A stretch of DNA of 64,000 nucleotides from Paenibacillus sabinae T27 (GTDB lineage Bacteria; Bacillota; Bacilli; Paenibacillales; Paenibacillaceae): contig NZ_CP004078.1 in NCBI RefSeq assembly GCF_000612505.1, forward strand, positions 665,001 to 729,000. The letters are read 5' to 3'. This document shows, one piece after another, positions 1 to 64,000 of this stretch; the stretch's first letter is position 1, and the number at the start of each line of letters is the position of its first letter. Both the position numbers and the translations under genes were made by a program. The notes under the pieces are model-generated. The model saw only the letters and a program-made list of their open reading frames with translations, searched no databases and was not told the origin of the DNA.

Positions 1-1
1 C

Positions 2-343
2 TATACCGGCGATTCGGTAGGGGATATCCCCGAAAAAGTCGTCACTCCCCAAGACATTGCGTTAACCGAGGCTTACCGGTATCAGGTCAGATACAGCGGA
101 CTGGATAATTACGGACATTTGAATAATGCGCGCTATGGAGACTTATGCAGTGATGCGCTTCCGTTGACTGTTTTTGAAAAGAAACAGCTGCGGCACTTCC
201 GGATTTCGTACTTGCAGGAGGCGACCTATGGGGAAGAAATGATAATTCAGGTGTCGCCGGAAACCAGTGAAGGATTTTATGTGCGAGGGCTACGGGAAAA
301 TAAGGTGTATTTTGAAGCGAGTCTGGATTTCGATTCCGAATAA
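2..343 (+). CDS. acyl-ACP thioesterase-like protein, C-terminal part (5' end outside window)
   Basis: An open frame enters from the left edge and gives 113 codons before the TAA. The motif D-N-Y-G-H-L-N-N-A-R-Y (about codons 35-45) matches the D-x-N-x-H-x-N-N-x-x-Y signature of hot-dog acyl-ACP thioesterases (FatA/FatB type), which release fatty acids from acyl carrier protein. Only the C-terminal hot-dog half is visible, so length and start cannot be judged. A TTG at 119 lies inside the motif and is not a real start. A T-tailed hairpin follows directly. Another hot-dog thioesterase is the main alternative. Confidence 0.65.
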   Translation, partial: YTGDSVGDIPEKVVTPQDIALTEAYRYQVRYSGLDNYGHLNNARYGDLCSDALPLTVFEKKQLRHFRISYLQEATYGEEMIIQVSPETSEGFYVRGLRENKVYFEASLDFDSE

Positions 344-359
344 GGAGTGTCAATAAGGG

Positions 360-400
360 CGGCTTATTCTTACCAGTGAGTGAGAGGAAGCCGTTTTTTT
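360..400 (+). terminator. intrinsic terminator after the thioesterase
   Basis: CGGCTT (360-365) pairs with AAGCCG (388-393), followed by seven T at 394-400. It separates the thioesterase-like gene from topB. Confidence 0.7.
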
Positions 401-462
401 ATGATGGCGGAAAGGATGATGCTCCGATACCGGTGGATCGACAGACCTTAAAGCGGGCGTGC

Positions 463-493
463 TTGTTCCCGTCCCTGCACATAATGGTATAAT
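463..493 (+). promoter_or_regulatory. candidate sigma-A promoter of topB
   Basis: A perfect TATAAT at 488-493 is preceded by TTGTTC at 463-468. The 19-bp spacer is slightly long. The -10 lies 28 bp upstream of the topB ATG. Confidence 0.5.
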
Positions 494-520
494 AGTCCGG
501 TATATGGAAAGGAGCGAGCT

Positions 521-2659
521 ATGAAAGTATTGGTACTAGCGGAAAAGCCGTCGGTGGCGCGCGAAATTGCGCGGGTGATGGGCTGCCGGGAGAAGCAAAA
601 GAGCTATATGGAAGGACCGGAGTATATTGTGACCTGGGCGCTCGGCCATCTGGTGGGACTTGCGGAGCCCGAGGATTATGACCATAAATTTGCAACCTGG
701 GCGCTGGAAGACCTGCCGATCCTGCCGGACCGGATGAAGCTGAAAGTGCTGCGGGAGACGGGCGGACAGTTCAAGGCGGTTCAGCATCTGATGAAGCGTC
801 AGGATGTCGGCGAGCTTATTATCGCGACAGATGCGGCTCGCGAAGGGGAACTGCTGGCGAGGTGGATTATGACCATGTCCCATTGGAAAAAGCCGTTCCG
901 GCGGCTGTGGATCTCTTCCCAGACCGATAAGGCGATCAAGGAAGGCTTTGCATCGCTGAAGCCGGGCCGGGAGTTCGACCGGCTGTACGAGTCGGCGCGC
1001 TGCCGCGCCGAGGCCGACTGGATGGTCGGCCTTAATGTGACCCGGGCGCTGACCACGAAGTTTGGGGCTCCACTCTCGGCGGGCCGCGTACAGACGCCGA
1101 CGCTTGGCATGATCATGGACCGGGAACGGGAAATCATGAATTTCCGGTCACAGGAATTCGATACGCTGGTCGCGGACTTCGGGAATTTCCAGGCACAGTG
1201 GAGAGCAGGCGGGGGAGACGGCCGGATTTTTGATAAGGATAAGAGCGCCGTGCTGGCCAAGCGCCTGGAGGGACGGAGCGGCACGCTGGCAAAGGTGCAA
1301 AAAAGCGAGAAAATCGAGCCGCATCCGCTCGCTTACGATTTGACCGAGCTCCAGCGGGACGCGAACCGCAAATTCGGCTTCTCGGCGAAGCAGACGTCGA
1401 GCGTGCTTCAGCGGCTCTATGAGCAGCATAAGCTGGTCACGTATCCCCGGACAGACAGCCGGTATCTGACGGCCGATATGACCGGGACGCTGAAGGAGCG
1501 TCTGAACAGCGTAGCGGTAGGTCCTTATGCGACGCTTGCCCGTCCGCTGGTGCGGAAGCCGCTGAATATTACGAAGCGGATCGTCGACGACAGCAAGGTG
1601 AGTGATCACCATGCGATTATTCCGACGGAGCAAACGGTTCTGCTGAACCAGCTCAGTACGGAGGAGCGCAAGCTGTACGACTTGATCGTGCGCCGGTTCA
1701 TCAGCCTGTTCTATCCCCCGGCACGTTACGATGCGGTATCCGTAACGGTTACGGTGGACGGCGAGACTTTCACGGCCAAGGGCACCACCGTCAAGGACGC
1801 CGGCTGGCGTGAAGTCTACGGCGGCGACCTCAGTACGGACGAGGATGAGGAGTCCGGAGGAGGCGAGGCGGAAGGGCGCGGCATTACGCTGCCGGAGCTG
1901 CGGCAGGGCGACACGGTATCGATCCGCCGCTGCATGCTGCGCGGCGGCCGGACGCAGCCGCCGGGACGTTACAGCGAGGCTGCGCTGCTGACGCAGATGG
2001 AGAAGCACGGCCTCGGTACGCCGGCCACCCGGGCGGACATTATTGAGAAGCTCGTATCGTCGGATACGATCGAGCGGCAGGGCAATGTCCTGCATCCGAC
2101 CGGCGAGGGCAAGCAGCTCATCGAGCTGGTGTCGCCGCAACTCCGCACACCGGAATTGACGGCCCGCTGGGAGGCCGAGCTGGAGCGGATTGCCCGCGGC
2201 CAAGGGAAGCCGGAGCCGTTCCTGCAGGGCATTCGCGGCATGGCGAAGGAGCTAGTCGCGGAAGTCAAGAACAGCGGCGCGGAGTACAAGCCGCATAATG
2301 TTTCGAGCAGCCACTGCCCGCAGTGCGGCACGCGGCTGCTGGAGAAGAAATCGAAGCGCGGCAAGCTGCTTGTATGTCCGGCGGACGACTGCGGCTATAC
2401 CCGGGCCGGAGAGAAACGGCTGTCGAACCGCCGCTGCCCGCAGTGCCATAAGAAGATGGAGCTGAAGGAAGGCAAAGCAGGCCTGTACGTTCAATGCCTC
2501 AGCTGTGGAATTACGGAGACCGTGAATAAGGACAGCAAGCATATGAACAAGCGGGAACAGCAGAAGCTGGTGAACCAGTACAGCAAGCCAGAGAGCATTG
2601 GCACAAGCCTCGGTGATCTGCTCAAAGCGGCCTTGGAAGGCAAACAAGAGGGACAATAA
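521..2659 (+). CDS. topB: DNA topoisomerase III (type IA)
   Basis: 712 aa, normal length for bacterial Topo III. It makes transient single-strand breaks to relax and decatenate DNA, chiefly replication or recombination intermediates. The N-terminal Toprim domain starts with V-L-A-E-K-P-S and carries D-A-A-R-E-G-E-L near residue 105. The catalytic tyrosine is Tyr308 in Y-P-R-T-D-S-R-Y. The C-terminus has two Cys4-type zinc ribbons beginning C-P-Q-C (about residues 597 and 638), typical of Firmicute TopB. The ATG follows AAAGGAG at good spacing. It appears monocistronic, between terminators at 360-400 and 2762-2816. Confidence 0.95.
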   Translation: MKVLVLAEKPSVAREIARVMGCREKQKSYMEGPEYIVTWALGHLVGLAEPEDYDHKFATWALEDLPILPDRMKLKVLRETGGQFKAVQHLMKRQDVGELIIATDAAREGELLARWIMTMSHWKKPFRRLWISSQTDKAIKEGFASLKPGREFDRLYESARCRAEADWMVGLNVTRALTTKFGAPLSAGRVQTPTLGMIMDREREIMNFRSQEFDTLVADFGNFQAQWRAGGGDGRIFDKDKSAVLAKRLEGRSGTLAKVQKSEKIEPHPLAYDLTELQRDANRKFGFSAKQTSSVLQRLYEQHKLVTYPRTDSRYLTADMTGTLKERLNSVAVGPYATLARPLVRKPLNITKRIVDDSKVSDHHAIIPTEQTVLLNQLSTEERKLYDLIVRRFISLFYPPARYDAVSVTVTVDGETFTAKGTTVKDAGWREVYGGDLSTDEDEESGGGEAEGRGITLPELRQGDTVSIRRCMLRGGRTQPPGRYSEAALLTQMEKHGLGTPATRADIIEKLVSSDTIERQGNVLHPTGEGKQLIELVSPQLRTPELTARWEAELERIARGQGKPEPFLQGIRGMAKELVAEVKNSGAEYKPHNVSSSHCPQCGTRLLEKKSKRGKLLVCPADDCGYTRAGEKRLSNRRCPQCHKKMELKEGKAGLYVQCLSCGITETVNKDSKHMNKREQQKLVNQYSKPESIGTSLGDLLKAALEGKQEGQ

Positions 2660-2761
2660 GGGCCGGATAAGCCGATAAAAGCACGAATCGGAATATGAAG
2701 GGTCAAGGGTTGTATAAGAAGTCAAGACGGGAATCCCGTTCGAGGGCCAAGCAGGAATGAG

Positions 2762-2816
2762 AAAACTCCCGGCAAAGCGGGTGGGGTTGCCCACGGCTTT
2801 ACTGGGAGTTTTTTTT
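2762..2816 (+). terminator. terminator after topB
   Basis: AAAACTCCC (2762-2770) pairs with the GGGAGTTTT arm starting at 2804, with an inner GGCAAAGC/GCTTT stem and a run of eight T. The A-rich 5' side may let it also serve the convergent minus-strand gene ending at 2857. Confidence 0.85.
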
Positions 2817-2856
2817 GCAGCCAGAAGGTTTGTATGTCGATACGCCTCAAGCGGAT

Positions 2857-3897
2857 TTATTCAAAATGCTCCAATACGATCTTCCCGACCGTCCGGCCCG
2901 TTTCGATCATGGCATGTGCCTTGCGCAGATTAGCGGCGTTGATCGGCTCTAGTAGGTCGGTCAGGGTGGTGCGGATTACTCTGGAGTCGATCAGGCGGGC
3001 GTTTTCATTCAGCAGCTCATGCTGCTTGATCATATCCGGGGTTTGATACAGCGAGCGGGTGAACATGAATTCCCACGTGAAAGTGGCGCTTTTATTTTTG
3101 AGCAGGTTCAGGTCAAGCGGCTCTTCGGTTTCGACGATCGAGCATATTTTTCCCTGCGGAGCAATGGCTTCGGCCATATGCCCCCAGTGCTGCACCGTGG
3201 CGTTCAGGCACAGAATATAATCGGCATAAGAAAGCCCGGCAGCTTTCATTTGAGCAAGGAACGGCTCGTAATGGCTGATGATATAATCGGCTCCGAGGCC
3301 CTTGGCCCATTCGGACGATTCGGAGCGGGAAGCGGTGCCGATCACGGTGAGTCCCGCATATTTGGCCAACTGAATGGCGATAGATCCGACGCCGCCGGCG
3401 GCACCGATAATTAGCAGCGTTTTGCCGGTATTATCCTCCTTGGACATCGGGATGCCCAGACGTTCGAAGAGTGCCTCCCATGCGGTTATCGTCGTCAGCG
3501 GAAGCGCGGCCGCTTGGGCAAAATCGAGAGAAGCGGGCTTGCTCCCGGCGATACGTTCATCGACAAGATGATACTCACTGTTCCCGCCCGGACGGTCAAT
3601 GGCGCCTGCGTAATACACCTCATCTCCCGGTTTAAACAGGGTGCAGTCCGGTCCCGTCTGCTCGACGATGCCCGCGACATCCCAGCCCAGCACCTTCGGC
3701 GACGACTCCGTCTTCGCTTTGGGAGCGCGAACCTTGACGTCAACCGGGTTGACGGATATGGCGCCTACCTTGACGAGCAGATCCCGGCCGGCGGGAACCG
3801 GCTTTTCGATTTCAAGATCGATCAGGCTCTCCGGCTGCGAGATATCCAGATATTTGTACAATCCTACGGCTTTCATCGTTTGCTTGCTGTTGCTCAT
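2857..3897 (-). CDS. zinc-type alcohol dehydrogenase-like / quinone oxidoreductase (MDR superfamily, YogA-like)
   Basis: 346 aa from the ATG at 3897, chosen because AAGGAG lies 11 nt upstream; the open frame continues further upstream without a ribosome site. The N-terminus M-K-A-V-G-L-Y-K and I-S-V-N-P-V-D-V-K-V-R match the MDR subfamily that includes B. subtilis YogA. The nucleotide-binding loop is G-A-A-G-G-V-G-S-I-A. No complete structural zinc Cys cluster is visible, so a zinc-free NADPH-dependent quinone or enone reductase is likely. It is divergent from an HxlR-family regulator, a usual arrangement for reductases induced by electrophiles or thiol stress. Confidence 0.85.
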   Translation of the reverse strand: MSNSKQTMKAVGLYKYLDISQPESLIDLEIEKPVPAGRDLLVKVGAISVNPVDVKVRAPKAKTESSPKVLGWDVAGIVEQTGPDCTLFKPGDEVYYAGAIDRPGGNSEYHLVDERIAGSKPASLDFAQAAALPLTTITAWEALFERLGIPMSKEDNTGKTLLIIGAAGGVGSIAIQLAKYAGLTVIGTASRSESSEWAKGLGADYIISHYEPFLAQMKAAGLSYADYILCLNATVQHWGHMAEAIAPQGKICSIVETEEPLDLNLLKNKSATFTWEFMFTRSLYQTPDMIKQHELLNENARLIDSRVIRTTLTDLLEPINAANLRKAHAMIETGRTVGKIVLEHFE

Positions 3898-3992
3898 ATG
3901 CTCTCCAGCTCCTTGGTTCATTTTTGGGTAGGCAAAAGTAAAAAAATGTCCTATGTTTATATTAAACAAATGGTTACAAAATAATAAGTACG

Positions 3993-4025
3993 CACATTAA
4001 TGTGATATAGTATCGAATTTGATAC
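3993..4025. promoter_or_regulatory. palindromic operator candidates in the HxlR/oxidoreductase divergent region
   Basis: A perfect 12-bp palindrome CACATTAATGTG lies at 3993-4004, and an inverted repeat GTATC-N6-GATAC at 4010-4025, just upstream of the HxlR gene. HxlR/MarR-type dimers bind such sites between divergent genes; assigning them to this regulator is inference. Confidence 0.5.
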
Positions 4026-4039
4026 CAAGGAGGATTGGC

Positions 4040-4417
4040 ATGAGAAACCGCAAGAACGGATACGGTGAATGCCCGAATGACCAGGGCTGCCCGGTTGAAT
4101 ATACGCTGGATGTGATCGGGGGGAAATGGAAAGGGGTTCTGCTCTACCACCTGGTTGAAGGAACCAAAAGATTCAGCGATTTCAGACGAATCTGCCCGAC
4201 TATTACGCAACGAATGCTGACCCTGCAGCTGAGAGAGCTGGAAGAGGACGGCGTGATTCACCGGGAAGTGTATCATCAGGTGCCGCCCAAGGTCGAATAT
4301 TCGCTGACAGAGTTCGGACGGACGCTGGTTCCAATTATTTTGCTGATGCGTGACTGGGGCGAGGCGTATAAAAACAGACCTCGGGTACAAGACGGGCAGC
4401 TCCCTTCTCAGTCGTAA
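4040..4417 (+). CDS. HxlR-family winged-helix transcriptional regulator
   Basis: 125 aa. Typical HxlR features are C-P-V-E-Y-T-L-D-V-I-G-G-K-W-K near the N-terminus, F-S-D-F-R-R, I-T-Q-R-M-L-T-L-Q-L-R-E-L and the wing sequence V-E-Y-S-L-T. Two cysteines (C-P-N-D-Q-G-C) lie before the helix-turn-helix; HxlR proteins such as YodB and HypR sense electrophiles or disulfide stress through N-terminal cysteines. The ATG at 4040 is preceded by AAGGAGG; a TTG at 4019 is less likely. It probably controls the divergent MDR oxidoreductase. Confidence 0.9.
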   Translation: MRNRKNGYGECPNDQGCPVEYTLDVIGGKWKGVLLYHLVEGTKRFSDFRRICPTITQRMLTLQLRELEEDGVIHREVYHQVPPKVEYSLTEFGRTLVPIILLMRDWGEAYKNRPRVQDGQLPSQS

Positions 4418-4488
4418 TTTGCCGCAGGCCCATGAGGTGTGAGCGATGTGAAAGGCAGGACCACCGGTGATTCGAAGGCGGGCGCTAG

Positions 4489-4518
4489 TTGGTTTTTTGC
4501 CTGAAAGGGTAATATAAT
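4489..4518 (+). promoter_or_regulatory. candidate promoter of the DUF1294 gene
   Basis: TTGGTT (4489-4494), an 18-bp spacer, and TATAAT (4513-4518). Confidence 0.5.
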
Positions 4519-4553
4519 AGAGGTATAGGGCGGCAGGAGGAGAGGAGCCGGGA

Positions 4554-4817
4554 ATGGTCAATATTGTGGTGCTATGGTTTGCAATAATCAACATTATCGG
4601 CTACATCGTCATGTCGGAGGACAAGGATAAAGCCCGCGGCAGAAAGGAACGTGTTCCGGAGAAAACGCTCTTTTTGCTGGCGGCGATCGGAGGGGCTCTC
4701 GGCGTGATGACGGCTATGTACCGCAGACGCCACAAGACACGGCATCTATCCTTTGTCATTGGAATTCCGGCATTGGTGCTTCTGAACGTCCTGATGTACA
4801 GCTATTTTTTGCAATAA
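4554..4817 (+). CDS. DUF1294-family small membrane protein
   Basis: 87 aa with three hydrophobic segments (about residues 3-20, 38-55, 66-86). A basic K-A-R-G-R-K-E-R-V-P-E-K-T-L-F segment between TM1 and TM2 and the R-R-R-H-K-T motif before TM3 fit DUF1294 (YsdA-like) integral membrane proteins, whose function is unknown. A GGAGGAGAGGAG tract precedes the ATG. It has its own promoter-like sequence and lies 43 bp before the universal stress protein gene, so the two may be cotranscribed. Confidence 0.8.
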   Translation: MVNIVVLWFAIINIIGYIVMSEDKDKARGRKERVPEKTLFLLAAIGGALGVMTAMYRRRHKTRHLSFVIGIPALVLLNVLMYSYFLQ

Positions 4818-4860
4818 ATCTTTCATTAGGCAGGACAAATTGGAAAAAGAGGTGGCGTAC

Positions 4861-5295
4861 ATGTTATTCTCTAAAATCTTGCTCGCCTATGACGGTTCGA
4901 AAGCCGCCAACAAAGCGTTGGATCGCGCGGTCGAATTGGCCAAGGTAACGCCGGGGTCCTCCCTGCATGTCGTACACGCATTTGAATTCCCGCGGTTCTT
5001 TATCGGGGAAGCTCTCGCGCCTCTCCCGGCTTCGGTCAACAAGGATTATTACGATTTGGCGGTGCAGACGACAGAAGAAGTGAAGCGGCGGCTTGCGGAT
5101 GAAGGGCTGAATGCGAAGGTAGAGCTGCTGCAGGGGGCGCCTGCGGAGACGATTCTGAAATACGCCAAGGATCAGGCGGTGGACGTGATCGTGATCGGCA
5201 GCCGGGGCCTCGGAGGCATTCGCGAGTTCGTGCTCGGCAGTGTCAGCCACAATGTGGTGCAGAGTGCGCGGATTCCGGTCCTCGTTGTAAAATAA
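4861..5295 (+). CDS. universal stress protein, UspA family
   Basis: 144 aa, single Usp domain. The N-terminal strand K-I-L-L-A-Y-D-G-S and the ATP-binding signature G-x2-G-x9-G-S (G-S-R-G-L-G-G-I-R-E, then L-G-S-V-S) are intact, so this is the ATP-binding type. These cytoplasmic proteins help cells survive starvation or redox stress; the precise target is not predictable. The ATG at 4861 follows AGAGGTGG; an in-frame TTG at 4840 overlaps the ribosome site and is rejected. A strong terminator follows. Confidence 0.92.
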   Translation: MLFSKILLAYDGSKAANKALDRAVELAKVTPGSSLHVVHAFEFPRFFIGEALAPLPASVNKDYYDLAVQTTEEVKRRLADEGLNAKVELLQGAPAETILKYAKDQAVDVIVIGSRGLGGIREFVLGSVSHNVVQSARIPVLVVK

Positions 5296-5307
5296 ATAAT
5301 TTTAGTC

Positions 5308-5336
5308 AAAAAGGGACGCTTCGGCGTTCCTTTTTT
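5308..5336 (+). terminator. terminator after the universal stress gene
   Basis: AAAAAGGGACGC pairs with GCGTTCCTTTTTT across a TTCG tetraloop. Confidence 0.9.
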
Positions 5337-5365
5337 ATTAACTATAAGAGGATATAACAACCCGT

Positions 5366-5412
5366 ACTTGCGAAAAGAGGCATGGAAACGAGTCTCTGCT
5401 CTTTTCGCGTTA
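5366..5412. repeat. 10-bp perfect inverted repeat, extended imperfectly
   Basis: GCGAAAAGAG at 5370-5379 and CTCTTTTCGC at 5399-5408, with a 19-nt loop and flanking complementarity (CGTA/TACG). It sits just past the stop of the minus-strand nitroreductase and may be its terminator, although no strong T-run follows in that direction. Confidence 0.55.
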
Positions 5413-5429
5413 CGGTTCTATCGAGTTAA

Positions 5430-6002
5430 TTACAAATTAACGATGATGTCCTCCAGTTTCCGCTTCGGCACATGATGGACGCCTTGTTCATCACGCCAGT
5501 ATTTGATATCCTGCGGGTCCGCCACTTCTTCCAGGACAACAACTTCCTTCGGTTTGCCAAGCGCAATAACCAGTATAACCTCGTATCGCTCCGGAATATG
5601 CAGCGCCTCTGTTAAAGCCTGCTTATTGCTTGCGCCGAACATGCAGCCCCCGAGGCCCTTCTCACAAGCGCCCAACAGGATGCTTTGACAAGCGATTCCA
5701 TGATCCCAGAAATGGTTGGCGCTTATCTCCTTATCGCCCAGCACCACGATATAAGCCGAAGGCCGCTCGCCCTCCTCCGGTCCATCCCAATCCGTCAAAT
5801 AGCCCGCCCATCTCAGATGCGGAAAGATCAGGCTGTTCTTCTCATCATCATGAGAAAGGATGTACTTCAGGGATTGCAAATTGCCGCCGCTCGAAGAAAG
5901 GCGCGCCAGATCAATCAGTTCCTCCAAAGTTTCCCGCTCAATTTTAACATCCTCATAAAATCTTCTGTACGTTCGGTTTTTCTTGACAAGCTCCTTAATC
6001 AC
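5430..6002 (-). CDS. nitroreductase-family FMN oxidoreductase
   Basis: 190 aa from a GTG at 6002, preceded by GGAGGT at 8 nt; the longer open frame upstream lacks a ribosome site. R-T-Y-R-R-F at residues 9-14, A-R-L-S-S-S-G-G-N-L-Q and the C-terminal G-A-C-E-K-G-L-G-G-C-M-F-G segment are typical of the NfsB/FRase-like nitroreductase fold, a dimer with FMN at the interface. Such enzymes reduce nitro, quinone or enone substrates with NAD(P)H. The C-terminal H-V-P-K-R is common in Firmicute/Clostridium members. Substrate unknown. Confidence 0.88.
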   Translation of the reverse strand: MIKELVKKNRTYRRFYEDVKIERETLEELIDLARLSSSGGNLQSLKYILSHDDEKNSLIFPHLRWAGYLTDWDGPEEGERPSAYIVVLGDKEISANHFWDHGIACQSILLGACEKGLGGCMFGASNKQALTEALHIPERYEVILVIALGKPKEVVVLEEVADPQDIKYWRDEQGVHHVPKRKLEDIIVNL

Positions 6003-6107
6003 ACTCGACAACCTCCATTTTAGCGGCTCCGTGTTCAGTCTGAATAATCGACGGCCTTTAGCCGCCCGTCCTCGTAAAGAACACTTCATACTCTTAGTAT
6101 TTCTATC

Positions 6108-6113
6108 AGTATA
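6108..6113 (-). promoter_or_regulatory. candidate extended -10 upstream of the nitroreductase
   Basis: On the minus strand TGG-TATACT forms an extended -10; no convincing -35 was found. Confidence 0.35.
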
Positions 6114-6168
6114 CCATGTTCCATTTAGGCTGGGATCTATTTCATTACAGTATTGGTCCCGATGTAAA

Positions 6169-6579
6169 TTAACATCCTGCACCGGATATGTCATGAGCAA
6201 CTGATGATTGCTGATCCAGCGCAACGCTTTTTGAACTGATGACGTCTGTACCGGTTCCCAGAATGCCGGCGATCAGTACCTCTCCGGCCCGTACGGGGGC
6301 TTTTACCCGGAGCTCTTTGACCAGCCGCATCCATTCGCCCATCCGTTCCTTCGGCAGAGGTCCGCTGGAGCGGACGGGCAGCCGCTTGCAGACACCGCCC
6401 TCAATGGAGACCGTCGTGGTCACTATGCGGGAGGGGCAGAGGGTCTCGTCATGGGCGTAGCGCTTCCCCCGCTCGCAGGAATACCCGGAGATATAGGTTA
6501 CCACCCGATCCAGCGAATACACGTCAAGGGCGCATTCCTTCGGGCAGACAATACAGGTAAGAGTGCTCTGCTTCATCAT
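6169..6579 (-). CDS. DUF1667 protein, probable small subunit of a GlpAB-like flavoenzyme
   Basis: 136 aa. The N-terminal C-I-V-C-P-K-E-C (Cys9, 12, 16) with a later Cys in Y-S-C-E-R-G and S-R-I-V-T-T-T-V matches DUF1667, a small Cys-rich family habitually encoded beside anaerobic glycerol-3-phosphate dehydrogenase-like flavoproteins. The cysteines probably bind an Fe-S cluster or zinc. The ATG overlaps the stop of the upstream flavoprotein gene (ATGA), indicating translational coupling and a shared complex. The last ~25 residues are a non-conserved-looking tail. It is the last gene of the minus-strand operon. Confidence 0.82.
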   Translation of the reverse strand: MMKQSTLTCIVCPKECALDVYSLDRVVTYISGYSCERGKRYAHDETLCPSRIVTTTVSIEGGVCKRLPVRSSGPLPKERMGEWMRLVKELRVKAPVRAGEVLIAGILGTGTDVISSKSVALDQQSSVAHDISGAGC

Positions 6580-7604
6580 CTGGCCATATGCCTCCTGTCT
6601 GGATGATCCGGATCAAGCCCTGTCCGTCGCTGCCGGTCAAGGATGAAGCTTGCCGCGGAGCGTCCGGCCAACCTTCCCTGGATGGTGACATAATCGGCCA
6701 GACTATGGATGGACACCGCGTTCCCGCAAGCGAAGATTCCCTCGGCGCTTGTCTGCATCCGCTCAGCGACAGCCAGTCCTTGGTTGTCTTCGTTAATGGC
6801 AATGCCAGCTTGCAGAGCCAGGTCATTCTCCGGGATCAGACCGACAGAGAGAAGCAGCGCGTCGCACGGGATCAAGGTTTCCGTGCCTGAAATAGGCTGC
6901 ATGCGGCTGTCCACTTGCGCAATCCGGACTCCTTCGAGCCGGTTCTTCCCGATCACGGAAGTGACGGTATGGCCGAGAAGGAGGGGGATGCCGAAGTCGT
7001 CCAGGCACTGAATGACATTGCGGCGCAGACCGGAAGGGGCGGGCATGGCTTCGACAACAGCGGCAACTTCGCTGCCTTCAAGCGTCAGCCGGCGGGCCAT
7101 AATCAGGCCGACATCGCCCGATCCGAGAATGACGGCTCGCTTTCCGATGCGATAGCCTTCCAGATTCATGAAACGCTGGGCACTGCCGGCGGTCAGGATT
7201 CCGGCCGGACGGTCGCCCGGGATGCCGACGGCTTCCCGTGTCCGTTCCCGGCAGCCGGTCGCCAGCACGAGCGCTTCCGCCTCAATTTCCATATAGCCGT
7301 CGGTATCATTGACGGCCGTAACCGTTCGCCGATCCGTTATTTCAAGCACGGTTGTGTCCGTCTTGCACACAATATCCGACTGCCCTATGGATTCGATGAA
7401 CCGTTCGGCGTATTCAGGTCCGGTCAGCTCCTCTTTGAACAGATGCAGCCCGAATCCGCTGTGTACGCACTGCTGCAGAATCCCGCCTAATTCCCGCTCC
7501 CGTTCCAGCAGGATAATGCGCTTAATGCCCCTTTGTCTAGCTTCCAGCGCAGCTGCCAGTCCCGCAGGGCCTCCGCCGATGACCGCAAGCTCAAACCGTT
7601 TCAT
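6576..7604 (-). CDS. NAD(P)/FAD-dependent oxidoreductase (GlpB/HcnB-like flavoprotein subunit)
   Basis: 342 aa from the ATG at 7604, preceded by GGGAGG; the frame continues upstream but overlaps the previous gene. FAD-binding G-G-G-P-A-G-L-A-A-A begins at residue 9, the ATG motif is L-A-T-G-C-R-E-R-T-R, the second Rossmann motif is G-S-G-D-V-G-L, and the FAD-closing segment is G-I-F-A-C-G-N. This is the pyridine nucleotide-disulfide reductase fold without a redox disulfide, as in the second subunit of three-part dehydrogenases. It lies between the GlpA-like and DUF1667 genes, so a three-subunit enzyme is likely; the substrate may be glycerol-3-phosphate but is not proven. Confidence 0.85.
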   Translation of the reverse strand: MKRFELAVIGGGPAGLAAALEARQRGIKRIILLERERELGGILQQCVHSGFGLHLFKEELTGPEYAERFIESIGQSDIVCKTDTTVLEITDRRTVTAVNDTDGYMEIEAEALVLATGCRERTREAVGIPGDRPAGILTAGSAQRFMNLEGYRIGKRAVILGSGDVGLIMARRLTLEGSEVAAVVEAMPAPSGLRRNVIQCLDDFGIPLLLGHTVTSVIGKNRLEGVRIAQVDSRMQPISGTETLIPCDALLLSVGLIPENDLALQAGIAINEDNQGLAVAERMQTSAEGIFACGNAVSIHSLADYVTIQGRLAGRSAASFILDRQRRTGLDPDHPDRRHMAR

Positions 7605-7626
7605 GCATGGCCTCCCTTCCGCCTCT

Positions 7627-9069
7627 TTAAGGCATTGAATCAGACAAAAGCTCCGACCCGTTATTTTCGTATAACACCTGTTCCATTCTCCGGTCCAGTT
7701 CCTCAGACAGCAGGCTTGCAACCTTCGGCCCGCAGAAGCCGCCCTGGCATCTGCCCATTCCGGCTCTTGTCCGGAGCTTGACGCCGTTCACGGAGCTCGC
7801 TCCGGGCATACGCCCGATGGATTCACGGATCTCGCCTTCGGTGACCTGCTCACATCTGCATACGATGCGGCCGTAGCCGGGGTGCTGCTGAACCCACAGA
7901 TTTCTCTCGCCGTAAGGGATGGACTTGAAAGAGACGATGCCGCGGCGATGTGGAACAAAGGCGGGGCTCAGTTCAAGCGTAAGCCCCATTCGCCCGTACA
8001 TCGAAGCAACCAGACCCGCGATGTGGACGGCGATTGCCGGAGAGCAGGTCAAGCCGGGGTTGTTGATTCCGGCGGCATGGATCAGCCCGTTCATTACCTC
8101 CGATTCCCGGATCAGGAAATCGCCAGCGCTGCATTTGGCCTTTAGTCCCGCGAAAGAGCGGATGACCTGGCGCTCCGGAATGCGCCGTGAAATTTTATGA
8201 GCCGATTTCATCAGCTTTTCCATTTGTCCGGCCGTTGTTTTCTTGCTTGTGCGGTCTTCGGTTGGCTCCATGCTCGGCCCGATCATCACGTTGCCGTGGA
8301 GAGTGGGGATGAGGAAGACGCTTTTTTCTTTCTCGGATTTGCAGTGGGCTACGATGTGGCTGATCTGAAACTTGGCGCTGCGGTCAAGCACGGCATATTG
8401 CCCCCGCTTCGGCAGGATGGAGAAAGACTCCGAGCCCGCCATGCGGTTAATGACGTCCGTATTGATCCCTGCACAGTTGATGACAGCCTTGGCTTGCAGC
8501 GATCCGGCGGCAGTTTCCACCGTGATTCCGTCCCGCAGCGGCGCAAGTCCGGTCACTTCCGTATTCAGCTTGAACTCCGTGCCGTTCGCGGCGGCATTCT
8601 CCGCCAGTGCGAAGCACAGCTCCCATGGATCGACGATCCCGCATCCCGGATTGAGCAGCGCCGATCGCAAGCCTTCATTCAGAGATGGCTCACGCAGCAA
8701 GGCTTCTTCTCTGCTGAGGATGCGAACACCGGAAATGCCGTTGGCGGCAGCCCTTGCGCGAAGCTCCTCAATGGCGGCATCGTCTTCCTCGTCGAATCCG
8801 GCAATCAGCATGTCGACGGGTCTAAACGCAACATCAAGCTCCCGGCACAGATCTTCGAACATCTGCCTGCCCTGCAGGGTCAGGCGGCCCTTAAGCTTGT
8901 CCGGCCGGGCGGTGTGACCATTGTAGACAATACCGCTGTTGGCCTTCGTCGCGCCGCAGGCGATTTCATTATTTTTCTCAAGCACGGCAATGCGAAGCTT
9001 ATATTTGGACAGCTCCCTGGCAACCGCGGTTCCCACAATGCCTGCGCCTATGATGACGATATCGTACAT
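7627..9069 (-). CDS. FAD-dependent dehydrogenase with C-terminal BFD-like [2Fe-2S] domain (GlpA/LhgO-like)
   Basis: 480 aa. The N-terminal G-A-G-I-V-G-T-A-V-A is a DAO-fold FAD motif; A-C-G-A-T-K-A-N-S-G and V-I-N-C-A-G follow. The C-terminal domain (about residues 398-460) has the BFD-like cysteine pattern C-R-C ... G-R-C-Q-G-G-F-C typical of anaerobic glycerol-3-phosphate dehydrogenase subunit A. The ATG at 9069 follows AAGGAGGA. Genes for a GlpB-like flavoprotein and DUF1667 follow at once, giving a GlpABC-like set in which DUF1667 replaces the iron-sulfur membrane subunit GlpC. L-2-hydroxyglutarate or another hydroxy acid is an alternative substrate. Confidence 0.85.
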   Translation of the reverse strand: MYDIVIIGAGIVGTAVARELSKYKLRIAVLEKNNEIACGATKANSGIVYNGHTARPDKLKGRLTLQGRQMFEDLCRELDVAFRPVDMLIAGFDEEDDAAIEELRARAAANGISGVRILSREEALLREPSLNEGLRSALLNPGCGIVDPWELCFALAENAAANGTEFKLNTEVTGLAPLRDGITVETAAGSLQAKAVINCAGINTDVINRMAGSESFSILPKRGQYAVLDRSAKFQISHIVAHCKSEKEKSVFLIPTLHGNVMIGPSMEPTEDRTSKKTTAGQMEKLMKSAHKISRRIPERQVIRSFAGLKAKCSAGDFLIRESEVMNGLIHAAGINNPGLTCSPAIAVHIAGLVASMYGRMGLTLELSPAFVPHRRGIVSFKSIPYGERNLWVQQHPGYGRIVCRCEQVTEGEIRESIGRMPGASSVNGVKLRTRAGMGRCQGGFCGPKVASLLSEELDRRMEQVLYENNGSELLSDSMP

Positions 9070-9094
9070 GCGGTCCTTCCTCCTTACCGTTAAG

Positions 9095-9295
9095 CTAACC
9101 GGTGATTTCAGTCTTGCTTGCCATACAATGATAAGAATCGCTTGTCCACCGCCGGAAATAACAGTTCAGGCAGGATAAGGGCTCGTCCGTCACCCATTCC
9201 TCCTCTACATCGGGGCGGAAGGAGCCGCAGCGCGATGCTTGTTCCGCAGCCTTAAGGCTTACCGATAAAAAGGGATCGCGATCGCTCCCGGTCAT
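9095..9295 (-). CDS. small cysteine-motif protein of unknown function (66 aa)
   Basis: 66 aa. Its ATG overlaps the stop of the upstream TiaS-like gene by 4 bp (ATGA), and its stop lies 25 bp before the GlpA-like start, so its operon position argues it is real. The only recognisable feature is C-L-N-C-Y-F-R-R-W followed by H-C near residue 56, a possible metal or Fe-S site. I do not recognise the family. It may be an accessory or electron-transfer protein for the neighbouring flavoenzyme or for the TiaS-like protein. Confidence 0.65.
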   Translation of the reverse strand: MTGSDRDPFLSVSLKAAEQASRCGSFRPDVEEEWVTDEPLSCLNCYFRRWTSDSYHCMASKTEITG

Positions 9296-10059
9296 TGGCC
9301 GATCCTCTGGAGCAGATGAATCTGCTGCTTGGAGCAGGTCTGCCAGACGAGCGCTTGCTCCGCAGTTTCCAGCCGCTGAACCGGAATGACCGCCCGGCCT
9401 TCGCACAAGACAGACTTCACCATATTTCCGAGAACTACAGTGGCCTCCCCGTCCAGAACGTCTCCGTCAAGACTCCGGATTCCGTCAACTCCGGCAAGGG
9501 TGCAAAGCTCGGCGGCAGTAAGAAGGGTTCCAGGCTCTCCGACCTTATGCTTGTCTTTGAACGACCCGTCATTGCCCCCGAGGCGCAGTCCCGCTCCGGC
9601 CATCGCTCCTATTATTCCTTGTCCGGTACCGCCGTGTTCCGACAGATTAATGCCAAGCTCCGCTGCCAGCGCGTATGCGCCATCCTTATCCAACACTTCC
9701 CGCTTGGCAAGATAACCGTAGTTAATTAATCGCTCAGGGCTCTCAAGCCGTTCCGGGACGACGACGCAGAGGCCGGGATCGGCTTCCGGCTCGCTCTCCG
9801 TTTCCAAATGCCTGGCGCCGAAATCAATGACAGCTTGAAGATACTGAGGATCGATCTCCGCTTCGAAGCACATTGAACTGTTGTGCGAGGTGTAAGGAAT
9901 GTCCTCATGCAGCAGCAGCTGATGCCGGGTAATTCTGCTGGAGGTGCCCCAGCCGTTCGCCTTAATGGCACGGGCTATATTTTTGGCCAAATCTCCGGTT
10001 CCCTTTATTCCTTTGGTTGTAAAGTTGTCCGTATCGTCAATACTCACCAATATTCGCAT
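9292..10059 (-). CDS. TiaS-like protein (tRNA-Ile2 agmatinylcytidine synthetase N-terminal region homologue)
   Basis: 255 aa from the ATG at 10059 (AAAGGCGAG upstream; two earlier ATGs lack a ribosome site). The N-terminal V-S-I-D-D-T-D-N, the H-N-S-S-M-C motif and a later S-E-H-G-G-T-G-Q-G-I-I-G-A segment resemble the TCKD and ferredoxin-like domains of archaeal TiaS, which attaches agmatine to tRNA-Ile2 C34. The OB-fold and zinc-ribbon regions of full TiaS are missing, and bacteria use TilS for this tRNA, so its role here must differ. It heads the operon leading to the 66-aa protein and the GlpAB-like flavoenzyme. Confidence 0.6.
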   Translation of the reverse strand: MRILVSIDDTDNFTTKGIKGTGDLAKNIARAIKANGWGTSSRITRHQLLLHEDIPYTSHNSSMCFEAEIDPQYLQAVIDFGARHLETESEPEADPGLCVVVPERLESPERLINYGYLAKREVLDKDGAYALAAELGINLSEHGGTGQGIIGAMAGAGLRLGGNDGSFKDKHKVGEPGTLLTAAELCTLAGVDGIRSLDGDVLDGEATVVLGNMVKSVLCEGRAVIPVQRLETAEQALVWQTCSKQQIHLLQRIGQ

Positions 10060-10310
10060 AGGGTTCTCGCCTTTCATGATTATTAGCATCTAATTATATC
10101 TAAATATATCTTAATATATTTAAATATGAATTATATCAGCAAACGTCTGCCCCAGAAGCGCTAGGATGCAACCGACACAATAATGTAATAAATATTCCAT
10201 TATATAAGGAAGCATTTCTCACAAGCCTTTTAAGGGAGCAGTCTCAACTTCTTCAGGATATGGACAAGCTTTGAAGAAAGACATTCGGGATAGAGCACAG
10301 TAATTCTGTC
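10060..10310. other. gene-free region between the TiaS-like operon and purine control region
   Basis: About 250 bp without a convincing gene. Positions 10085-10136 are almost pure A/T with minus-strand TATAAT hexamers at 10093-10098 and 10130-10135, probably part of the TiaS-like operon promoter; no clear -35 was found. Nothing was recognised in the rest. Confidence 0.6.
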
Positions 10311-10311
10311 A

Positions 10312-10355
10312 AAAAGCGAACATTTTACCGGGAGCCTATGATAATGTTCGTGTTT
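10312..10355 (+). promoter_or_regulatory. PurR operator: two inverted PurBox-like sites
   Basis: AAAAGCGAACATT (10312-10324) and its inverted counterpart AATGTTCGTGTTT (10343-10355) both fit the B. subtilis PurBox with central CGAAC, spaced 18 nt apart (16-17 nt is usual). The second box ends 3 bp before the -35. PurR represses pur genes and PRPP relieves repression. Confidence 0.78.
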
Positions 10356-10358
10356 AAG

Positions 10359-10388
10359 TTGACATACGGTGTAGGGGGTTGTTAAACT
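10359..10388 (+). promoter_or_regulatory. promoter of the purine operon
   Basis: Perfect TTGACA (10359-10364), an 18-bp spacer, and TAAACT (10383-10388) with a TG extension. It lies directly between the PurR boxes and the riboswitch. Confidence 0.75.
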
Positions 10389-10401
10389 GAAGGCATAAAC
10401 A

Positions 10402-10470
10402 GCTCGTATAAATCCGGGGATAGGGCCCGGAAGTTTCTACCCGGGAACCGTAAATTTCCGGACTACGGGG
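10402..10470 (+). ncRNA. purine riboswitch aptamer, guanine class
   Basis: It contains the purine aptamer landmarks: CTCGTATAAATCC, GATAGGGCCCGG, AGTTTCTACCC, CCGTAAAT and GGACTACGGGG. P1 pairs CUCGUA with UACGGG; P2 is CCGGG/CCCGG. The specificity base equivalent to position 74 is C (10463), predicting guanine or hypoxanthine rather than adenine. It lies in the 5' leader about 245 nt before purE, as in B. subtilis. Confidence 0.95.
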
Positions 10471-10488
10471 AATTAAAAGACATCAGGC

Positions 10489-10534
10489 GACATCGCTTGC
10501 GGCCCGTCCGTCAGAAACGATGCTGTCCTTTTTT
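10489..10534 (+). terminator. possible extra hairpin/terminator inside the riboswitch expression platform
   Basis: GACATCG (10489-10495) can pair with the CGAT..GTC segment at 10518-10527, followed by six T at 10529-10534. The stem is imperfect; it may be an upstream pausing or termination site before the main terminator. Confidence 0.35.
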
Positions 10535-10580
10535 CTGTCGCTCCTTGAGTGGAGAAGTCGAAAAATGTCTATTTTTTCCT

Positions 10581-10628
10581 CCGTAGTCCGAAATTCCCGC
10601 AATATCGTTAGGGAATCGGGCTTTTTTT
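10581..10628 (+). terminator. riboswitch-controlled terminator with antiterminator strand
   Basis: CCGAAATTCCC (10588-10598) pairs with GGGAATCGG (10611-10619), followed by seven T (10622-10628). The overlapping strand CCGTAGTCC (10581-10589) is perfectly complementary to GGACTACGG in the aptamer (10460-10468), so ligand-free RNA can form an antiterminator while bound guanine frees the terminator. Confidence 0.9.
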
Positions 10629-10715
10629 GTGCGAATTATGGAAAACTATAGAGAAATGGGTCAAGATAGAAACTGGAGCTGATTAACCATTCATGAACGG
10701 AAGGCAGGTTGAACA

Positions 10716-11201
10716 ATGTCGGTGCAGGTAGCTGTCATCATGGGCAGCAAATCGGATTGGGAAACAATGCAGCATGCGTGTGCGGTGCTGGAAGAGCTTG
10801 AGATCTCCTATGAGAAAAAAGTGGTGTCCGCCCACCGCACCCCGGATCTCATGTTCCGCTTTGCGGAGGAGGCCGCGGACCGGGGCATCCGCGTCATTAT
10901 CGCCGGCGCCGGAGGCGCTGCGCATCTGCCGGGCATGGTCGCGGCGAAGACGATCCTGCCGGTCATCGGCGTACCGGTGCAGTCGAAGGCGCTGAACGGG
11001 CTGGATTCGCTGCTCTCCATCGTGCAGATGCCGGGAGGCATTCCAGTCGCGACAGTTGCCATCGGCAAGGCCGGCGCGGTCAATGCCGGGCTGCTGGCGG
11101 CCCAGATCATCGGGGCGTTCGATCCCGAGGTGCAGCGCCGGGCGCAGCGGCGCCGGGACGCCATCCGCGACGAAGTGCTGGAAGGCAGCGACGACCTATG
11201 A
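10716..11201 (+). CDS. purE: N5-carboxyaminoimidazole ribonucleotide mutase (class I PurE)
   Basis: 161 aa. It converts N5-CAIR to CAIR in de novo purine synthesis. The conserved loops [15 protein letters not shown] and [11 protein letters not shown] are complete. It is the first gene of the operon, behind PurBox, promoter and riboswitch. Its stop overlaps the purK start (ATGA). The C-terminus has an Arg-rich stretch (Q-R-R-A-Q-R-R-R), slightly unusual but near the usual end of the protein. Confidence 0.97.
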
Positions 11202-12463
11202 GCGGCGGAATCAGCGGTGGTGCGGACATGCCGGACCGTAAAGCGCAGCCGCGGACGCTTCGGCCGGGATCGACCGTCGGCGTGCTCGGCGGCGGGCAGC
11301 TCGGGCGCATGATGGCGCTGGCCGGCAGCGCCATGGGCTATCGCTTCGTGGCGCTCGACCCCGCGCCGGATGCGCCCTGCGGGCAGGTATCGCCGCAGAT
11401 CGTCGCGGCGTACGACGACATCGACGCGGCGCGTGAGCTTGCGCGCCGCGCGGACGTGATCACGTACGAGTTCGAGAACGTCGACGCGGGCGTAGCCGCG
11501 CTGCTGGCGGAGGAATCGTACGTGCCCCAGGGCAGCGCGCTGCTGCACACGACGCAGCACCGGCTGCGCGAGAAGGCCGCCATCGAAGCTGCTGGCGTCC
11601 CGGTGGCCCCGTACCGCAAGGTGGCAAGCCTTGCGGACCTTAAGACGGCAGCCGCGGAGCTCGGCCTGCCGGCGGTGCTGAAGACCGTCACCGGAGGATA
11701 TGACGGTAAGGGACAGGCCGTCCTCCGCCGGGAGGACGAGCTGGAGGACGCGTTCCGGCGGCTAGCGCCGGAGCGGGCCGACTCGGCCGCTTCGCCGCAA
11801 GGCGGGCCGGCAGCAGGAGACGCCGGCTCCCAAGGAGCGGAAGAGGACGCCCCGCTGGTGCTGGAGAAATTCGTGCCGTTCCGGTGCGAAATTTCGGTCA
11901 TCGCCGCCCGCAGCCCGCGCGGCGAGGTGAAAAGCTTTCCAGCAGCGGAGAATATTCATGTGAATAACATTCTCCATCTGTCCATCGTCCCTGCCCGGGT
12001 GCCGGAAGCCATCCAGCGCAAAGCCCGCGAGCTGGCCGAGAAGCTCATCGCGGGACTGGACGCTGTCGGGCTGCTGGCGGTGGAGATGTTCGTCACCGGG
12101 GACGGCGAACTGTTCGTCAATGAACTGGCGCCCCGGCCGCATAACTCCGGCCATTACACGATGGATGCCTGCGCCACCTCGCAGTTCGAGCAGCATGTGC
12201 GGGCAGTATGCAATCTGCCGCTTGGCGACACGGAGCTGCTGACCCCCGCCGTCATGGTCAATGTGCTGGGCCAGCATCTGGAGGGTGCAGTCGGACGCTT
12301 TTGCGATGAAGAGGCCAATCGGCTTGGAGTCATCCCCAAGCTTCATATATATAGCAAGACCGAAAGCAAGACCGGCCGCAAAATGGGCCATATCAACCTG
12401 CTCTGCAAGGATACGGCGGATGCGCTGGCCTGGGTGGAGCAAACTAACCTTTGGAGGAACTGA
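11198..12463 (+). CDS. purK: N5-carboxyaminoimidazole ribonucleotide synthetase (ATP-grasp)
   Basis: 421 aa, somewhat longer than the usual ~380. It converts AIR, ATP and bicarbonate to N5-CAIR. The N-terminal [14 protein letters not shown]-grasp G-G-Y-D-G-K-G-Q and metal-binding [14 protein letters not shown] are intact. Two oddities account for the length: an extended Arg/Pro N-terminus of about 25 residues, and a low-complexity Ala/Gly/Glu insertion around residues 190-220 between ATP-grasp strands. Translation is coupled to purE by a 4-bp overlap, and purB follows 6 bp downstream. Confidence 0.96.
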
Positions 12464-12469
12464 AATCAC

Positions 12470-13765
12470 ATGATCGAACGTTACAGCAGACCGGAAATGC
12501 GTGCCATCTGGACCGAAGAAAATAAATTCAAAGCCTGGCTCGAAGTGGAGCTGTGCGCATGCGAGGCGTGGGCGGAGCTTGGCGTCATCCCGAAAGAGGA
12601 TACGGTCAAGCTGCGGGAGAACGCAGAGTTCAATATTGACCGCATCTACGAAATTGAGCTGGAGACACGCCATGACGTTATCGCGTTTACGCGCGCGGTA
12701 TCGGAGAGCCTCGGGGCGGAGCGCAAATGGGTGCATTACGGCCTGACCTCCACCGATGTCGTTGACACGGCGCTCGGCTATCTGCTGCGCCAGGCCAACG
12801 AGATTTTGGAGAAGGATATTGTGAATTTCATTGAGATTCTAAAAGACAAAGCGGTTGCCTACAAAGATACTCCGATGATGGGCCGCACGCACGGCGTGCA
12901 CGCCGAGCCGACGACGTTCGGACTGAAGATGGCGCTGTGGTATGAGGAAATGAAGCGCAATCTGGAGCGGTTCCGCCATGCCGCAAACGGCGTGCAATTC
13001 GGCAAAATCTCCGGCGCGGTCGGCACCTACGCCAACATCGACCCGTTCGTAGAGGAGTTCGTCTGCCGCAAGCTGGGCACAAGCCCCGCGCCGATCTCGA
13101 CGCAGACGCTTCAGCGTGACCGGCATGCCGAGTACATGGCGACGCTGGCGCTGATCGCGACTTCGCTCGACAAGTTCGCGACCGAAATCCGCGCTCTGCA
13201 AAAGAGCGAGGTGCGCGAGGTCGAGGAGGCTTTTGCCAAAGGACAAAAAGGTTCATCGGCGATGCCGCACAAGCGCAACCCGATCGGCTGCGAGAACATT
13301 TCCGGCCTGTCCCGGGTCATTCGCGGACATATGATCACCGCCTACGAGAACGTGCCGCTCTGGCATGAACGCGACATCTCGCATTCCTCGGTGGAACGGG
13401 TTATTCTCCCGGATGCGACGATGCTGCTTAACTATATGCTGAACCGCTTCGGCAATATCGTGAAGAACCTGACCGTATTCCCGGAAAATATGAAGCGTAA
13501 CATGGAGCGTACCTTCGGTGTGCCGTTCTCCGGCCGCGTTATGACGAAGCTGATCGACAAAGGCTTCAGCCGCGAACAAGCTTACGACACGGTGCAGCCG
13601 CGAGCCATGCAGGCTTGGGAGACGCAGAAGCATTTCCGTGAGATCGTTGAGAATACGCCGGAAATCACGGCGGTGCTTAGCCCTGATGAGATCGCAGACG
13701 CGTTCAATCCGTCGTGGCACCTCAAAAATGTCGATACGATTTTCCGTAAGCTGGGCTTGATCTAA
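12470..13765 (+). CDS. purB: adenylosuccinate lyase
   Basis: 431 aa, standard length. It removes fumarate from SAICAR and from adenylosuccinate, acting twice in purine synthesis. The fumarase/aspartase superfamily signature [11 protein letters not shown] is present near residue 262, with T-S-T-D-V-V-D-T and G-R-T-H-G-V-H-A-E upstream. A GGAGG ribosome site overlaps the end of purK. Confidence 0.97.
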
Positions 13766-13792
13766 ACTCATTTCTTCAAGGGAGGAAAGACC

Positions 13793-14686
13793 ATGACACA
13801 CCCTGCCGTATCGACTGCGGTGGATTTGATCGACGCACCGCTGCTGTATAAAGGCAAAGTGCGCGAGCTGTACGATTTGGGAGAGCATATGCTGATCGTC
13901 GTGACCGACCGGATATCCGCGTTCGATTATGTGCTGGAACCGGCGGTGCCGGAGAAGGGCAATGTGCTGAACCGGCTGAGCGCGTTCTGGTTCGGCCAGA
14001 CGAAGGACCTGCTGGAGAACCATGTCGTGCATATCGATGTTGACCGTCTCGGAAGCATTGCGAAGGAGCCGGAGCTGCTGAGGAACCGCATTATGGTTGT
14101 GTGCAAGGCGCAGCGGATCGATATGGAATGCGTCGTTCGGGGCTACATCACCGGAGGCGGCTGGCGTCAGTATCAGGCGACCGGCGAAGTGAACGGCATC
14201 AAGCTTCCGGAGGGTCTGCGCAAGAACGGGCAGCTTCACGAACCGATCTTCACCCCGGCGGCCAAGAACGACGTCGGACACGACGAGGACATTCCTTTTG
14301 CCAAAATGCAGGAGCTGATCGGCGAAGAGCTGGCGAACGAGCTTAAGGAGAAAAGCCTGAAGCTGTACGGATTCGCACGAGATTACTGCGCGGAGCGCGG
14401 CATTTTGCTGGCCGACTGCAAATTCGAGTTCGGTATCTTGGATGGCAAGGTCATCCTGATTGACGAAATTTTTACGCCGGATGCTTCCCGTTTCTGGGCC
14501 AAAGACAAGTACGCTCTGGATGTTGAAATCGACAGCATGGACAAGGAGCCGGTGCGGGCTTATCTCGCTTCCTCTTCCTGGGACAAGAACAGCACGCCGG
14601 ACCCGCTTCCGGAGGAAGTCGTTGCCGAGACGAGCCGCCGCTACCTGGATATTTACCACCGGATTACCGGTCATTCGCTGAACTGA
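13793..14686 (+). CDS. purC: SAICAR synthetase, long (ADE1-like) form
   Basis: 297 aa. It condenses CAIR with aspartate. Motifs Y-K-G-K-V-R-E-L-Y-D, V-T-D-R-I-S-A-F-D, V-R-G-Y-I-T-G-G-G-W and L-I-D-E-I-F-T-P-D-A-S-R-F-W are conserved. At ~300 residues with the E-K-G-N-V-L-N-R-L-S-A-F-W-F segment it resembles the long yeast ADE1-type enzyme rather than the ~240-aa B. subtilis PurC, although the operon slot is the same. AGGGAGGAAAG precedes the ATG. Confidence 0.95.
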   Translation: MTHPAVSTAVDLIDAPLLYKGKVRELYDLGEHMLIVVTDRISAFDYVLEPAVPEKGNVLNRLSAFWFGQTKDLLENHVVHIDVDRLGSIAKEPELLRNRIMVVCKAQRIDMECVVRGYITGGGWRQYQATGEVNGIKLPEGLRKNGQLHEPIFTPAAKNDVGHDEDIPFAKMQELIGEELANELKEKSLKLYGFARDYCAERGILLADCKFEFGILDGKVILIDEIFTPDASRFWAKDKYALDVEIDSMDKEPVRAYLASSSWDKNSTPDPLPEEVVAETSRRYLDIYHRITGHSLN

Positions 14687-14769
14687 TTTTTTGGATATTT
14701 GGATATTGGGAAATTCAATATAAATTAAAATGCTTAACGGCATGAACATTTAGGAGGAACGACAAGGGT

Positions 14770-15015
14770 ATGTTAAAAGCGACGGTATATGTCACCATTA
14801 AAAAAAGTGTGCTTGATCCCCAGGGTGTAGCTGTACAAGGGGCGCTTCATTCTGTAGGCTTCCAGGAAGTTGAAAGTCTGCGCATCGGCAAGTATATCGA
14901 ACTGACTCTGGATACGAACGACCGTGAAGAGGCCGGCAAACGGCTTAAGGCAATGTGCGAGAAGCTGCTCGCAAATACGGTAATCGAGGATTACCGATAC
15001 GAATTGGAGGCGTGA
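14770..15015 (+). CDS. purS: phosphoribosylformylglycinamidine synthase subunit PurS
   Basis: 81 aa. Small subunit that bridges PurL and PurQ in the three-part FGAM synthase of Gram-positives. [14 protein letters not shown] and [11 protein letters not shown] are family hallmarks. AGGAGGAACGAC lies upstream. The 83-bp gap after purC contains two copies of TTGGATATT but no gene. Confidence 0.96.
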
Positions 15016-15020
15016 ATGTC

Positions 15021-15687
15021 ATGAAATTTGCTGTCCTTGTCTTTCCCGGCTCCAACTGCGATATCGACTGCTACAAAGCGGTACAGGAAACGCTTGGCGA
15101 GCCCGTTGACTATGTGTGGCATACGGCGACCGACCTGTCCGATTATGATTGCATTATCGTTCCGGGCGGCTTTTCTTACGGCGACTATTTGCGCTGCGGC
15201 GCGATTTCGCAGTTCGCTCCCGTGATGAACGAGGTAGCCAAAGCGGCTGAGCAGGGCAAGTACGTGCTCGGCATCTGCAACGGCTTCCAGATTCTGACCG
15301 AGGCGGGACTGCTGCCGGGCGCGCTGCGCCGGAATGAATCGATCAAATTCCGATGTCACGATACGACGCTTAAGGTCGTTAATTATAAAACGCCGTTCAC
15401 GAAGGACTATGCGGAAGGCGAAGAAATCGTCATTCCGATCGCCCACGGCGAAGGCAACTATTACTGCGACGAAGAGACGCTGGCTTCGCTTAAAGCGAAC
15501 AACCAGATCGTATTTACTTATACGGACAATCCTAACGGCTCTGTCGCCGATATTGCGGGCATCTCCAATGAGCGCGGCAACGTCGTCGGCATGATGCCGC
15601 ATCCGGAGCGGGCGGTCAATACCCTGCTCGGCTCGGAAGACGGCAAGAGAATGTTCAGTTCCATTTTGAAAACCTGGAGGGATACTC

Positions 15688-15710
<23 letters not shown>
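15021..15710 (+). CDS. purQ: phosphoribosylformylglycinamidine synthase, glutaminase subunit PurQ
   Basis: 229 aa. Class I glutamine amidotransferase delivering ammonia to PurL. The nucleophile is Cys86 in G-I-C-N-G-F-Q, and the H/E pair is in M-M-P-H-P-E-R. The ATG at 15021, preceded by GGAGGCGTG, was preferred to a longer frame overlapping purS. Its 3' end overlaps the purL start by 23 bp. Confidence 0.96.
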
Positions 15711-17918
<2,208 letters not shown>

Positions 17919-17934
<16 letters not shown>

Positions 17935-19415
17935 AGACCGGGAACAAGCAGGCGGAACCCCTCCTGTGGACCGGCGACTTTTACAACGAAGGAACGGGCT
18001 CGGGAGATATATTTGATACATTAAAAGAAGAATGCGGCGTTTTCGGGGTCTTCGGACACCCGGAAGCCGCTTCCATGTCTTATTACGGCCTTCACGCGCT
18101 TCAACACCGCGGTGAGGAAAGCGCGGGGATCTGCGTGGCGAACGGCCGGGATTTCAATTACCACCGCGGTATGGGACTTGTCAAAGAAGTATTCGACAAG
18201 GATAAAATCCAGTCACTGGTCGGCGACATGTCCATCGGGCATGTGCGTTATTCCACCAGCGGCGACAGCCGGCTGACGAACGCGCAGCCGCTCATCTTTA
18301 AATACCGCGATGGCGATCTGGCGATTGCCACGAACGGCAACATCGTGAACGAGCCGCTGATCCGGCGTCAGCTTGAGAGCAGCGGCTCGATCTTCCAAAC
18401 GACAAGCGATACCGAGGTGCTGGCGCATCTGATCGCGCGCTCGCCGAAGGATTTTGTGGAAGCGGCCAAAGAGGCCCTTCAGCAGCTCGTCGGCGGCTTC
18501 GCTTTTCTGCTGATGACCAACGACAAGCTGTTGGTTGCTTCCGACCCGAACGGCCTGCGGCCGCTCGTGATGGGGCGCGTTGGGGAAGCGTATATTTTCG
18601 CTTCCGAATCCTGCGCGCTGGAGACGATCGGCGCGGAGCTTGTCCGTGATATTCAGCCGGGCGAACTGCTTATTCTGGACGAGAACGGCTTGACCGAGGA
18701 CCGGTTCGCTGAGCCGCAGCGCAAGGCGCTGTGCGCGATGGAGTATATTTATTTCGCCCGGCCGGACAGTGATATGAACGGAGCGAACCTGCACGCCGCC
18801 CGCAAGCGGATGGGCAGCCGGCTCGCGCTTGAAGGCTTTGTCGACGCCGATATCGTGACCGGCGTGCCGGACTCCAGTATCTCCGCCGCGATTGGCTACG
18901 CGGAGCAGACCGGCATTCCTTACGAGCTTGGGCTGATCAAGAACAAATATACTGGCCGGACATTCATCCAACCGAGCCAGGAGCTGCGTGAACAGGGCGT
19001 CAAAATGAAGCTCAGCGCCGTCCGCCGCGTCGTGGAAGGCCAGCGCGTCGTCATGATCGACGACTCCATCGTGCGGGGCACGACCTCGCGCCGGATCGTC
19101 AATCTGCTGCGCGAAGCGGGTGCGACCGAGGTGCATGTGCGCATCACCTCGCCGCCTTTCAAGAACCCGTGCTTCTACGGCATCGACACGCCGGACCGCC
19201 GCGAGCTGATCGCTTCGCATCAGTCGATTGAAGAAATCCGCCGCGAAATCAACGCGGATTCGCTGGCGTTCCTGTCGCCCGAAGGGCTAATCCAGTCCAT
19301 CGGCGGCCTGAGCGGCGGAGAATACAAAGGCGGGCTGTGCCTGTCCTGTTTCGATAACGATTATCCGACGCAGGTTGACTTTGGCGGGGCGGAGAAGGAA
19401 GGCTGCGGCTGCTAA
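17919..19415 (+). CDS. purF: amidophosphoribosyltransferase (precursor)
   Basis: 498 aa from the ATG at 17919 (GGGAGG at 10 nt; a TTG at 17901 is the ribosome site itself). First committed step: PRPP plus glutamine to phosphoribosylamine. The Ntn nucleophile is Cys39 (E-E-C-G-V-F-G-V-F), implying a 38-residue propeptide, longer than the 11 residues known in B. subtilis. The PRPP loop is [14 protein letters not shown]. Cysteines for an oxygen-labile 4Fe-4S cluster remain (C-L-S-C-F-D near the C-terminus and N-P-C-F-Y-G). Overlaps purL by 16 bp. Confidence 0.96.
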
Positions 19416-19988
19416 GGTGGGTCCATCCGTGGGTCCATCCGTGGGTCCATCCCCCTAAATCCCCCTTGCCAAGGGGGACCCCGGAGGGCCAGCCCTCCGG
19501 CCACCCGAAAGCTCGGAGTAACGGAGTTTAGTTTGAACTTGCTAAGCGGGGGCTAGTGCGGGTAGACGCTTATCGTCCCTTCCGCTCCTCGCGGTCGGCG
19601 GGACACGCTTTACGGCGCTGCGTCCCCCGGCATCCGGCCTGCGGCCGCCGCCGGGGCGCGTTGGCACCGCTGCTTCGCATAGCGGTGCATTGAGGGCTCG
19701 ACCGCCCCGTGCTGTTCGCTATGCGAAATCGCGGCAGGCCTCGCCCCGGGCACGGGCGCCGTTCCTAGGCGCCCGGCCTATCCCGCTCCCCCTCGATTCC
19801 GGGAAGGCGTCATGAAGGGGAAGGTTGGAACTGGAGAAGCGATAGCGTTCGCCTTTATGCTCGGATTTCAACCGCGAGGCGGTTCAATCAGGAAATCCGA
19901 GCATAACAGCGATCGGAAGTCCAAGCTGTCCACGAAATGACGACTTAACCGGAATCTTTTGCTTAACTACATGAAAAGAGGTGTCCAA
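19416..19988. repeat. GC-rich, palindrome-packed insert between purF and purM
   Basis: About 570 bp with no credible gene. In order: three exact copies of the 12-mer GTGGGTCCATCC (19417-19452); hairpin CCCCCTT/AAGGGGG (19461-19477); perfect CCGGAGGG-CCAG-CCCTCCGG (19481-19500); an 11-bp inverted repeat TTCGCATAGCG/CGCTATGCGAA (19674-19684, 19717-19727); GGGCGCC/GGCGCCC (19754-19774); and a 15-bp perfect inverted repeat around an inner hairpin (19855-19906, listed separately). The composition differs from the neighbouring genes. It looks like a composite of non-coding mobile repeats inserted within the operon. Confidence 0.75.
19855..19906. repeat. 15-bp perfect inverted repeat with nested hairpin (dispersed-repeat type)
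   Basis: TTATGCTCGGATTTC (19855-19869) and GAAATCCGAGCATAA (19892-19906) enclose AACCGC-GAG-GCGGTT. The flanks GCGATAGCGTTCGCC and CAGCGATCGGAAGTCC resemble, from memory, a palindromic repeat scattered through Paenibacillus genomes. There is no T-run, so a simple terminator is unlikely. Confidence 0.8.
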
Positions 19989-21032
19989 GTGTCGGAAGCT
20001 TACAAAAACGCCGGTGTGGATATTGCGGCGGGCAATGAAGCGGTAGAACGAATGAAGAAGCATGTAAAGCGCACGTTTCGCCCTGAGGTCATGACGGATC
20101 TCGGCGGCTTCGGTGCGCTGTTTGGCTTGAATAAAGACAAGTACGAGGAGCCTGTGCTCGTATCCGGAACGGACGGAGTCGGCACGAAACTGAAGATCGC
20201 CTTCGCGGCGGACCGCCACGATACGATCGGCATCGACGCGGTCGCCATGTGCGTGAACGATATTGTCGTGCAGGGCGCGGAGCCGCTCTTTTTCCTGGAT
20301 TATCTGGCCTGCGACAAGGTGGTGCCGGAGAAGATCGAAGCCATCGTTTCGGGGATCGCGGAAGGCTGCCATCAGGCGGGCTGCGCGCTGATCGGCGGAG
20401 AGACGGCGGAAATGCCGGGCATGTACGCGGAAGGTGAGTATGATATCGCCGGATTTACCGTGGGCGTTGCCGATAAAGCCAAGCTGGTAACCGGCGAACA
20501 TATCGCGCCAGGCGATACAGTGATCGGACTTGCTTCCAGCGGTGTGCACAGCAACGGGTTCTCGCTGGTGCGGAAGCTTTTGCTTGACGGAGAAGGCGGA
20601 TACAGCCTGGATGAGGTGCTGCCGGAACTGGGCGCACCGCTTTCCGACGTGCTGCTCGCTCCGACCAAAATCTACGTTAAACCGCTTCTCGGACTGCTGG
20701 AACAGCTTCCGGTGAAGGGCATGGCGCATATTACAGGCGGAGGCTTCATCGAGAACATTCCGCGTGTGCTGCCGGATAACGTCAATGTGGACATCCAGTA
20801 CGGCTCCTGGCCGATTTTGCCGATTTTCGAGCTGCTTCAGCGTAAAGGCAGCGTGACCAACCGCGATATGTTCACGACCTTCAATATGGGTATCGGGCTG
20901 GTGCTCGTAGTGGGCTCGGACGACGCGGACAAAGCGCTCCAGCTGCTGAAAGACAGCAGCGAGGAAGCGTATGTCATCGGCAAGGTCACGGAAGGAGAAC
21001 GCAAGGTCACCTTTACGGGAGCGGATGTATGA
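19989..21032 (+). CDS. purM: phosphoribosylformylglycinamidine cyclo-ligase (AIR synthetase)
   Basis: 347 aa. It converts FGAM to AIR. The GTG at 19989 follows AAAAGAGGTG and gives the usual N-terminus [11 protein letters not shown]. Signature pieces are [21 protein letters not shown] and [13 protein letters not shown]. It is separated from purF by the repeat-rich insert but remains on the same strand; the stop overlaps the purN start. Confidence 0.96.
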
Positions 21033-21646
21033 TGAACTACAGCCGGATCGCTGTGTTTGCTTCGGGGCAGGGCAGCAATTTTGCGGCGCTGGCGCAGGCG
21101 CAGCGTGAAGGGCGGCTTGGCGGCGGCGTCATCGAACTGCTGGTGTCCGACAGGCCGGAAGCACCTGTGGCGCAGCGCGCGCAGGAGGCGGGGATTGCAT
21201 CCCTGCTGCTGCGGCCCAAGGATTTTGACAGCCGCGAGCAGTACGAAGCGCGGATTGTAGAGGAGCTCAAGCGGCGAGAGATCGGGCTCATTGTGCTGGC
21301 CGGATATATGCGGCTCATCACCCCGGTGCTGCTGGCCCCTTACGAGGGACGCATCATTAATATTCATCCGTCGCTGCTGCCGGCCTTCGCCGGGAAGGAC
21401 GCGATCGGACAGGCGTTGGACTACGGCGTGAAGCTGACGGGAGTTACGGTGCATTTTGTCGATGGCGGCATGGATACGGGACCGGTCATTGCCCAGCGCG
21501 CGCTTGCGGTAGAGGACGGAGATACGGCCGATTCGCTGGCTGAGCGTATTCACCGCATCGAGTACGAGCTTTATCCTGAAGTGGTCGCCGCTTTTGCGGC
21601 CGGAAAGATCAAGCTGGACGGAAGAAAAGCAACGGTTCGGCAATAA
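21029..21646 (+). CDS. purN: phosphoribosylglycinamide formyltransferase, folate-dependent
   Basis: 205 aa. It transfers a formyl group from 10-formyl-THF to GAR. Seen are F-A-S-G-Q-G-S-N-F near the N-terminus, the catalytic region [19 protein letters not shown], and [11 protein letters not shown]. The start codon overlaps the purM stop (ATGATGA). Confidence 0.96.
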
Positions 21647-21686
21647 TGGCGGCAGGACGGTTCTCAAAGTCAGCTTCATTCGACAT

Positions 21687-21714
21687 TTGAACGATGAACG
21701 CCGGGAGTTATGAT
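21687..21714 (+). promoter_or_regulatory. possible internal promoter before purH
   Basis: TTGAAC (21687-21692), a 16-bp spacer, and TATGAT (21709-21714) in the 275-bp purN-purH gap. The gap also contains a CATCCT/AGGATG hairpin near 21800 with no T-run. Confidence 0.35.
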
Positions 21715-21921
21715 ATTTCTCGGGAAATATTGCACAAGCGGTGAGAAATGTCGGATAAGCGGGCTTCCGGACCGGATCGGGATATATTAAAAAGCAAGAG
21801 CATCCTTTTGCGTAGGATGGCTGCCGGAAGCGAGGAACAGGACGTTCAGCGCCTGAATCATTCATGCAGTCAATGTTTTACCCAATAAACGGCAAGTCAA
21901 AATGGAGGAGGACTATACAAA

Positions 21922-23469
21922 GTGAGTATCAAAAGAGCGCTGGTCAGCGTATCGGATAAACGGGGCATCGTGGATTTTTGCCGCGAGCTGTCGGCATTGG
22001 GCGTAGAAATCATCTCCACGGGCGGAACGAGCACCCTATTGGCCAAAGAAGGCGTACCGGTCATCGGCATCTCCGATGTAACGGGCTTTCCGGAAATTAT
22101 GGACGGACGCGTCAAAACACTGCATCCTGCCGTTCACAGCGGCCTGCTGGCCGTTCGGGACAACGAGGAGCATACGCGCCAGATGAAAGAGCTTGGTCTG
22201 GATTACATCGACCTGGTCGTTGTAAATCTGTACCCGTTCGCGGAGACCATCGCCAAGCCCGATGTGACTTACGAGGAAGCGATTGAAAACATCGACATCG
22301 GCGGTCCGACCATGCTGCGTTCGGCGGCGAAGAACCATGCGTTTGTAAGCGTAGTGGTGGACGCCGACGATTACGCCAAGGTGCTTGAAGAAGTGCGCGC
22401 GGGCGGCGACACGACACTGGAAACCCGCAAACGGCTTGCGGCAAAAGTATTCCGCCATACGGCGGCTTACGACGCCCTGATTTCCGACTATCTGTCCAAG
22501 GTGACCGGCGAACCGCTGCCGGAGCGCTACACGGTAACTTACGAGAAGATTCAGGATCTGCGCTATGGCGAGAACCCGCATCAGAAGGCGGCATTCTACC
22601 GCACGCCTCTGGCGGCGCAGGACACGTTGACCGGCGCCGAGCAGCTGCACGGTAAGGAACTGTCCTACAATAACATCAATGACGCCAATGCGGCATTGCA
22701 AATCGTCAAGGAATTCGACGAGCCGGCCGTAGTTGCGGTTAAGCATATGAATCCTTGCGGCGTAGGCGTCGGCGAGAGCATTTTGCAGGCTTACCAAAAA
22801 GCCTACAACGCCGATCCGGTTTCCATCTTCGGCGGCATCGTGGCGGCGAACCGCTATATCGATTCCGATACGGCGAATCTGCTGAAGGACATTTTCCTGG
22901 AAATCATCCTCGCTCCGGGCTTTACGGATGAAGCGCTGGAGATCCTCACGAAGAAGAAGAACATCCGCCTGCTGAAAATCGGAGGGCTTGGCGAGGCTGC
23001 AGCGCGGAAGAGCAGCTTTGTCGTCACAACGGTTGAGGGCGGCATGGTCGTGCAGGAAAGTGACGTTCACTCCGTCAACGAAGACGATCTCAAGGTTGTA
23101 ACGGACCGCAAGCCGACCGAAGAAGAGCTGAAGCAGCTTCTATTCGGCTGGAAGGTCGTCAAGCATGTGAAGTCGAACGCTATCGTGCTCGCGGCGGACG
23201 ACATGACGATCGGCGTAGGCGCGGGACAAATGAACCGCGTGGGCGCGGCAAAGATCGCCATCGAGCAGGCGGGCGACAAGGCCAAGGGCGCGATACTCGC
23301 TTCCGACGCATTCTTCCCGATGGGCGATACGCTTGAAATCGCGGCCAAAGCGGGCATTACGGCGGTCATCCAGCCGGGCGGCTCTGTCCGGGACGAGGAA
23401 TCGATCAAGGTTGCGAACGAGCACGGAATCGCTATGGTATTCACCGGCGTCCGTCATTTCAAACACTAG
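21922..23469 (+). CDS. purH: bifunctional AICAR formyltransferase / IMP cyclohydrolase
   Basis: 515 aa, starting with GTG after GGAGGAGG. The last two steps to IMP. The N-terminal cyclohydrolase domain has [14 protein letters not shown], and G-R-V-K-T-L-H-P; the formyltransferase domain has [18 protein letters not shown] and V-K-H-M-N-P-C-G. Confidence 0.97.
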
Positions 23470-23493
23470 AACGGACCGGAGGTTTTATTAGGC

Positions 23494-24762
23494 ATGGATA
23501 TTTTGGTGATTGGCGGCGGCGGACGGGAGCATGCAATTTGCTGGAGCCTGTCCAAGAGCCCCAAAGCGGATAAAATTTACTGCGCACCCGGCAATGCCGG
23601 GATCGCGCAGGTAGCGGAGTGCGTGCCGATCGGCGTGTTTGAGTTCGACAAGCTGGCGGCGTTCGCGAAGGAAAAAGAGGTCGGGCTCGTAGTCGTCGGA
23701 CCCGACGACCCGCTGGCCGCGGGCATTGTAGACGTTCTTGAGGCAGAGGGGCTCAAGGTGTTCGGACCGCGCAAGAACGCGGCAGAGATCGAGGGCAGCA
23801 AAGCGTTCATGAAAGACCTGCTGCATAAATACAATATTCCGACGGCGGCTTACCGGAAGTTCACCGACTACACCGAAGCTTCGGCTTATTTGAAGGAGCA
23901 GGCGCTGCCGATTGTCATTAAGGCGGACGGCCTTGCGGCCGGCAAGGGGGTAACCGTGGCCTACTCCCGCGAGGAGGCGGAGAAGGCGCTGGAGGATATG
24001 ATGGTATCGCGCGTATTCGGCGAGTCCGGCAGCCAGGTCGTGATCGAGGAGTTTCTGGCCGGGCAAGAGATGTCGATTCTGGCTTTTGTTGACGGCGAGA
24101 CGGTGCGCCCGATGCCGGCGGCGCAGGACCACAAGCCGGTCTTTGACGGCGACAAAGGCCCCAATACCGGCGGAATGGGCACCTATTCTCCGCTGCCGCA
24201 CATCGACGACGCCATCATCCAGAAGGCTATTGAGACGATTGTGGAGCCGACGGCCAAGGCAATGGTCTCCGAAGGCCGGCCTTTCCGCGGCGTCCTGTTC
24301 GCGGGACTGATGATTTCGCCGGATGGCACGCCCAAAACGGTCGAGTTCAACGCCCGCTTCGGCGATCCGGAGACCCAGGTCGTCCTGCCGCGATTAAAGA
24401 GCGATCTGCTCGAGATTTTCCTTGCCGCTGTAGACGGACGGCTTGATGAAATCGAGATTGAATGGAGCGACGAGGCCGCCGTATGCGTCGTGCTCGCTTC
24501 GCAAGGATACCCGGGTTCGTATCCGAAAGGCGTTCCGATCGCCGGGCTGGACGAAGCCGGACGGGAAGGGCTTGTTTTTCATGCCGGTACGGCACTCGGT
24601 CCTGACGGGGGCATTGTAACCAGCGGCGGACGGGTGCTCGGCGTTGTCGGGCTCGGTGCAGGCATCGCAGAAGCGCGGGATGCGGCCTATGCGAACGCCG
24701 GCCGGATTTCCTTTGACGGCAAGCAGAACCGAACCGATATCGCGGCCAAAGCGTTACTGTGA
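23494..24762 (+). CDS. purD: phosphoribosylamine-glycine ligase (GAR synthetase)
   Basis: 422 aa ATP-grasp enzyme joining phosphoribosylamine and glycine. G-G-G-G-R-E-H-A at the N-terminus, K-A-D-G-L-A-A-G-K-G-V, D-K-G-P-N-T-G-G-M-G and F-N-A-R-F-G-D-P-E-T-Q are diagnostic. It is the last gene of the operon, 24 bp after purH. Confidence 0.97.
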   Translation: MDILVIGGGGREHAICWSLSKSPKADKIYCAPGNAGIAQVAECVPIGVFEFDKLAAFAKEKEVGLVVVGPDDPLAAGIVDVLEAEGLKVFGPRKNAAEIEGSKAFMKDLLHKYNIPTAAYRKFTDYTEASAYLKEQALPIVIKADGLAAGKGVTVAYSREEAEKALEDMMVSRVFGESGSQVVIEEFLAGQEMSILAFVDGETVRPMPAAQDHKPVFDGDKGPNTGGMGTYSPLPHIDDAIIQKAIETIVEPTAKAMVSEGRPFRGVLFAGLMISPDGTPKTVEFNARFGDPETQVVLPRLKSDLLEIFLAAVDGRLDEIEIEWSDEAAVCVVLASQGYPGSYPKGVPIAGLDEAGREGLVFHAGTALGPDGGIVTSGGRVLGVVGLGAGIAEARDAAYANAGRISFDGKQNRTDIAAKALL

Positions 24763-24825
24763 CCATAGCCTTAGATTCGTTCGGGAGAATCCACAAATTT
24801 TTATGTTAAATGTCCTAAAAAAGGA

Positions 24826-24854
24826 CTGACAAGGCGTGAGAGAAGTGCTATAAT
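24826..24854 (+). promoter_or_regulatory. strong promoter directly upstream of a terminator
   Basis: CTGACA (24826-24831), a 17-bp spacer, and TG-C-TATAAT (24849-24854). The next recognisable element is a terminator about 40 bp downstream. Confidence 0.65.
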
Positions 24855-24860
24855 ACAACT

Positions 24861-24930
24861 CGTACGGGGGAAAATGTACGGAATATATACAGAAGAAAGG
24901 GTCTTTCCGGTGACGGAGGGACCCTTTTTA
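24861..24930 (+). ncRNA. candidate short transcript (small RNA or leader attenuator)
   Basis: Between the promoter at 24826-24854 and the terminator ending near 24930 there is no credible reading frame. A ~70-nt RNA with a CGTAC/GTACG mini-stem and the terminal hairpin is predicted. It could be a free sRNA or an attenuated leader of the SEC-C gene. Inference from promoter-terminator spacing only. Confidence 0.35.
24894..24930 (+). terminator. terminator downstream of purD
   Basis: AAAGGGTC (24896-24903) pairs with GACCCTTT, which ends in a run of five T. It would also stop read-through from the purine operon. Confidence 0.8.
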
Positions 24931-24941
24931 AATGCCGGAAA

Positions 24942-24950
24942 TGCTATAAT
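24942..24950 (+). promoter_or_regulatory. extended -10 upstream of the SEC-C gene
   Basis: TG-C-TATAAT with no good -35; 90 bp upstream of the SEC-C gene start. Confidence 0.4.
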
Positions 24951-25039
24951 ATCGTTGAACAGTCATGCGAAGTGTAGCTTGAGCATAAGTGCGGGCTGTT
25001 TACTTCTTGGCGTGGTACAGATGTAAGGAGGAATAGGTT

Positions 25040-26368
25040 TTGATCAAGATTGGAAGAAATGACCAGTGTCCGTGCGGGAGCGGCAAAAAATATAAAAAGT
25101 GCTGTCTCGGCAAAGAACGGGACGCCGTTCCCGCACTTAGCCTGGTAGGTTCTGGAGCCGGATCGGCCGTGCAGGGAACGATCGTACAGCCCCCCATGGA
25201 GGAGCCCCCCGCTATAGAGGGGAAGACGGCTTCCCAAAAGGACAAGCTGACGCTTCCGAAGCTTAGAAAATTAGTCTCGCGTGACCTGCAGTGGGAGAGT
25301 CCGGCGCATGAAAGCCTGGGTCTCACGCTGATTGAGCAGATGAGATATGAGTATGACAAGGAACTGATCGCGGAAGCGCTGATGTTGTGGAACGGCTATT
25401 CGCGTGTGGTTAAACCGATGGTGAAGAAGGAAGGCGTATTCTGCGCGGCGATTGAATATCTGCTGTCCGAGGAGTATGGCTTTATGCTGAGTCAGGCGGA
25501 CCTGGCCCGGAAGTACGAGGTATCGCCGGCCACGATTGCCCGCAGAGTCAAAGAATTGCGAGCATATGCCGTGGAATATGGCATCGGAAGCCCGAACGAT
25601 TCGCTCTCTCCGGACGTCCTGGTTGGAACGCTCCGCGGAAGCGCCAAGGAAAAGGCGCAACAGATCGTACATAAAGCGATGGAATCGGGCAATTCCAAGA
25701 ACAGAGTTCAGCTGGCGAAAGCGGCGCTTGATCTGGATCCCGACAATCCCGGGGCCTATTTGGTGCTGGCTGAAGAGGCCGTGAACGAGGAGGAAGTTCG
25801 GACGCTGCTGAAATCCGGGATGGAAGCCGGGCGCCGGGAACTGGGAGCCGAGTTTTTTGCTAAGAACAAAGGGCACTTCTGGCTAATCCAGGAGACAAGA
25901 CCATACCTGCGCGTCTGCATGAGCTATGCGGAATCCTGTTGGTTCGGTGGAGCTTCGGAAGAGGCGGCCCATACGCTTGAGCATATTCTGGAGCTTAACC
26001 CCTCTGACTCTATGGGAGCTCGTTATTTGCTGCTTGCCGTTTATTTGTACAGCGATGGGCTGGATCAGGCGGAAGAGCTGCTGAAGGCTTACGGCTCGGA
26101 CGAAGGGTCCGCTTCGTTTGCCTATGACCGGATGGTGCTGGAATACAAACGCCACGGCGTCACTTCCCGCTTGAAAATGTTGTATCGCGTAGCCAAGGGC
26201 GTAAACAAGCATGTGCCGGATTATCTGCTCGGCGCCAAAATGCTTCCCCATAATCTGCCCGATTTTATCGGGAGGGGCGACGCCAACGAAGCGGTGGAGT
26301 ACGTGATCATGCACTCGCGGCTGTGGGCGAATGTGCCGGAGCTGCTGAAATGGATGCTGAAGCAGTAA
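25040..26368 (+). CDS. SEC-C motif protein with HTH and TPR-like region, function unknown
   Basis: 442 aa from a TTG at 25040, after AAGGAGG. The N-terminal [13 protein letters not shown] is a SEC-C zinc motif, as at the SecA C-terminus. A helix-turn-helix-like segment is near residues 150-178 ([19 protein letters not shown]). The remainder is helical with repeat-like pieces ([21 protein letters not shown]) typical of TPRs. The combination suggests a protein-protein or nucleic-acid adaptor; no enzymatic motif is seen. It is monocistronic with its own terminator. Confidence 0.75.
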
Positions 26369-26382
26369 GGTGGACTTTCACC

Positions 26383-26422
26383 GAAGCCTTTGCTCCTTCT
26401 CCTTGGGAGTGAAGGCTTTTTT
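26383..26422 (+). terminator. terminator after the SEC-C gene
   Basis: AAGCCTT (26384-26390) pairs with AAGGCTT (26412-26418), with an inner CTCC/GGAG stem and a T-run. Confidence 0.85.
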
Positions 26423-26703
26423 GCTGCAAAAATGTTTAAATTTCGACATCGACACATAGCTGCCAAAATTTTCGATAGAAAAGCTAACATCCCCTACATA
26501 ACTCGAAATGCAAATCCGATAGCAAATATTAAAGGCATTTTCTGAAACAGATTTTCATTTCTTCACACTTTGTTCGATTGTCGTTGTTAAACGGTGAAGG
26601 AGTAAAGCGGAATTTTGTAGAAAAAAGTCGAAATAAGAGAGAAGCTTTTTTCTCAGAAAACCAATAAGCAAGTTTATTAATTAATGTTGAAGGCGGGATC
26701 ATC
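26423..26703. other. AT-rich leader of the chemoreceptor gene
   Basis: About 280 bp of AT-rich sequence without a gene. No convincing sigma-A or sigma-D promoter could be placed; a CCGATAG at about 26515 lacks a correctly spaced TAAA. Confidence 0.5.
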
Positions 26704-28971
26704 ATGGTACAAAAATCACCTCGTAATGAACACAATGAGCCGGTTGACAAACGGTCAGAGGAAAGCGGCTCCACAACCAATCGCAGACCATGGTCACAAG
26801 GAATGTTCCCGTCAAAGCTGAAGCTTCGCCGGAAGTCTACAGCGTCGTCAAAACCTGTGGCGGTGGCGGTGCAGTCCGGAGAACGCACGGAAGAACGGGC
26901 GGGTTTCAAAGCCTTGGCTGGCAAGGTGCTGCACATGTTCTCCGATATGGGAATCAGAGGCAAGCTGTTTTTGGCCGTGATTGTGTCGGTCGTGATCATT
27001 TTAACGGTCATGGCGTCCGTCATCTACACCAATGCGAAGAAAGTGATCGTGAGCGACCTGCTTCAATCCCTTGATTATGAAAAGGGCCAGATTTCCTCGA
27101 AGGTGAATGATTTGCTGATGCCGGCTGGAGACAGTGTGCAGCTGCTGGGCGCCAACGCTTTTGTGAGAGACTTCATCGCAAGCGTGTCTTCTCCGGACCA
27201 GGTCAAGACGACGGAAGGCTATACCGGGCTGGTTCGCACATTGAATCTGACCAAGGACAGCAATAAAAATCTGCTGAACGTCTATATCGGTCTGGACAGC
27301 GTTAACAAGGTCATCACCCAGGATGAATTCGAGCCTCCGGCCGATTACAACATGAAGGAACGCGCGTGGTATGCCACAACGGTCAAGAACAACCGTCTTA
27401 CGGTGACCGATCCTTATATTGACGCCGGCTCCGGCAAATTGGTTGTTACCCTCAGCGCTCCAATTGTGGACGACAACGGCAAGCTGCTTGGCGTGGCGGG
27501 TGCGGACATTTCGATCGATCAGATGACGAAGGAGCTGAAGAGCTTCAACTACAAGGGCAGCGGATTCGCGCTGCTGATCAATAAGACGGGCACGTTCATT
27601 TACCATCCGAACAACGACTACATTCTGCTGAAGAAGATCGGCGAGCTGGGGACGGACTGGAAAGCCGTCAGCGACAAAATGCTGCAGTGGGGCTCCAGTG
27701 TTATGAAGACGGATATTGAGGGACGTTCCAATTATGTTTCATATGCTCCCGCCGTCGACCATCAATGGGCTGTAGCGCTTGTCGTACCTTCGGGGGATGC
27801 GGAGAGCGCCCTGAAAAGCTTCCAGCTTATTTTTATTGTGTCGATTCTTGCGTCCATTGTCATTCTGGGCCTCCTGCTGTATTTCGTTTCCGGCAATCTG
27901 CTGAAGCCGATTCCGGTCTTGACCTCCGCCTTCGGAACCGCGATGAACGGGGACTTGTCGGTGCGCGCCGACTTCAAGGCCATCGGGGAGATGAAGCTTC
28001 TGGCTACAGGCTTCAATGAAATGATCGCTTCCCAGCAGAGAATGATCGGTGAAATCATGCGGACGTCGCGAAGCATTTCGAGTGCGGTGGAAAATACGGA
28101 GAAAAATATTTTTGCCCTGGATGAAGATATCGCGGACGTCTCGGCCACAACGGAACAATTGTCGGCGGGGATGCAGCAAACGGCCGCTTCCATGGAGGAA
28201 ATGAACGCCAGCACGCTGGAAATCGAGAGCGCCATTAACAGCATCGCCTTGAAGGCCCAGGAGGGTGCGGAGTCGGCAAGGAATATTAACGCGCGTGCCG
28301 AGCGGCTGAAGCAGTCGGCCATTGATTCCCGCCAGGCGGCGGACCGCCTGTTCGGGCAGAGTGAGGAGAAGCTTCGGAACGCGATCGAGGAGTCCCGGTC
28401 GATTGAACAGATCAAGGTTCTGACGACGGCTATTCTGGAGATTGCCTCGCAGACGAATCTGCTGTCGCTGAACGCCTCCATCGAGGCGGCGCGGGCCGGA
28501 GAAGCCGGGCGCGGATTTGCCGTGGTCGCCGAGGAAATCCGGAAGCTTGCGGAACATTCCCGCGAGGCTGTAGGGGAAATTATGCAGGTCACCGGCTCGG
28601 TCGTTACGGCCGTGGGCAGTCTCGTCGAAGGAGCGGAGGATATCCTGCAGTTCGTGGACAAACAGGTGCTGCGTGATTATGACGCCATGCAGCAGACGGG
28701 CTCCCAGTACAGTGACGACGCGAAGTATGTGGAAGATCTGGTGACGGATTTCAGCGCCACGACGGAGGAACTGCTTGCCTCCATCCAAAATATGCTGAGC
28801 GCCATCAGCGAAACGACGATTGCAACGAACGAAGGCGCCGAGGGCGCCGGCAATATCGCCGAAAGATCGGAGCGGATTATTAACCAATCCCGAGGCATCA
28901 TAACGGAGATGGAAGAGATCCGGCAGAGCTCGTCTGCGCTGCTGGGTACCGTGTCCCGCTTTAAGGCGTAG
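26704..28971 (+). CDS. methyl-accepting chemotaxis protein with dCache-type sensor
   Basis: 755 aa. TM1 is at about residues 87-108 and TM2 at about 372-394. The extracellular region between them resembles dCache_1 ([28 protein letters not shown]). HAMP follows, then a signalling domain with the hairpin-tip sequence [23 protein letters not shown]. It senses a small external ligand and controls CheA. Oddity: about 85 charged residues precede TM1, where most receptors have 5-30. No other che genes are nearby, so this is an orphan receptor. Confidence 0.93.
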
Positions 28972-28995
28972 AACATGGAATGATATGCCGCAGTC

Positions 28996-29031
28996 CGGCC
29001 CCGGCGTTTGCAGAAGCGCCGGGGCCGTTTT
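28996..29031 (+). terminator. terminator after the chemoreceptor
   Basis: CGGCCCCGGCG (28996-29006) pairs with CGCCGGGGCCG (29017-29027), followed by TTTT. Confidence 0.85.
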
Positions 29032-29121
29032 GCGCGTGAATGCTTGAAAAAATGCCGCCGGGGGAGTATGTTACAAGAAGGCTACGAAAATGCTAACAAG
29101 ACAGTGAAGCGAGGAGAATTC

Positions 29122-30384
29122 ATGAAGGAAAGCGACAACCGGATCGTGGGGCTGGAAGATATCGTGCGTGCGCATCACAGGCTGCGGGAAGTCATTGTAC
29201 GGACTCCGCTGCAGCGCGACGCGGTGCTGTCGGCCAAATACGATTGCAATGTATATTTAAAGCGCGAGGACCTTCAGGTCGTGCGCTCATTCAAAATCCG
29301 CGGGGCTTACAATATGATCCGCAGCTTGTCCGAGGAGGAAAGAAGCCGGGGGATCGTCTGCGCCAGCGCGGGCAACCATGCGCAGGGCGTCGCCTTCTCC
29401 TGCCGCGCGCTTGGCATTCACGGCAAGGTGTACATGCCCAGCACCACGCCCAATCAGAAGGTGAAGCAGGTTCGCCGGTTCGGCGGAGAATTCGTTGAGG
29501 TGGTGCTCAAGGGAGATACGTTCGATGACGCCTACGAGGAAGCGATGCAGGCTTGCATTGAGTATGGAATGACGCTCATCCATCCGTTCGACGAGCCCAA
29601 GATCATTGCCGGTAACGGGACGATCGCGATGGAAGTGATGGAGAGTCTGAGTGAACCGGCCGATTTTGTATTCGTGACGATTGGCGGCGGTGGTCTGGCG
29701 GCGGGCGTGGGAGCCTATGTGAAGACAGTCAGCCCATCGACCAAGGTGATCGGCGTGGAACCGTCGGGAGCCGCCTCCATGAGCGAGGCATTCCGGAAGG
29801 GAGAGGTTGTGACGCTGCCGGAAATCGACAAATTCGTCGACGGCGCGGCGGTGAAGCGGGTGGGAGGACTGACGTACGATATCTGTTCCCGCACGCTGGA
29901 TGACATCCTCAAGGTGCCGGAGGGCAAGGCCTGCACGGCTATATTGGAGCTTTACAACGAGAACGCGATCGTGGTGGAGCCGGCCGGCTCGCTGCCGGTC
30001 GCGGCACTGGATCTCTACCGCGATCAGATCAAGGGCAAGACAGTCGTCTGCATCGTGAGCGGCGGCAACAACGACATCGACCGGATGCAGGAGATCAAGG
30101 AACGCTCGCTGATCTATGAAGGCTTGAAGCACTATTTTATGATCAATTTCCCTCAACGGGCGGGAGCGCTGCGCGAATTTGTGTCGGAGGTGGTCGGCCC
30201 CGAAGACGATATTACCCGGTTCGAATACACGAAGAAGAACGACAAGGAGAACGGTCCGGCCCTCGTCGGCATCGAGCTGCTGTCCAAGGAAGCCTACGAG
30301 CCGCTTCTTGAACGGATGAAGCTCAAGGGTGTGGATTATATCGAACTGAACAAGGACCTGAATCTGTTCAATATGCTAATCTAG
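29122..30384 (+). CDS. ilvA: threonine dehydratase (biosynthetic, isoleucine pathway)
   Basis: 420 aa, close to the 422 of B. subtilis IlvA. PLP-dependent deamination of threonine to 2-oxobutyrate. The PLP lysine is in R-S-F-K-I-R-G-A-Y-N, the phosphate loop is S-A-G-N-H-A-Q-G, and the glycine loop is T-I-G-G-G-G-L-A-A-G. A C-terminal ACT-like domain (F-P-Q-R-A-G-A-L-R-E-F) gives the short, single-regulatory-domain type. The ATG at 29122 follows GAGGAG; the longer frame back to 29008 overlaps the previous terminator. No T-box leader was found. Confidence 0.93.
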   Translation: MKESDNRIVGLEDIVRAHHRLREVIVRTPLQRDAVLSAKYDCNVYLKREDLQVVRSFKIRGAYNMIRSLSEEERSRGIVCASAGNHAQGVAFSCRALGIHGKVYMPSTTPNQKVKQVRRFGGEFVEVVLKGDTFDDAYEEAMQACIEYGMTLIHPFDEPKIIAGNGTIAMEVMESLSEPADFVFVTIGGGGLAAGVGAYVKTVSPSTKVIGVEPSGAASMSEAFRKGEVVTLPEIDKFVDGAAVKRVGGLTYDICSRTLDDILKVPEGKACTAILELYNENAIVVEPAGSLPVAALDLYRDQIKGKTVVCIVSGGNNDIDRMQEIKERSLIYEGLKHYFMINFPQRAGALREFVSEVVGPEDDITRFEYTKKNDKENGPALVGIELLSKEAYEPLLERMKLKGVDYIELNKDLNLFNMLI

Positions 30385-30420
30385 CCGCTTCAATCAAACG
30401 GATAATCGAATCAGATGCAT

Positions 30421-30453
30421 AACAGCCCCGCGGATCTTTACCGCGGGGCTGTT
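30421..30453. terminator. 13-bp perfect hairpin between convergent ilvA and LysM genes
   Basis: AACAGCCCCGCGG (30421-30433) and CCGCGGGGCTGTT (30441-30453). There is no long T-run on either side; probably a bidirectional terminator. Confidence 0.65.
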
Positions 30454-30513
30454 CGTGCGCGTATCTGTTGAAGCAGCGAATGAAGGCATTCCTTCAACGA
30501 TACATGCGAAGCG

Positions 30514-30813
30514 TCATCTCTCGCGTTCCAGACGGTCCACCCGCTGGTCCAGCCGATTGACTTCATTGGACAACCGCTGCACTTCACGCTCCAGACGGTT
30601 GACCCGGCGCTCCAGCTCACGGTCCGGAGCTGGAGGATACGGCCCAGGTCCCGGGGACGGGACCGGAACTGGAACCGGGATGTACAGTCTTAATCCCGAG
30701 TAAATGTTATTGGGATTGGCCAGGCTGTTGGCTTGCAGAATTGCTTGAACGGTAGTGCCGAATCGTGAGGCAATGGAGTATAAATTATCGCCGGCTTGAA
30801 CAGTGTAATACAT
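30514..30813 (-). CDS. LysM-domain mini-protein with proline linker and coiled-coil tail
   Basis: 99 aa from the ATG at 30813 (GAGGGA upstream). One LysM domain (residues 2-45: Y-T-V-Q-A-G-D-N-L-Y-S-I-A-S-R-F and A-N-P-N-N-I-Y-S-G-L-R-L-Y-I-P-V-P) is followed by a Pro/Val/Gly linker (46-63) and a charged Leu-heptad coiled coil (about 64-99). There is no signal peptide. LysM binds peptidoglycan or chitin-like glycans; small signal-less LysM proteins often occur in spores. A role in spore coat or cortex attachment is inference. Confidence 0.85.
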   Translation of the reverse strand: MYYTVQAGDNLYSIASRFGTTVQAILQANSLANPNNIYSGLRLYIPVPVPVPSPGPGPYPPAPDRELERRVNRLEREVQRLSNEVNRLDQRVDRLERER

Positions 30814-30951
30814 GAAATAATCCCTCGCAGTCCATCTTGATTTGCAATCTGATATCAAGATATGTGCCCTATATTTAAATCGTCCATGGTTTTCCGCCCA
30901 TTTCCAATCCAAGCTCGTTCAAATCCTTAATCAGTGAAAGAAGGGAACAGT

Positions 30952-31326
30952 GTGAGCAATGAACCTGACGGAAGCTTGCTCTACGAAGCAATTACCGGGA
31001 AACAGCATCGCTTGGAAAAAGGAATTGAGACGCCTGCTTTTATGATCGAATTGTCGGATACCCTGTTAATTAACGTTCATATCGCCGCTAAAAGATTGGA
31101 TATTCTGATCAAGGACCAGGAAGTGTTTCGTTACATCGGCGACCTGTCTTTTTCAGGGCTGGATGAAGAGGGAAAGCTTCTGTTTCACAGCTTGGGCATT
31201 AATCATGTCCACTTCAACAACCGGAATATTAGAATCGACAATCCCGAATGCAAAATGTCGACCATTTTTGTGAAGCTTAGTCTCGACAAGAAAAGGGAAA
31301 CCGAAAAGAAACTCCAGGGGCTTTAA
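30952..31326 (+). CDS. hypothetical protein
   Basis: 124 aa from a GTG at 30952, preceded by AGAAGGGA; a second GTG at 30934 has no ribosome site. Cytoplasmic, no signal or membrane segment. It is mixed alpha/beta with several strand-like stretches (F-M-I-E-L, L-L-I-N-V-H-I, L-D-I-L-I). I recognise no family. It stands alone between oppositely oriented genes. Confidence 0.6.
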   Translation: MSNEPDGSLLYEAITGKQHRLEKGIETPAFMIELSDTLLINVHIAAKRLDILIKDQEVFRYIGDLSFSGLDEEGKLLFHSLGINHVHFNNRNIRIDNPECKMSTIFVKLSLDKKRETEKKLQGL

Positions 31327-31416
31327 AACGGATTCAAACAACTTTGTTTTTACCGCCCCGTTGGACGGTTTCGAGAGAGGTGAACGATTTCCGGCAGTCT
31401 AATGCCGGCAGGCAGA

Positions 31417-32364
31417 CTACTCCTGGGACGGAGCCGCCTGTCTGCGGTAGAGCTCGATCTCATCGGTCAGCTTGAAGTCATGCTCCTTAGCCAGCTTCAT
31501 GAAGCCGTCCAGCTTCTCCAGATAAGCGCTTTTTCCGGTGCTTTTGGCCAGAATTGCGCCGTAGGCTTTCTGTGCCTCCAGATCCATCTCCAGATTGTCG
31601 TAATGGAACAGCGGCGTATTGTTCAATCCATAGAACGTATCGGTCTCGTACATCTTGTACAGCTGCTTCACGATTCCTATGCGGTTCGATCGCGGGTAGT
31701 CGGCAATGAAAGCTTCTTGGGCCAACGCCCGGGACGCCACCTCCGCCCAGGCTATTACAAGACCATTATCCTTATTGGACGGGAAATTCGATTCGACGGC
31801 CATGATGGAAATATAGTCGCGGATATCATCTGTGACATACGGCTTGTATTTCCGATAAGCTTCGTAATCAATAACCGGGAAAAAAGACCCCTCGGCCGTC
31901 TCCAGCTTGTATCCGCAGGCGGCCGCCCGCCGCAGCATCAGTCGCAGATTTGCGTTCTTCGTCTTGTCCGCCAGCTGCGCAAGGCTGTCTCCAGGCTCAT
32001 ACATGTCCGTCAGCTTGCGCTGAACGATTGAATTGTAAAATTTATCCTCCCAAGCCGACAGCGCGGCCTTCTGGGCATTTTCCAGGCTCAATGTCATGAT
32101 CGTGGCCCGGTAGGAACCAACCGCGTACATATTGGCGTTCAGATACGAAATGGCCTCGGGCAGCTTGCTTGGGGACAGGAGGAGAGGCAGTGAAGCTTTG
32201 TATACGGCTTCCGCATGGCTTGTTCCCGGCGTAAGCGCTGCAGGCGCGGCGGCCTTCTCCGAGGAAGAGCCCGCGCCAAGGACAGAGGCCGGTTCGGGCA
32301 GGGTCAGGAGCAGGGTAAGGACGGAGGCCATAGCCGCCGTCACGATGGAATATTTCTTCGTCAA
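31417..32364 (-). CDS. secreted protein of unknown function
   Basis: 315 aa from a TTG at 32364 preceded by GGAGGAG. A clear Sec signal peptide (M-T-K-K-Y then a hydrophobic core to about residue 25, with a likely A-S-V-L-G-A cleavage region) precedes a low-complexity Ser/Ala/Pro stretch (30-48) and a mostly helical mature domain rich in Tyr, Leu and charged residues. No catalytic motif was recognised. It lies 33 bp downstream of the DUF1129 gene on the same strand, so they probably form a two-gene operon. Confidence 0.75.
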   Translation of the reverse strand: MTKKYSIVTAAMASVLTLLLTLPEPASVLGAGSSSEKAAAPAALTPGTSHAEAVYKASLPLLLSPSKLPEAISYLNANMYAVGSYRATIMTLSLENAQKAALSAWEDKFYNSIVQRKLTDMYEPGDSLAQLADKTKNANLRLMLRRAAACGYKLETAEGSFFPVIDYEAYRKYKPYVTDDIRDYISIMAVESNFPSNKDNGLVIAWAEVASRALAQEAFIADYPRSNRIGIVKQLYKMYETDTFYGLNNTPLFHYDNLEMDLEAQKAYGAILAKSTGKSAYLEKLDGFMKLAKEHDFKLTDEIELYRRQAAPSQE

Positions 32365-32397
32365 TTGAACTCCTCCAGTCTATGCGTGAGGCAGAGG

Positions 32398-33060
32398 TTA
32401 TTTGCGGCGAAACAACAGTCTCTGTCCGATCAGTCCTGCCGCGAATAGAATCAGACTGACCCATGGGGACAAGGTGAACGTCGGCAGCCATCTGCCGAGC
32501 AGAAGACCGGCGGCAACGATGATGACGGCGCTTCCGATATAGATGCCGAGCGACTTCAGGTCGAATTGTCCAGGTTTGGGCGCATCGTCTTCCGACAAGG
32601 AGCCTAGCCATTTCATAATCAGTCCGACAAAAATAAACGACCCGAGACCGACGCTGGCGATCGTGAACAGGCTGATTTGTCCGAACAGGCCTGCGCTTCC
32701 GGTCGTCCATTCGGAGATCAGGCCGCCGGCCGCGAGAACCCCGAACAGCCAGGTCAGGGCAACCCAGGGAATCATCAGCGCTATTCTTCGCCCGCTAAGG
32801 CCCGGGCGTTCCGGCGTTTCATTGATGACCTCTCTAAAATACTCTTCGGGTGAATCGCCAAATACTTGTTTTGCGTTTTTTCCCTTGGCCTGTGCTTTGA
32901 GCAGGGTCTGGGCGGCTTCCAGCAGAAGATCCTCCGTGCGCAGCTTATCGATCCGGCTGGCCCGCAGAGAGATAATCATATCTTCCATATAGGACCGGTT
33001 GAAGGGTGTCATCTGTTCGCGCAAACGGTTATTTTCTTTGATCATATCCTTCACTTTCAT
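32398..33060 (-). CDS. DUF1129-family membrane protein
   Basis: 220 aa. The cytoplasmic N-terminal ~90 residues (E-N-N-R-L-R-E-Q-M-T-P-F-N-R-S-Y-M-E-D-M) and four hydrophobic helices (about 97-117, 128-150, 170-188, 196-214) fit DUF1129/YhhN-like Firmicute proteins of unknown function. The ATG at 33060 follows GGAGGT. It probably shares a transcript with the secreted protein downstream. Confidence 0.7.
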   Translation of the reverse strand: MKVKDMIKENNRLREQMTPFNRSYMEDMIISLRASRIDKLRTEDLLLEAAQTLLKAQAKGKNAKQVFGDSPEEYFREVINETPERPGLSGRRIALMIPWVALTWLFGVLAAGGLISEWTTGSAGLFGQISLFTIASVGLGSFIFVGLIMKWLGSLSEDDAPKPGQFDLKSLGIYIGSAVIIVAAGLLLGRWLPTFTLSPWVSLILFAAGLIGQRLLFRRK

Positions 33061-33322
33061 GTTCTTGCCGCCAACCTCCGTGAGATGAATCGGATTGTCA
33101 CTTGCTACTCAAAGTATACGGCCCCGCCGCAAGGCAGTGCAAGACATGCGCTTTGCAGCCGTTTTCGCTTACCGGTTGGGGAGAGAACTTCGCCAGCTGC
33201 AGAGAGCGGGGATTGGCTGGAAGAGCCGATTTCCTGACGCGAACCCGAGTATAAAGTCACCGGTAAGGTGAACACTGATAGGACGCCGTGCAGGCGGCGA
33301 TGACGGCCTAAGGAGGATGCTT

Positions 33323-33514
33323 ATGGAGCCCGTGAATCCGGATAAGAAAAAGCAGGCGGAGAGTGGCGATGCGTTCCAGAACGGTGTCACCGATTGGGGA
33401 GGCTCGGACGGGTTCAGTCTGCTGAACTCAGCCGACGATGCGCCGGGAGAGACACTGCGGAGTCCGGAATCCGGACAAGAGACCGGCGATACCGCCGGCG
33501 GCAGCTACGAATAA
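33323..33514 (+). CDS. small acidic hypothetical protein, paralogue of the 34903-35097 gene
   Basis: 63 aa. The ATG at 33323 lies 6 nt after AAGGAGG (an earlier ATG at 33317 touches the ribosome site). Highly polar and acidic, no hydrophobic segment, probably disordered. The C-terminal A-P-G-E-T-L ... G-Q-E-T-G-D ... S-Y-E matches A-P-E-E-W-L ... R-Q-E-T-H-D ... S-Y-E of the protein on the other side of the IS element. The two were evidently neighbours before the IS inserted. Confidence 0.65.
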   Translation: MEPVNPDKKKQAESGDAFQNGVTDWGGSDGFSLLNSADDAPGETLRSPESGQETGDTAGGSYE

Positions 33515-33624
33515 CGCCCATCAGGCGAAAAGACCTTCCCCCGCCCTGAAGTGCACCCCTTAGAATGGACATTGGAATAAACCCCTGGTTTATCCGATGA
33601 AGTTCTTGGGGGTGCATTTTTTGT

Positions 33625-33942
33625 ATGGCTATCAAAGGGCAAAAGTTTAAAACGTATTCCGAAGAGATCAAGAAAGAGGCCGTTCGCCTGCATGTTGTGG
33701 AAGGATGGACCTACCGAAAGATTAACGAACATTTAGGCATTCAAGACCCGCAGAGGATGAAGAAGTGGATGCGCAAATACCGGGAACAAGGCGAATTTGG
33801 ACTCCTGGATCAGCGAGGCAGACGAGAGGAATACATCAATCAAGACCGGTATGTTCAAAAGCTCAAGCGGGAAAACGAAATGCTAAAAAAGTGCTTGGAA
33901 ATCTGGATACAGGAGGTAAGGAAGAAAGGTATGTCCTTGTAG
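33625..33942 (+). CDS. IS3-family transposase OrfA (helix-turn-helix part)
   Basis: 105 aa. The HTH region has F-K-T-Y-S-E-E-I-K-K-E-A-V-R-L, W-T-Y-R-K-I-N-E-H-L-G-I and K-K-W-M-R-K-Y. A leucine-zipper-like end (L-K-R-E-N-E-M-L-K-K-C-L-E) spans the frameshift point. It provides DNA binding and dimerisation and ends 51 bp past the slippery site. Confidence 0.92.
   Translation: MAIKGQKFKTYSEEIKKEAVRLHVVEGWTYRKINEHLGIQDPQRMKKWMRKYREQGEFGLLDQRGRREEYINQDRYVQKLKRENEMLKKCLEIWIQEVRKKGMSL
33885..33891 (+). promoter_or_regulatory. programmed -1 ribosomal frameshift site
   Basis: A-AAA-AAG is in phase with orfA (A, AAA, AAG) and moves ribosomes exactly into the orfB frame, giving the OrfAB fusion. orfB lacks a good independent start near its conserved beginning, which supports use of the site. 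Confidence 0.85.
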
Positions 33943-34775
33943 AGAAGGCGTCTGCCCAAGGTCGGATCACAGAATTGTGCCAGTTATTCGGCGTTTCCAG
34001 AAGCGGTTATTACGCATACCTGAAGCGAAAACAGACCGATCGGGATGCAGATGCCAAGAAACTCATCAGTAGAGCTTACTGGCGCTATGAGGGGAAGTAC
34101 GGTTATCGGCAGCTCCAACTTATGATATGGCAGGACGAGGGGATATGGATGAACCACAAGAAGATACTGCGTCTCATGCAACAGCTTGGCCTTCAAGCTA
34201 AGATCCGCCGAAAACGCCGCTTGAACGTGACGTACCCGACAGGTGAGCGTGTAGCTGAGAACTTGCTCAAACGAAACTTTACAGCTGAAAAACCAAACCA
34301 GAAATGGGTCACCGATGTCACCCAATACCGTGTCGGGGATCGCTGGCTGTATCTTTCAGCGGTGAAAGACTTATTTAACAACGAGATAGTGGCCTACCAG
34401 CTAGGTGAACGCAACGACAATGAGCTGGTTCTACAGACGTTCACCAAAGCTTTTGCCAAGCAAAAAGACGTGACCGGATTGGTCGTTCACAGCGACCAGG
34501 GATTCCAGTACACGTCTCATGCTTACCACGACATGCTGCCACAGGTTGGCGCCCAAATCAGCATGTCTCGCCGGGGCAATTGCCTAGACAACGCCTCCAT
34601 GGAGAGCTTCTTCTCGCATCTCAAAACGGAAGGACTCTATCCCTATGATATCCGAAATCTGGCAGAGGCACAAAGCCGAATTGAGAAATACATACGATTT
34701 TATAACCGAAAACGGCCGCAACGTAAATTAAATAAACTGACGCCGGTAGAGTACCGGCGCCAGTTTGCAGCCTAG
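33888..34775 (+). CDS. IS3-family transposase OrfB (rve/DDE integrase domain), expressed as OrfAB
   Basis: About 295 residues from the frameshift point. HTH_21-like Y-W-R-Y-E-G-K-Y-G-Y-R-Q is followed by the catalytic core: W-V-T-D-V-T-Q-Y, H-S-D-Q-G-F-Q-Y and the final Glu in D-N-A-S-M-E-S-F-F-S-H-L-K-T-E. The C-terminal Y-I-R-F-Y-N-R-K-R-P-Q is standard. DDE residues are intact, so the element may be active. The open frame extends upstream to 33765 within orfA but that part is out of phase with the real protein. Confidence 0.92.
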   Translation, partial: KVLGNLDTGGKEERYVLVEKASAQGRITELCQLFGVSRSGYYAYLKRKQTDRDADAKKLISRAYWRYEGKYGYRQLQLMIWQDEGIWMNHKKILRLMQQLGLQAKIRRKRRLNVTYPTGERVAENLLKRNFTAEKPNQKWVTDVTQYRVGDRWLYLSAVKDLFNNEIVAYQLGERNDNELVLQTFTKAFAKQKDVTGLVVHSDQGFQYTSHAYHDMLPQVGAQISMSRRGNCLDNASMESFFSHLKTEGLYPYDIRNLAEAQSRIEKYIRFYNRKRPQRKLNKLTPVEYRRQFAA

Positions 34776-34902
34776 GTGTTTTTTCAATGTCCACTAAATG
34801 GGGTCTTGACCAGCCCCATGAATAGTCTCTTCTCTAAGGGCGCACACTGACTGTTGAACGCACCTTAAAAAGGTTCGTTCAGGCAGAAAGGCGGGATGAA
34901 AC

Positions 34903-35097
34903 GTGGAAGAGCGGCGTAACAAAGCGGGGCAGCCGAAGAACAGCCCTGCCGCAGAGATGTCGGTTAGTCAGGCGGAAATGTCCGAAGACGGCGCGGCCAG
35001 CTTGTGGGAATGTGCTCCCGGCGCTCCCGAGGAGTGGCTGAAGGGCTGGGAGGGCAGACAGGAAACGCACGACATGTTCAAATACAGCTATGAATAG
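34903..35097 (+). CDS. small acidic hypothetical protein, paralogue of the 33323-33514 gene
   Basis: 64 aa from a GTG at 34903 (AAAGGCGGG upstream). Polar, with a single Cys and two Trp near the middle; it shares the S-x-D-G, A-P-x-E and Q-E-T-x-D ... S-Y-E pattern with its partner beyond the IS. Function unknown. A strong terminator lies just downstream. Confidence 0.6.
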   Translation: MEERRNKAGQPKNSPAAEMSVSQAEMSEDGAASLWECAPGAPEEWLKGWEGRQETHDMFKYSYE

Positions 35098-35110
35098 CTG
35101 GCCGTTCAAG

Positions 35111-35164
35111 ACGGGACGTCCCGTGAAGACCCTTTTTATCCGTCAGGATAAAGGGGGTCTTTTC
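35111..35164 (+). terminator. palindrome plus terminator upstream of the hydrolase
   Basis: A perfect palindrome ACGGGACGTCCCGT (35111-35124) is followed by a long stem AAGACCCTTTTTATCC/GGATAAAGGGGGTCTT (35126-35161) with TTT. The stem is a strong terminator for the small gene; the palindrome may be a separate site. Confidence 0.85.
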
Positions 35165-35166
35165 TA

Positions 35167-35196
35167 TTGACAACAACAGGAATCAAAGAGTAAGAT
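35167..35196 (+). promoter_or_regulatory. promoter of the alpha/beta hydrolase
   Basis: Perfect TTGACA (35167-35172), an 18-bp spacer, and TAAGAT (35191-35196). Confidence 0.6.
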
Positions 35197-35271
35197 GGGA
35201 ATATATAATTCATACTAAATTAATCGGATTTGTGTGGAATTGAAATATATTATATACAGGAGGATTTTGAA

Positions 35272-36102
35272 ATGGAACGGGCTATCGTCATCAGACATAA
35301 CCAGGAGGAACTGACCGCCAGCATACATTATCCGTCCAAGGCGCAGGGGACGACCGGACGCTGCAAGGACCGTGTCCCGCTTGCCGTCATCTGCCACGGA
35401 TTCGTCGGCAGCCGTATCGGTGTGGACCGTCTATTCGTCAAGGCTGCCCGCGAGCTGGCGAAGGACGGTTATATGGTCATCCGCTTTGATTATATCGGCT
35501 GCGGCGAAAGCAGCGGAAGCTACGGCAGCGAGGGTCTGGAATCGATGATCGCGCAGACCCGAACCGTGCTTGATTACGGCCTGAGCTGCGCCGATGTCGA
35601 TCCGACGCGCGTGACGCTGATCGGCCACAGCCTTGGCGGAGCGGTGGCCCTGCTGACCGGAGTCCGCGACCGCCGGGTGAAGAATCTCGTCATGTGGTCG
35701 GCTGTCGGCTATCCATTCAACGATATCGTCAAGATCGTCGGCCGCGAAGCCTACGACAAGGCGGTGAAGACGGGCTCTGCGGATTATGCGGGCTTTGGCT
35801 TTACCCCGGTATATTTCAACTCGCTGGCCGACTATCAGCCTTTTCAGGAGGCCGACAAATTCAGCGGCGATGTGCTGCTCGTTCACGGCACCTCGGATGA
35901 AGTGATCCCGGTGGATTACGCCTTCCTGTACCAGAAGCTGTTCTGGAAACGCCCGGAAGGCCGGTGCGACAAGGAGATTGTGTTCCAGGCGGACCACACG
36001 TTCTCCTCGGGCGAAGCGCAGTCTAAGGTTATCGGAGCGACGCGGGACTGGATGAACCGGCAGGAGCAGATCCAGCAGGAATGGCAGAACTGGATGATTT
36101 AA
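35272..36102 (+). CDS. alpha/beta hydrolase, cinnamoyl/feruloyl-esterase-like
   Basis: 276 aa from the ATG at 35272 after AGGAGG. Oxyanion strand C-H-G-F-V-G-S, R-F-D-Y-I-G-C-G-E-S-S-G, nucleophile elbow G-H-S-L-G-G, acid region L-V-H-G-T-S-D-E-V-I-P and a late His in D-H-T-F-S form a complete catalytic triad. The layout resembles small bacterial feruloyl/cinnamoyl esterases or acyl-peptidase-like hydrolases. Cytoplasmic; substrate unknown. It is followed 84 bp later by the dioxygenase gene. Confidence 0.88.
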   Translation: MERAIVIRHNQEELTASIHYPSKAQGTTGRCKDRVPLAVICHGFVGSRIGVDRLFVKAARELAKDGYMVIRFDYIGCGESSGSYGSEGLESMIAQTRTVLDYGLSCADVDPTRVTLIGHSLGGAVALLTGVRDRRVKNLVMWSAVGYPFNDIVKIVGREAYDKAVKTGSADYAGFGFTPVYFNSLADYQPFQEADKFSGDVLLVHGTSDEVIPVDYAFLYQKLFWKRPEGRCDKEIVFQADHTFSSGEAQSKVIGATRDWMNRQEQIQQEWQNWMI

Positions 36103-36186
36103 GGCGGGGCTGCCCGCTCGCAATAGCTGGCAAGAAGGGGTAAAATATTGATGCAGGCCACATACTGGTTACGGAGGTAGGCATCG

Positions 36187-36963
36187 ATGAAAACCCCGTC
36201 ATTTTTTATCGCGCATGGTTCCCCGCTGCTCGCCCTCGAGGATAACGAATATACCCGCTTCCTGGAGCGGCTCGGCGAAGATCTGCCCAGACCCCGGGCC
36301 ATTGTCGTCTTCTCGGCGCATTGGGACAGTCCGCAGCAGCAGCTTACGGCCGACGAGCGTTATGAAGCCCAGCATGACTTTTACGGTTTCCCCGAAGATA
36401 TGTACCGGCTGACTTATCCCGCTCCGGGAGACCCGGAGTTGAGCCGAAGGATCAGTGAGCTGTTCAAGAGCCATAACCTGCCTCATCAGCCCGTGGCGGG
36501 TAGAGGGCTTGATCATGGGGTCTGGGTCATTTTGAGAAAAATGTTCCCGCTGGCCGACGTCCCGGTTATTGCGATGTCCGTCGATTCGCTGCGCTCTCCC
36601 AATGAGCAGTATGAGATTGGCCGAATGCTCTCACCTCTTAGGGAGGAAGGCGTGCTGTTCATCGGCAGCGGAGGTCTGGTCCATAATCTTCGGCTGCTTA
36701 TCCATAGCGACGAGCCCGAAGAATGGGCGCTGAGCTTCGACGCCTGGGTTGCAGAGACGCTGGAGTCCCGGAATCTTCAGGAGCTGTTCCAATATGACAA
36801 GAAGGCGCCGCACGCCAGAGAAGCGGTCCCGTCTTATGGCAAGGAGCATTTTGTTCCGTTGTTCTATGTGCTGGGGACGGCTGCGGGCGGTACGAAGGCG
36901 CAGCGGATGTTTCAGGCATACCAATACGGAACGCTGAGCCTGAACTGCTGGAAGTTTGAATAA
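36187..36963 (+). CDS. DODA-type extradiol aromatic ring-opening dioxygenase family (YgiD-like)
   Basis: 258 aa, LigB fold. I-A-H-G-S-P (His10), F-S-A-H-W-D (His45), D-H-G-V-W (His110) and G-G-L-V-H-N-L (His166) give the usual metal-binding and catalytic histidines. E. coli YgiD is a 4,5-DOPA dioxygenase; most Firmicute members have no proven substrate. An upstream feruloyl-esterase-like gene hints at aromatic metabolism, but this is inference. Confidence 0.9.
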   Translation: MKTPSFFIAHGSPLLALEDNEYTRFLERLGEDLPRPRAIVVFSAHWDSPQQQLTADERYEAQHDFYGFPEDMYRLTYPAPGDPELSRRISELFKSHNLPHQPVAGRGLDHGVWVILRKMFPLADVPVIAMSVDSLRSPNEQYEIGRMLSPLREEGVLFIGSGGLVHNLRLLIHSDEPEEWALSFDAWVAETLESRNLQELFQYDKKAPHAREAVPSYGKEHFVPLFYVLGTAAGGTKAQRMFQAYQYGTLSLNCWKFE

Positions 36964-36978
36964 TATAGCATAAACGGT

Positions 36979-37025
36979 AACCCGTAAGAGGGGCGCTTGA
37001 AAAAGCGATCCTTTTACGGGTTTTT
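36979..37025 (+). terminator. terminator after the dioxygenase
   Basis: AACCCGTAA pairs with TTACGGGTT, with an inner CGCTT/AAGCG stem and a T-run at 37019-37025. Confidence 0.88.
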
Positions 37026-37121
37026 ATATTTCCGCCGTTTGGAATTCTTTACCTCAACTCTTTACAAAGCTTAATTCCCCCGTTAATCCCCGCTAAACAA
37101 TCGGCCGGTAAAGTTGTAGCT

Positions 37122-37137
37122 GTGGGACCGTTCCCAC
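37122..37137. promoter_or_regulatory. LacI-family operator 1 (upstream of the 37.2-kb block)
   Basis: GTGGGACCGTTCCCAC is a near-perfect palindrome with the central CG typical of LacI-type sites. Its complement TGGGAACGGTCCCA differs by one base from the site at 40510-40523. Confidence 0.75.
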
Positions 37138-37167
37138 GACTACATCATGTCTGAGGGGAGGCCTATC

Positions 37168-37641
37168 ATGCTGCTAAATGTCAGCGGACAGCTTGCTCCT
37201 TCCGATTCCAAGCGTCATATCACCTATGAATTTCGGCTGGACAAGCCTGCGGCAGCCATCAAGATCCGGTTCGCCTATGGGCCCAAGCTGCTGAAGGACG
37301 ACGAACAAGCCAAGGATTTAATCATGCAAGCCATTGATTCCTATATTACTCCGGAGCATCAAAGTCCAGTCCGGGAAGGCTGGAGACGATATTTACCGCT
37401 CAAAAATCTTCTTACCCTCTCGGTAGACGATCCTGACGGATACAGAGGAGCGTGCCATAGGCAGGATGCCGAGCAGAATCTTTTTCTGTCCGAGCAGGAA
37501 GCGTCCGAAGGGTTAATGTCAGGAAAAATGGCTTTAGGAGAGTGGAGCATAACGATCAGCGCTCACGCTGTCGTTACGGAGCGTTGCTCGTATGAATTGT
37601 CGGTTTGGACGGAGGAGGCGGAACCCGGATGCGCTGGCTAG
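37168..37641 (+). CDS. hypothetical protein coupled to the PHP hydrolase
   Basis: 157 aa from the ATG at 37168 (GAGGGGAGG upstream; a more distant ATG at 37147 overlaps no ribosome site). No signal or TM. Strand-rich ends (I-T-Y-E-F-R-L, I-K-I-R-F-A-Y; E-W-S-I-T-I-S-A-H, Y-E-L-S-V-W-T) suggest a beta-sandwich, like the lipid- or sugar-binding domains sometimes found beside PHP hydrolases. Its end overlaps the PHP gene by 13 bp, so the products probably work together. Family not recognised. Confidence 0.7.
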   Translation: MLLNVSGQLAPSDSKRHITYEFRLDKPAAAIKIRFAYGPKLLKDDEQAKDLIMQAIDSYITPEHQSPVREGWRRYLPLKNLLTLSVDDPDGYRGACHRQDAEQNLFLSEQEASEGLMSGKMALGEWSITISAHAVVTERCSYELSVWTEEAEPGCAG

Positions 37642-38618
37642 CTTGCGAACTGCATACGCATACCTTTCACAGCGACGGCAGACAGTCCTTGCGGGAACTG
37701 GCCGAGGGCGCGGCGAAGCTGGGCTTCGACTGCATCGCGCTTACCGATCATAATACGATGTCGGGACTCCGGGACGGTGAGCAGATCCAGCGGGAAACAG
37801 GGATCGTCATTATCCCGGGCATGGAGTGGACGACCTTCCACGGGCATATGGTGACGATTGGCTTGCACAATTTTGTAGATTGGCGAAGAGCGGAAAAATC
37901 GGACATTCACGAAGGAATCTCCATGGTTCACGGGCAGGGCGGGCTGGCCGGAATGGCGCATCCCTTTCGGATCGGCAGTCCTGTCTGTACCGGATGCTAC
38001 TGGGAATACGAAATCAGGGACTGGAACGATCTCGATTACATCGAGGTATGGTCGGGAACGTTCGCACCCGTCAAGCCCGAGAATCGGCGGGCATTCGACC
38101 TGTGGACGGACCGGCTGAACGCCGGGAACCGCATCGCGGCAACATCCGGACGGGACTGGCATGAGCAGGCGGACACGGACGACCCTCTCTCGGTCACGTA
38201 TCTGGGAGTGGATGACGGGCCAGGGACGGCTTCGGAAAAAGCGGTTCGGGCGCTTGCCGAGGGAAGAGCCGCGGTAACGATCGGTCCGCTGGTAACGCTG
38301 GAGGCGGAGGCCGGCGGCAGATTGTACGGCATCGGCGAATCCGTCTCCACACCAAATCGAGCAGAGTCAATCCACTTCCGGGTGAAGATCGACTTTTCCG
38401 TTAGACAGACACTATGGGAGCTGCCGAAACAGGATTTTACATTAAAAATCACGGGCAATTCCGGCATCCTCGAGCAGTGCGCCATAGGTTCGGCCGATCA
38501 GAGCCGCGAATTCAGTATCCCGGCGGACGGGTTGATCTGGGCAAGGGCTGAATTATGGGGGATTGTAAAAGGCATGCGGACGATGGTCGCTTTTACGAAT
38601 GCCATATATATAAGCTGA
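37629..38618 (+). CDS. CehA/McbA-type PHP-domain metallohydrolase
   Basis: 329 aa. PHP motif I is E-L-H-T-H-T-F-H-S-D-G (His9, His11), motif II is A-L-T-D-H-N-T, then G-M-E-W-T-T-F-H-G-H, G-M-A-H-P-F and later T-S-G-R-D-W-H. This pattern is typical of CehA/McbA-like phosphoesterases and carbamate hydrolases that use two or three metals. A C-terminal ~90-residue beta-rich extension is present. The ATG at 37629 after GGAGG lies inside the end of the preceding gene. Linked GDPD and ABC importer genes favour a phosphodiester or phosphomonoester substrate. Confidence 0.88.
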   Translation: MRWLACELHTHTFHSDGRQSLRELAEGAAKLGFDCIALTDHNTMSGLRDGEQIQRETGIVIIPGMEWTTFHGHMVTIGLHNFVDWRRAEKSDIHEGISMVHGQGGLAGMAHPFRIGSPVCTGCYWEYEIRDWNDLDYIEVWSGTFAPVKPENRRAFDLWTDRLNAGNRIAATSGRDWHEQADTDDPLSVTYLGVDDGPGTASEKAVRALAEGRAAVTIGPLVTLEAEAGGRLYGIGESVSTPNRAESIHFRVKIDFSVRQTLWELPKQDFTLKITGNSGILEQCAIGSADQSREFSIPADGLIWARAELWGIVKGMRTMVAFTNAIYIS

Positions 38619-38699
38619 ACTTGAGATTTTTTTCATCAGATTCAGTCGTAACTGCGGGGAATGTTTGGACTTCCCGCCGATGAATAAGGAGGAAAAATA

Positions 38700-39431
38700 G
38701 TGAACGCTGTTCCGCTTATTACCGCGCATACCGGATGCATGAACACGCCCGATAACTCCCTGCTCTCCATCGAGACGGGCCTTGCGAACGGGGCGGATAT
38801 TATTGAAGATGACATTCGGGTTACCCGCGATGGCGTACCCGTGCTCAGCCATGACGATGCGGTTCGCCTGGCGGACGGCTCCATGGGCAGCCTTTCCCAC
38901 ATGACGATTTCGGAGCTGTACGAGAATCTGTCCATTCCGGTCGTCAAGCTGGAGCAGGCATTGCATTTGGTGCGGTGCACGGGGAAGACGATGAATCTCG
39001 ACCTGAAGACGGATGAGTGCATAGAGCCGGTGTCGGAATTGGTGAAGCGGCTTGGCCTCATCGACCGCGTCTTTCTGTCGGGCTGCGAGGCGGACAGGGC
39101 CCGCAAAGCCAAGCACAGCAACGCCAGATTGCGCAAGCTGCTCAATGTGAATGCTGTACGGTTTCTTGCCGGGGACTTTACGGAAGCGGTCCTGCAAACC
39201 GTTCAGGATGCCAAAAGCGCCGGCTGCTTCGGAATTAACGTGCCCTACCGTTTGGTTGAGCCGTACCTGCTGGAGAAAGCGGCTGAATACGGGCTTCAAA
39301 TCTACATCTGGACCGTTGATGAGGAAAAGGACATGAGGTTATACGCGGGTATGGGCGTACATTCCATCACCACAAGAAATGTTACCGATCTCGTCCGGAT
39401 TAAAAAGGAAATGTTGGCGGAAGGAAGTTGA
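38700..39431 (+). CDS. glycerophosphodiester phosphodiesterase
   Basis: 243 aa from a GTG at 38700, after AAGGAGG. T-A-H-T-G-C replaces the usual A-H-R-G motif (catalytic His kept, Arg changed to Thr), then N-S-L, E-D-D-I-R-V-T-R-D-G-V-P-V-L-S-H-D and M-N-L-D-L-K. It lacks a signal peptide, so it acts on imported glycerophosphodiesters, releasing glycerol-3-phosphate and an alcohol. The changed HRG motif suggests a variant substrate. Its stop overlaps the LacI-type regulator start. Confidence 0.85.
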   Translation: MNAVPLITAHTGCMNTPDNSLLSIETGLANGADIIEDDIRVTRDGVPVLSHDDAVRLADGSMGSLSHMTISELYENLSIPVVKLEQALHLVRCTGKTMNLDLKTDECIEPVSELVKRLGLIDRVFLSGCEADRARKAKHSNARLRKLLNVNAVRFLAGDFTEAVLQTVQDAKSAGCFGINVPYRLVEPYLLEKAAEYGLQIYIWTVDEEKDMRLYAGMGVHSITTRNVTDLVRIKKEMLAEGS

Positions 39432-40435
39432 ACGTGGGCTATAACATAAAAGAAATCGCCGCACTTGCCGGCGTCTCCAAATCTACGGTTTCCCGAGTGA
39501 TCTCGGGCTCGGGCTATGCCAGCCAGGAGGCCCGTGAACGCGTCATGAAGGTGATCGAAACGCTTCAGTACAAGCCGAGCGCGGTGGCGAGAGCGATGGT
39601 TTCGCAGCGGACGCACAATATCGGCGTCATCATTTTTCGGGAGCAGCAGCCCATCGTGTCCCATCCGCTGTACGGCAAAATCGTTGACGCGATCCTGATG
39701 GCCGCCGGGGCGAAAGGTTATTCGGTGTTCCTGACCACAGATCATGAAATGTCGCTGCGTTCCACTGATTTTATGCTGGAAAAGCGGGTTGACGGATTAA
39801 TTCTGATCAGCCGGCTCCGGCAAAATGTCATCGATTACGTGAAATCATTTCAAATTCCGTATTTGATGGTCAACGGATCGACCGACGATCCCGAAGTCGT
39901 CCAGATCGTAAGCAAGGATGAAGAAGGAGGGGAGCGCGCCGCCTCCTATCTGTACCAGCTCGGGCATCGCCGGATCTTTGTGATCGCGGGTCCGCAGGAG
40001 CACCGAAGCCATAATTTACGCCTGCAGGGCTTTAGCGGCAGCATGGAGAAGCTGGGCAACAAGGAAGGGCTGTCTGTCGTGTTCTCGCCCGAATCCAGCT
40101 TTGATATGGGATACCGGGTGATGCTCGAGCATTGGGACTTGTTCATGCAGGGAGGCTTTACGTCTTTATTTGCAACGAACGACATGCTTGCTCTTGGGGC
40201 CATGAAGCTTCTGGCCGAACGGTCGGTCCCTGTGCCGGAGCAAATCGCCGTGATGGGCTTTGACGATATCGACTTTGCTTCCATGTATTCCCCTTCGCTT
40301 ACAACGGTGAGGGTGGAGAAGGAAAAGATGGGACATGACGCCATATGGATGCTGGACCGGTTAATCCGGAATGAGGACGGTCTCCCAAAGCTGAACGAGT
40401 ATGCCAGTGAGCTGATTATCCGCCAGTCTACCTAA
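39428..40435 (+). CDS. LacI-family transcriptional regulator
   Basis: 335 aa from a TTG overlapping the GDPD stop (a GTG at 39434 is an alternative). N-terminal HTH N-I-K-E-I-A-A-L-A-G-V-S-K-S-T-V-S-R-V and a periplasmic-binding-protein-like core (F-A-T-N-D-M-L-A-L-G-A, V-M-G-F-D-D-I). It is the last gene of the first block and probably represses both blocks through operators at 37122-37137 and 40509-40524, with a product of the pathway as inducer. Confidence 0.92.
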   Translation: MNVGYNIKEIAALAGVSKSTVSRVISGSGYASQEARERVMKVIETLQYKPSAVARAMVSQRTHNIGVIIFREQQPIVSHPLYGKIVDAILMAAGAKGYSVFLTTDHEMSLRSTDFMLEKRVDGLILISRLRQNVIDYVKSFQIPYLMVNGSTDDPEVVQIVSKDEEGGERAASYLYQLGHRRIFVIAGPQEHRSHNLRLQGFSGSMEKLGNKEGLSVVFSPESSFDMGYRVMLEHWDLFMQGGFTSLFATNDMLALGAMKLLAERSVPVPEQIAVMGFDDIDFASMYSPSLTTVRVEKEKMGHDAIWMLDRLIRNEDGLPKLNEYASELIIRQST

Positions 40436-40508
40436 ATTATCCTTTACGATTCATGTAATCTCAGATAATACTGTTCAAATATTAAAAAATTAAAGTAATA
40501 ACGGGAAC

Positions 40509-40524
40509 ATGGGAACGGTCTCAT
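40509..40524. promoter_or_regulatory. LacI-family operator 2 (upstream of the ABC importer)
   Basis: ATGGGAACGGTCTCAT matches the complement of operator 1 at 13 of the central 14 positions. An AT-rich stretch (40470-40500) just upstream probably holds the promoter; a TTCAAA/TAATAA pair at about 40475-40500 is possible. Confidence 0.75.
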
Positions 40525-40563
40525 ATTAAGGCTGCCCATCCCGGAAAGGGGCTTTACAGGCGC

Positions 40564-41388
40564 ATGAGTTGGTATTTCAGAGCAATCGGTTTTCGAAAAA
40601 TATTCGAGTTCCTGCTGCTTGTCGCTTTTGTCGTGTTCTTTGTCGGCCCGCTCTTGAATCTCGCCGTTCTTGCCTTCAGCAGCAAGTGGAATTATCCCGA
40701 CCTGCTGCCGCGGCAGTGGTCTTTACAGTGGTGGCATTTCGTACTTCAGGAGGATGATATCGCCAAATCCATCGGGCTTTCGTTTCTGATCGCCGCGTTA
40801 GTCACGGCATTGTCCATCGTCATTTGCATCCCGGCCGCCTATGCTTTTGCAAGGATTCGATTTCCGCTGAGCCGTTTCTTTCTGTTCTCTTTTCTGCTTA
40901 CGCACGCTTTTCCAAAAATGGGGCTGTATGTCTCGATTGCCGTCCTCTTTTATAAACTGGGGCTGATGAATACGCTGCTCGGCGTGGTCCTCGTTCATAT
41001 GATTAATGTTCTGATGTTTATGACCTGGATTCCGACGGCAGCCTTCCGCAACGTTCACACGGCTCAGGAAGAATCGGCGAGAGATGTGGGCGCCACGCCG
41101 TTCCGCGTATTCTGCAGCATTACGCTGCCGATGGCGATGCCGGGTATTCTGGTCGCTTCCATCTTCACCTTTCTGAACTCTTTGGACGAGGCACAAGGCA
41201 CTTTCCTGGTCGGAATTCCCGATTTCAAGACGATGCCGATCGTTATGTACTCGATCATCGCTGATTTTCCGAGCAGCGCCGGCGCCGTATTCTCAATCAT
41301 TCTTACCGCTCCGACCATTATTCTGCTGTTAGCCGCCCAGCGTTTGGTCAGCGCGGATATTATGGCCAGCGGTTTCCAAGTTAAGTAA
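40564..41388 (+). CDS. ABC transporter permease (PotC/PhnV-like)
   Basis: 274 aa, six TM segments. The E-E-S-A-R-D-V-G-A-T-P-F-R-V-F loop is the EAA motif that contacts the ATPase. The family is the polyamine / iron(III) / 2-aminoethylphosphonate group (MetI-like fold). The ATG at 40564 follows a GGGGC-rich weak ribosome site. It pairs with the second permease at 43689. Confidence 0.9.
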   Translation: MSWYFRAIGFRKIFEFLLLVAFVVFFVGPLLNLAVLAFSSKWNYPDLLPRQWSLQWWHFVLQEDDIAKSIGLSFLIAALVTALSIVICIPAAYAFARIRFPLSRFFLFSFLLTHAFPKMGLYVSIAVLFYKLGLMNTLLGVVLVHMINVLMFMTWIPTAAFRNVHTAQEESARDVGATPFRVFCSITLPMAMPGILVASIFTFLNSLDEAQGTFLVGIPDFKTMPIVMYSIIADFPSSAGAVFSIILTAPTIILLLAAQRLVSADIMASGFQVK

Positions 41389-41439
41389 CTTAGTCCCGGG
41401 ACAATAACCGGATCAATTTCCGGATCACGGAGGAATGTC

Positions 41440-42477
41440 ATGAGTGTACAGCTTTCGATTCGCAATTTGACCAAACGTTACAAGACAGGAGAAGGCGTAA
41501 CCGGTATTTCGCTCGATGTGAAGAAAGGTGAATTGGTCACCCTGCTTGGCCCTTCCGGCTGCGGCAAAACGACGGTGCTGAGAAGCATCGGCGGCTTTCT
41601 TGAGCCCGATTCGGGCGAGATTATGATCGCAAGCAAAAGCGTGATAAAGCTCCCGCCGGAGAAACGGCCGACCTCGATGGTCTTTCAGGGGTACAATCTG
41701 TGGCCGCATATGTCCATTTATGACAATCTGGCCTTTGGGCTCAAGATTCGCAAGACGCCCAAGGCGGAAATCAAGAAAGCCGTCGAGGACGCGCTTCGGC
41801 TGGTGCGGCTGCCCGGTGTGGAGAAGAAATTCCCCAGCCAGCTGTCGGGCGGGCAGCAGCAGCGGATTGCCGTTGCCAGATCCCTTTTGCTGAAGCCAGA
41901 GGTACTGCTGCTCGACGAGCCTTTCTCCGCGCTTGACGCCAAGCTTCGCCACGAGATGAGAGAAGAGCTGCGCGAGATTCAGACCGAGACCGGCCTGACC
42001 ATGGTGTTCGTCACCCATGACCAGGAGGAAGCCCTGTCCCTGTCCGACCGGATCATCGTGATGAACCAGGGTAATATCGAGCAAATCGCGGCGCCACAGG
42101 ATATATACGATTCGCCGGATACGCTGTTTGTCGCTCAGTTTATCGGCAAAATGAACTTTTTGGAGGGGGTGGTGGAAGAGGACAAGCTGCGTGTGGGAGG
42201 TCTGGTGTTTCCGAATACGAAGCGTCTTGCGGGGTCAGTCGTTATCGCCGTCAGGCCGGAGGATGTCATGATCGGTCCGGATTCCGGAGAAAGAGACGGC
42301 TTGTATGGAACAATCAAGCAAGTGATGGTGCTCGGCCATTATGCCGAGGTGTCGGTTGAACTTGACGGGTACGGCCCGATTAGGGCGTTTCAGCCGAGAG
42401 ATTCCGTGAAGGAGCTTAGGGTGGGTCAGCGTGTAACCGTTGCTTTTGCCAAAGTGATTGCTTATCCGAACAAGTAA
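41440..42477 (+). CDS. ABC transporter ATP-binding protein (PotA/FbpC/PhnT-like)
   Basis: 345 aa. Walker A G-P-S-G-C-G-K-T-T, signature L-S-G-G-Q-Q-Q-R, Walker B V-L-L-L-D-E-P, H-loop V-T-H-D. The C-terminal ~110 residues form a TOBE/OB domain, as in importers for spermidine, Fe3+ or aminoethylphosphonate. It is placed between permease 1 and the binding protein. Confidence 0.93.
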   Translation: MSVQLSIRNLTKRYKTGEGVTGISLDVKKGELVTLLGPSGCGKTTVLRSIGGFLEPDSGEIMIASKSVIKLPPEKRPTSMVFQGYNLWPHMSIYDNLAFGLKIRKTPKAEIKKAVEDALRLVRLPGVEKKFPSQLSGGQQQRIAVARSLLLKPEVLLLDEPFSALDAKLRHEMREELREIQTETGLTMVFVTHDQEEALSLSDRIIVMNQGNIEQIAAPQDIYDSPDTLFVAQFIGKMNFLEGVVEEDKLRVGGLVFPNTKRLAGSVVIAVRPEDVMIGPDSGERDGLYGTIKQVMVLGHYAEVSVELDGYGPIRAFQPRDSVKELRVGQRVTVAFAKVIAYPNK

Positions 42478-42501
42478 GGACTAACAAGGAGGAAATTTTA
42501 C

Positions 42502-43692
42502 ATGTTTCGTATGAAAAAACGTTTTACTGTACTGTCAGCTCTGGCGTTGTCGTTCGGTATTCTGGCCGGTTGCGGTACAGCGAATAACAATTCAGCAGGC
42601 TCCGCCGCCGCTGGCGGTTCCTCATCCCCGGCAGCAAGCAATTCCGCCTCTTCCAGCGCACCGGTCGAAATTCAGTTTTATTTTACAGGCTCCCAGAACG
42701 TAAAGAACTTGTGGGATCAGCTCACACCCATGTTCGAAGAAAAAAATCCGGACGTCAAAGTGAAACTCGTGTACATTCCTTCCGGAACCGGCGCGCAACC
42801 GACCTATGACCGTATTTTGGCCGCCAAGCAAGCAGGCAAGGGATCGGGTGGTATCGACCTTTATGAAGATGGTCTGCCCGTTGTCACTCAAGGTCAAAAA
42901 GACGACCTCTGGGATACGCTGAGCACAAGCTCCGTTCCGAATCTCGCCAAAGTGGATGCAAAAACGATGCAGGATGTCGCCAATCTGGCGGTGCCTTACC
43001 GTTCGTCAGCCGTCGTGCTCGCTTATAACAGTGAGAAGGTGACTACGCCTCCGCGCACGCTGGACGAGGTGTTCGACTGGATTAAGAAGAATCCTGAGCG
43101 TTTTGCTTATAACGACCCGTCCACCGGGGGCTCCGGCAGCTCCTTCGTAACGACGACACTTTATAAAGATCTGCCTGAAGAGGCTATCCATAACGACGAT
43201 CCGGCCATCATGAAGGATTGGGACAAAGGCTTTGCGACGCTGAAGGAACTGGGACCCTACCTGTACGGCAAAGGCATTTATCCGAAAAAGAATCAGGGCA
43301 CGCTGGATCTGCTGACGAGCGGAGAGGTCGACATGATTCCGGCCTGGTCGGACATGGTCCTTGAACAACTGGATAAAGGCCAACTGCCGGCAACGACAAA
43401 AATGCAGCAGATTACACCGGGCTTCAACGGCGGACCGACTTATCTGATGGTGCCGAAGCTGTCCGACAAGAAAGAAGCCGTCTATAAATTCCTGGACTTC
43501 GTCCTGTCGCCGGAAGCGCAAACTGTCATGATTAAGACGATGCACGGCTTCCCGGGAATCGAGCTTACGAACATGCCACAGGATATTCAGGATTCGTTTA
43601 AAGGCGTGTCGGAAGGCTTCCGTAATTTCAACGTCGGTGAACTGAGCAAAGAGATCAACAAACGCTGGCAGAGCGACGTGGCGGCTCAATGA
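42502..43692 (+). CDS. ABC importer solute-binding lipoprotein
   Basis: 396 aa. Lipobox L-A-G-C with the lipidated Cys at residue 24, then a Ser/Ala/Asn-rich spacer to about residue 52 and a type-2 binding-protein fold (P-V-E-I-Q-F-Y-F-T-G-S ... Y-R-S-S-A-V-V-L-A-Y-N-S-E-K). It resembles PotD/FbpA/PhnS-type proteins. A well-placed AGGAGG precedes it. The ligand is unknown; linked phosphodiesterase genes point to an organophosphate. Confidence 0.9.
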   Translation: MFRMKKRFTVLSALALSFGILAGCGTANNNSAGSAAAGGSSSPAASNSASSSAPVEIQFYFTGSQNVKNLWDQLTPMFEEKNPDVKVKLVYIPSGTGAQPTYDRILAAKQAGKGSGGIDLYEDGLPVVTQGQKDDLWDTLSTSSVPNLAKVDAKTMQDVANLAVPYRSSAVVLAYNSEKVTTPPRTLDEVFDWIKKNPERFAYNDPSTGGSGSSFVTTTLYKDLPEEAIHNDDPAIMKDWDKGFATLKELGPYLYGKGIYPKKNQGTLDLLTSGEVDMIPAWSDMVLEQLDKGQLPATTKMQQITPGFNGGPTYLMVPKLSDKKEAVYKFLDFVLSPEAQTVMIKTMHGFPGIELTNMPQDIQDSFKGVSEGFRNFNVGELSKEINKRWQSDVAAQ

Positions 43693-44528
43693 GGAAGGAA
43701 GTAAAAATGGGGATATTCGGACTTTGTCTGGTTATCCCCTCCTTTCTCTTGTTGTCGGTGATCGTAATCATTCCGATTATATTATCTTTTTTCGAAAGCT
43801 TGCGCGATGAAAGTGGCGGGTACGGGCTGAGCCGTTATGTGTATTTGTTTACTGATGAGGGGATGCGCGCGAATATCGTATTTACCCTTCAGGTGACGAT
43901 TATTTCCTGTGTGATTGTGCTGGCTGTCAGCTACGCACTTGCGGTATACATGCGCTTCAGCACCGGCAGGCTGGTCGATTTAATCCGCAAAACCTATATG
44001 ATTCCAATCTTTATTCCAGGGGTTATCGCTACCTATGGCCTGATCAACCTGCTCGGGAACCACGGCTGGCTGTCCCGCTGGCTGCTGCTGTTCGGGGGGA
44101 CGCTTCCGCGGATTATTTTTGATCAGAAGGGCATTATCATTGCGAATCTCTGGTTCAATATCCCGTTTACGACGATGCTGCTCAGCTCGGCGCTGGCGGC
44201 AATTCCGAACGCTGTTATTGAGAGCGCCAAGGATATCGGGGCGGGTCGCTTGCGCATCTTCTTCCGTATCATCATGCCGCTATCGTACAAAACGTTTCTC
44301 GTCGCGGTCACCTTCGTATTCATGGGTGTCATCGGATCGTTTACCGCTCCGTTTCTGGTCGGTCCAAATGCTCCCCAAATGCTCGGCGTGTCGATGGAGC
44401 AGGTATTCAGCGTCTTCCAGGAGCGCGAGCAGGCTGCGGCGATATCCTTTTTTACGTTCCTGCTGTGCTCGGTGCTCGGCTACTTCTACATCCGTTCGAT
44501 GGTGAAAGAAGAGACGGCCCGGCCATGA
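43689..44528 (+). CDS. ABC transporter permease (PotB/PhnU-like)
   Basis: 279 aa, six TM segments. E-S-A-K-D-I-G-A-G-R-L-R-I-F-F is the EAA loop. The start overlaps the binding-protein stop by 4 bp (ATGA) and the stop overlaps the next gene by 4 bp, so translation is tightly coupled. Confidence 0.92.
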   Translation: MRKEVKMGIFGLCLVIPSFLLLSVIVIIPIILSFFESLRDESGGYGLSRYVYLFTDEGMRANIVFTLQVTIISCVIVLAVSYALAVYMRFSTGRLVDLIRKTYMIPIFIPGVIATYGLINLLGNHGWLSRWLLLFGGTLPRIIFDQKGIIIANLWFNIPFTTMLLSSALAAIPNAVIESAKDIGAGRLRIFFRIIMPLSYKTFLVAVTFVFMGVIGSFTAPFLVGPNAPQMLGVSMEQVFSVFQEREQAAAISFFTFLLCSVLGYFYIRSMVKEETARP

Positions 44529-45442
44529 TTGAAATCTATACGCATGAATGGAAGACGGTTGGCGCGAATTTGGCCGAGGCGATGCTGGATGGAAAAGTCA
44601 GTGTAGAAGACACATGCGCAGCCATCATCCCCGTGCTTGATCTGCTGCGCAAGGTGTTTCCGGATGAAGCCGAGTACCCGGCAAGGCAGGGAGAATATTA
44701 TCATCTGGACGGGCAGCTCCGCCGGGCGGGACAGGCCTATCAGAGGACGCTTGCGCTGGAACCTCCGCTTGCGATTACGGAACAGGAAGCCGCCGCTATC
44801 CGCCGCCACTGCCCGCTGCTGCTCACAACCGAGGCGGAATGCTTTCCCCTGAAGGATATCGCTGCCGTCCATCATCCGACGCGGCCGCTGATCGGGTATC
44901 ACCTGTTCTGGGAGGACGACTTCGACTTTCCGGACGATTACGAGCCCTGCGATCATGAAGAGATATGGGTGGAGTATGATCCTGTAGAGGAGACGGTCAC
45001 CCAGGTCATGACGTTCTTCCACAGCTCGGTAATCTCCTCGGAGGAGGCGGTCCGGGAAGCCAGGGAGCGTGGGGAACGGCCGATTATCCGGATCGAGTGG
45101 GGGAAACACGGGTCGCTGCTCAAGGGCTGGGAAACTATCGACATTCCGATGAAGAACATGACCATGCAGGATTGGATACGGCAAACGTACGAACATGTCA
45201 AGAATGGCGGGCGTCTGCCGGAGCATCCGCTGAAGCGATTTTGGCCCCGGGGGTTCGAAGGCTCCTATGAGTCTTACATCGACTTCTCCGTTCCGATCGA
45301 TCCGCTGCTTTATCTGGAGCGCAAGCCGCTTATATTCAAATCGCTTCATGTGAATGCGATTCTGTTCACGGAGGCGATCCCTTACAATTTCCACCCAAAA
45401 ATGGAATGGCCGGACCGGTTCGCCCGGGCATTGCTTGATTAG
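44525..45442 (+). CDS. conserved-looking protein of unknown function in the ABC operon
   Basis: 305 aa, starting inside the permease stop (ATGA). The N-terminal ~80 residues look helical (a TPR-like A-G-Q-A-Y-Q-R-T-L-A-L-E-P). The centre has Y-H-L-F-W-E-D-D-F-D-F-P-D-D-Y and D-H-E-E-I-W-V-E-Y-D (residues 125-152), then F-F-H-S-S and R-I-E-W-G-K-H-G-S near 195, a repeated His/Asp/Glu-rich pattern that could bind metal. No signal or TM. I do not recognise the family; a hydrolase acting on the imported substrate is a guess from context. Confidence 0.75.
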   Translation: MIEIYTHEWKTVGANLAEAMLDGKVSVEDTCAAIIPVLDLLRKVFPDEAEYPARQGEYYHLDGQLRRAGQAYQRTLALEPPLAITEQEAAAIRRHCPLLLTTEAECFPLKDIAAVHHPTRPLIGYHLFWEDDFDFPDDYEPCDHEEIWVEYDPVEETVTQVMTFFHSSVISSEEAVREARERGERPIIRIEWGKHGSLLKGWETIDIPMKNMTMQDWIRQTYEHVKNGGRLPEHPLKRFWPRGFEGSYESYIDFSVPIDPLLYLERKPLIFKSLHVNAILFTEAIPYNFHPKMEWPDRFARALLD

Positions 45443-45464
45443 GGAAATATCGCACACTTGTGCA

Positions 45465-45533
45465 GGCACTGCCGTGCCGCCCGCTGACGATGCAACTCAT
45501 GCATCACGGGGGGGGGAACGGCGGTGTCTTTTT
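45465..45533 (+). terminator. terminator of the ABC importer operon
   Basis: GGCACTGCCGT (45465-45475) pairs, with two wobbles, with ACGGCGGTGTC (45518-45528), followed by five T. The loop holds a GATGCAACTCATGCATC hairpin and a G-run. Confidence 0.75.
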
Positions 45534-45573
45534 AAAATATAAGATATCTACGAGAAACGTACTTGCGTCTTTC

Positions 45574-45598
45574 GGGACGCCGTCAGGCGTTTCTTTTT
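45574..45598 (+). terminator. second hairpin terminator before the DUF3048 gene
   Basis: GGGACGCC-GTCA-GGCGTTTC followed by TTTTT. Confidence 0.65.
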
Positions 45599-45608
45599 GT
45601 TGTACAGG

Positions 45609-45637
45609 TTGTTGTTATTCCGGGTCTGTTCTATTAT
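45609..45637 (+). promoter_or_regulatory. candidate promoter of the DUF3048 gene
   Basis: TTGTTG (45609-45614), a 17-bp spacer, and TATTAT (45632-45637). Confidence 0.45.
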
Positions 45638-45739
45638 AGGGGGGGCCCTGAAAATGTTTCGTAGCGTCATGCATTCTTCTCACTCGGGGATGATATGAAC
45701 ATTAGACATGTTAACCAGTTAAGGAGGAACACATCCTTT

Positions 45740-46828
45740 ATGATGAATCGTAACGGCTCCCGGCTTCTCGGGAGCATTCTAATGGCCTCGCTTCTCCTCA
45801 CCGCCTGCGGTCCGCAGGATGAGGGCGGCGGCGGCGCTCTCCCTACGTCCGTGCCGGCCATTGCCACTCCGCAGCCTGCCGCTTCGGCTGAGCCGTCGCC
45901 CGCCGCCGATCCTTCACCGGTGGCCCTGTCGGGACTCACCGGCCTTCCCGTCACGGAAACGCCGCTTCCGCGGCCGCTTGCCGTGATGATTAACAATGCG
46001 CCGCCGGCGCGTCCCCAGTCCGGAATCAGCCGGGCGGACATCCTGTACGAGGTGCTGGCGGAGGGCGGAATTACGCGGCTGGTCGCGATCTACCAGAGCC
46101 AGTCCGGCATCGGCAAAATCGGGCCTGTCCGAAGTATCCGCCCGTATTTGATCGACATCGGCGAATCTTACGGCGGCATTACCGTGCATGCGGGCGGCAG
46201 TCCGGCCGCTTATGCGATTTTGCAGAGCGGGAAGAAGAACGATATGGATGAAATCGGCCGGGCCGGCGCTTATTTCTGGCGGGACAAGGACCGGAAGGCC
46301 CCCCATAATCTGTACACGAGCGAAGAGAAGCTTCGGAAGGGCGCGGAGAAGCTCGGATATGCCGGAGCGGTCAATGTTCCCGACTATACATTTACCGATC
46401 CGGATTATGTTCCGGTTGGCGGAGTACCCGCGGCCGGATTCAATGTCCATTTTCTGCTCAAAAGCTATGCGGTGGATTACAAATATGATGCCGCTTCGCG
46501 CACCTATGCAAGATGGGTTAACGGGAAGCCGCATCTGGACCGGGAGGACGGAACGCCGGTTGCAGCGGCTAACGTGATCGTGATGGGGGCCGACCATACG
46601 GTGCTTGACAGCGCCGGGCGGCTGTCCGTCAATCTGGAGCTGGGCGGGGAGGCGCTGCTGTTCCAGCGGGGGCAGGTCATCAGGGGCAGATGGGCCCGGA
46701 AAGCCGGCGATATCGTCCGCTTTGTGCAGGACGGGAAGGAAGCGGCAATGTACCCGGGGATCACCCATATTCTCATTGTGCCGAACACCCCTTCCTTTGA
46801 CAGCCACGTATCGATATCAGTATCCTAG
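45740..46828 (+). CDS. DUF3048 (YerB-like) lipoprotein
   Basis: 362 aa from the ATG at 45740, after AAGGAGG (12-nt gap); a start at 45695 would add 15 residues in front of an already complete lipoprotein signal. Lipobox L-T-A-C (Cys23), then a Pro/Ala/Ser-rich linker to about residue 62 and the DUF3048 domain: R-P-L-A-V-M-I-N-N, A-R-P-Q-S-G-I-S-R-A-D-I-L-Y-E, G-P-V-R-S-I-R-P-Y. A membrane-anchored extracellular protein of unknown role, common in Bacilli. Confidence 0.9.
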   Translation: MMNRNGSRLLGSILMASLLLTACGPQDEGGGGALPTSVPAIATPQPAASAEPSPAADPSPVALSGLTGLPVTETPLPRPLAVMINNAPPARPQSGISRADILYEVLAEGGITRLVAIYQSQSGIGKIGPVRSIRPYLIDIGESYGGITVHAGGSPAAYAILQSGKKNDMDEIGRAGAYFWRDKDRKAPHNLYTSEEKLRKGAEKLGYAGAVNVPDYTFTDPDYVPVGGVPAAGFNVHFLLKSYAVDYKYDAASRTYARWVNGKPHLDREDGTPVAAANVIVMGADHTVLDSAGRLSVNLELGGEALLFQRGQVIRGRWARKAGDIVRFVQDGKEAAMYPGITHILIVPNTPSFDSHVSISVS

Positions 46829-46932
46829 TCTTTTAGATAAGTCCCATATCGTTCCAAACATTCCGAAGATAGCGCATTCTTTTCGTAACATTCGACAAAC
46901 TATTACCTAAGGTGTAAAAAAGTTCGGTGGAT

Positions 46933-46961
46933 TTGCTATCTATCCCTCTTGACGATATGTT
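46933..46961 (+). promoter_or_regulatory. candidate promoter of the phosphate transport pair
   Basis: TTGCTA (46933-46938), a 17-bp spacer, and TATGTT (46956-46961). No clear Pho box was identified. Confidence 0.4.
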
Positions 46962-47054
46962 AAGATAACAAAGGTCGTCATTCATTTTAATACTGCGTTT
47001 ACATATGGATGCCGCCGCCGTTCCAAGGAACTTTATTTAAAAGGAGTCTATAAT

Positions 47055-47669
47055 ATGAAGTTGAGAAAAAAGGACATCTTCTTCGAGACGCTTGAGAATA
47101 TGGCCGACACGATTGTACAGGCTGCCGATTACTTTGCCCAGCACCTTTCCGATCTTAGCGATCTGGAGCTGTTTGCCGGGGAGATGAAGAAATATGAATC
47201 CCAGTGTGACACCTACACGCATACGATAATCAAAGAGCTGAACAAGACCTTCATTACCCCGCTGGAACGCGACGATATTATGGCGCTGACTACGAGCATG
47301 GACGACGTTATCGACGGTCTGGATTCCTCTGCTACCCGTTTCTATATGTACAACATGACCGAGACGGACGAGTATATCAGCCAGTTCGCCGAGATTTTGC
47401 GCCAAAGCTCCTACGAAATTCAAAAAGCCGTTCATCTGCTGTCCCAGAAGAAGCTGCTGGCCATCCGCGAACATACCATCCGGCTGAACGATCTGGAGAA
47501 CCAGGGCGATGAGGTGCTGCGCCACTGCACAAAGGCATTGTTCGAGCAGGTTAAAGACCCGATTGAGCTGATCAAACGCAAGGAGCTCTATGAGCGGCTC
47601 GAAACGACTACGGATAAATGCGAAGACGTAGCGAACATGCTGGAATCGATCATTATGCGCAACTCATAA
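47055..47669 (+). CDS. DUF47 / PhoU-like phosphate transport accessory protein
   Basis: 204 aa, all-helical. M-D-D-V-I-D-G-L-D-S and the C-terminal Y-E-R-L-E-T-T-T-D-K-C-E-D-V-A-N match the DUF47 family (PhoU fold with metal-binding Glu/Asp), which accompanies PiT transporters and probably regulates them. The PiT gene follows after 13 bp. AAAGGAG precedes the ATG. Confidence 0.93.
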   Translation: MKLRKKDIFFETLENMADTIVQAADYFAQHLSDLSDLELFAGEMKKYESQCDTYTHTIIKELNKTFITPLERDDIMALTTSMDDVIDGLDSSATRFYMYNMTETDEYISQFAEILRQSSYEIQKAVHLLSQKKLLAIREHTIRLNDLENQGDEVLRHCTKALFEQVKDPIELIKRKELYERLETTTDKCEDVANMLESIIMRNS

Positions 47670-47682
47670 GGGGCAAGTTACT

Positions 47683-48672
47683 ATGGATACATCTTTATTA
47701 GTGCTAGGCATTGTTATACTACTCGCACTCGCCTTTGATTTTATCAACGGTTTCCATGATACAGCCAACGCGATTGCAACCTCGGTTTCGACCCGGGCGC
47801 TTTCGCCGCGGACCGCGATTATTATGGCGGCGTGCATGAATTTTGTCGGCGCGATTCTGTTTACCGGCGTGGCCAAAAGAATCGGCGGCAGTGTAACCGA
47901 TCCGACGAAGCTGGATAACGGGATCGAGATCGTCATCGTGACGCTTCTGGCTGCGATTATCTGGAACCTCATAACCTGGTGGTTCGGTATCCCTTCGTCC
48001 TCTTCCCATGCGCTCATCGGAGCGCTGGCCGGAGCGGTCTACGTAGGGGCGGGTTCGGATCATATTAAATGGAGCGGATTTTCCGAAATTGTGGAGGGGC
48101 TTATTTTCTCCCCGATCATTGCTTTCGTCATCGGATATATTGTTATGACCATACTCAAATGGATATTTGCAAGACGAAGTCCGCATACCGTCAACAAGGG
48201 CTTCCGTACGATGCAGATTTTGACCGCCGCGTTCCAGTCCTTCACCCACGGGACGAATGATGCGCAGAAGGCGATGGGGATCATTACGTTTGCGCTGCTG
48301 ACCAGCGGACGCCTGGATACGATGGAAGTACCCCTTTGGGTAAAAATCTCGGCAGCCACGGCAATGGCGCTTGGCACCTCGATCGGCGGCTGGAAGATCA
48401 TCAAGACGATGGGCACCAAGATTTTCAAAATCGAACCGATCAACGGGTTTGCCGCCGACATTTCGGCCGCTTCCGTTATTTTCTCGGCGACTATGCTGCA
48501 TTTGCCGGTCAGTACGACCCACGCGATTACATCCGCGATTCTCGGCGTCGGCTCGGCGAAGCGTTTCTCTGCAGTCAAATGGGGTGTAGCAGGCCGGATC
48601 GTCGTCACCTGGTTTATTACGATACCGATCAGCGCCGTGCTGGCAGGACTCCTTTTCAAAATTATATTTTAA
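47683..48672 (+). CDS. pit: low-affinity inorganic phosphate transporter, PiT family
   Basis: 329 aa with about ten hydrophobic segments. The paired PiT signatures are D-F-I-N-G-F-H-D-T-A-N-A near the N-terminus and Q-S-F-T-H-G-T-N-D-A-Q-K in the centre. It co-transports metal-phosphate (or Pi) with protons. Operon with DUF47. Confidence 0.94.
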   Translation: MDTSLLVLGIVILLALAFDFINGFHDTANAIATSVSTRALSPRTAIIMAACMNFVGAILFTGVAKRIGGSVTDPTKLDNGIEIVIVTLLAAIIWNLITWWFGIPSSSSHALIGALAGAVYVGAGSDHIKWSGFSEIVEGLIFSPIIAFVIGYIVMTILKWIFARRSPHTVNKGFRTMQILTAAFQSFTHGTNDAQKAMGIITFALLTSGRLDTMEVPLWVKISAATAMALGTSIGGWKIIKTMGTKIFKIEPINGFAADISAASVIFSATMLHLPVSTTHAITSAILGVGSAKRFSAVKWGVAGRIVVTWFITIPISAVLAGLLFKIIF

Positions 48673-48691
48673 TTCGCCGCTTGGGCGGCAT

Positions 48692-48727
48692 AGAACCGGA
48701 TCGACAACGTCGACCCGGTTCTTTTTT
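48692..48727 (+). terminator. terminator after pit
   Basis: AGAACCGG (48692-48699) pairs with CCGGTTCT (48715-48722), with an inner CGAC/GTCG stem and six T. Confidence 0.9.
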
Positions 48728-48807
48728 ATGTCATAAAAGGTTACAAGAATCTGATAAAAAACATTAATCAATAGAGAAAGAAAATTAAATATCGCACAGT
48801 TTGCAAA

Positions 48808-48859
48808 GGAATTTGGGTTTTTTATGCGAAGGTCGGTGTAGGAATTTGTAGTTTTTTAT
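48808..48859 (+). promoter_or_regulatory. tandem upstream motif of the amino-acid ABC operon
   Basis: Two direct copies 33 bp apart: GGAATTTGGGTTTTTTAT (48808-48825) and GGAATTTGTAGTTTTTTAT (48841-48859). A third related copy precedes the glnK-like gene (52341-52359). They may be binding sites for the linked GlnL-type regulator (inference). Confidence 0.5.
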
Positions 48860-48886
48860 AGTCGTTAAAGTAAGGTTGTTCTCAAG

Positions 48887-48903
48887 TGTTACCATAGCTG
48901 ACA
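48887..48903 (+). promoter_or_regulatory. GlnR/TnrA box
   Basis: TGTTACCATAGCTGACA fits the TGTNA-N7-TNACA consensus exactly. It lies 58 bp before the ABC ATPase start, so nitrogen control of this operon is likely. Confidence 0.75.
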
Positions 48904-48961
48904 GAGGGCGTTTTAAAGAGATTCCGAATGTCGGACAACATAGAGCAAGGGGGGGCTGTCG

Positions 48962-49690
48962 TTGATCGATTTTCAAAAGGTAGAGAAGCATTACGGACAT
49001 TTCCATGTGCTCAAGAGCATCGATCTGCATGTTGATGAAGGGGAAGTGGTCGTCGTGGTCGGTCCGTCCGGCTCCGGCAAGAGTACGATGCTCCGCTGCA
49101 TCAATCGTCTGGAGACGATCACAAGCGGGGGGCTTACCGTGAACGGGGCTGCCATCAATGACAAGAAGACCGACATCAACAAGGTGCGGCGGGATATCGG
49201 GATGGTGTTCCAGCACTTCAATCTGTATCCGCATAAAAAAGTAATCGACAACATTACGCTGGCTCCGGTCAAGGTGCTGGGCGTATCCAAGTCAGAGGCC
49301 GAGAAGACGGCCATGTATTATCTGGAGAAGGTCGGCATTGCGGACAAGGCGCAGTCCTATCCAAGCCAGCTGTCCGGCGGACAGCAGCAGCGGGTCGCCA
49401 TTGCCAGAGGGCTCGCAATGAAGCCGAAAATCATGCTGTTCGACGAACCGACCTCGGCGCTTGATCCGGAAATGGTCGGCGAGGTGCTTGACGTTATGCG
49501 CACGCTGGCGAAGGAAGGCATGACGATGGTTGTCGTTACCCATGAGATGGGCTTTGCCCGCGAGGTAGCGGATCGCGTCATCTTCATGGACCAGGGACAG
49601 ATCGTGGAGGAAGCTGCTCCTGAGCAGTTCTTCGCAAGTCCGCGCGAGGAGCGCACAAGGACTTTTCTCAGCCGGGTATTAAGCCATTAA
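48962..49690 (+). CDS. glnQ: polar amino-acid (glutamine/glutamate-type) ABC transporter ATP-binding protein
   Basis: 242 aa from a TTG after AAGGGGGGG. Walker [10 protein letters not shown], signature L-S-G-G-Q-Q-Q-R-V, Walker [18 protein letters not shown] are all of the GlnQ/HisP class. First gene of the importer operon under a GlnR/TnrA-type box. Confidence 0.9.
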
Positions 49691-49721
49691 TTATAAAGAG
49701 ACACTGGGGAGGAATTTGTAC

Positions 49722-50555
49722 ATGAAAAAGAGCTGGAAGCTGTTAAGCGTAATGATGATCGTCGCACTGTTCATAGCTGCGCTGGCGGGCTGCGGTAAGG
49801 ACAGCAACAATGCGGGTGGAAGCAACGCGGCTGCGGGAGAAGGCGGCATTGCCAAAATCAAAGAGCGCGGCAAGCTGCAGGTCGGCGTTAAGTTCGACAC
49901 GAAGCTGTTCGGTCTGAAGGACCCTGCGAGCGGTCAGGTTGAAGGCTTTGACATCGACATTTCCAAAGCGATCGCAAAGCATATTCTCGGCGACGAGAAC
50001 GCGATTGAGCTGAAGGAAGTAACCTCCAAGACGCGGATTCCGATGCTGAACAACGGCGAAATCGACATGGTTGTTGCGACGATGACGATTACGGAAGAGC
50101 GCAAGAAGGAAGTTGACTTCTCAGACGTCTACTTCCAGGCTGGACAATCGCTGCTGGTGAAGAAAGGCAGTCCTATTACCGGTCTTGAAAGCCTGACGAA
50201 GGATTCGACGGTACTGGGCTCCAAGGGCTCCACTTCCGTGAAGAACATCAAGGAGAAGGTTCCGGGCATCAACGTGCTGGAATTCGACAACTATCAGGAT
50301 GCCTTCACTGCGCTGAAAACAGGCAAGGGCGATGCGCTGACGACGGACGACTCGATCCTGTACGGTATGGCGGCTCAAGATTCGAACTATGAAGTTGTAG
50401 GCAAACCGTTCACCGACGAGCCTTACGGCATTGCCGTGCAAAAGGGCAACAGCGAAGTGGTTAAAGCCATCAACGAAACACTGGCCGAGCTGAAATCGAG
50501 CGGCGAGTACGACAAAATCTATGAAAAATGGATCGGCAAAAAACCGGCCGAGTAA
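49722..50555 (+). CDS. glnH: amino-acid ABC transporter binding lipoprotein (glutamine/glutamate-type)
   Basis: 277 aa. Lipobox L-A-G-C (Cys24). The SBP_bac_3 domain has L-Q-V-G-V-K-F-D, F-D-I-D-I-S-K-A-I, I-D-M-V-V-A-T-M-T-I-T-E-E-R and V-L-G-S-K-G-S-T-S. Adjacent GlnKL-type genes and the GlnR box favour glutamine or glutamate as ligand. The ATG at 49722 follows GGGGAGG. Confidence 0.88.
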   Translation: MKKSWKLLSVMMIVALFIAALAGCGKDSNNAGGSNAAAGEGGIAKIKERGKLQVGVKFDTKLFGLKDPASGQVEGFDIDISKAIAKHILGDENAIELKEVTSKTRIPMLNNGEIDMVVATMTITEERKKEVDFSDVYFQAGQSLLVKKGSPITGLESLTKDSTVLGSKGSTSVKNIKEKVPGINVLEFDNYQDAFTALKTGKGDALTTDDSILYGMAAQDSNYEVVGKPFTDEPYGIAVQKGNSEVVKAINETLAELKSSGEYDKIYEKWIGKKPAE

Positions 50556-50790
50556 GTTAATCTAAAGGTCCGAAGTTTTGGATTGGCAGGCACTCCGCCT
50601 GATGTACATGGGGATGTACAATGAGGGGATATATATAAAAGACCGGCTCCAAAGCCGGCGGCAGCGAAAGGATGGAACGGGCGCATTCCGCCGGCCATCC
50701 TTTCGTGCTTGTCGATGGACGCCAATCGAAGAGAGAGTTAGAACACAGAATGAAACCCATCGCTATATATAAAAAAGGCAGGTGATCAAG
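50556..50790. other. gap inside the amino-acid ABC operon with small repeats
   Basis: 235 bp without a gene. It contains a GATGTACA direct repeat, two ATATATAAAA stretches, and the hairpin CCGGCT-CCAA-AGCCGG (50643-50658) without a T-run. The hairpin may reduce read-through so that the binding protein is made in excess of the permeases. Confidence 0.5.
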
Positions 50791-51435
50791 ATGCAATTTT
50801 CCATTTTGACGGATTATTTCGGCACTTATATGGAAGGATTCCGCGGTACGATTCTTTCCAGCTTGATAGCGCTGGCCGGCAGCTTCCTGCTGGGGGTCCT
50901 GATCGCCGTATTCCGCATCACGCCCGTAAGAGCTTTGCGCTGGTTCGGGACGGGATACGTCGAGTTCATCCGCAATATTCCGCTCCTGCTCGTCGTTTAT
51001 ATTTTTTATTACGGTCCCTCGGCGTTCGGAATGTCTCTGGACGGATTTACGGCCGGGACCATCGGTCTTTCGGTGTATACGTCGGCGTTTATCGCCGAAG
51101 CGCTTCGCGCAGGGATCGCGGCCGTTCCCAAGGGACAGACGGAAGCCGCGCGCTCATCAGGCCTGAACTATGTTCAGACGATGATCCATGTCATCCTGCC
51201 GCAGGCGATCAAGCTGGTTATTCCGCCGCTCGGCAACCAGTTCATCAACCTGATCAAGAACTCGTCGGTGCTGACGATCGTCGCCGGCCTTGATCTGATG
51301 TATTTCGCGGATATCGTTAACAGCGATACGTTCCGCACGTTCGACACTTACGTATTCGTTGCACTGTTCTACCTGGTGCTTACGCTGCCGCTCAGCTATG
51401 GCATGAGGGTATGGGAGCGCAGACTTCAGCGCTAA
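50791..51435 (+). CDS. amino-acid ABC transporter permease (HisM/GlnP type), first copy
   Basis: 214 aa from the ATG at 50791; the upstream AGGCAGGTGATC is nearly fully complementary to the 16S rRNA 3' end. Four to five TM segments; E-A-A-R-S-S-G-L-N-Y-V-Q-T is the EAA loop. It pairs with the downstream permease as a heterodimer. Confidence 0.9.
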   Translation: MQFSILTDYFGTYMEGFRGTILSSLIALAGSFLLGVLIAVFRITPVRALRWFGTGYVEFIRNIPLLLVVYIFYYGPSAFGMSLDGFTAGTIGLSVYTSAFIAEALRAGIAAVPKGQTEAARSSGLNYVQTMIHVILPQAIKLVIPPLGNQFINLIKNSSVLTIVAGLDLMYFADIVNSDTFRTFDTYVFVALFYLVLTLPLSYGMRVWERRLQR

Positions 51436-51441
51436 AGCACC

Positions 51442-51632
51442 CCACAAAGTGAAGCAAATGCTGACGGAGTAAACTCCGAGTACTTTGCGGGGGCCCCGAA
51501 AAAGATACATGGCTCCACAAAGTGAAGCAAATGCTGACGAAGCGAATTCCGAATACTTTGCGGGGACCCCGGAAGAGAACATAGCCCCACAAAGTGAAGC
51601 AAATGCTGACGGAGTAAACTCCGAGACTTTGT
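51442..51632. repeat. three copies of a ~50-60-bp hairpin repeat between two permease genes
   Basis: Copies begin at 51442, 51515 and 51597 with the shared core CCACAAAGTGAAGCAAATGC, then TGACGGAGTAAACTCCG (second copy varied) and ACTTTGCGGGG. Each can fold with CCCC-CAAAGT pairing to ACTTTG-GGGG and an inner CGGAGT-AA-ACTCCG stem; the third copy ends ACTTTGTG. The spacing is uneven (73 and 82 bp). They look like clustered copies of a non-coding palindromic element in an operon gap. Confidence 0.85.
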
Positions 51633-51654
51633 GAGTTTGAAAGGAGGATGAACG

Positions 51655-52305
51655 ATGGATTTTGCCGGCGCTTATTCGGCGGAAAATCTCAAATTTCTGC
51701 TGGACGGCTTGTATATTACGCTGTTCGTCGCTTTATTGGCGATTATTCTCAGCTTCGTGTTCGGCTGCATCATCGGCGTGATCCGCTACGCGAAGGTTCC
51801 GGTATTGTCGCCGATCTGCCTCGTGCTGGTGGAACTGATCCGCAATTTGCCGCTGCTGCTCATTATTTTCTTCATGCGTTTTGCGCTGCCAGAGGTCGGC
51901 ATCAAGCTCGGGCTGGTGACAGCGGCGATTGCGGCGCTGACGATTTTTGAAGCGGCGATGATTTCGGAGATTGTACGCGGCGGACTGACCTCGGTCGATA
52001 AAGGGCAGATTGAAGCGGGGCGCTCATCGGGACTTACGGGAATGCAGACGCTGTGGCATATCGTGCTTCCTCAAGGTCTCCGGCGGATGGTTCCGCCGTT
52101 GGTCAGCCAGTTTATCTCTCTGCTGAAGGATACGTCGCTGGCGGTGATTATTTCTCTGGCGGATCTGATGCACAACGCCGGAATCATTATCGGACATGGC
52201 TATAACTATACGATTCCGATTCTGCTGCTCGTCGCACTGATTTATTTCACCGTCAATTTCCTGCTGTCCCAATTGTCCAAACGCCTGGAAACAAAGAACG
52301 CCTGA
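51655..52305 (+). CDS. amino-acid ABC transporter permease (HisM/GlnP type), second copy
   Basis: 216 aa. AAAGGAGG upstream. E-A-G-R-S-S-G-L-T-G-M-Q-T forms the EAA loop; five hydrophobic segments. Last gene of the importer operon; its stop codon lies within the terminator stem. Confidence 0.92.
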   Translation: MDFAGAYSAENLKFLLDGLYITLFVALLAIILSFVFGCIIGVIRYAKVPVLSPICLVLVELIRNLPLLLIIFFMRFALPEVGIKLGLVTAAIAALTIFEAAMISEIVRGGLTSVDKGQIEAGRSSGLTGMQTLWHIVLPQGLRRMVPPLVSQFISLLKDTSLAVIISLADLMHNAGIIIGHGYNYTIPILLLVALIYFTVNFLLSQLSKRLETKNA

Positions 52306-52328
52306 CGCCCCCGTCAGGCGTTCTTTTG
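52297..52328 (+). terminator. terminator of the amino-acid ABC operon
   Basis: AACGCCTGACG (52297-52307) pairs with CGTCAGGCGTT (52312-52322), followed by CTTTTG. It overlaps the last codons of the permease. Confidence 0.85.
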
Positions 52329-52340
52329 TAGTATTGTGTA

Positions 52341-52370
52341 GGAATTCATAGCGGTTTATGGTACTATAAT
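52341..52370 (+). promoter_or_regulatory. promoter region of the glnK-like gene with shared motif
   Basis: GGAATTCATAGCGGTTTAT (52341-52359) resembles the tandem motifs before the ABC operon, and TATAAT lies at 52365-52370. No good -35, so activator-dependent transcription is possible. Confidence 0.45.
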
Positions 52371-52400
52371 GGCTAATACTAGCGCGTGGGAGCATGGCTA

Positions 52401-53684
52401 ATGGGGCAGCCGCTTAACCGACATCCATATATTCAGATTCTGCTGGTCGCGGTCATAACCGCGATTGCCGGGGAGTTCAAGATCAATCCCTTCGCCGGCG
52501 ACATCTTCAGAATCGGTCTGGGCAGCAGTGCATTTCTGCTGTTTTTGCTTTTGTTTCGGCATCTTCCCTTTTTGCTCACGGGTGTAGTAACGGGAGTATT
52601 TATCCTGCTGTTCCGAACGGGCCTTGATTTGGCGGTAACGGATTTAACCGTGCGGGATAGTATGGCCAGACACTGCTCGGCAATGGTGTATTATATCGTC
52701 TTTGCGGTGCTGATGAGCGTCATAAAAGGCCGGGTGGACCGTTTCCATCCGCTGGTGCTGGGAGCCGTGGCGGCCGTCATCGACCTTCTATCCAATGAGA
52801 TGGAGCTGCTGACCCGGCTTTTGGTGCTGGGAACGACCTCGTTCCGGCTGAACGAGTGGACGTATCTGATGGCGATCGCCATGCTGAGGACTTATTTTAC
52901 AACCGGACTGTACAGCAGCATATCCGTCAGCCAGCTTCGGCTGGTGCAGAAGGAACAGAACCGACGGATGGAGCAGATGCTCGGGTTCGGCTCGGGCCTC
53001 TACGGGGAAGTATTTTATTTGAGGAAATCGATCGGCACACTCGAACAGGCAACCCTGGACAGCTATGAGCTGTACCGCAGCCTGAAGGATGACGAGGATG
53101 AAGCCCACAGCCGCCGGGTGCTGCATATCACGCAGCAAATCCATGAGGTGAAGAAGGATTCGCAGCGGATTCTCGCAGGCCTGACGAAGCTGGTGGACCG
53201 TGAGGTTACAGGCGATATGCCGCTGTCGGGCATTCTCCGTTTTACCGTCAAGAGCAACCAGAAGTATGCCGATATGCTGGGCAAGGACATCATGTTTACC
53301 CGGCAGCTTACCTCCGATTATGCCACCGTCAGCTATATTCCTCTGCTCACGCTGCTTAACAACCTCACTGCCAATGCCGTTGAAGCGATCAAAGATAAAG
53401 GAACGATCTACCTGAACGTATATGAAAAAGAAGACATGACCGTGTTCACCGTCACCGACAGCGGAGGCGGAGTGAAAGAGCGCGACCGGGAATTGCTGTT
53501 CGAGCCCGGCTTTACGACCAAATTCGATGAAGAGGGTGTGGCGGCTACGGGGATCGGCCTGTCCCATGTGAAGGATATTGTCCGTTTATTCGAAGGCGAA
53601 ATAACGGTTAACAATGCTCCTCACGCGGGCGGGGCCATGTTCAAGATCTCGGTTCCCACGAAGAAGCTGCAAAAGGAGGAGTAG
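52401..53684 (+). CDS. GlnK (YcbA)-type sensor histidine kinase
   Basis: 427 aa from the ATG at 52401 (GGGAG upstream; a GTG at 52386 is the alternative). About five to six TM helices in the first 165 residues, then H-I-T-Q-Q-I-H-E-V-K-K-D (Spo0B/DcuS-type phosphorylation region) and a HATPase with N-N-L-T-A-N-A-V-E-A-I, D-S-G-G-G-V and G-I-G-L-S-H-V-K. The arrangement and partner match B. subtilis YcbA/GlnK, which with YcbB/GlnL controls glutamine transport and use. The adjacent glutamine-type importer supports the same role. Confidence 0.85.
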   Translation: MGQPLNRHPYIQILLVAVITAIAGEFKINPFAGDIFRIGLGSSAFLLFLLLFRHLPFLLTGVVTGVFILLFRTGLDLAVTDLTVRDSMARHCSAMVYYIVFAVLMSVIKGRVDRFHPLVLGAVAAVIDLLSNEMELLTRLLVLGTTSFRLNEWTYLMAIAMLRTYFTTGLYSSISVSQLRLVQKEQNRRMEQMLGFGSGLYGEVFYLRKSIGTLEQATLDSYELYRSLKDDEDEAHSRRVLHITQQIHEVKKDSQRILAGLTKLVDREVTGDMPLSGILRFTVKSNQKYADMLGKDIMFTRQLTSDYATVSYIPLLTLLNNLTANAVEAIKDKGTIYLNVYEKEDMTVFTVTDSGGGVKERDRELLFEPGFTTKFDEEGVAATGIGLSHVKDIVRLFEGEITVNNAPHAGGAMFKISVPTKKLQKEE

Positions 53685-53687
53685 AGC

Positions 53688-54587
53688 ATGCCGCTTTCTT
53701 TCTGTATTGTAGACGACGACCGGAGCGCACGGAGGATGCTGCAGCATATTATTGAGGACAGCGGCCTTGGCGAAGTGGCGGGAACTGCCGAAGGGGGGCA
53801 GGAAGGCGTCAGGCTGATTCTGGAGGAATCGCCCGACATCGTGCTGATGGATCTGCTGATGCCCGATCAGGACGGGATCGAGACGATCCGCTCCCTTCAG
53901 GCACAGGGCTGCAGGTCCAAGTTCGTCATGATTTCGCAAATCGAGAATCAGGATATGGTCGGGCGGGCGTATGAGAGCGGCATCGAATTTTTCATCCGCA
54001 AGCCGATCAACCGGATCGAAGTGGAGACCGTGCTGCGGAGAGTGAACGAGCGCTATGCGATGAGCCGTTACCTCGATGAAATCAAATCGAGCCTGGAGAA
54101 GCTGGAGGGGCTTCAATTCAGAGCGGCCCCGGCGATTCCGGCCCGGCGTACGGTAAAGGATGCCGTCCAGGCGATTCTGATGAACATGGGAATGATTGGC
54201 GAAAGCGGCGGACGAGATATTTTGGCCATTATGGAAATCCTGATGGAACGGGAGGATGCGGGGAATCTGCCTCCGCTCAAGGAGCTGTATGAAACCGTCG
54301 CCGCACGCTACAAGGAGAGCACAAGCGACATCGCCAAAGAGACGAAGGCCATCGAGCAGCGGCTGCGCCGGGCGCTCGCGACCGGGCTGGCCCATCTGGC
54401 TTCCATCGGACTGACCGATTACAGCCATCCCAAGTTTGAATATTACGCGCCGCTTTATTTTGATTTCGAAGATGTGCGCGCCAAAATGAAGGAAATCGAG
54501 CAGGGCCGGGAATCCGGCAAGACCAAGGTGAATATCCGCAAGTTTTTGCAGGTCATGGTTCTTGAGCTTCAGGAGGGAAGGCTATGA
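53688..54587 (+). CDS. glnL: GlnL (YcbB)-type response regulator
   Basis: 299 aa. Receiver domain with acidic Asp9/Asp10, phospho-acceptor Asp55 (I-V-L-M-D-L-L-M-P) and Lys in I-R-K-P-I. The C-terminal half, ending Y-Y-A-P-L-Y-F-D-F-E-D-V-R-A-K-M-K-E-I, matches the YcbB output domain rather than OmpR or NarL domains. It follows the kinase by 3 bp, and its stop overlaps the corA start. Confidence 0.87.
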   Translation: MPLSFCIVDDDRSARRMLQHIIEDSGLGEVAGTAEGGQEGVRLILEESPDIVLMDLLMPDQDGIETIRSLQAQGCRSKFVMISQIENQDMVGRAYESGIEFFIRKPINRIEVETVLRRVNERYAMSRYLDEIKSSLEKLEGLQFRAAPAIPARRTVKDAVQAILMNMGMIGESGGRDILAIMEILMEREDAGNLPPLKELYETVAARYKESTSDIAKETKAIEQRLRRALATGLAHLASIGLTDYSHPKFEYYAPLYFDFEDVRAKMKEIEQGRESGKTKVNIRKFLQVMVLELQEGRL

Positions 54588-55543
54588 TACGGACGCTGGC
54601 GGTCACCCCTCAGGGGGAAGTGCTGATTGATATGCCGCTGCGGGAGATCAGGATAGAGGAGTACAAGTGGATATGGGCGGATTTTTCGGAGCCGACTCCG
54701 GAGGAGACGGAGCTTCTGGATACCTATTTTCATTTTCATCCGCTGGCGATTGAAGACTGCATGCATGTGCTTCAGCGGCCGAAGCTTGATTACTATGAGG
54801 AAGTGCAGTTTTTGGTGCTGCATGCGCTGAATGAATCGTCGCTGAAGGCCGAAGAGGTGGATTTGTTCGTCGGCAAATCTTTTTTGGTGTCCTTTCATCT
54901 TCAGAGGCAGACGGAGCTGGATGAAGCCTGGAATAAGATCGTGAAGGAAATCCATAACCGAAAGGGCTGGTCCGGCGGCCCGATCCTGGCGGCTTATACG
55001 GTGATGGACAAGCTGGTGGACCACTATTTTCCGAGCTTGTATATGATCGAGGACGAACTGGCGGAACTGGAGAACAGGGGGAGCAATGAATCGGTTGAGG
55101 AGCTGATGACCCAGGTGTTCGATGTCCGCGGGCGTCTCCTGAAGCTTCGCCGGACGATTGTGCCGATGCGCGATTTGATGTACCGGGTGCTCAATTCGCA
55201 GCACATTCAGAGCAATTCGGTGGAGCGCATGTATTTCGGCGATATTTACGACCATTTGCTCAAGCTGACCGATATGATCGAAGCCGACCGTGAAATGACG
55301 TCGGACCTGCGCGACAGTTACATATCCCTGAATTCGAACCGGATGAATACGATTATGAAGACACTGACGGTAATCACCACCATCTTCATGCCCTTGACGC
55401 TGATCGCCGGCATTTACGGGATGAATTTCAGGGTAATGCCCGAGCTGGACTATCTCTTCGGCTATCCTTTGGTCCTGATGATCATGGTGCTGCTGGGCAC
55501 AGGCATGGTGCTGTGGTTTAAAAAACGGGGCTGGTTTAGCTAA
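54584..55543 (+). CDS. corA: CorA-family magnesium/divalent cation channel
   Basis: 319 aa. Long acidic cytoplasmic domain, then two C-terminal TM helices. The filter motif G-M-N is present in I-Y-G-M-N-F. It overlaps glnL by 4 bp (ATGA), an unusual operon partner for a glutamine two-component system. Confidence 0.92.
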   Translation: MIRTLAVTPQGEVLIDMPLREIRIEEYKWIWADFSEPTPEETELLDTYFHFHPLAIEDCMHVLQRPKLDYYEEVQFLVLHALNESSLKAEEVDLFVGKSFLVSFHLQRQTELDEAWNKIVKEIHNRKGWSGGPILAAYTVMDKLVDHYFPSLYMIEDELAELENRGSNESVEELMTQVFDVRGRLLKLRRTIVPMRDLMYRVLNSQHIQSNSVERMYFGDIYDHLLKLTDMIEADREMTSDLRDSYISLNSNRMNTIMKTLTVITTIFMPLTLIAGIYGMNFRVMPELDYLFGYPLVLMIMVLLGTGMVLWFKKRGWFS

Positions 55544-55559
55544 ATAAACGCCAGCCCGC
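55519..55559 (-). terminator. minus-strand terminator lying within the 3' end of corA
   Basis: On the minus strand, GCGGGCTGG pairs with CCAGCCCCG (plus strand 55528-55557), followed by TTTTTT (plus-strand A-run 55519-55525). It serves the convergent gene at 55596-56141; the T-run falls inside corA coding sequence. Confidence 0.7.
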
Positions 55560-55595
55560 ATGACTTTCTTCCGCTGGGCATAGAGCCGGCGCCGC

Positions 55596-56141
55596 TTACT
55601 TGCGGCGCCGCTTGCCGGAGGAACCTGAACGCCGCCGTCCCGAAGAGCCTGATCTACGGCTTTTCGGGGCGGTTCTTTTTCTGCGCCGGGAAGGACCATA
55701 TGAAGCGGAGTCTTCTTCCGCGGCAAGCAGGCCCGCCCCGCCCTTCCCCTTACCTTTGCCAAGCCCGGCCATAACCAGCTTGAACATTGGGGCTATCTGC
55801 TGAAAGCTCTGCATAATCTTCTGCACTTTCCCCATGGAGCTGACGATTCCGTCGATTCCCCCCATCTTGTCGATAAGCCCCTTGATCTGATCCATATTCG
55901 CCATATTGGCAAGCCCGCCGAGGTTTCCTAACAGTCCGCCTCCTTTGGCTGCCGTCTCCGCCTCTGCCGGAACCGCAAGCGCGGTTTCCGCCGCTTCCGC
56001 ACCCACAGTGGAGAGCCCCCCCGCCGTCCCGGGTCCCGGCACCTGTACGTATGGGCTGATTCCCGGATAAGGGGAGCCATTAAACGGTTCAGTCAAAGCG
56101 CGGCTGTTCCGGCGGGAATGATTATAGTAATGATGCGGCAT
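55596..56141 (-). CDS. YqfQ/VrrA-like protein with highly basic C-terminal tail
   Basis: 181 aa from the ATG at 56141 (AAAGGAATGTGAT upstream). The N-terminus is His/Tyr/Asn/Pro-rich. The centre is helical (L-G-N-L-G-G-L-A-N-M, I-M-Q-S-F-Q-Q-I-A-P-M-F-K), resembling YqfQ/VrrA-type Bacillus proteins. The last ~35 residues are Arg/Lys/Ser repeats (S-G-S-S-G-R-R-R twice). No signal peptide. A spore-associated or nucleic-acid-binding role is possible but unproven. Confidence 0.6.
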   Translation of the reverse strand: MPHHYYNHSRRNSRALTEPFNGSPYPGISPYVQVPGPGTAGGLSTVGAEAAETALAVPAEAETAAKGGGLLGNLGGLANMANMDQIKGLIDKMGGIDGIVSSMGKVQKIMQSFQQIAPMFKLVMAGLGKGKGKGGAGLLAAEEDSASYGPSRRRKRTAPKSRRSGSSGRRRSGSSGKRRRK

Positions 56142-56440
56142 GATATCACATTCCTTTGTCGGTGATTTTGCTATACTGTATGTCATGGGCGAACATAAGG
56201 TATGGACGTATGCCCGGGGTAACAGGGATAGGAGCGGAAAAGGGCAGCTGCCCAGCGGTACCTGGAAATCTTGAAAAATCCTTGTCCGGCTTTGTTTTTA
56301 GCACGCTAATGGAGTAATATAGGAAGGGCGCTATCTCACGGGAGAGGCGAGCGGAGCGCGGGCAGGCTTAACTAATTTGTACGCTGGGAGTGGACAGTTG
56401 TCCTTCCTTTTCATTCTTTACAGCGTGAAATCGTTAATGC
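56142..56440. other. intergenic region between divergent genes
   Basis: About 300 bp without a gene. It probably carries the minus-strand promoter of the 56141 gene near the TATAG at about 56175 (complement). No other structure was recognised. Confidence 0.5.
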
Positions 56441-56469
56441 TTGAAAAATGCGCTCTGGTGCAATATAGT
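56441..56469 (+). promoter_or_regulatory. promoter of the YerC-type gene
   Basis: TTGAAA (56441-56446), a 17-bp spacer, and TATAGT (56464-56469). Confidence 0.65.
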
Positions 56470-56506
56470 AAAAGGCAGAAAAGCCATTTTAGGGGATGAT
56501 CATTTT

Positions 56507-56797
56507 ATGCAGCTGAAGAAGCTGAACGATAAAAGTATCGATCAATTATTTGAAGCTATCTTAACCTTAAAAAATATGGAAGAATGCTATGTTTTCTTTG
56601 ATGATCTGTGCACGGTGAACGAGATCCAGTCGCTGTCCCAGCGGCTTGAGGTGGCGCGCATGCTGGGCAAGGGCTGCACGTATAACCAGATCGAAGCGGA
56701 GACCGGAGCGAGCACGGCGACGATCTCGCGGGTCAAACGCTGCCTTAATTATGGAAACGACGGTTACAAGCTGACTCTGGAACGCCTGGGGCGCTAA
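56507..56797 (+). CDS. yerC: YerC/YecD-family TrpR-like regulator
   Basis: 96 aa from the ATG at 56507 (GGGGATGAT upstream). L-C-T-V-N-E-I-Q-S-L-S-Q-R-L-E-V-A-R-M-L and Y-N-Q-I-E-A-E-T-G-A-S-T-A-T-I-S-R-V-K-R form the TrpR/YerC helix-turn-helix. It is common in Bacilli; regulon unknown. The chelatase gene follows after 3 bp. Confidence 0.92.
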   Translation: MQLKKLNDKSIDQLFEAILTLKNMEECYVFFDDLCTVNEIQSLSQRLEVARMLGKGCTYNQIEAETGASTATISRVKRCLNYGNDGYKLTLERLGR

Positions 56798-56800
56798 CGT

Positions 56801-57592
56801 ATGAAAGCGGGCGTTCTCATCATCAGTCACGGTTCTCGCGATACGTCCTGGGTGGCGATCGTCGATGAAGCCGTTAACGGTTTATCGCTGCGGGAAGCTG
56901 TTCCCGTGGCGGTTTCTTTTTTGGAGCTGGTGGAGGGGCGCTCCATTCAGGACGGGATTGACCGGCTGGAAGGGCAGGGCGTTACGGATATTCTGGTTAT
57001 TCCGCTGTTCGTCTCGTCGGGCAGCACCCATGTGGATGAGATAGCCTATGCGCTTGGGGCGAAGGATGAGCCGGAAAAAGAAACCGAACTTGAGCGGTTC
57101 AGAGTATCAGCCCGCATTCACTACGGCAACCCCGTCGACGACGACCCGGATATCGCGATCATGGTCTGGGATAAAATCCGGGACCTGTCGGAGAATCCCG
57201 CCAGAGAGACCATTCTCCTGGTCGGCCACGGAAGCGTGCATCCCGGTTTCCGCCAGCGCTGGGAGCGGGGGATGTTGTCTCTGGCGGAACGCGTCCTCAG
57301 GATCAGCGGCATTGCGGCGGCGGATTACGCGCTGCTGAGTCTGGGCGGTGTGGGCGATAAGGTGCAGTATTGGCGGGAACAGGGGCATGAGGTGCTGGTG
57401 GCGCCGATTTTTTTAAGCGAGGGCTACTTCACCAAAAATGTCATTCCTGACAAGCTGAAAGGCTTGACCTACAAATACACCGGCAGAACGCTGCTGCCCC
57501 ACCCGCTGCTGCCCCACTGGATCGCTGCTCAGGCTGAGACGATGCTGGAGAGGCTGCGCGGGGAAGAACCAGGGATGGACGATAAAGTGTAG
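56801..57592 (+). CDS. CbiX/SirB-type chelatase (sirohydrochlorin chelatase family)
   Basis: 263 aa with two CbiX-like halves: I-S-H-G-S-R-D near residue 9 and V-G-H-G-S-V-H-P-G near residue 145; V-S-S-G-S-T-H-V-D-E-I belongs to the first half. It inserts Co or Fe into sirohydrochlorin, or Ni in some relatives. No other corrin or siroheme genes are in this window, so the metal is uncertain. Confidence 0.85.
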   Translation: MKAGVLIISHGSRDTSWVAIVDEAVNGLSLREAVPVAVSFLELVEGRSIQDGIDRLEGQGVTDILVIPLFVSSGSTHVDEIAYALGAKDEPEKETELERFRVSARIHYGNPVDDDPDIAIMVWDKIRDLSENPARETILLVGHGSVHPGFRQRWERGMLSLAERVLRISGIAAADYALLSLGGVGDKVQYWREQGHEVLVAPIFLSEGYFTKNVIPDKLKGLTYKYTGRTLLPHPLLPHWIAAQAETMLERLRGEEPGMDDKV

Positions 57593-57792
57593 GAGACACG
57601 TCTATGCTGTCCGCCGTTTTTTGCGGATGTAAGATTGCTGAGGCGGCTGCGTAGGGGGAAACCGGAAATGGGTTGGTAGGGGCGATAAGATCGCGCCTGC
57701 GCTCGGCCACCGTTTTTGCACGTATGCAACATTTTTTTTCAGCTGGTACATGCGTCCGCGCAGAATCCGCCTGCTTGTTGCGAATACTGATG
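57593..57792. other. gene-free stretch downstream of the chelatase
   Basis: About 200 bp with a weak TCCGCC/GCGGA hairpin near 57610 and nothing else recognised. Confidence 0.5.
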
Positions 57793-57840
57793 GAGGGGGG
57801 AAATACAGGCGTTTCTCCTGTGCTGTTTCCTCCCCTTTTT
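57793..57840 (+). terminator. terminator of the yerC-chelatase transcript
   Basis: GGGGGGAAA..CAGG pairs with CCTG..TTTCCTCCCC, followed by TTTTT. Confidence 0.75.
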
Positions 57841-57847
57841 ACATATA

Positions 57848-57877
57848 TTGATTGTGCCCTCCAGAATTGGGTATAAT
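57848..57877 (+). promoter_or_regulatory. promoter of dgkB
   Basis: TTGATT (57848-57853), an 18-bp spacer, and TATAAT (57872-57877). Confidence 0.65.
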
Positions 57878-57917
57878 CAGTTAAGTTGTTCAATATAGAA
57901 ACGGGTGAAGTTCCAGG

Positions 57918-58808
57918 ATGAAAACTGCGAGATTAATATATAATCCAACTTCCGGGCGGGAGGAAATGAGGAGAAGGCTTGCCGATATTCTGGACCGTCT
58001 CGACCAGGGCGGCATTGAGGCCACCACTCATGCGACGACGGGAGAAGGCGATGCGACAGCGGCGGCGGCCGATGCAGTGGATCGCGGATACGATCTCATT
58101 ATTGCGGCTGGCGGCGACGGTACGCTGAATGAGGTGGTTAACGGGATGGCGGAGAAGCCGAATCTTCCTCCTCTTGGGGTGCTCCCGCTGGGAACCACTA
58201 ATGATTTTGCGCGCGCTATGGGTATTCCAAAATACTGGGAAGACTCCTGTGATCTGATCATTAAGCAGCAATCGCGCCTTATCGATCTTGGTAAAGCCAA
58301 CGACCGTTATTTCATTAATATTGCCGGCGGCGGAACGCTGACCGAGCTGACATATGAAGTGCCAAGCAGGCTCAAGACGATGATGGGACAGCTTGCCTAC
58401 TATTTAAAAGGTATCGAGAAAATGGCCAGCCTGTCTCCGACCGAGCTGATGATCCGCGCCAACGGGCAGGAGCTGATCCATGACGAGTTCATGCTGTTCC
58501 TGATTGCCAACACGAATTCCGTCGGCGGATTCGAGAAGCTTGCTCCCGATGCCCGCATCGACGATGGGCTGTTCGACGTGATCGCCCTGAAGAAATGCAA
58601 CCTTGCCGAGTTAATCCGCCTGGTTACCCTGGCGCTGCGCGGCGAACATCTGCAGGATAAGAAAGTCGTGTACTTCCGCACGAATGAAATGGAAGTCACC
58701 TCTACCGGATATGTCCAGCTGAATCTGGACGGAGAGCTGGGCGGCACGCTTCCGGGCCATTTCCGGATCCTGCCGCAGCATTTGCGGATATTTGCGCAGA
58801 ACTCCTAA
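57918..58808 (+). CDS. dgkB: diacylglycerol kinase
   Basis: 296 aa. The N-terminal R-L-I-Y-N-P-T-S-G-R-E and A-A-G-G-D-G-T-L-N-E-V-V-N-G are the DAGK catalytic motifs; P-L-G-T-T-N-D-F-A-R-A follows. It phosphorylates diacylglycerol left from lipoteichoic-acid synthesis back to phosphatidic acid. In B. subtilis dgkB (yerQ) also precedes the rRNA methyltransferase gene yefA, as here. Confidence 0.94.
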   Translation: MKTARLIYNPTSGREEMRRRLADILDRLDQGGIEATTHATTGEGDATAAAADAVDRGYDLIIAAGGDGTLNEVVNGMAEKPNLPPLGVLPLGTTNDFARAMGIPKYWEDSCDLIIKQQSRLIDLGKANDRYFINIAGGGTLTELTYEVPSRLKTMMGQLAYYLKGIEKMASLSPTELMIRANGQELIHDEFMLFLIANTNSVGGFEKLAPDARIDDGLFDVIALKKCNLAELIRLVTLALRGEHLQDKKVVYFRTNEMEVTSTGYVQLNLDGELGGTLPGHFRILPQHLRIFAQNS

Positions 58809-58876
58809 GCAGCATGAAGTCGAAATGTAACACACACCATGAATAATGAAGATCAGGAAAGAAGTGAAACCGATCG

Positions 58877-60361
58877 ATGAAAAATAACCGCAGCGGCCGC
58901 CGTCAAGGCCGCGGGGACAGTAAGGCGGCAATCGTCGCCGGGCTGCCTGTAAATAAAAACGATGAGGTCGTGCTCGATATCATCGGCATGACGCATGAAG
59001 GCGAAGGGGTAGGCCGGGTAGAGGGCTATACCCTTTTTGTGCAGGGGGCGCTTCCCGGAGAGAAAGTCCGGGCGAGGGTTCTTAAGACGAAGAAGCAATA
59101 TGGATACGCCAAGCTGCTTGAACTTGTGGAGGCAAGCGCTTCCCGCATCGCACCGCCCTGCCCGATCTATGACCAATGCGGCGGCTGCCAGCTGCAGCAC
59201 ATGGACTACGCTGCCCAACTGGAGTGGAAGCGGCAGCTTGTGGTGGACAACCTGGAGCGGATCGGGAAGCTGGATGTGGCGAAGGGTAAGGAGGGCACCG
59301 CTTCGTCCGAGGCTTCACGCCCCGGCGGCATTGTCGTGCGCCCGACGCTCGGTATGGACGAGCCTTGGCGGTACCGCAACAAGGCCCAGGTGCCGATCGG
59401 CGCTGCCGACGGCGGGCTTGTCGGCGGTTTCTACGCGCGCGGCAGTCACCGGATCATCGACATGGAGACGTGTCTGATTCAGCATGAGCATAACGATGAA
59501 GTCGTTCGCCTGGTCAAGGCCATCGGAAGCGAACTCGGCATCAGTGCGTATAATGAAGAGACCGGGCGCGGACTGCTGCGGCATGTCATCGTCAAGAAGG
59601 CGTTCCGCACCGGCGAGATGATGCTTGTGCTCGTGACCAACGGGCGGGATATCCCACATGTTGATGCTTGGATCGGCAGCATCCGCGAGCAGCTTCCGAT
59701 GGTGGCAAGCATCTGCCAGAACGTCAATACGCAGCGGACAAACGTTATTTTTGGCAACGAGACTCGTGTATTGTGGGGGCGAGACGTGATTTATGATTAT
59801 ATCGGCGATGTGCAGTTCGCCATCTCGGCGCGGTCTTTTTACCAGGTGAACCCCGCACAAACCGAGGTTTTGTATGGCAAAACGGTGGAGTATGCCGGAC
59901 TGACGGGCAGCGAAACTGTGATCGACGCCTATTGCGGCATCGGTACGATCTCCCTGTTCCTTGCGCAGTATGCGGATAAAGTGTACGGGGTTGAGATCGT
60001 GCCGGAGGCTATAGAGGACGCTCGGGCTAACGCCGAGCTGAACGGCATGAAGAACATCATGTTCGAGGCGGGACCGTCAGAGGACGTCATCCCTGTTTGG
60101 AAAGAGCAGGGCATCACCGCCGACGTCATTGTCGTCGACCCGCCCCGCAAGGGCTGCGACCCGCGCCTACTGGAGACGATTCTGGAAATGAAGCCGGAGC
60201 GGGTAGTGTACGTGTCCTGTAACCCGTCCACCCTAGCCAGGGATTTGCGGGTGCTGGAGGATGGAGGGTATAAGACGGTGGAAGTGCAGCCGGTGGATAT
60301 GTTTCCGCATACCGTGCACGTAGAATCGGTGGCTTTGTTGATGAAGAATGAAACAGTTTAA
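58877..60361 (+). CDS. rlmCD: 23S rRNA (uracil-5-)-methyltransferase, RlmCD (YefA/RumA) type
   Basis: 494 aa. TRAM domain (residues ~22-80), Fe-S cysteines C-P-I-Y-D-Q-C-G-G-C-Q, a Rossmann SAM site D-A-Y-C-G-I-G-T-I-S-L-F and the catalytic Cys in V-S-C-N-P-S-T-L-A-R-D. It makes m5U in 23S rRNA. An insertion of about 25 residues (G-K-E-G-T-A-S-S-E-A) before the central domain is somewhat unusual. A mobile element begins just downstream. Confidence 0.93.
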   Translation: MKNNRSGRRQGRGDSKAAIVAGLPVNKNDEVVLDIIGMTHEGEGVGRVEGYTLFVQGALPGEKVRARVLKTKKQYGYAKLLELVEASASRIAPPCPIYDQCGGCQLQHMDYAAQLEWKRQLVVDNLERIGKLDVAKGKEGTASSEASRPGGIVVRPTLGMDEPWRYRNKAQVPIGAADGGLVGGFYARGSHRIIDMETCLIQHEHNDEVVRLVKAIGSELGISAYNEETGRGLLRHVIVKKAFRTGEMMLVLVTNGRDIPHVDAWIGSIREQLPMVASICQNVNTQRTNVIFGNETRVLWGRDVIYDYIGDVQFAISARSFYQVNPAQTEVLYGKTVEYAGLTGSETVIDAYCGIGTISLFLAQYADKVYGVEIVPEAIEDARANAELNGMKNIMFEAGPSEDVIPVWKEQGITADVIVVDPPRKGCDPRLLETILEMKPERVVYVSCNPSTLARDLRVLEDGGYKTVEVQPVDMFPHTVHVESVALLMKNETV

Positions 60362-60388
60362 TGAATACCTTATTACTATCGGGTTTTT

Positions 60389-60401
60389 CTGTATAGTACA
60401 G
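60389..60401. repeat. short palindrome downstream of rlmCD
   Basis: CTGTA-TAG-TACAG, in the likely attachment-site region. Confidence 0.5.
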
Positions 60402-60439
60402 GTTAATAATATTTGTGATACAGAGGCCGAAAAACAGGA

Positions 60440-60461
60440 TTGATGTAAAATTGATGTAAAA
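60440..60461. repeat. tandem 11-bp repeat
   Basis: Two adjacent copies of TTGATGTAAAA between rlmCD and the integrase. A candidate integrase arm site or part of attL, but unproven. Confidence 0.5.
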
Positions 60462-60489
60462 ATCAGTCATAAGTCAGCCCAAATGAACC

Positions 60490-60520
60490 GAAGACGCCGG
60501 GTAAAACCCCAGGCGTCTTC
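60490..60520. terminator. hairpin terminator of the integrase gene
   Basis: GAAGACGCC (60490-60498) and GGCGTCTTC (60512-60520) with an inner GGG/CCC pair. It lies at the integrase 3' end. Confidence 0.7.
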
Positions 60521-60521
60521 G

Positions 60522-61700
60522 TTATTGTCCTTGTGCTGTTTTAGATGTAAAGAAAGATTCGAACTTATCCGCGGCTGCTTGGTCGGCTGTCCGGAGAGCA
60601 TGGCCGTAAATGTTCATTGTTGTCGTAATGCTTCCGTGTCCAAGCCGTTCTGAAATGATCTTGGCATGAACGCCTTGGTTAATTAGAATTGTTGCTGAGG
60701 TATGCCGTAGATCATGGAATCGAATGTATCGAAACCCGTTTTTCTTAACGAACTGTCGAAACCAAAGATAGGGCCGTTCATGATGGAAAGGTTGTCCATC
60801 TGTATGTGAAAACATAAAAAACCAACTGCCGCCGCGCCATGCATCCCCGATGTCATTTCGTTCCTGCATTCTGTAGTCGTAATATTCTTTTAGCTCTTTA
60901 AGCATGGAGCTTGGTAATGCAACTTTACGAATGGATTTCTTTGTCTTAGGCTGTTTCACGATGACTTCACCTTTCAGAGCATGGATCATGCTCTGCGAAA
61001 CATCTAACACGCCCGTGTTAAAATCAAGATGCTTCCATTCAAGTCCAAGCAACTCACTCCGTCGTAACCCAGTTGTAAGAGCTAAAGTAATCATTATCCT
61101 CCAGTGATAAGGTTCACGTTGCAGTGCTCGAAGCATTTGTTCAACTTCTGCTTCATCATATGGGATAATCTCCTTTGAATCGACTTTTGGTTTTTGCACG
61201 TCACTAACCGGATTTCGTTTGATGATTCTCCATTCAACTGCACGTTTTAGAATGTTTTTTAAGATACGGTGATTAATCTCGATCGTTCCAGAGGCTAACC
61301 CTCCATTTTTTTTATCTCCGCGGCTGCCTTCTTTTTCAAGTTTATCAAGAAAATTTATAATATGGAGGGGCTTAATATCCTCTAACTGCATGTGTTGGAA
61401 AGCAGGCAGGATACGAATTTTTAGATTCGATTCGTATGTATACAATGTCTTATAACCCAGATGTTTAACAGCATATTTATCGCGCCATTCTTCAACAAAC
61501 GCTCCGAATGTCATTTTCTGTGGTGCGATATATTCACCAGCTTCAACTTCCTGACGAAATTTTGCATATTCGCTTTCAGCTTCTTTTTTGGTACGGCAGT
61601 TAACGGTTTTTGTGCGTCGTATATACTTGCCTTGGTGGTCTTTTCCAAGGCTTACAGTCAAGAACCACGAATTGTCTCCACGCTTTTGAATGTTAGCCAT
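60522..61700 (-). CDS. int: phage/ICE-type tyrosine integrase
   Basis: 392 aa from the ATG at 61700 (GGAGAG upstream; an earlier ATG at 61715 has no site). An N-terminal arm-binding AP2-like domain (F-L-T-V-S-L-G-K-D), a SAM-like core-binding domain, and a catalytic domain with Arg in T-T-G-L-R-R-S-E-L, H-D-L-R-H-T-S-A, L-G-H-G-S and nucleophile Tyr in M-N-I-Y-G-H. All R-H-R-H-Y residues are intact. Located at the element boundary, as for ICEs and prophages. Confidence 0.94.
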   Translation of the reverse strand: MANIQKRGDNSWFLTVSLGKDHQGKYIRRTKTVNCRTKKEAESEYAKFRQEVEAGEYIAPQKMTFGAFVEEWRDKYAVKHLGYKTLYTYESNLKIRILPAFQHMQLEDIKPLHIINFLDKLEKEGSRGDKKNGGLASGTIEINHRILKNILKRAVEWRIIKRNPVSDVQKPKVDSKEIIPYDEAEVEQMLRALQREPYHWRIMITLALTTGLRRSELLGLEWKHLDFNTGVLDVSQSMIHALKGEVIVKQPKTKKSIRKVALPSSMLKELKEYYDYRMQERNDIGDAWRGGSWFFMFSHTDGQPFHHERPYLWFRQFVKKNGFRYIRFHDLRHTSATILINQGVHAKIISERLGHGSITTTMNIYGHALRTADQAAADKFESFFTSKTAQGQ

Positions 61701-61822
61701 ACTAAATCTCTCCAACTCCAGAGTGTTGTGTTCTGCTGAAAAAAATGAAAATCAGCAAAGTATATTTACATTTTTCCCCTTAATGTTTCAAAAGAAACGT
61801 GGATGACATAAATTACAGTATT

Positions 61823-61849
61823 GAAAAAGGGTCCGATAACGAGACCCTT
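61823..61849 (-). terminator. minus-strand terminator after the recombinase pair
   Basis: AAGGGTC (61827-61833) and GACCCTT (61843-61849); on the minus strand the stem is followed by TTTTT. Confidence 0.8.
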
Positions 61850-61923
61850 AAGCTTGATTTATTACTATAATACTTATTGTCATTTCCTTATAATAATCGG
61901 GCAGCTTACGATTACACATTTTA

Positions 61924-62862
61924 TTAATGTTGTTCAACCTCCTGGGCCAGGATTTTGGCTAAGTCATTCAACGGTGGGATATAGCGTAATGTTGTAGCCA
62001 TTATCTGATGCCCCAACTGCCTTTGGATTTCGACCATGTTCATTCCGGCTGATTGCATGAGATAGCCAGCTGTACGCCTCAAGTCGTGAGGGGTTGCGAT
62101 TCTGGATAAATTAGCTTCGAGGCATAAATTCTTTAGTAATTTTCGTAACGTATCACCAGTTAGCGGTTTTTCCTTTCGAAAGAATAATGTATCTCTACCT
62201 TTTTCTGCCCAATTTATATAGTTCGGATGATTGACATACCGCCTAAGCTCTTCTGATAGAGCAGTAGTAATACTGGTAGAACGAGCATCATTTTTCTGCC
62301 CTTCTATTATCATTACCATCCTGGTGTCAAGGTTAACACTGGTTCGAGAAATGGATATAACTTCTGAATTCCTAACCCCAGTAATCAGCATGAACCAGAT
62401 CAAAACGAATTCCTGGCGAAAGAAAGGATCTTTTTTCAAGGTAGCACCGAGAAGAGCAAGGCATTCCTCTTTTGAAAGAGCAGTATTTTTGATCGGTCGG
62501 TCATAATATGGATTAGGATAATCCTCCATTGGGTTAAGTTGAATCAACTCCATGTCATATAGGAATTTAAAGAAATTTTTTAAAGAACTGATCGCATTGT
62601 ACATAACATTCTTCGTTGCCTGATAATCTTCGCGAAGGTATTCTACAAATTGGTCGATAAAGTATTGCTGAATGGGTCGAAATGAGCCGGGATGCTTTGG
62701 GCTGGCATGGAATTTGTCGAAATCAAGTTCGCCTTCAAATCCTCTCAATTGCAAATACTTTTCAAATTTTCGCAGGTCGCGTTCAACATATTCTTTCGCT
62801 GTAAGATCTACATGCTCATACCAAAATTTATAGTACTTGGATTCGAATAAAATGTTGTTCAT
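61924..62862 (-). CDS. tyrosine recombinase (tandem pair, second gene)
   Basis: 312 aa. Catalytic residues: Arg in I-T-G-V-R-N-S-E-V, H-D-L-R-R-T-A-G, L-G-H-Q, and probable nucleophile Tyr in L-R-Y-I-P-P. The N-terminal ~110 residues are a SAM-like DNA-binding domain; there is no arm-binding domain, as in XerC/D- or transposon-type recombinases. It starts 13 bp after the preceding recombinase, so they are cotranscribed. Confidence 0.88.
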   Translation of the reverse strand: MNNILFESKYYKFWYEHVDLTAKEYVERDLRKFEKYLQLRGFEGELDFDKFHASPKHPGSFRPIQQYFIDQFVEYLREDYQATKNVMYNAISSLKNFFKFLYDMELIQLNPMEDYPNPYYDRPIKNTALSKEECLALLGATLKKDPFFRQEFVLIWFMLITGVRNSEVISISRTSVNLDTRMVMIIEGQKNDARSTSITTALSEELRRYVNHPNYINWAEKGRDTLFFRKEKPLTGDTLRKLLKNLCLEANLSRIATPHDLRRTAGYLMQSAGMNMVEIQRQLGHQIMATTLRYIPPLNDLAKILAQEVEQH

Positions 62863-62875
62863 CTATCGGATCTCC

Positions 62876-63985
62876 TCAGAAAAAATCATTGACTTTCAGA
62901 TTTCCTAATGGATGTTGATTGATTACTTTAACAAGCATGCTATCAAACATTTTAAGATAAACCAGTGTTGAGCTGAGCCACTTATGTCTAAGCAACTCTT
63001 GGATTGTGTATATATTTACACCAGATTCCAGCAAATAAAGGGCAAACGAATGACGGAGAGAGTGAACAGATAGCTGATAAACTCTTTTGTCATCATCAGT
63101 AATAGTTGACGCTTCATCAATGAGATTGGTAAACATTTTTTGAATAGTACTCTCATGAAGTGGTGTAATACCCTTATCGTCGGAGAATACATATAGCTCA
63201 GAATAATTGGGCGACTCCTTAAGGGCACCATACCTGAAATTTACATACTTACACAGCAGTTCAAGTGAAAAATTAGTGATTTTACATGGAGTTTTAAATT
63301 CTTTTTCGCCCTTTGAACGAACGCAAATATCTTGTGTCTGCGGTTTAATGTCTCCAATTTGAAGAGAACATAACTCACTGAGGCGTATCCCGGTCCCGAG
63401 AAACGTCCACAGTATAATAAAGTTCCGATGTGATTCACGTCCTAATCTAGCTAGCAGTATCAACTCATCAATTTGTTCTTTAGTGAATGCACGAGGTACA
63501 CGTCGTTTATCAACCTCCACCTTTAATACCCGCTTTAGTTTATCTATCTTTTCTTCATAAAAATGCTCAAGAATGGTTCGCAAAAAGCTTCTCAAAAAGG
63601 CAGCCTTTTTGCTTCGAGTATTTTTATTTTTCACCGGTGCCAAGTAATCACTTAAATGTTGAGAGGTACAAATCGTTTTGAAATCAGGGTCTTGATCGAA
63701 ATGTTGATTGCAGAATTTGATAAACCAATTCATTTCATAGCGATAAGCTACTTGTGATTTTTCCGCAAGTTCAGTAAATGAATCGCTCGAAAAATAGAAC
63801 TCGACAGCATCACTTAGTTTTACATGCTCACGAGCTTTTTCGTTGTTTGTCGATTTTGGAATCCAATCCATTTGATTTAAAGCTTGGAAAAATTTATGGG
63901 GACCGTATGCTTCGGCCATTTCTTTAATTTTGTCCTCCAATAAGAGGTCCATTTCGAATTCTTTATCATAAATAGGCATGCTCAT
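62876..63985 (-). CDS. tyrosine recombinase (tandem pair, first gene in window)
   Basis: 369 aa. Arg in G-T-G-I-R-L-S-E-L-C, H-S-L-R-H-S-F-A, L-L-R-H-K-W and Tyr in T-L-V-Y-L-K complete the catalytic set. GAGGAGG precedes the start; the second ATG at 63979 has better spacing (9 nt) than the first at 63985. Bases directly upstream could include the stop of another gene (TAA overlapping ATG), so a third member may lie outside the window. Confidence 0.88.
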   Translation of the reverse strand: MSMPIYDKEFEMDLLLEDKIKEMAEAYGPHKFFQALNQMDWIPKSTNNEKAREHVKLSDAVEFYFSSDSFTELAEKSQVAYRYEMNWFIKFCNQHFDQDPDFKTICTSQHLSDYLAPVKNKNTRSKKAAFLRSFLRTILEHFYEEKIDKLKRVLKVEVDKRRVPRAFTKEQIDELILLARLGRESHRNFIILWTFLGTGIRLSELCSLQIGDIKPQTQDICVRSKGEKEFKTPCKITNFSLELLCKYVNFRYGALKESPNYSELYVFSDDKGITPLHESTIQKMFTNLIDEASTITDDDKRVYQLSVHSLRHSFALYLLESGVNIYTIQELLRHKWLSSTLVYLKMFDSMLVKVINQHPLGNLKVNDFF

Positions 63986-64000
63986 TTACCTCCTCTGTAT

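Follow-up and report, generated by a model that had tools for sequence, protein, structure and literature searches.

An importer, a variant GDPD and a split PHP hydrolase conserved together with a LacI-type regulator in Paenibacillus sabinae: a candidate phosphodiester utilization unit

What would a cell take up and break down with a locus that sets an ABC importer beside two hydrolases and a LacI-type regulator? Nine such genes, A to I, lie at 37147-45442 of the window, the 64,000-nucleotide stretch of the Paenibacillus sabinae T27 genome that was analyzed. The original prediction read them as two blocks of one organophosphate-diester uptake and hydrolysis system. An ORF check placed all nine genes as listed in Table 1, and the gene set, its overlaps (A/B, C/D, G/H and H/I, read from the coordinates) and the altered HRG motif of C were all confirmed in the sequence. 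The ATG at 37629 is the more likely start of B and is preferred over the TTG at 37605. A hairpin scan of the region returned 11 terminator-like sites, and shuffled sequence gave 8.4 on average, which makes the hairpin after I weak on its own.

Table 1. Features of the locus, in window coordinates
Feature	Position	Strand	Assignment
Putative LacI-type operator TGGGACCGTTCCCA	37123..37136	.	upstream of A (block 1)
A	37147..37641	+	detached N-terminal domain of CehA/McbA-type PHP hydrolase
B	37629..38618	+	catalytic domain of a CehA/McbA-family PHP metallohydrolase; probably a phosphatase
C	38700..39431	+	GDPD-family phosphodiesterase; HxG in place of HRG; NLDLK
D	39428..40435	+	LacI-family regulator
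Putative LacI-type operator TGGGAACGGTCTCA	40510..40523	.	upstream of E (block 2)
E	40564..41388	+	ABC permease, PotC/PhnV-like
F	41440..42477	+	ABC ATPase with TOBE domain
G	42502..43692	+	solute-binding lipoprotein, SBP_bac_8
H	43689..44528	+	ABC permease, PotB/ModB-like
I	44525..45442	+	TPR domain and possible C-terminal NLP-like beta sandwich in model; optional component
Terminator-like hairpin	45574..45593	+	3' of I; weak on its own

The two blocks were compared across 76 loci around homologues of the binding protein G. Gene counts per locus were taken from a tblastn table, as the ORF filter had hidden some genes; at one locus, L140, C is missing from the ORF listing, which is probably a filter effect, as the GDPD homologs listed include one from a contig of equal length. 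All of A to H were present in 45 of the 76 loci, and 27 of these 76 related loci held the uninterrupted order D-E-F-G-H-A-B-C. The gene set is thus conserved as one unit across dozens of related bacteria, and the suggestion that the two blocks form one system, which a lack of joint conservation would have counted against, came out strengthened. A and B occurred together in 64/76 loci and never one without the other. They stood alongside C in 46 of the 51 C-bearing loci and were not found within the searched span of the other 5. Another 18 of the 76 loci lacked C and carried an unrelated 440-residue protein (X) between H and A/B, with A and B kept. Because of these 5 loci without A and B and 18 without C, the coupling of the two hydrolases is not strict. 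At a single locus, L058, the LacI gene and the importer stand without either hydrolase.

A shared palindrome suggests one regulator for both blocks. In the 5.27-Mb genome, zero-mismatch TGRGANCGNTCYCA occurs in only two places, the putative operators of Table 1, and the same type of site before A and before E agrees with the proposal that one LacI-type protein would serve both blocks. Where the LacI is orthologous (43 loci), 40 loci have such a site ahead of their first gene. The 43 loci (903,596 bases) contain 53 perfect 14-mers, and by the windows set in the script 51 of these are upstream of either the first gene or E; of the remaining two, one is just before E and one is inside the LacI gene. 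Of 398 Bacilli genomes, 8 contain an 18-mer form of the palindrome, which the window's own two sites mismatch at the outer positions; the rows showed no control match, and in 5 of the 8 genomes the 18-mer lies at this operon or a sister. The palindrome offers a pointer to the unit across genomes, and D would be the protein that binds it. A consensus scan found no sigma-A-like promoter at either operator.

C belongs to the GDPD family by profile (PF03009, 94.9 bits against a cut-off of 23.6), and its orthologs retain H10, E36 and D38 (50/50) as well as, in the rows shown, the second histidine (HD), residues which we take to have catalytic and metal-binding roles. The subfamily departs from GDPDs such as 2pz0 and 4oec at two active-site positions. 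HRG is the defining GDPD motif and is present in both of those proteins; of this genome's three other GDPDs, two have it, and the search did not find it in the third, L004. C reads HTG. None of the 50 aligned orthologs, the window's C included, has the arginine, the motif being HTG, HSG, HAG or HCG instead; among the homologs listed (120 of 215 hits), 118 have T or S and the other 2 were unmatched by the search expression. The third GDPD metal ligand is normally Glu. Here that position is Asp, within NLD[LI]K, in 50/50 orthologs and in 120/120 homologs among the matches listed. These subfamily-specific residues agree with the view that C is a non-standard GDPD, and they mark out a subfamily whose members are called glycerophosphodiester phosphodiesterase in the sources although the active-site motif differs.

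The variant motif bears on whether the locus simply scavenges glycerophosphodiesters, with G importing deacylated head groups (glycerophosphoinositol, glycerophosphoglycerol), C acting as a normal GDPD that yields sn-glycerol-3-phosphate, and A and B releasing phosphate. Such diesters are common in soil, and both the clear family score of C and its conserved first histidine, Glu/Asp pair and HD histidine fit this reading, which we nevertheless consider unlikely. Throughout the orthologs the arginine is absent and Asp occupies the third acidic position, the sensor is a LacI protein, and sn-glycerol-3-phosphate would need no dedicated phosphatase. Moreover, the importer missed the NCBIfam cut-offs of the glycerol-3-phosphate importer UgpBAEC, by far for UgpB (14.2 of 411 bits) and UgpA (27.9 of 335) and by 115 bits for UgpC (316.7 of 432).

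The second hydrolase is encoded by two genes. B matches the CehA/McbA family of PHP metallohydrolases along its whole catalytic chain (NF038032, 294.2 bits against a cut-off of 80). Nine residues that we take, partly from general knowledge of the fold, to be PHP metal ligands (H9, H11, D16, H41, E66, H73, H111, D176 and H178) are each conserved in 66-67 of the 67 sequences aligned, and the HxH, D, DH, E, AH and DWH positions align with 3e0f, H73 lying outside the aligned pieces. A scored below the cut-off for DUF6669 (19.3 against 27 bits). A profile of 36 A proteins matched 7 PHP proteins of fused type at their N-terminus; across the 64 loci with A and B, the A-type domain is a separate gene in 57 and fused to PHP in 7. 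Rather than an independent component of the system, as was first supposed, A is the N-terminal domain of the PHP enzyme, detached as a gene of its own, which explains a small orphan protein and sets this enzyme apart from other CehA/McbA-type proteins. No signal peptide was visible by eye at the N-terminus of B or of C, consistent with the prediction that both hydrolases lack one. CehA and McbA themselves are described as carbamate hydrolases (PMC8292978) and some PHP enzymes as diesterases (PMC11656708), and B is therefore not necessarily a monoesterase.

Sister operons with an orthologous LacI suggest what A and B do, since an inositol-monophosphatase (IMPase)-family enzyme stands in their place. 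L169 (LacI 61%) combines another importer, an IMPase, a C with HSG, and I; L043 (LacI 54%) has a C with HTG, an IMPase and DUF6454; and L149, L151 and L152 (LacI 51-54%) have an IMPase-like gene and I. Because of this exchange, A and B together most likely provide the phosphatase step. Farther afield, distant G relatives adjoin GDPD and IMPase genes in L116 and L119 (Streptomyces, Rhizobiales). In L043, L149, L151 and L152 the palindrome, imperfect in two of them, falls within the coding sequence of LacI, some 300-odd bases ahead of the gene for the binding protein, and is not taken as an upstream site. Since this applies to four of the five sisters, L169 is the only one for which shared use of the operator is firm. 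The exchange also speaks to the idea that A and B cleave the diester itself, or a cyclic phosphate from C, with C having a different or prior role and the C-less loci running on A and B alone. The 18 loci that pair A and B with protein X would suit this idea, but in both L169 and L043 the place of A and B beside C is taken by a member of the IMPase family, from which monoesterase activity would be expected, and we regard it as improbable.

Profile searches identified E and H as permeases, F as the ATPase and G as the solute-binding protein, in which a lipobox was seen by eye. This subunit composition is that of the 2-aminoethylphosphonate (AEP) importer PhnSTUV and of UgpBAEC, and profile similarity to them is partial. 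NCBIfam cut-offs were missed for PhnSTUV/PhnS2T2U2 (equivalog models; PhnT2, 374.1 of 457.7 bits; PhnV, 75.6 of 358.7; PhnU2, 88.7 of 593.25; AEP binding protein, 21.5 of 310) and for PotABCD (PotC, 70.4 of 326; PotB, 68.9 of 348), PotA being a near miss (TIGR01187, 336.7 of 355.6). As the cut-offs of both the Ugp and the Phn systems were missed, E to H cannot be claimed as UgpB-type or PhnS-type. Of the predicted organophosphate importer, what stands is an ABC importer tied to intracellular hydrolases. By profile the importer is as close to polyamine and sugar systems as to those for phosphate esters, and most of the solved relatives that a profile search found for G bear the names of polyamine- or sugar-binding proteins. 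It is very unlikely that the importer takes an unphosphorylated ligand (polyamine, sugar, thiamine-like) while the hydrolases act on an internal metabolite and are co-regulated for another reason, since, although those names and permease and ATPase profiles near the PotABC and PhnTUV models (below cut-offs) would favor it, importer and both hydrolases occur together in 46 of 51 C-bearing loci, they share the palindrome, and sister operons pair a different importer with the same kinds of enzyme. Among known importers, AfuABC comes close: it was predicted to be of the iron type, but its cluster D binding protein takes hexose phosphates (PMC4546632). The ligands described there are monoesters, with no GDPD or PHP partner in that account.

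On balance, we therefore favor a locally regulated catabolic unit, controlled by D, in which a small organic phosphodiester is imported intact, cleaved by C and dephosphorylated by A and B. Lipoprotein G would capture the diester and E, H and F would carry it into the cell, where hydrolysis by C would give an alcohol plus a phosphomonoester, from which the split PHP enzyme would take off the phosphate; D would repress both promoters through one operator type until substrate or product binds it. The substrate is most likely a sugar or polyol phosphodiester, giving a phosphomonoester other than sn-glycerol-3-phosphate. The same logic is described for agrocinopine catabolism (acc) in Agrobacterium, where ABC import of an intact sugar phosphodiester, the phosphodiesterase AccF, the putative phosphatase AccG and a repressor, AccR, that responds to the phosphomonoester are joined in one unit (PMC4526662). 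The two are likened by their described roles. The system here differs in its split PHP phosphatase and LacI-type repressor, and nothing here points to plant tumors or quorum sensing. Should its substrate prove to be a phosphodiester of a sugar or polyol, another lineage besides the agrocinopine users would have a dedicated route for this kind of compound. Several "unknown" or easily misnamed genes of soil Bacillales are brought into one testable pathway.

More tentatively, this may be an undescribed Bacillales pathway for a non-glycerol sugar or polyol phosphodiester, in which the product of the rewired GDPD subfamily (HxG, NLDxK) may be a cyclic phosphate or a monoester of the 2-phosphate type and the two-gene PHP enzyme finishes the reaction, with importers and phosphatases interchangeable under one LacI family and with help from a cytoplasmic TPR protein of NLP fold. 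The last of these would be I, which had been listed as an unknown component. I has no Pfam or NCBIfam match, and its model combines a TPR domain with a possible C-terminal necrosis-protein (NLP)-like fold. By eye, no secretion signal was seen; the protein starts MIEIYTHEW and runs straight into TPR helices. Its place as a component is upheld in part, as an optional one that may assist the system: I recurs with it in 11 of the 76 loci.

The source genome of the window is a single contig of 5.27 Mb, of which the window covers positions 665001 to 729000. The original prediction was a two-block system for uptake and hydrolysis of an organophosphate diester under one LacI-type regulator. The gene system proved real, and relatives added support. 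We consider it likely that import, diester cleavage, and dephosphorylation would follow one another here, all under one LacI repressor. The main support for this reading comes from gene content and from 43 orthologous loci, those with a LacI protein more than 50% identical to D.

Features of the nine-gene operon and its surroundings, in the window and in loci fetched from related genomes (L handles)
Feature	Position	Details
Genes A to I	window 37147-45442, plus strand	overlaps A/B, C/D, G/H, H/I
A		164 aa; DUF6669 match below threshold only
B		PHP metallohydrolase, CehA/McbA family; 294.2 bits (cut-off 80)
C		GDPD-family enzyme; 94.9 bits (cut-off 23.6)
D		LacI-type regulator
E, H		permeases
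F		ATPase with TOBE domain
G		binding protein
I		no match in Pfam or NCBIfam
Palindrome before A	window 37123-37136	TGGGACCGTTCCCA; 10 bases 5' of A
Palindrome before E	window 40510-40523	TGGGAACGGTCTCA; 40 bases 5' of E
Two overlapping transposase frames (HTH_Tnp_1, rve integrase core)	window 33625-34775	upstream of operon; an IS3-like insertion sequence
PhoU_div (DUF47) and PHO4 phosphate transporter pair	window 47055-48672	~1.6 kb downstream of operon
LacI gene in two overlapping frames	L041:3061-4070	apparently a frameshift
Protein X	L090:12037-13365	also in 17 other loci
DUF6454 protein	L053:14281-15138; L090:14871-15725
Palindrome within LacI coding region, similar place	L043:11320; L149:3758; L151:8390; L152:4092; L079:7727

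A scan with G, taking genomes with titles, gave 76 loci, mostly from Paenibacillus, Cohnella, and Bacillaceae. The importer gene set (E to H) was complete in 75 of the 76. A and B occurred together in 64 and never one without the other, and C was found in 51, with A and B alongside in 46 of these. All of A to H were jointly kept in 45 of 76 loci, which upholds the two predicted blocks as one system. The commonest order was D-E-F-G-H-A-B-C, seen in 21 loci and, followed by I, in 6 more; the order of the window, A-B-C-D-E-F-G-H, was found in 10 loci (4 with I), and E-F-G-H-A-B-C-D was found in 8, where C and D were only about 30% identical. Among 100 relatives, 14, including the genome of the window, had C at an E value of 1e-30 or better. 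Twelve of the other 13 carried the A-H set, among them L044, with D just 29% identical, and L041, with the split LacI gene; the remaining one (L043) carried a sister operon, in which an orthologous LacI gene accompanies another importer and an inositol-monophosphatase (IMPase)-family gene replaces A and B.

A profile of 36 A proteins matched the first ~150 residues of seven PHP proteins of 504 to 525 residues from Bacillaceae-type loci (E values of 3e-37 to 1e-49 within the ORF set). Three more PHP proteins (in L118, in L120, and the second one of L083) were matched more weakly, in two pieces each. Judged by sequence, gene A is a PHP domain, and because of the match to the fused N termini and the strict co-occurrence of A and B, the two would form one enzyme on two chains. 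Thus, the first protein, previously listed as unknown, is present as a gene but did not stand as a separate component.

The altered HRG motif described earlier for C was borne out, as the arginine was gone in all 50 aligned orthologs (T in 22, S in 15, A in 7, and C in 6). Invariant in these 50 were the first histidine, the HxG glycine, the metal-pair Glu and Asp, and the N, D, and K of NLD[LI]K. Among the 120 listed of 215 C homologs from a database search, the arginine position was T in 105 and S in 13, with 2 unmatched, and NLD was kept in all 120. Of the three further GDPDs that the genome of the window encodes, two have HRG, as do two solved GDPDs. Since its catalytic histidines are kept, C is probably active, and it probably binds the phosphodiester in a different manner.

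In the sister operon L169, LacI (61%) and a short ORF come first, then a binding protein, two permeases, and an ATPase, and last an IMPase-family gene, C (41%, with HSG), and I (56%); two palindromes lie just 5' of the binding-protein gene. In L043, C (39%, HTG) is divergent from LacI (54%), alongside a different importer, an IMPase gene, and DUF6454. L149, L151, and L152 combine LacI (51 to 54%) and an importer with I and an IMPase-like gene, the latter searched against Pfam in L149; no C was seen within the fetched span. In Streptomyces (L116) and a Rhizobiales bin (L119), G relatives stand beside GDPD and IMPase genes. That an IMPase occupies the usual place of A and B argues that A and B act as a phosphomonoesterase. 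This role is putative: diesterases, though rare, and a cyclic phosphodiesterase are known among PHP enzymes (PMC11656708; PMC5460133), and CehA and McbA themselves are described as carbamate hydrolases (PMC8292978). A DUF6454 protein recurs beside the operon and its variants in L053, L090, L066, L058, L043, and L079 (Pfam run on four of these six).

In 18 of the 76 loci, GDPD was absent and an unrelated protein of ~440 residues with no Pfam family (protein X) lay between H and A/B. The model of X has a CBM6/35/36-like (carbohydrate-binding-module-like) N-terminal domain. C and X never occurred together in the 76 loci, and since this exclusion follows clades, it is not proof of equivalence. Five loci with C lacked A and B, and L058 lacked all three. 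Given the loci with X and these exceptions, substrate or route may differ between clades. The sequence of a gene of ~450 codons 3' of the operon in L091, L102, and L105 encodes a membrane protein that looks MATE-like by eye; a gene of similar length lies 3' of the operon in L099 to L101, L103, L104, L106, and L113.

Of the 76 loci, 11 carried gene I, each of them with C present; among 296 genomes of the order, 18 had the gene, that of the window being one. Surroundings were fetched for 16 of the 18, placing I in an A-I operon in 11, in a sister operon in 3, and elsewhere in 2. The model of I (mean pLDDT, 95.7) combines an N-terminal TPR with a C-terminal beta sandwich, for which the best solved matches were necrosis-inducing-like proteins, at fold level and with a weak Foldseek E value. 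No secretion signal was seen by eye, and we make no toxin claim; as a guess, a role in sugar head-group handling would fit.

Four features favor a sugar or polyol phosphodiester as the substrate: the sensor is LacI-type, an IMPase stands in for A and B in sister operons, a dedicated phosphatase is predicted, and the arginine of HRG is lost. The Agrobacterium acc system is reported to import agrocinopine, which is cut by AccF, with AccG as a putative phosphatase and a repressor that binds the phosphomonoester product (PMC4526662); the A-I operon follows this logic with different parts. AfuABC, a predicted iron importer with a cluster D binding protein, is reported to be able to carry sugar phosphates (PMC4546632). 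The PhoU_div/PHO4 pair downstream could handle phosphate set free.

The two palindromes before A and E, which we take to be LacI-style, share a central CG. Across the whole genome, TGRGANCGNTCYCA with zero mismatches matched two places, these same two sites; with up to one mismatch, it matched 13 places, versus 7 for a reversed control pattern. With a looser 12-base pattern, a palindrome-type site lay 5' of the first gene in 40 of the 43 orthologous loci; by this pattern, none lay there in L076 or L079, and L080 had a site only before E. In a stricter count, the 903,596 bases of the 43 loci held 53 perfect 14-mers, 51 of them within 420 bases 5' of the first gene or 200 bases 5' of E; the other two lay just before E in L115 and inside the LacI gene of L079. 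Of 398 Bacilli genomes, 8 carried the 18-mer TGTGRGANCGNTCYCAYA; no match to the control was among those listed. The genome of the window lacks this 18-mer, and its two sites deviate at the outer positions. In four of the 8 genomes the 18-mer adjoins gene A of an A-I operon, in one it lies in a sister operon, and in three it lies near LacI genes just 27 to 28% identical to D. We infer that D binds the palindromes before A and E. In the sister loci L043, L149, L151, and L152, the palindrome within the LacI gene lies 300-odd bases 5' of the binding-protein gene and is imperfect in L149 and L152; it may be either an intragenic operator or a coding coincidence.
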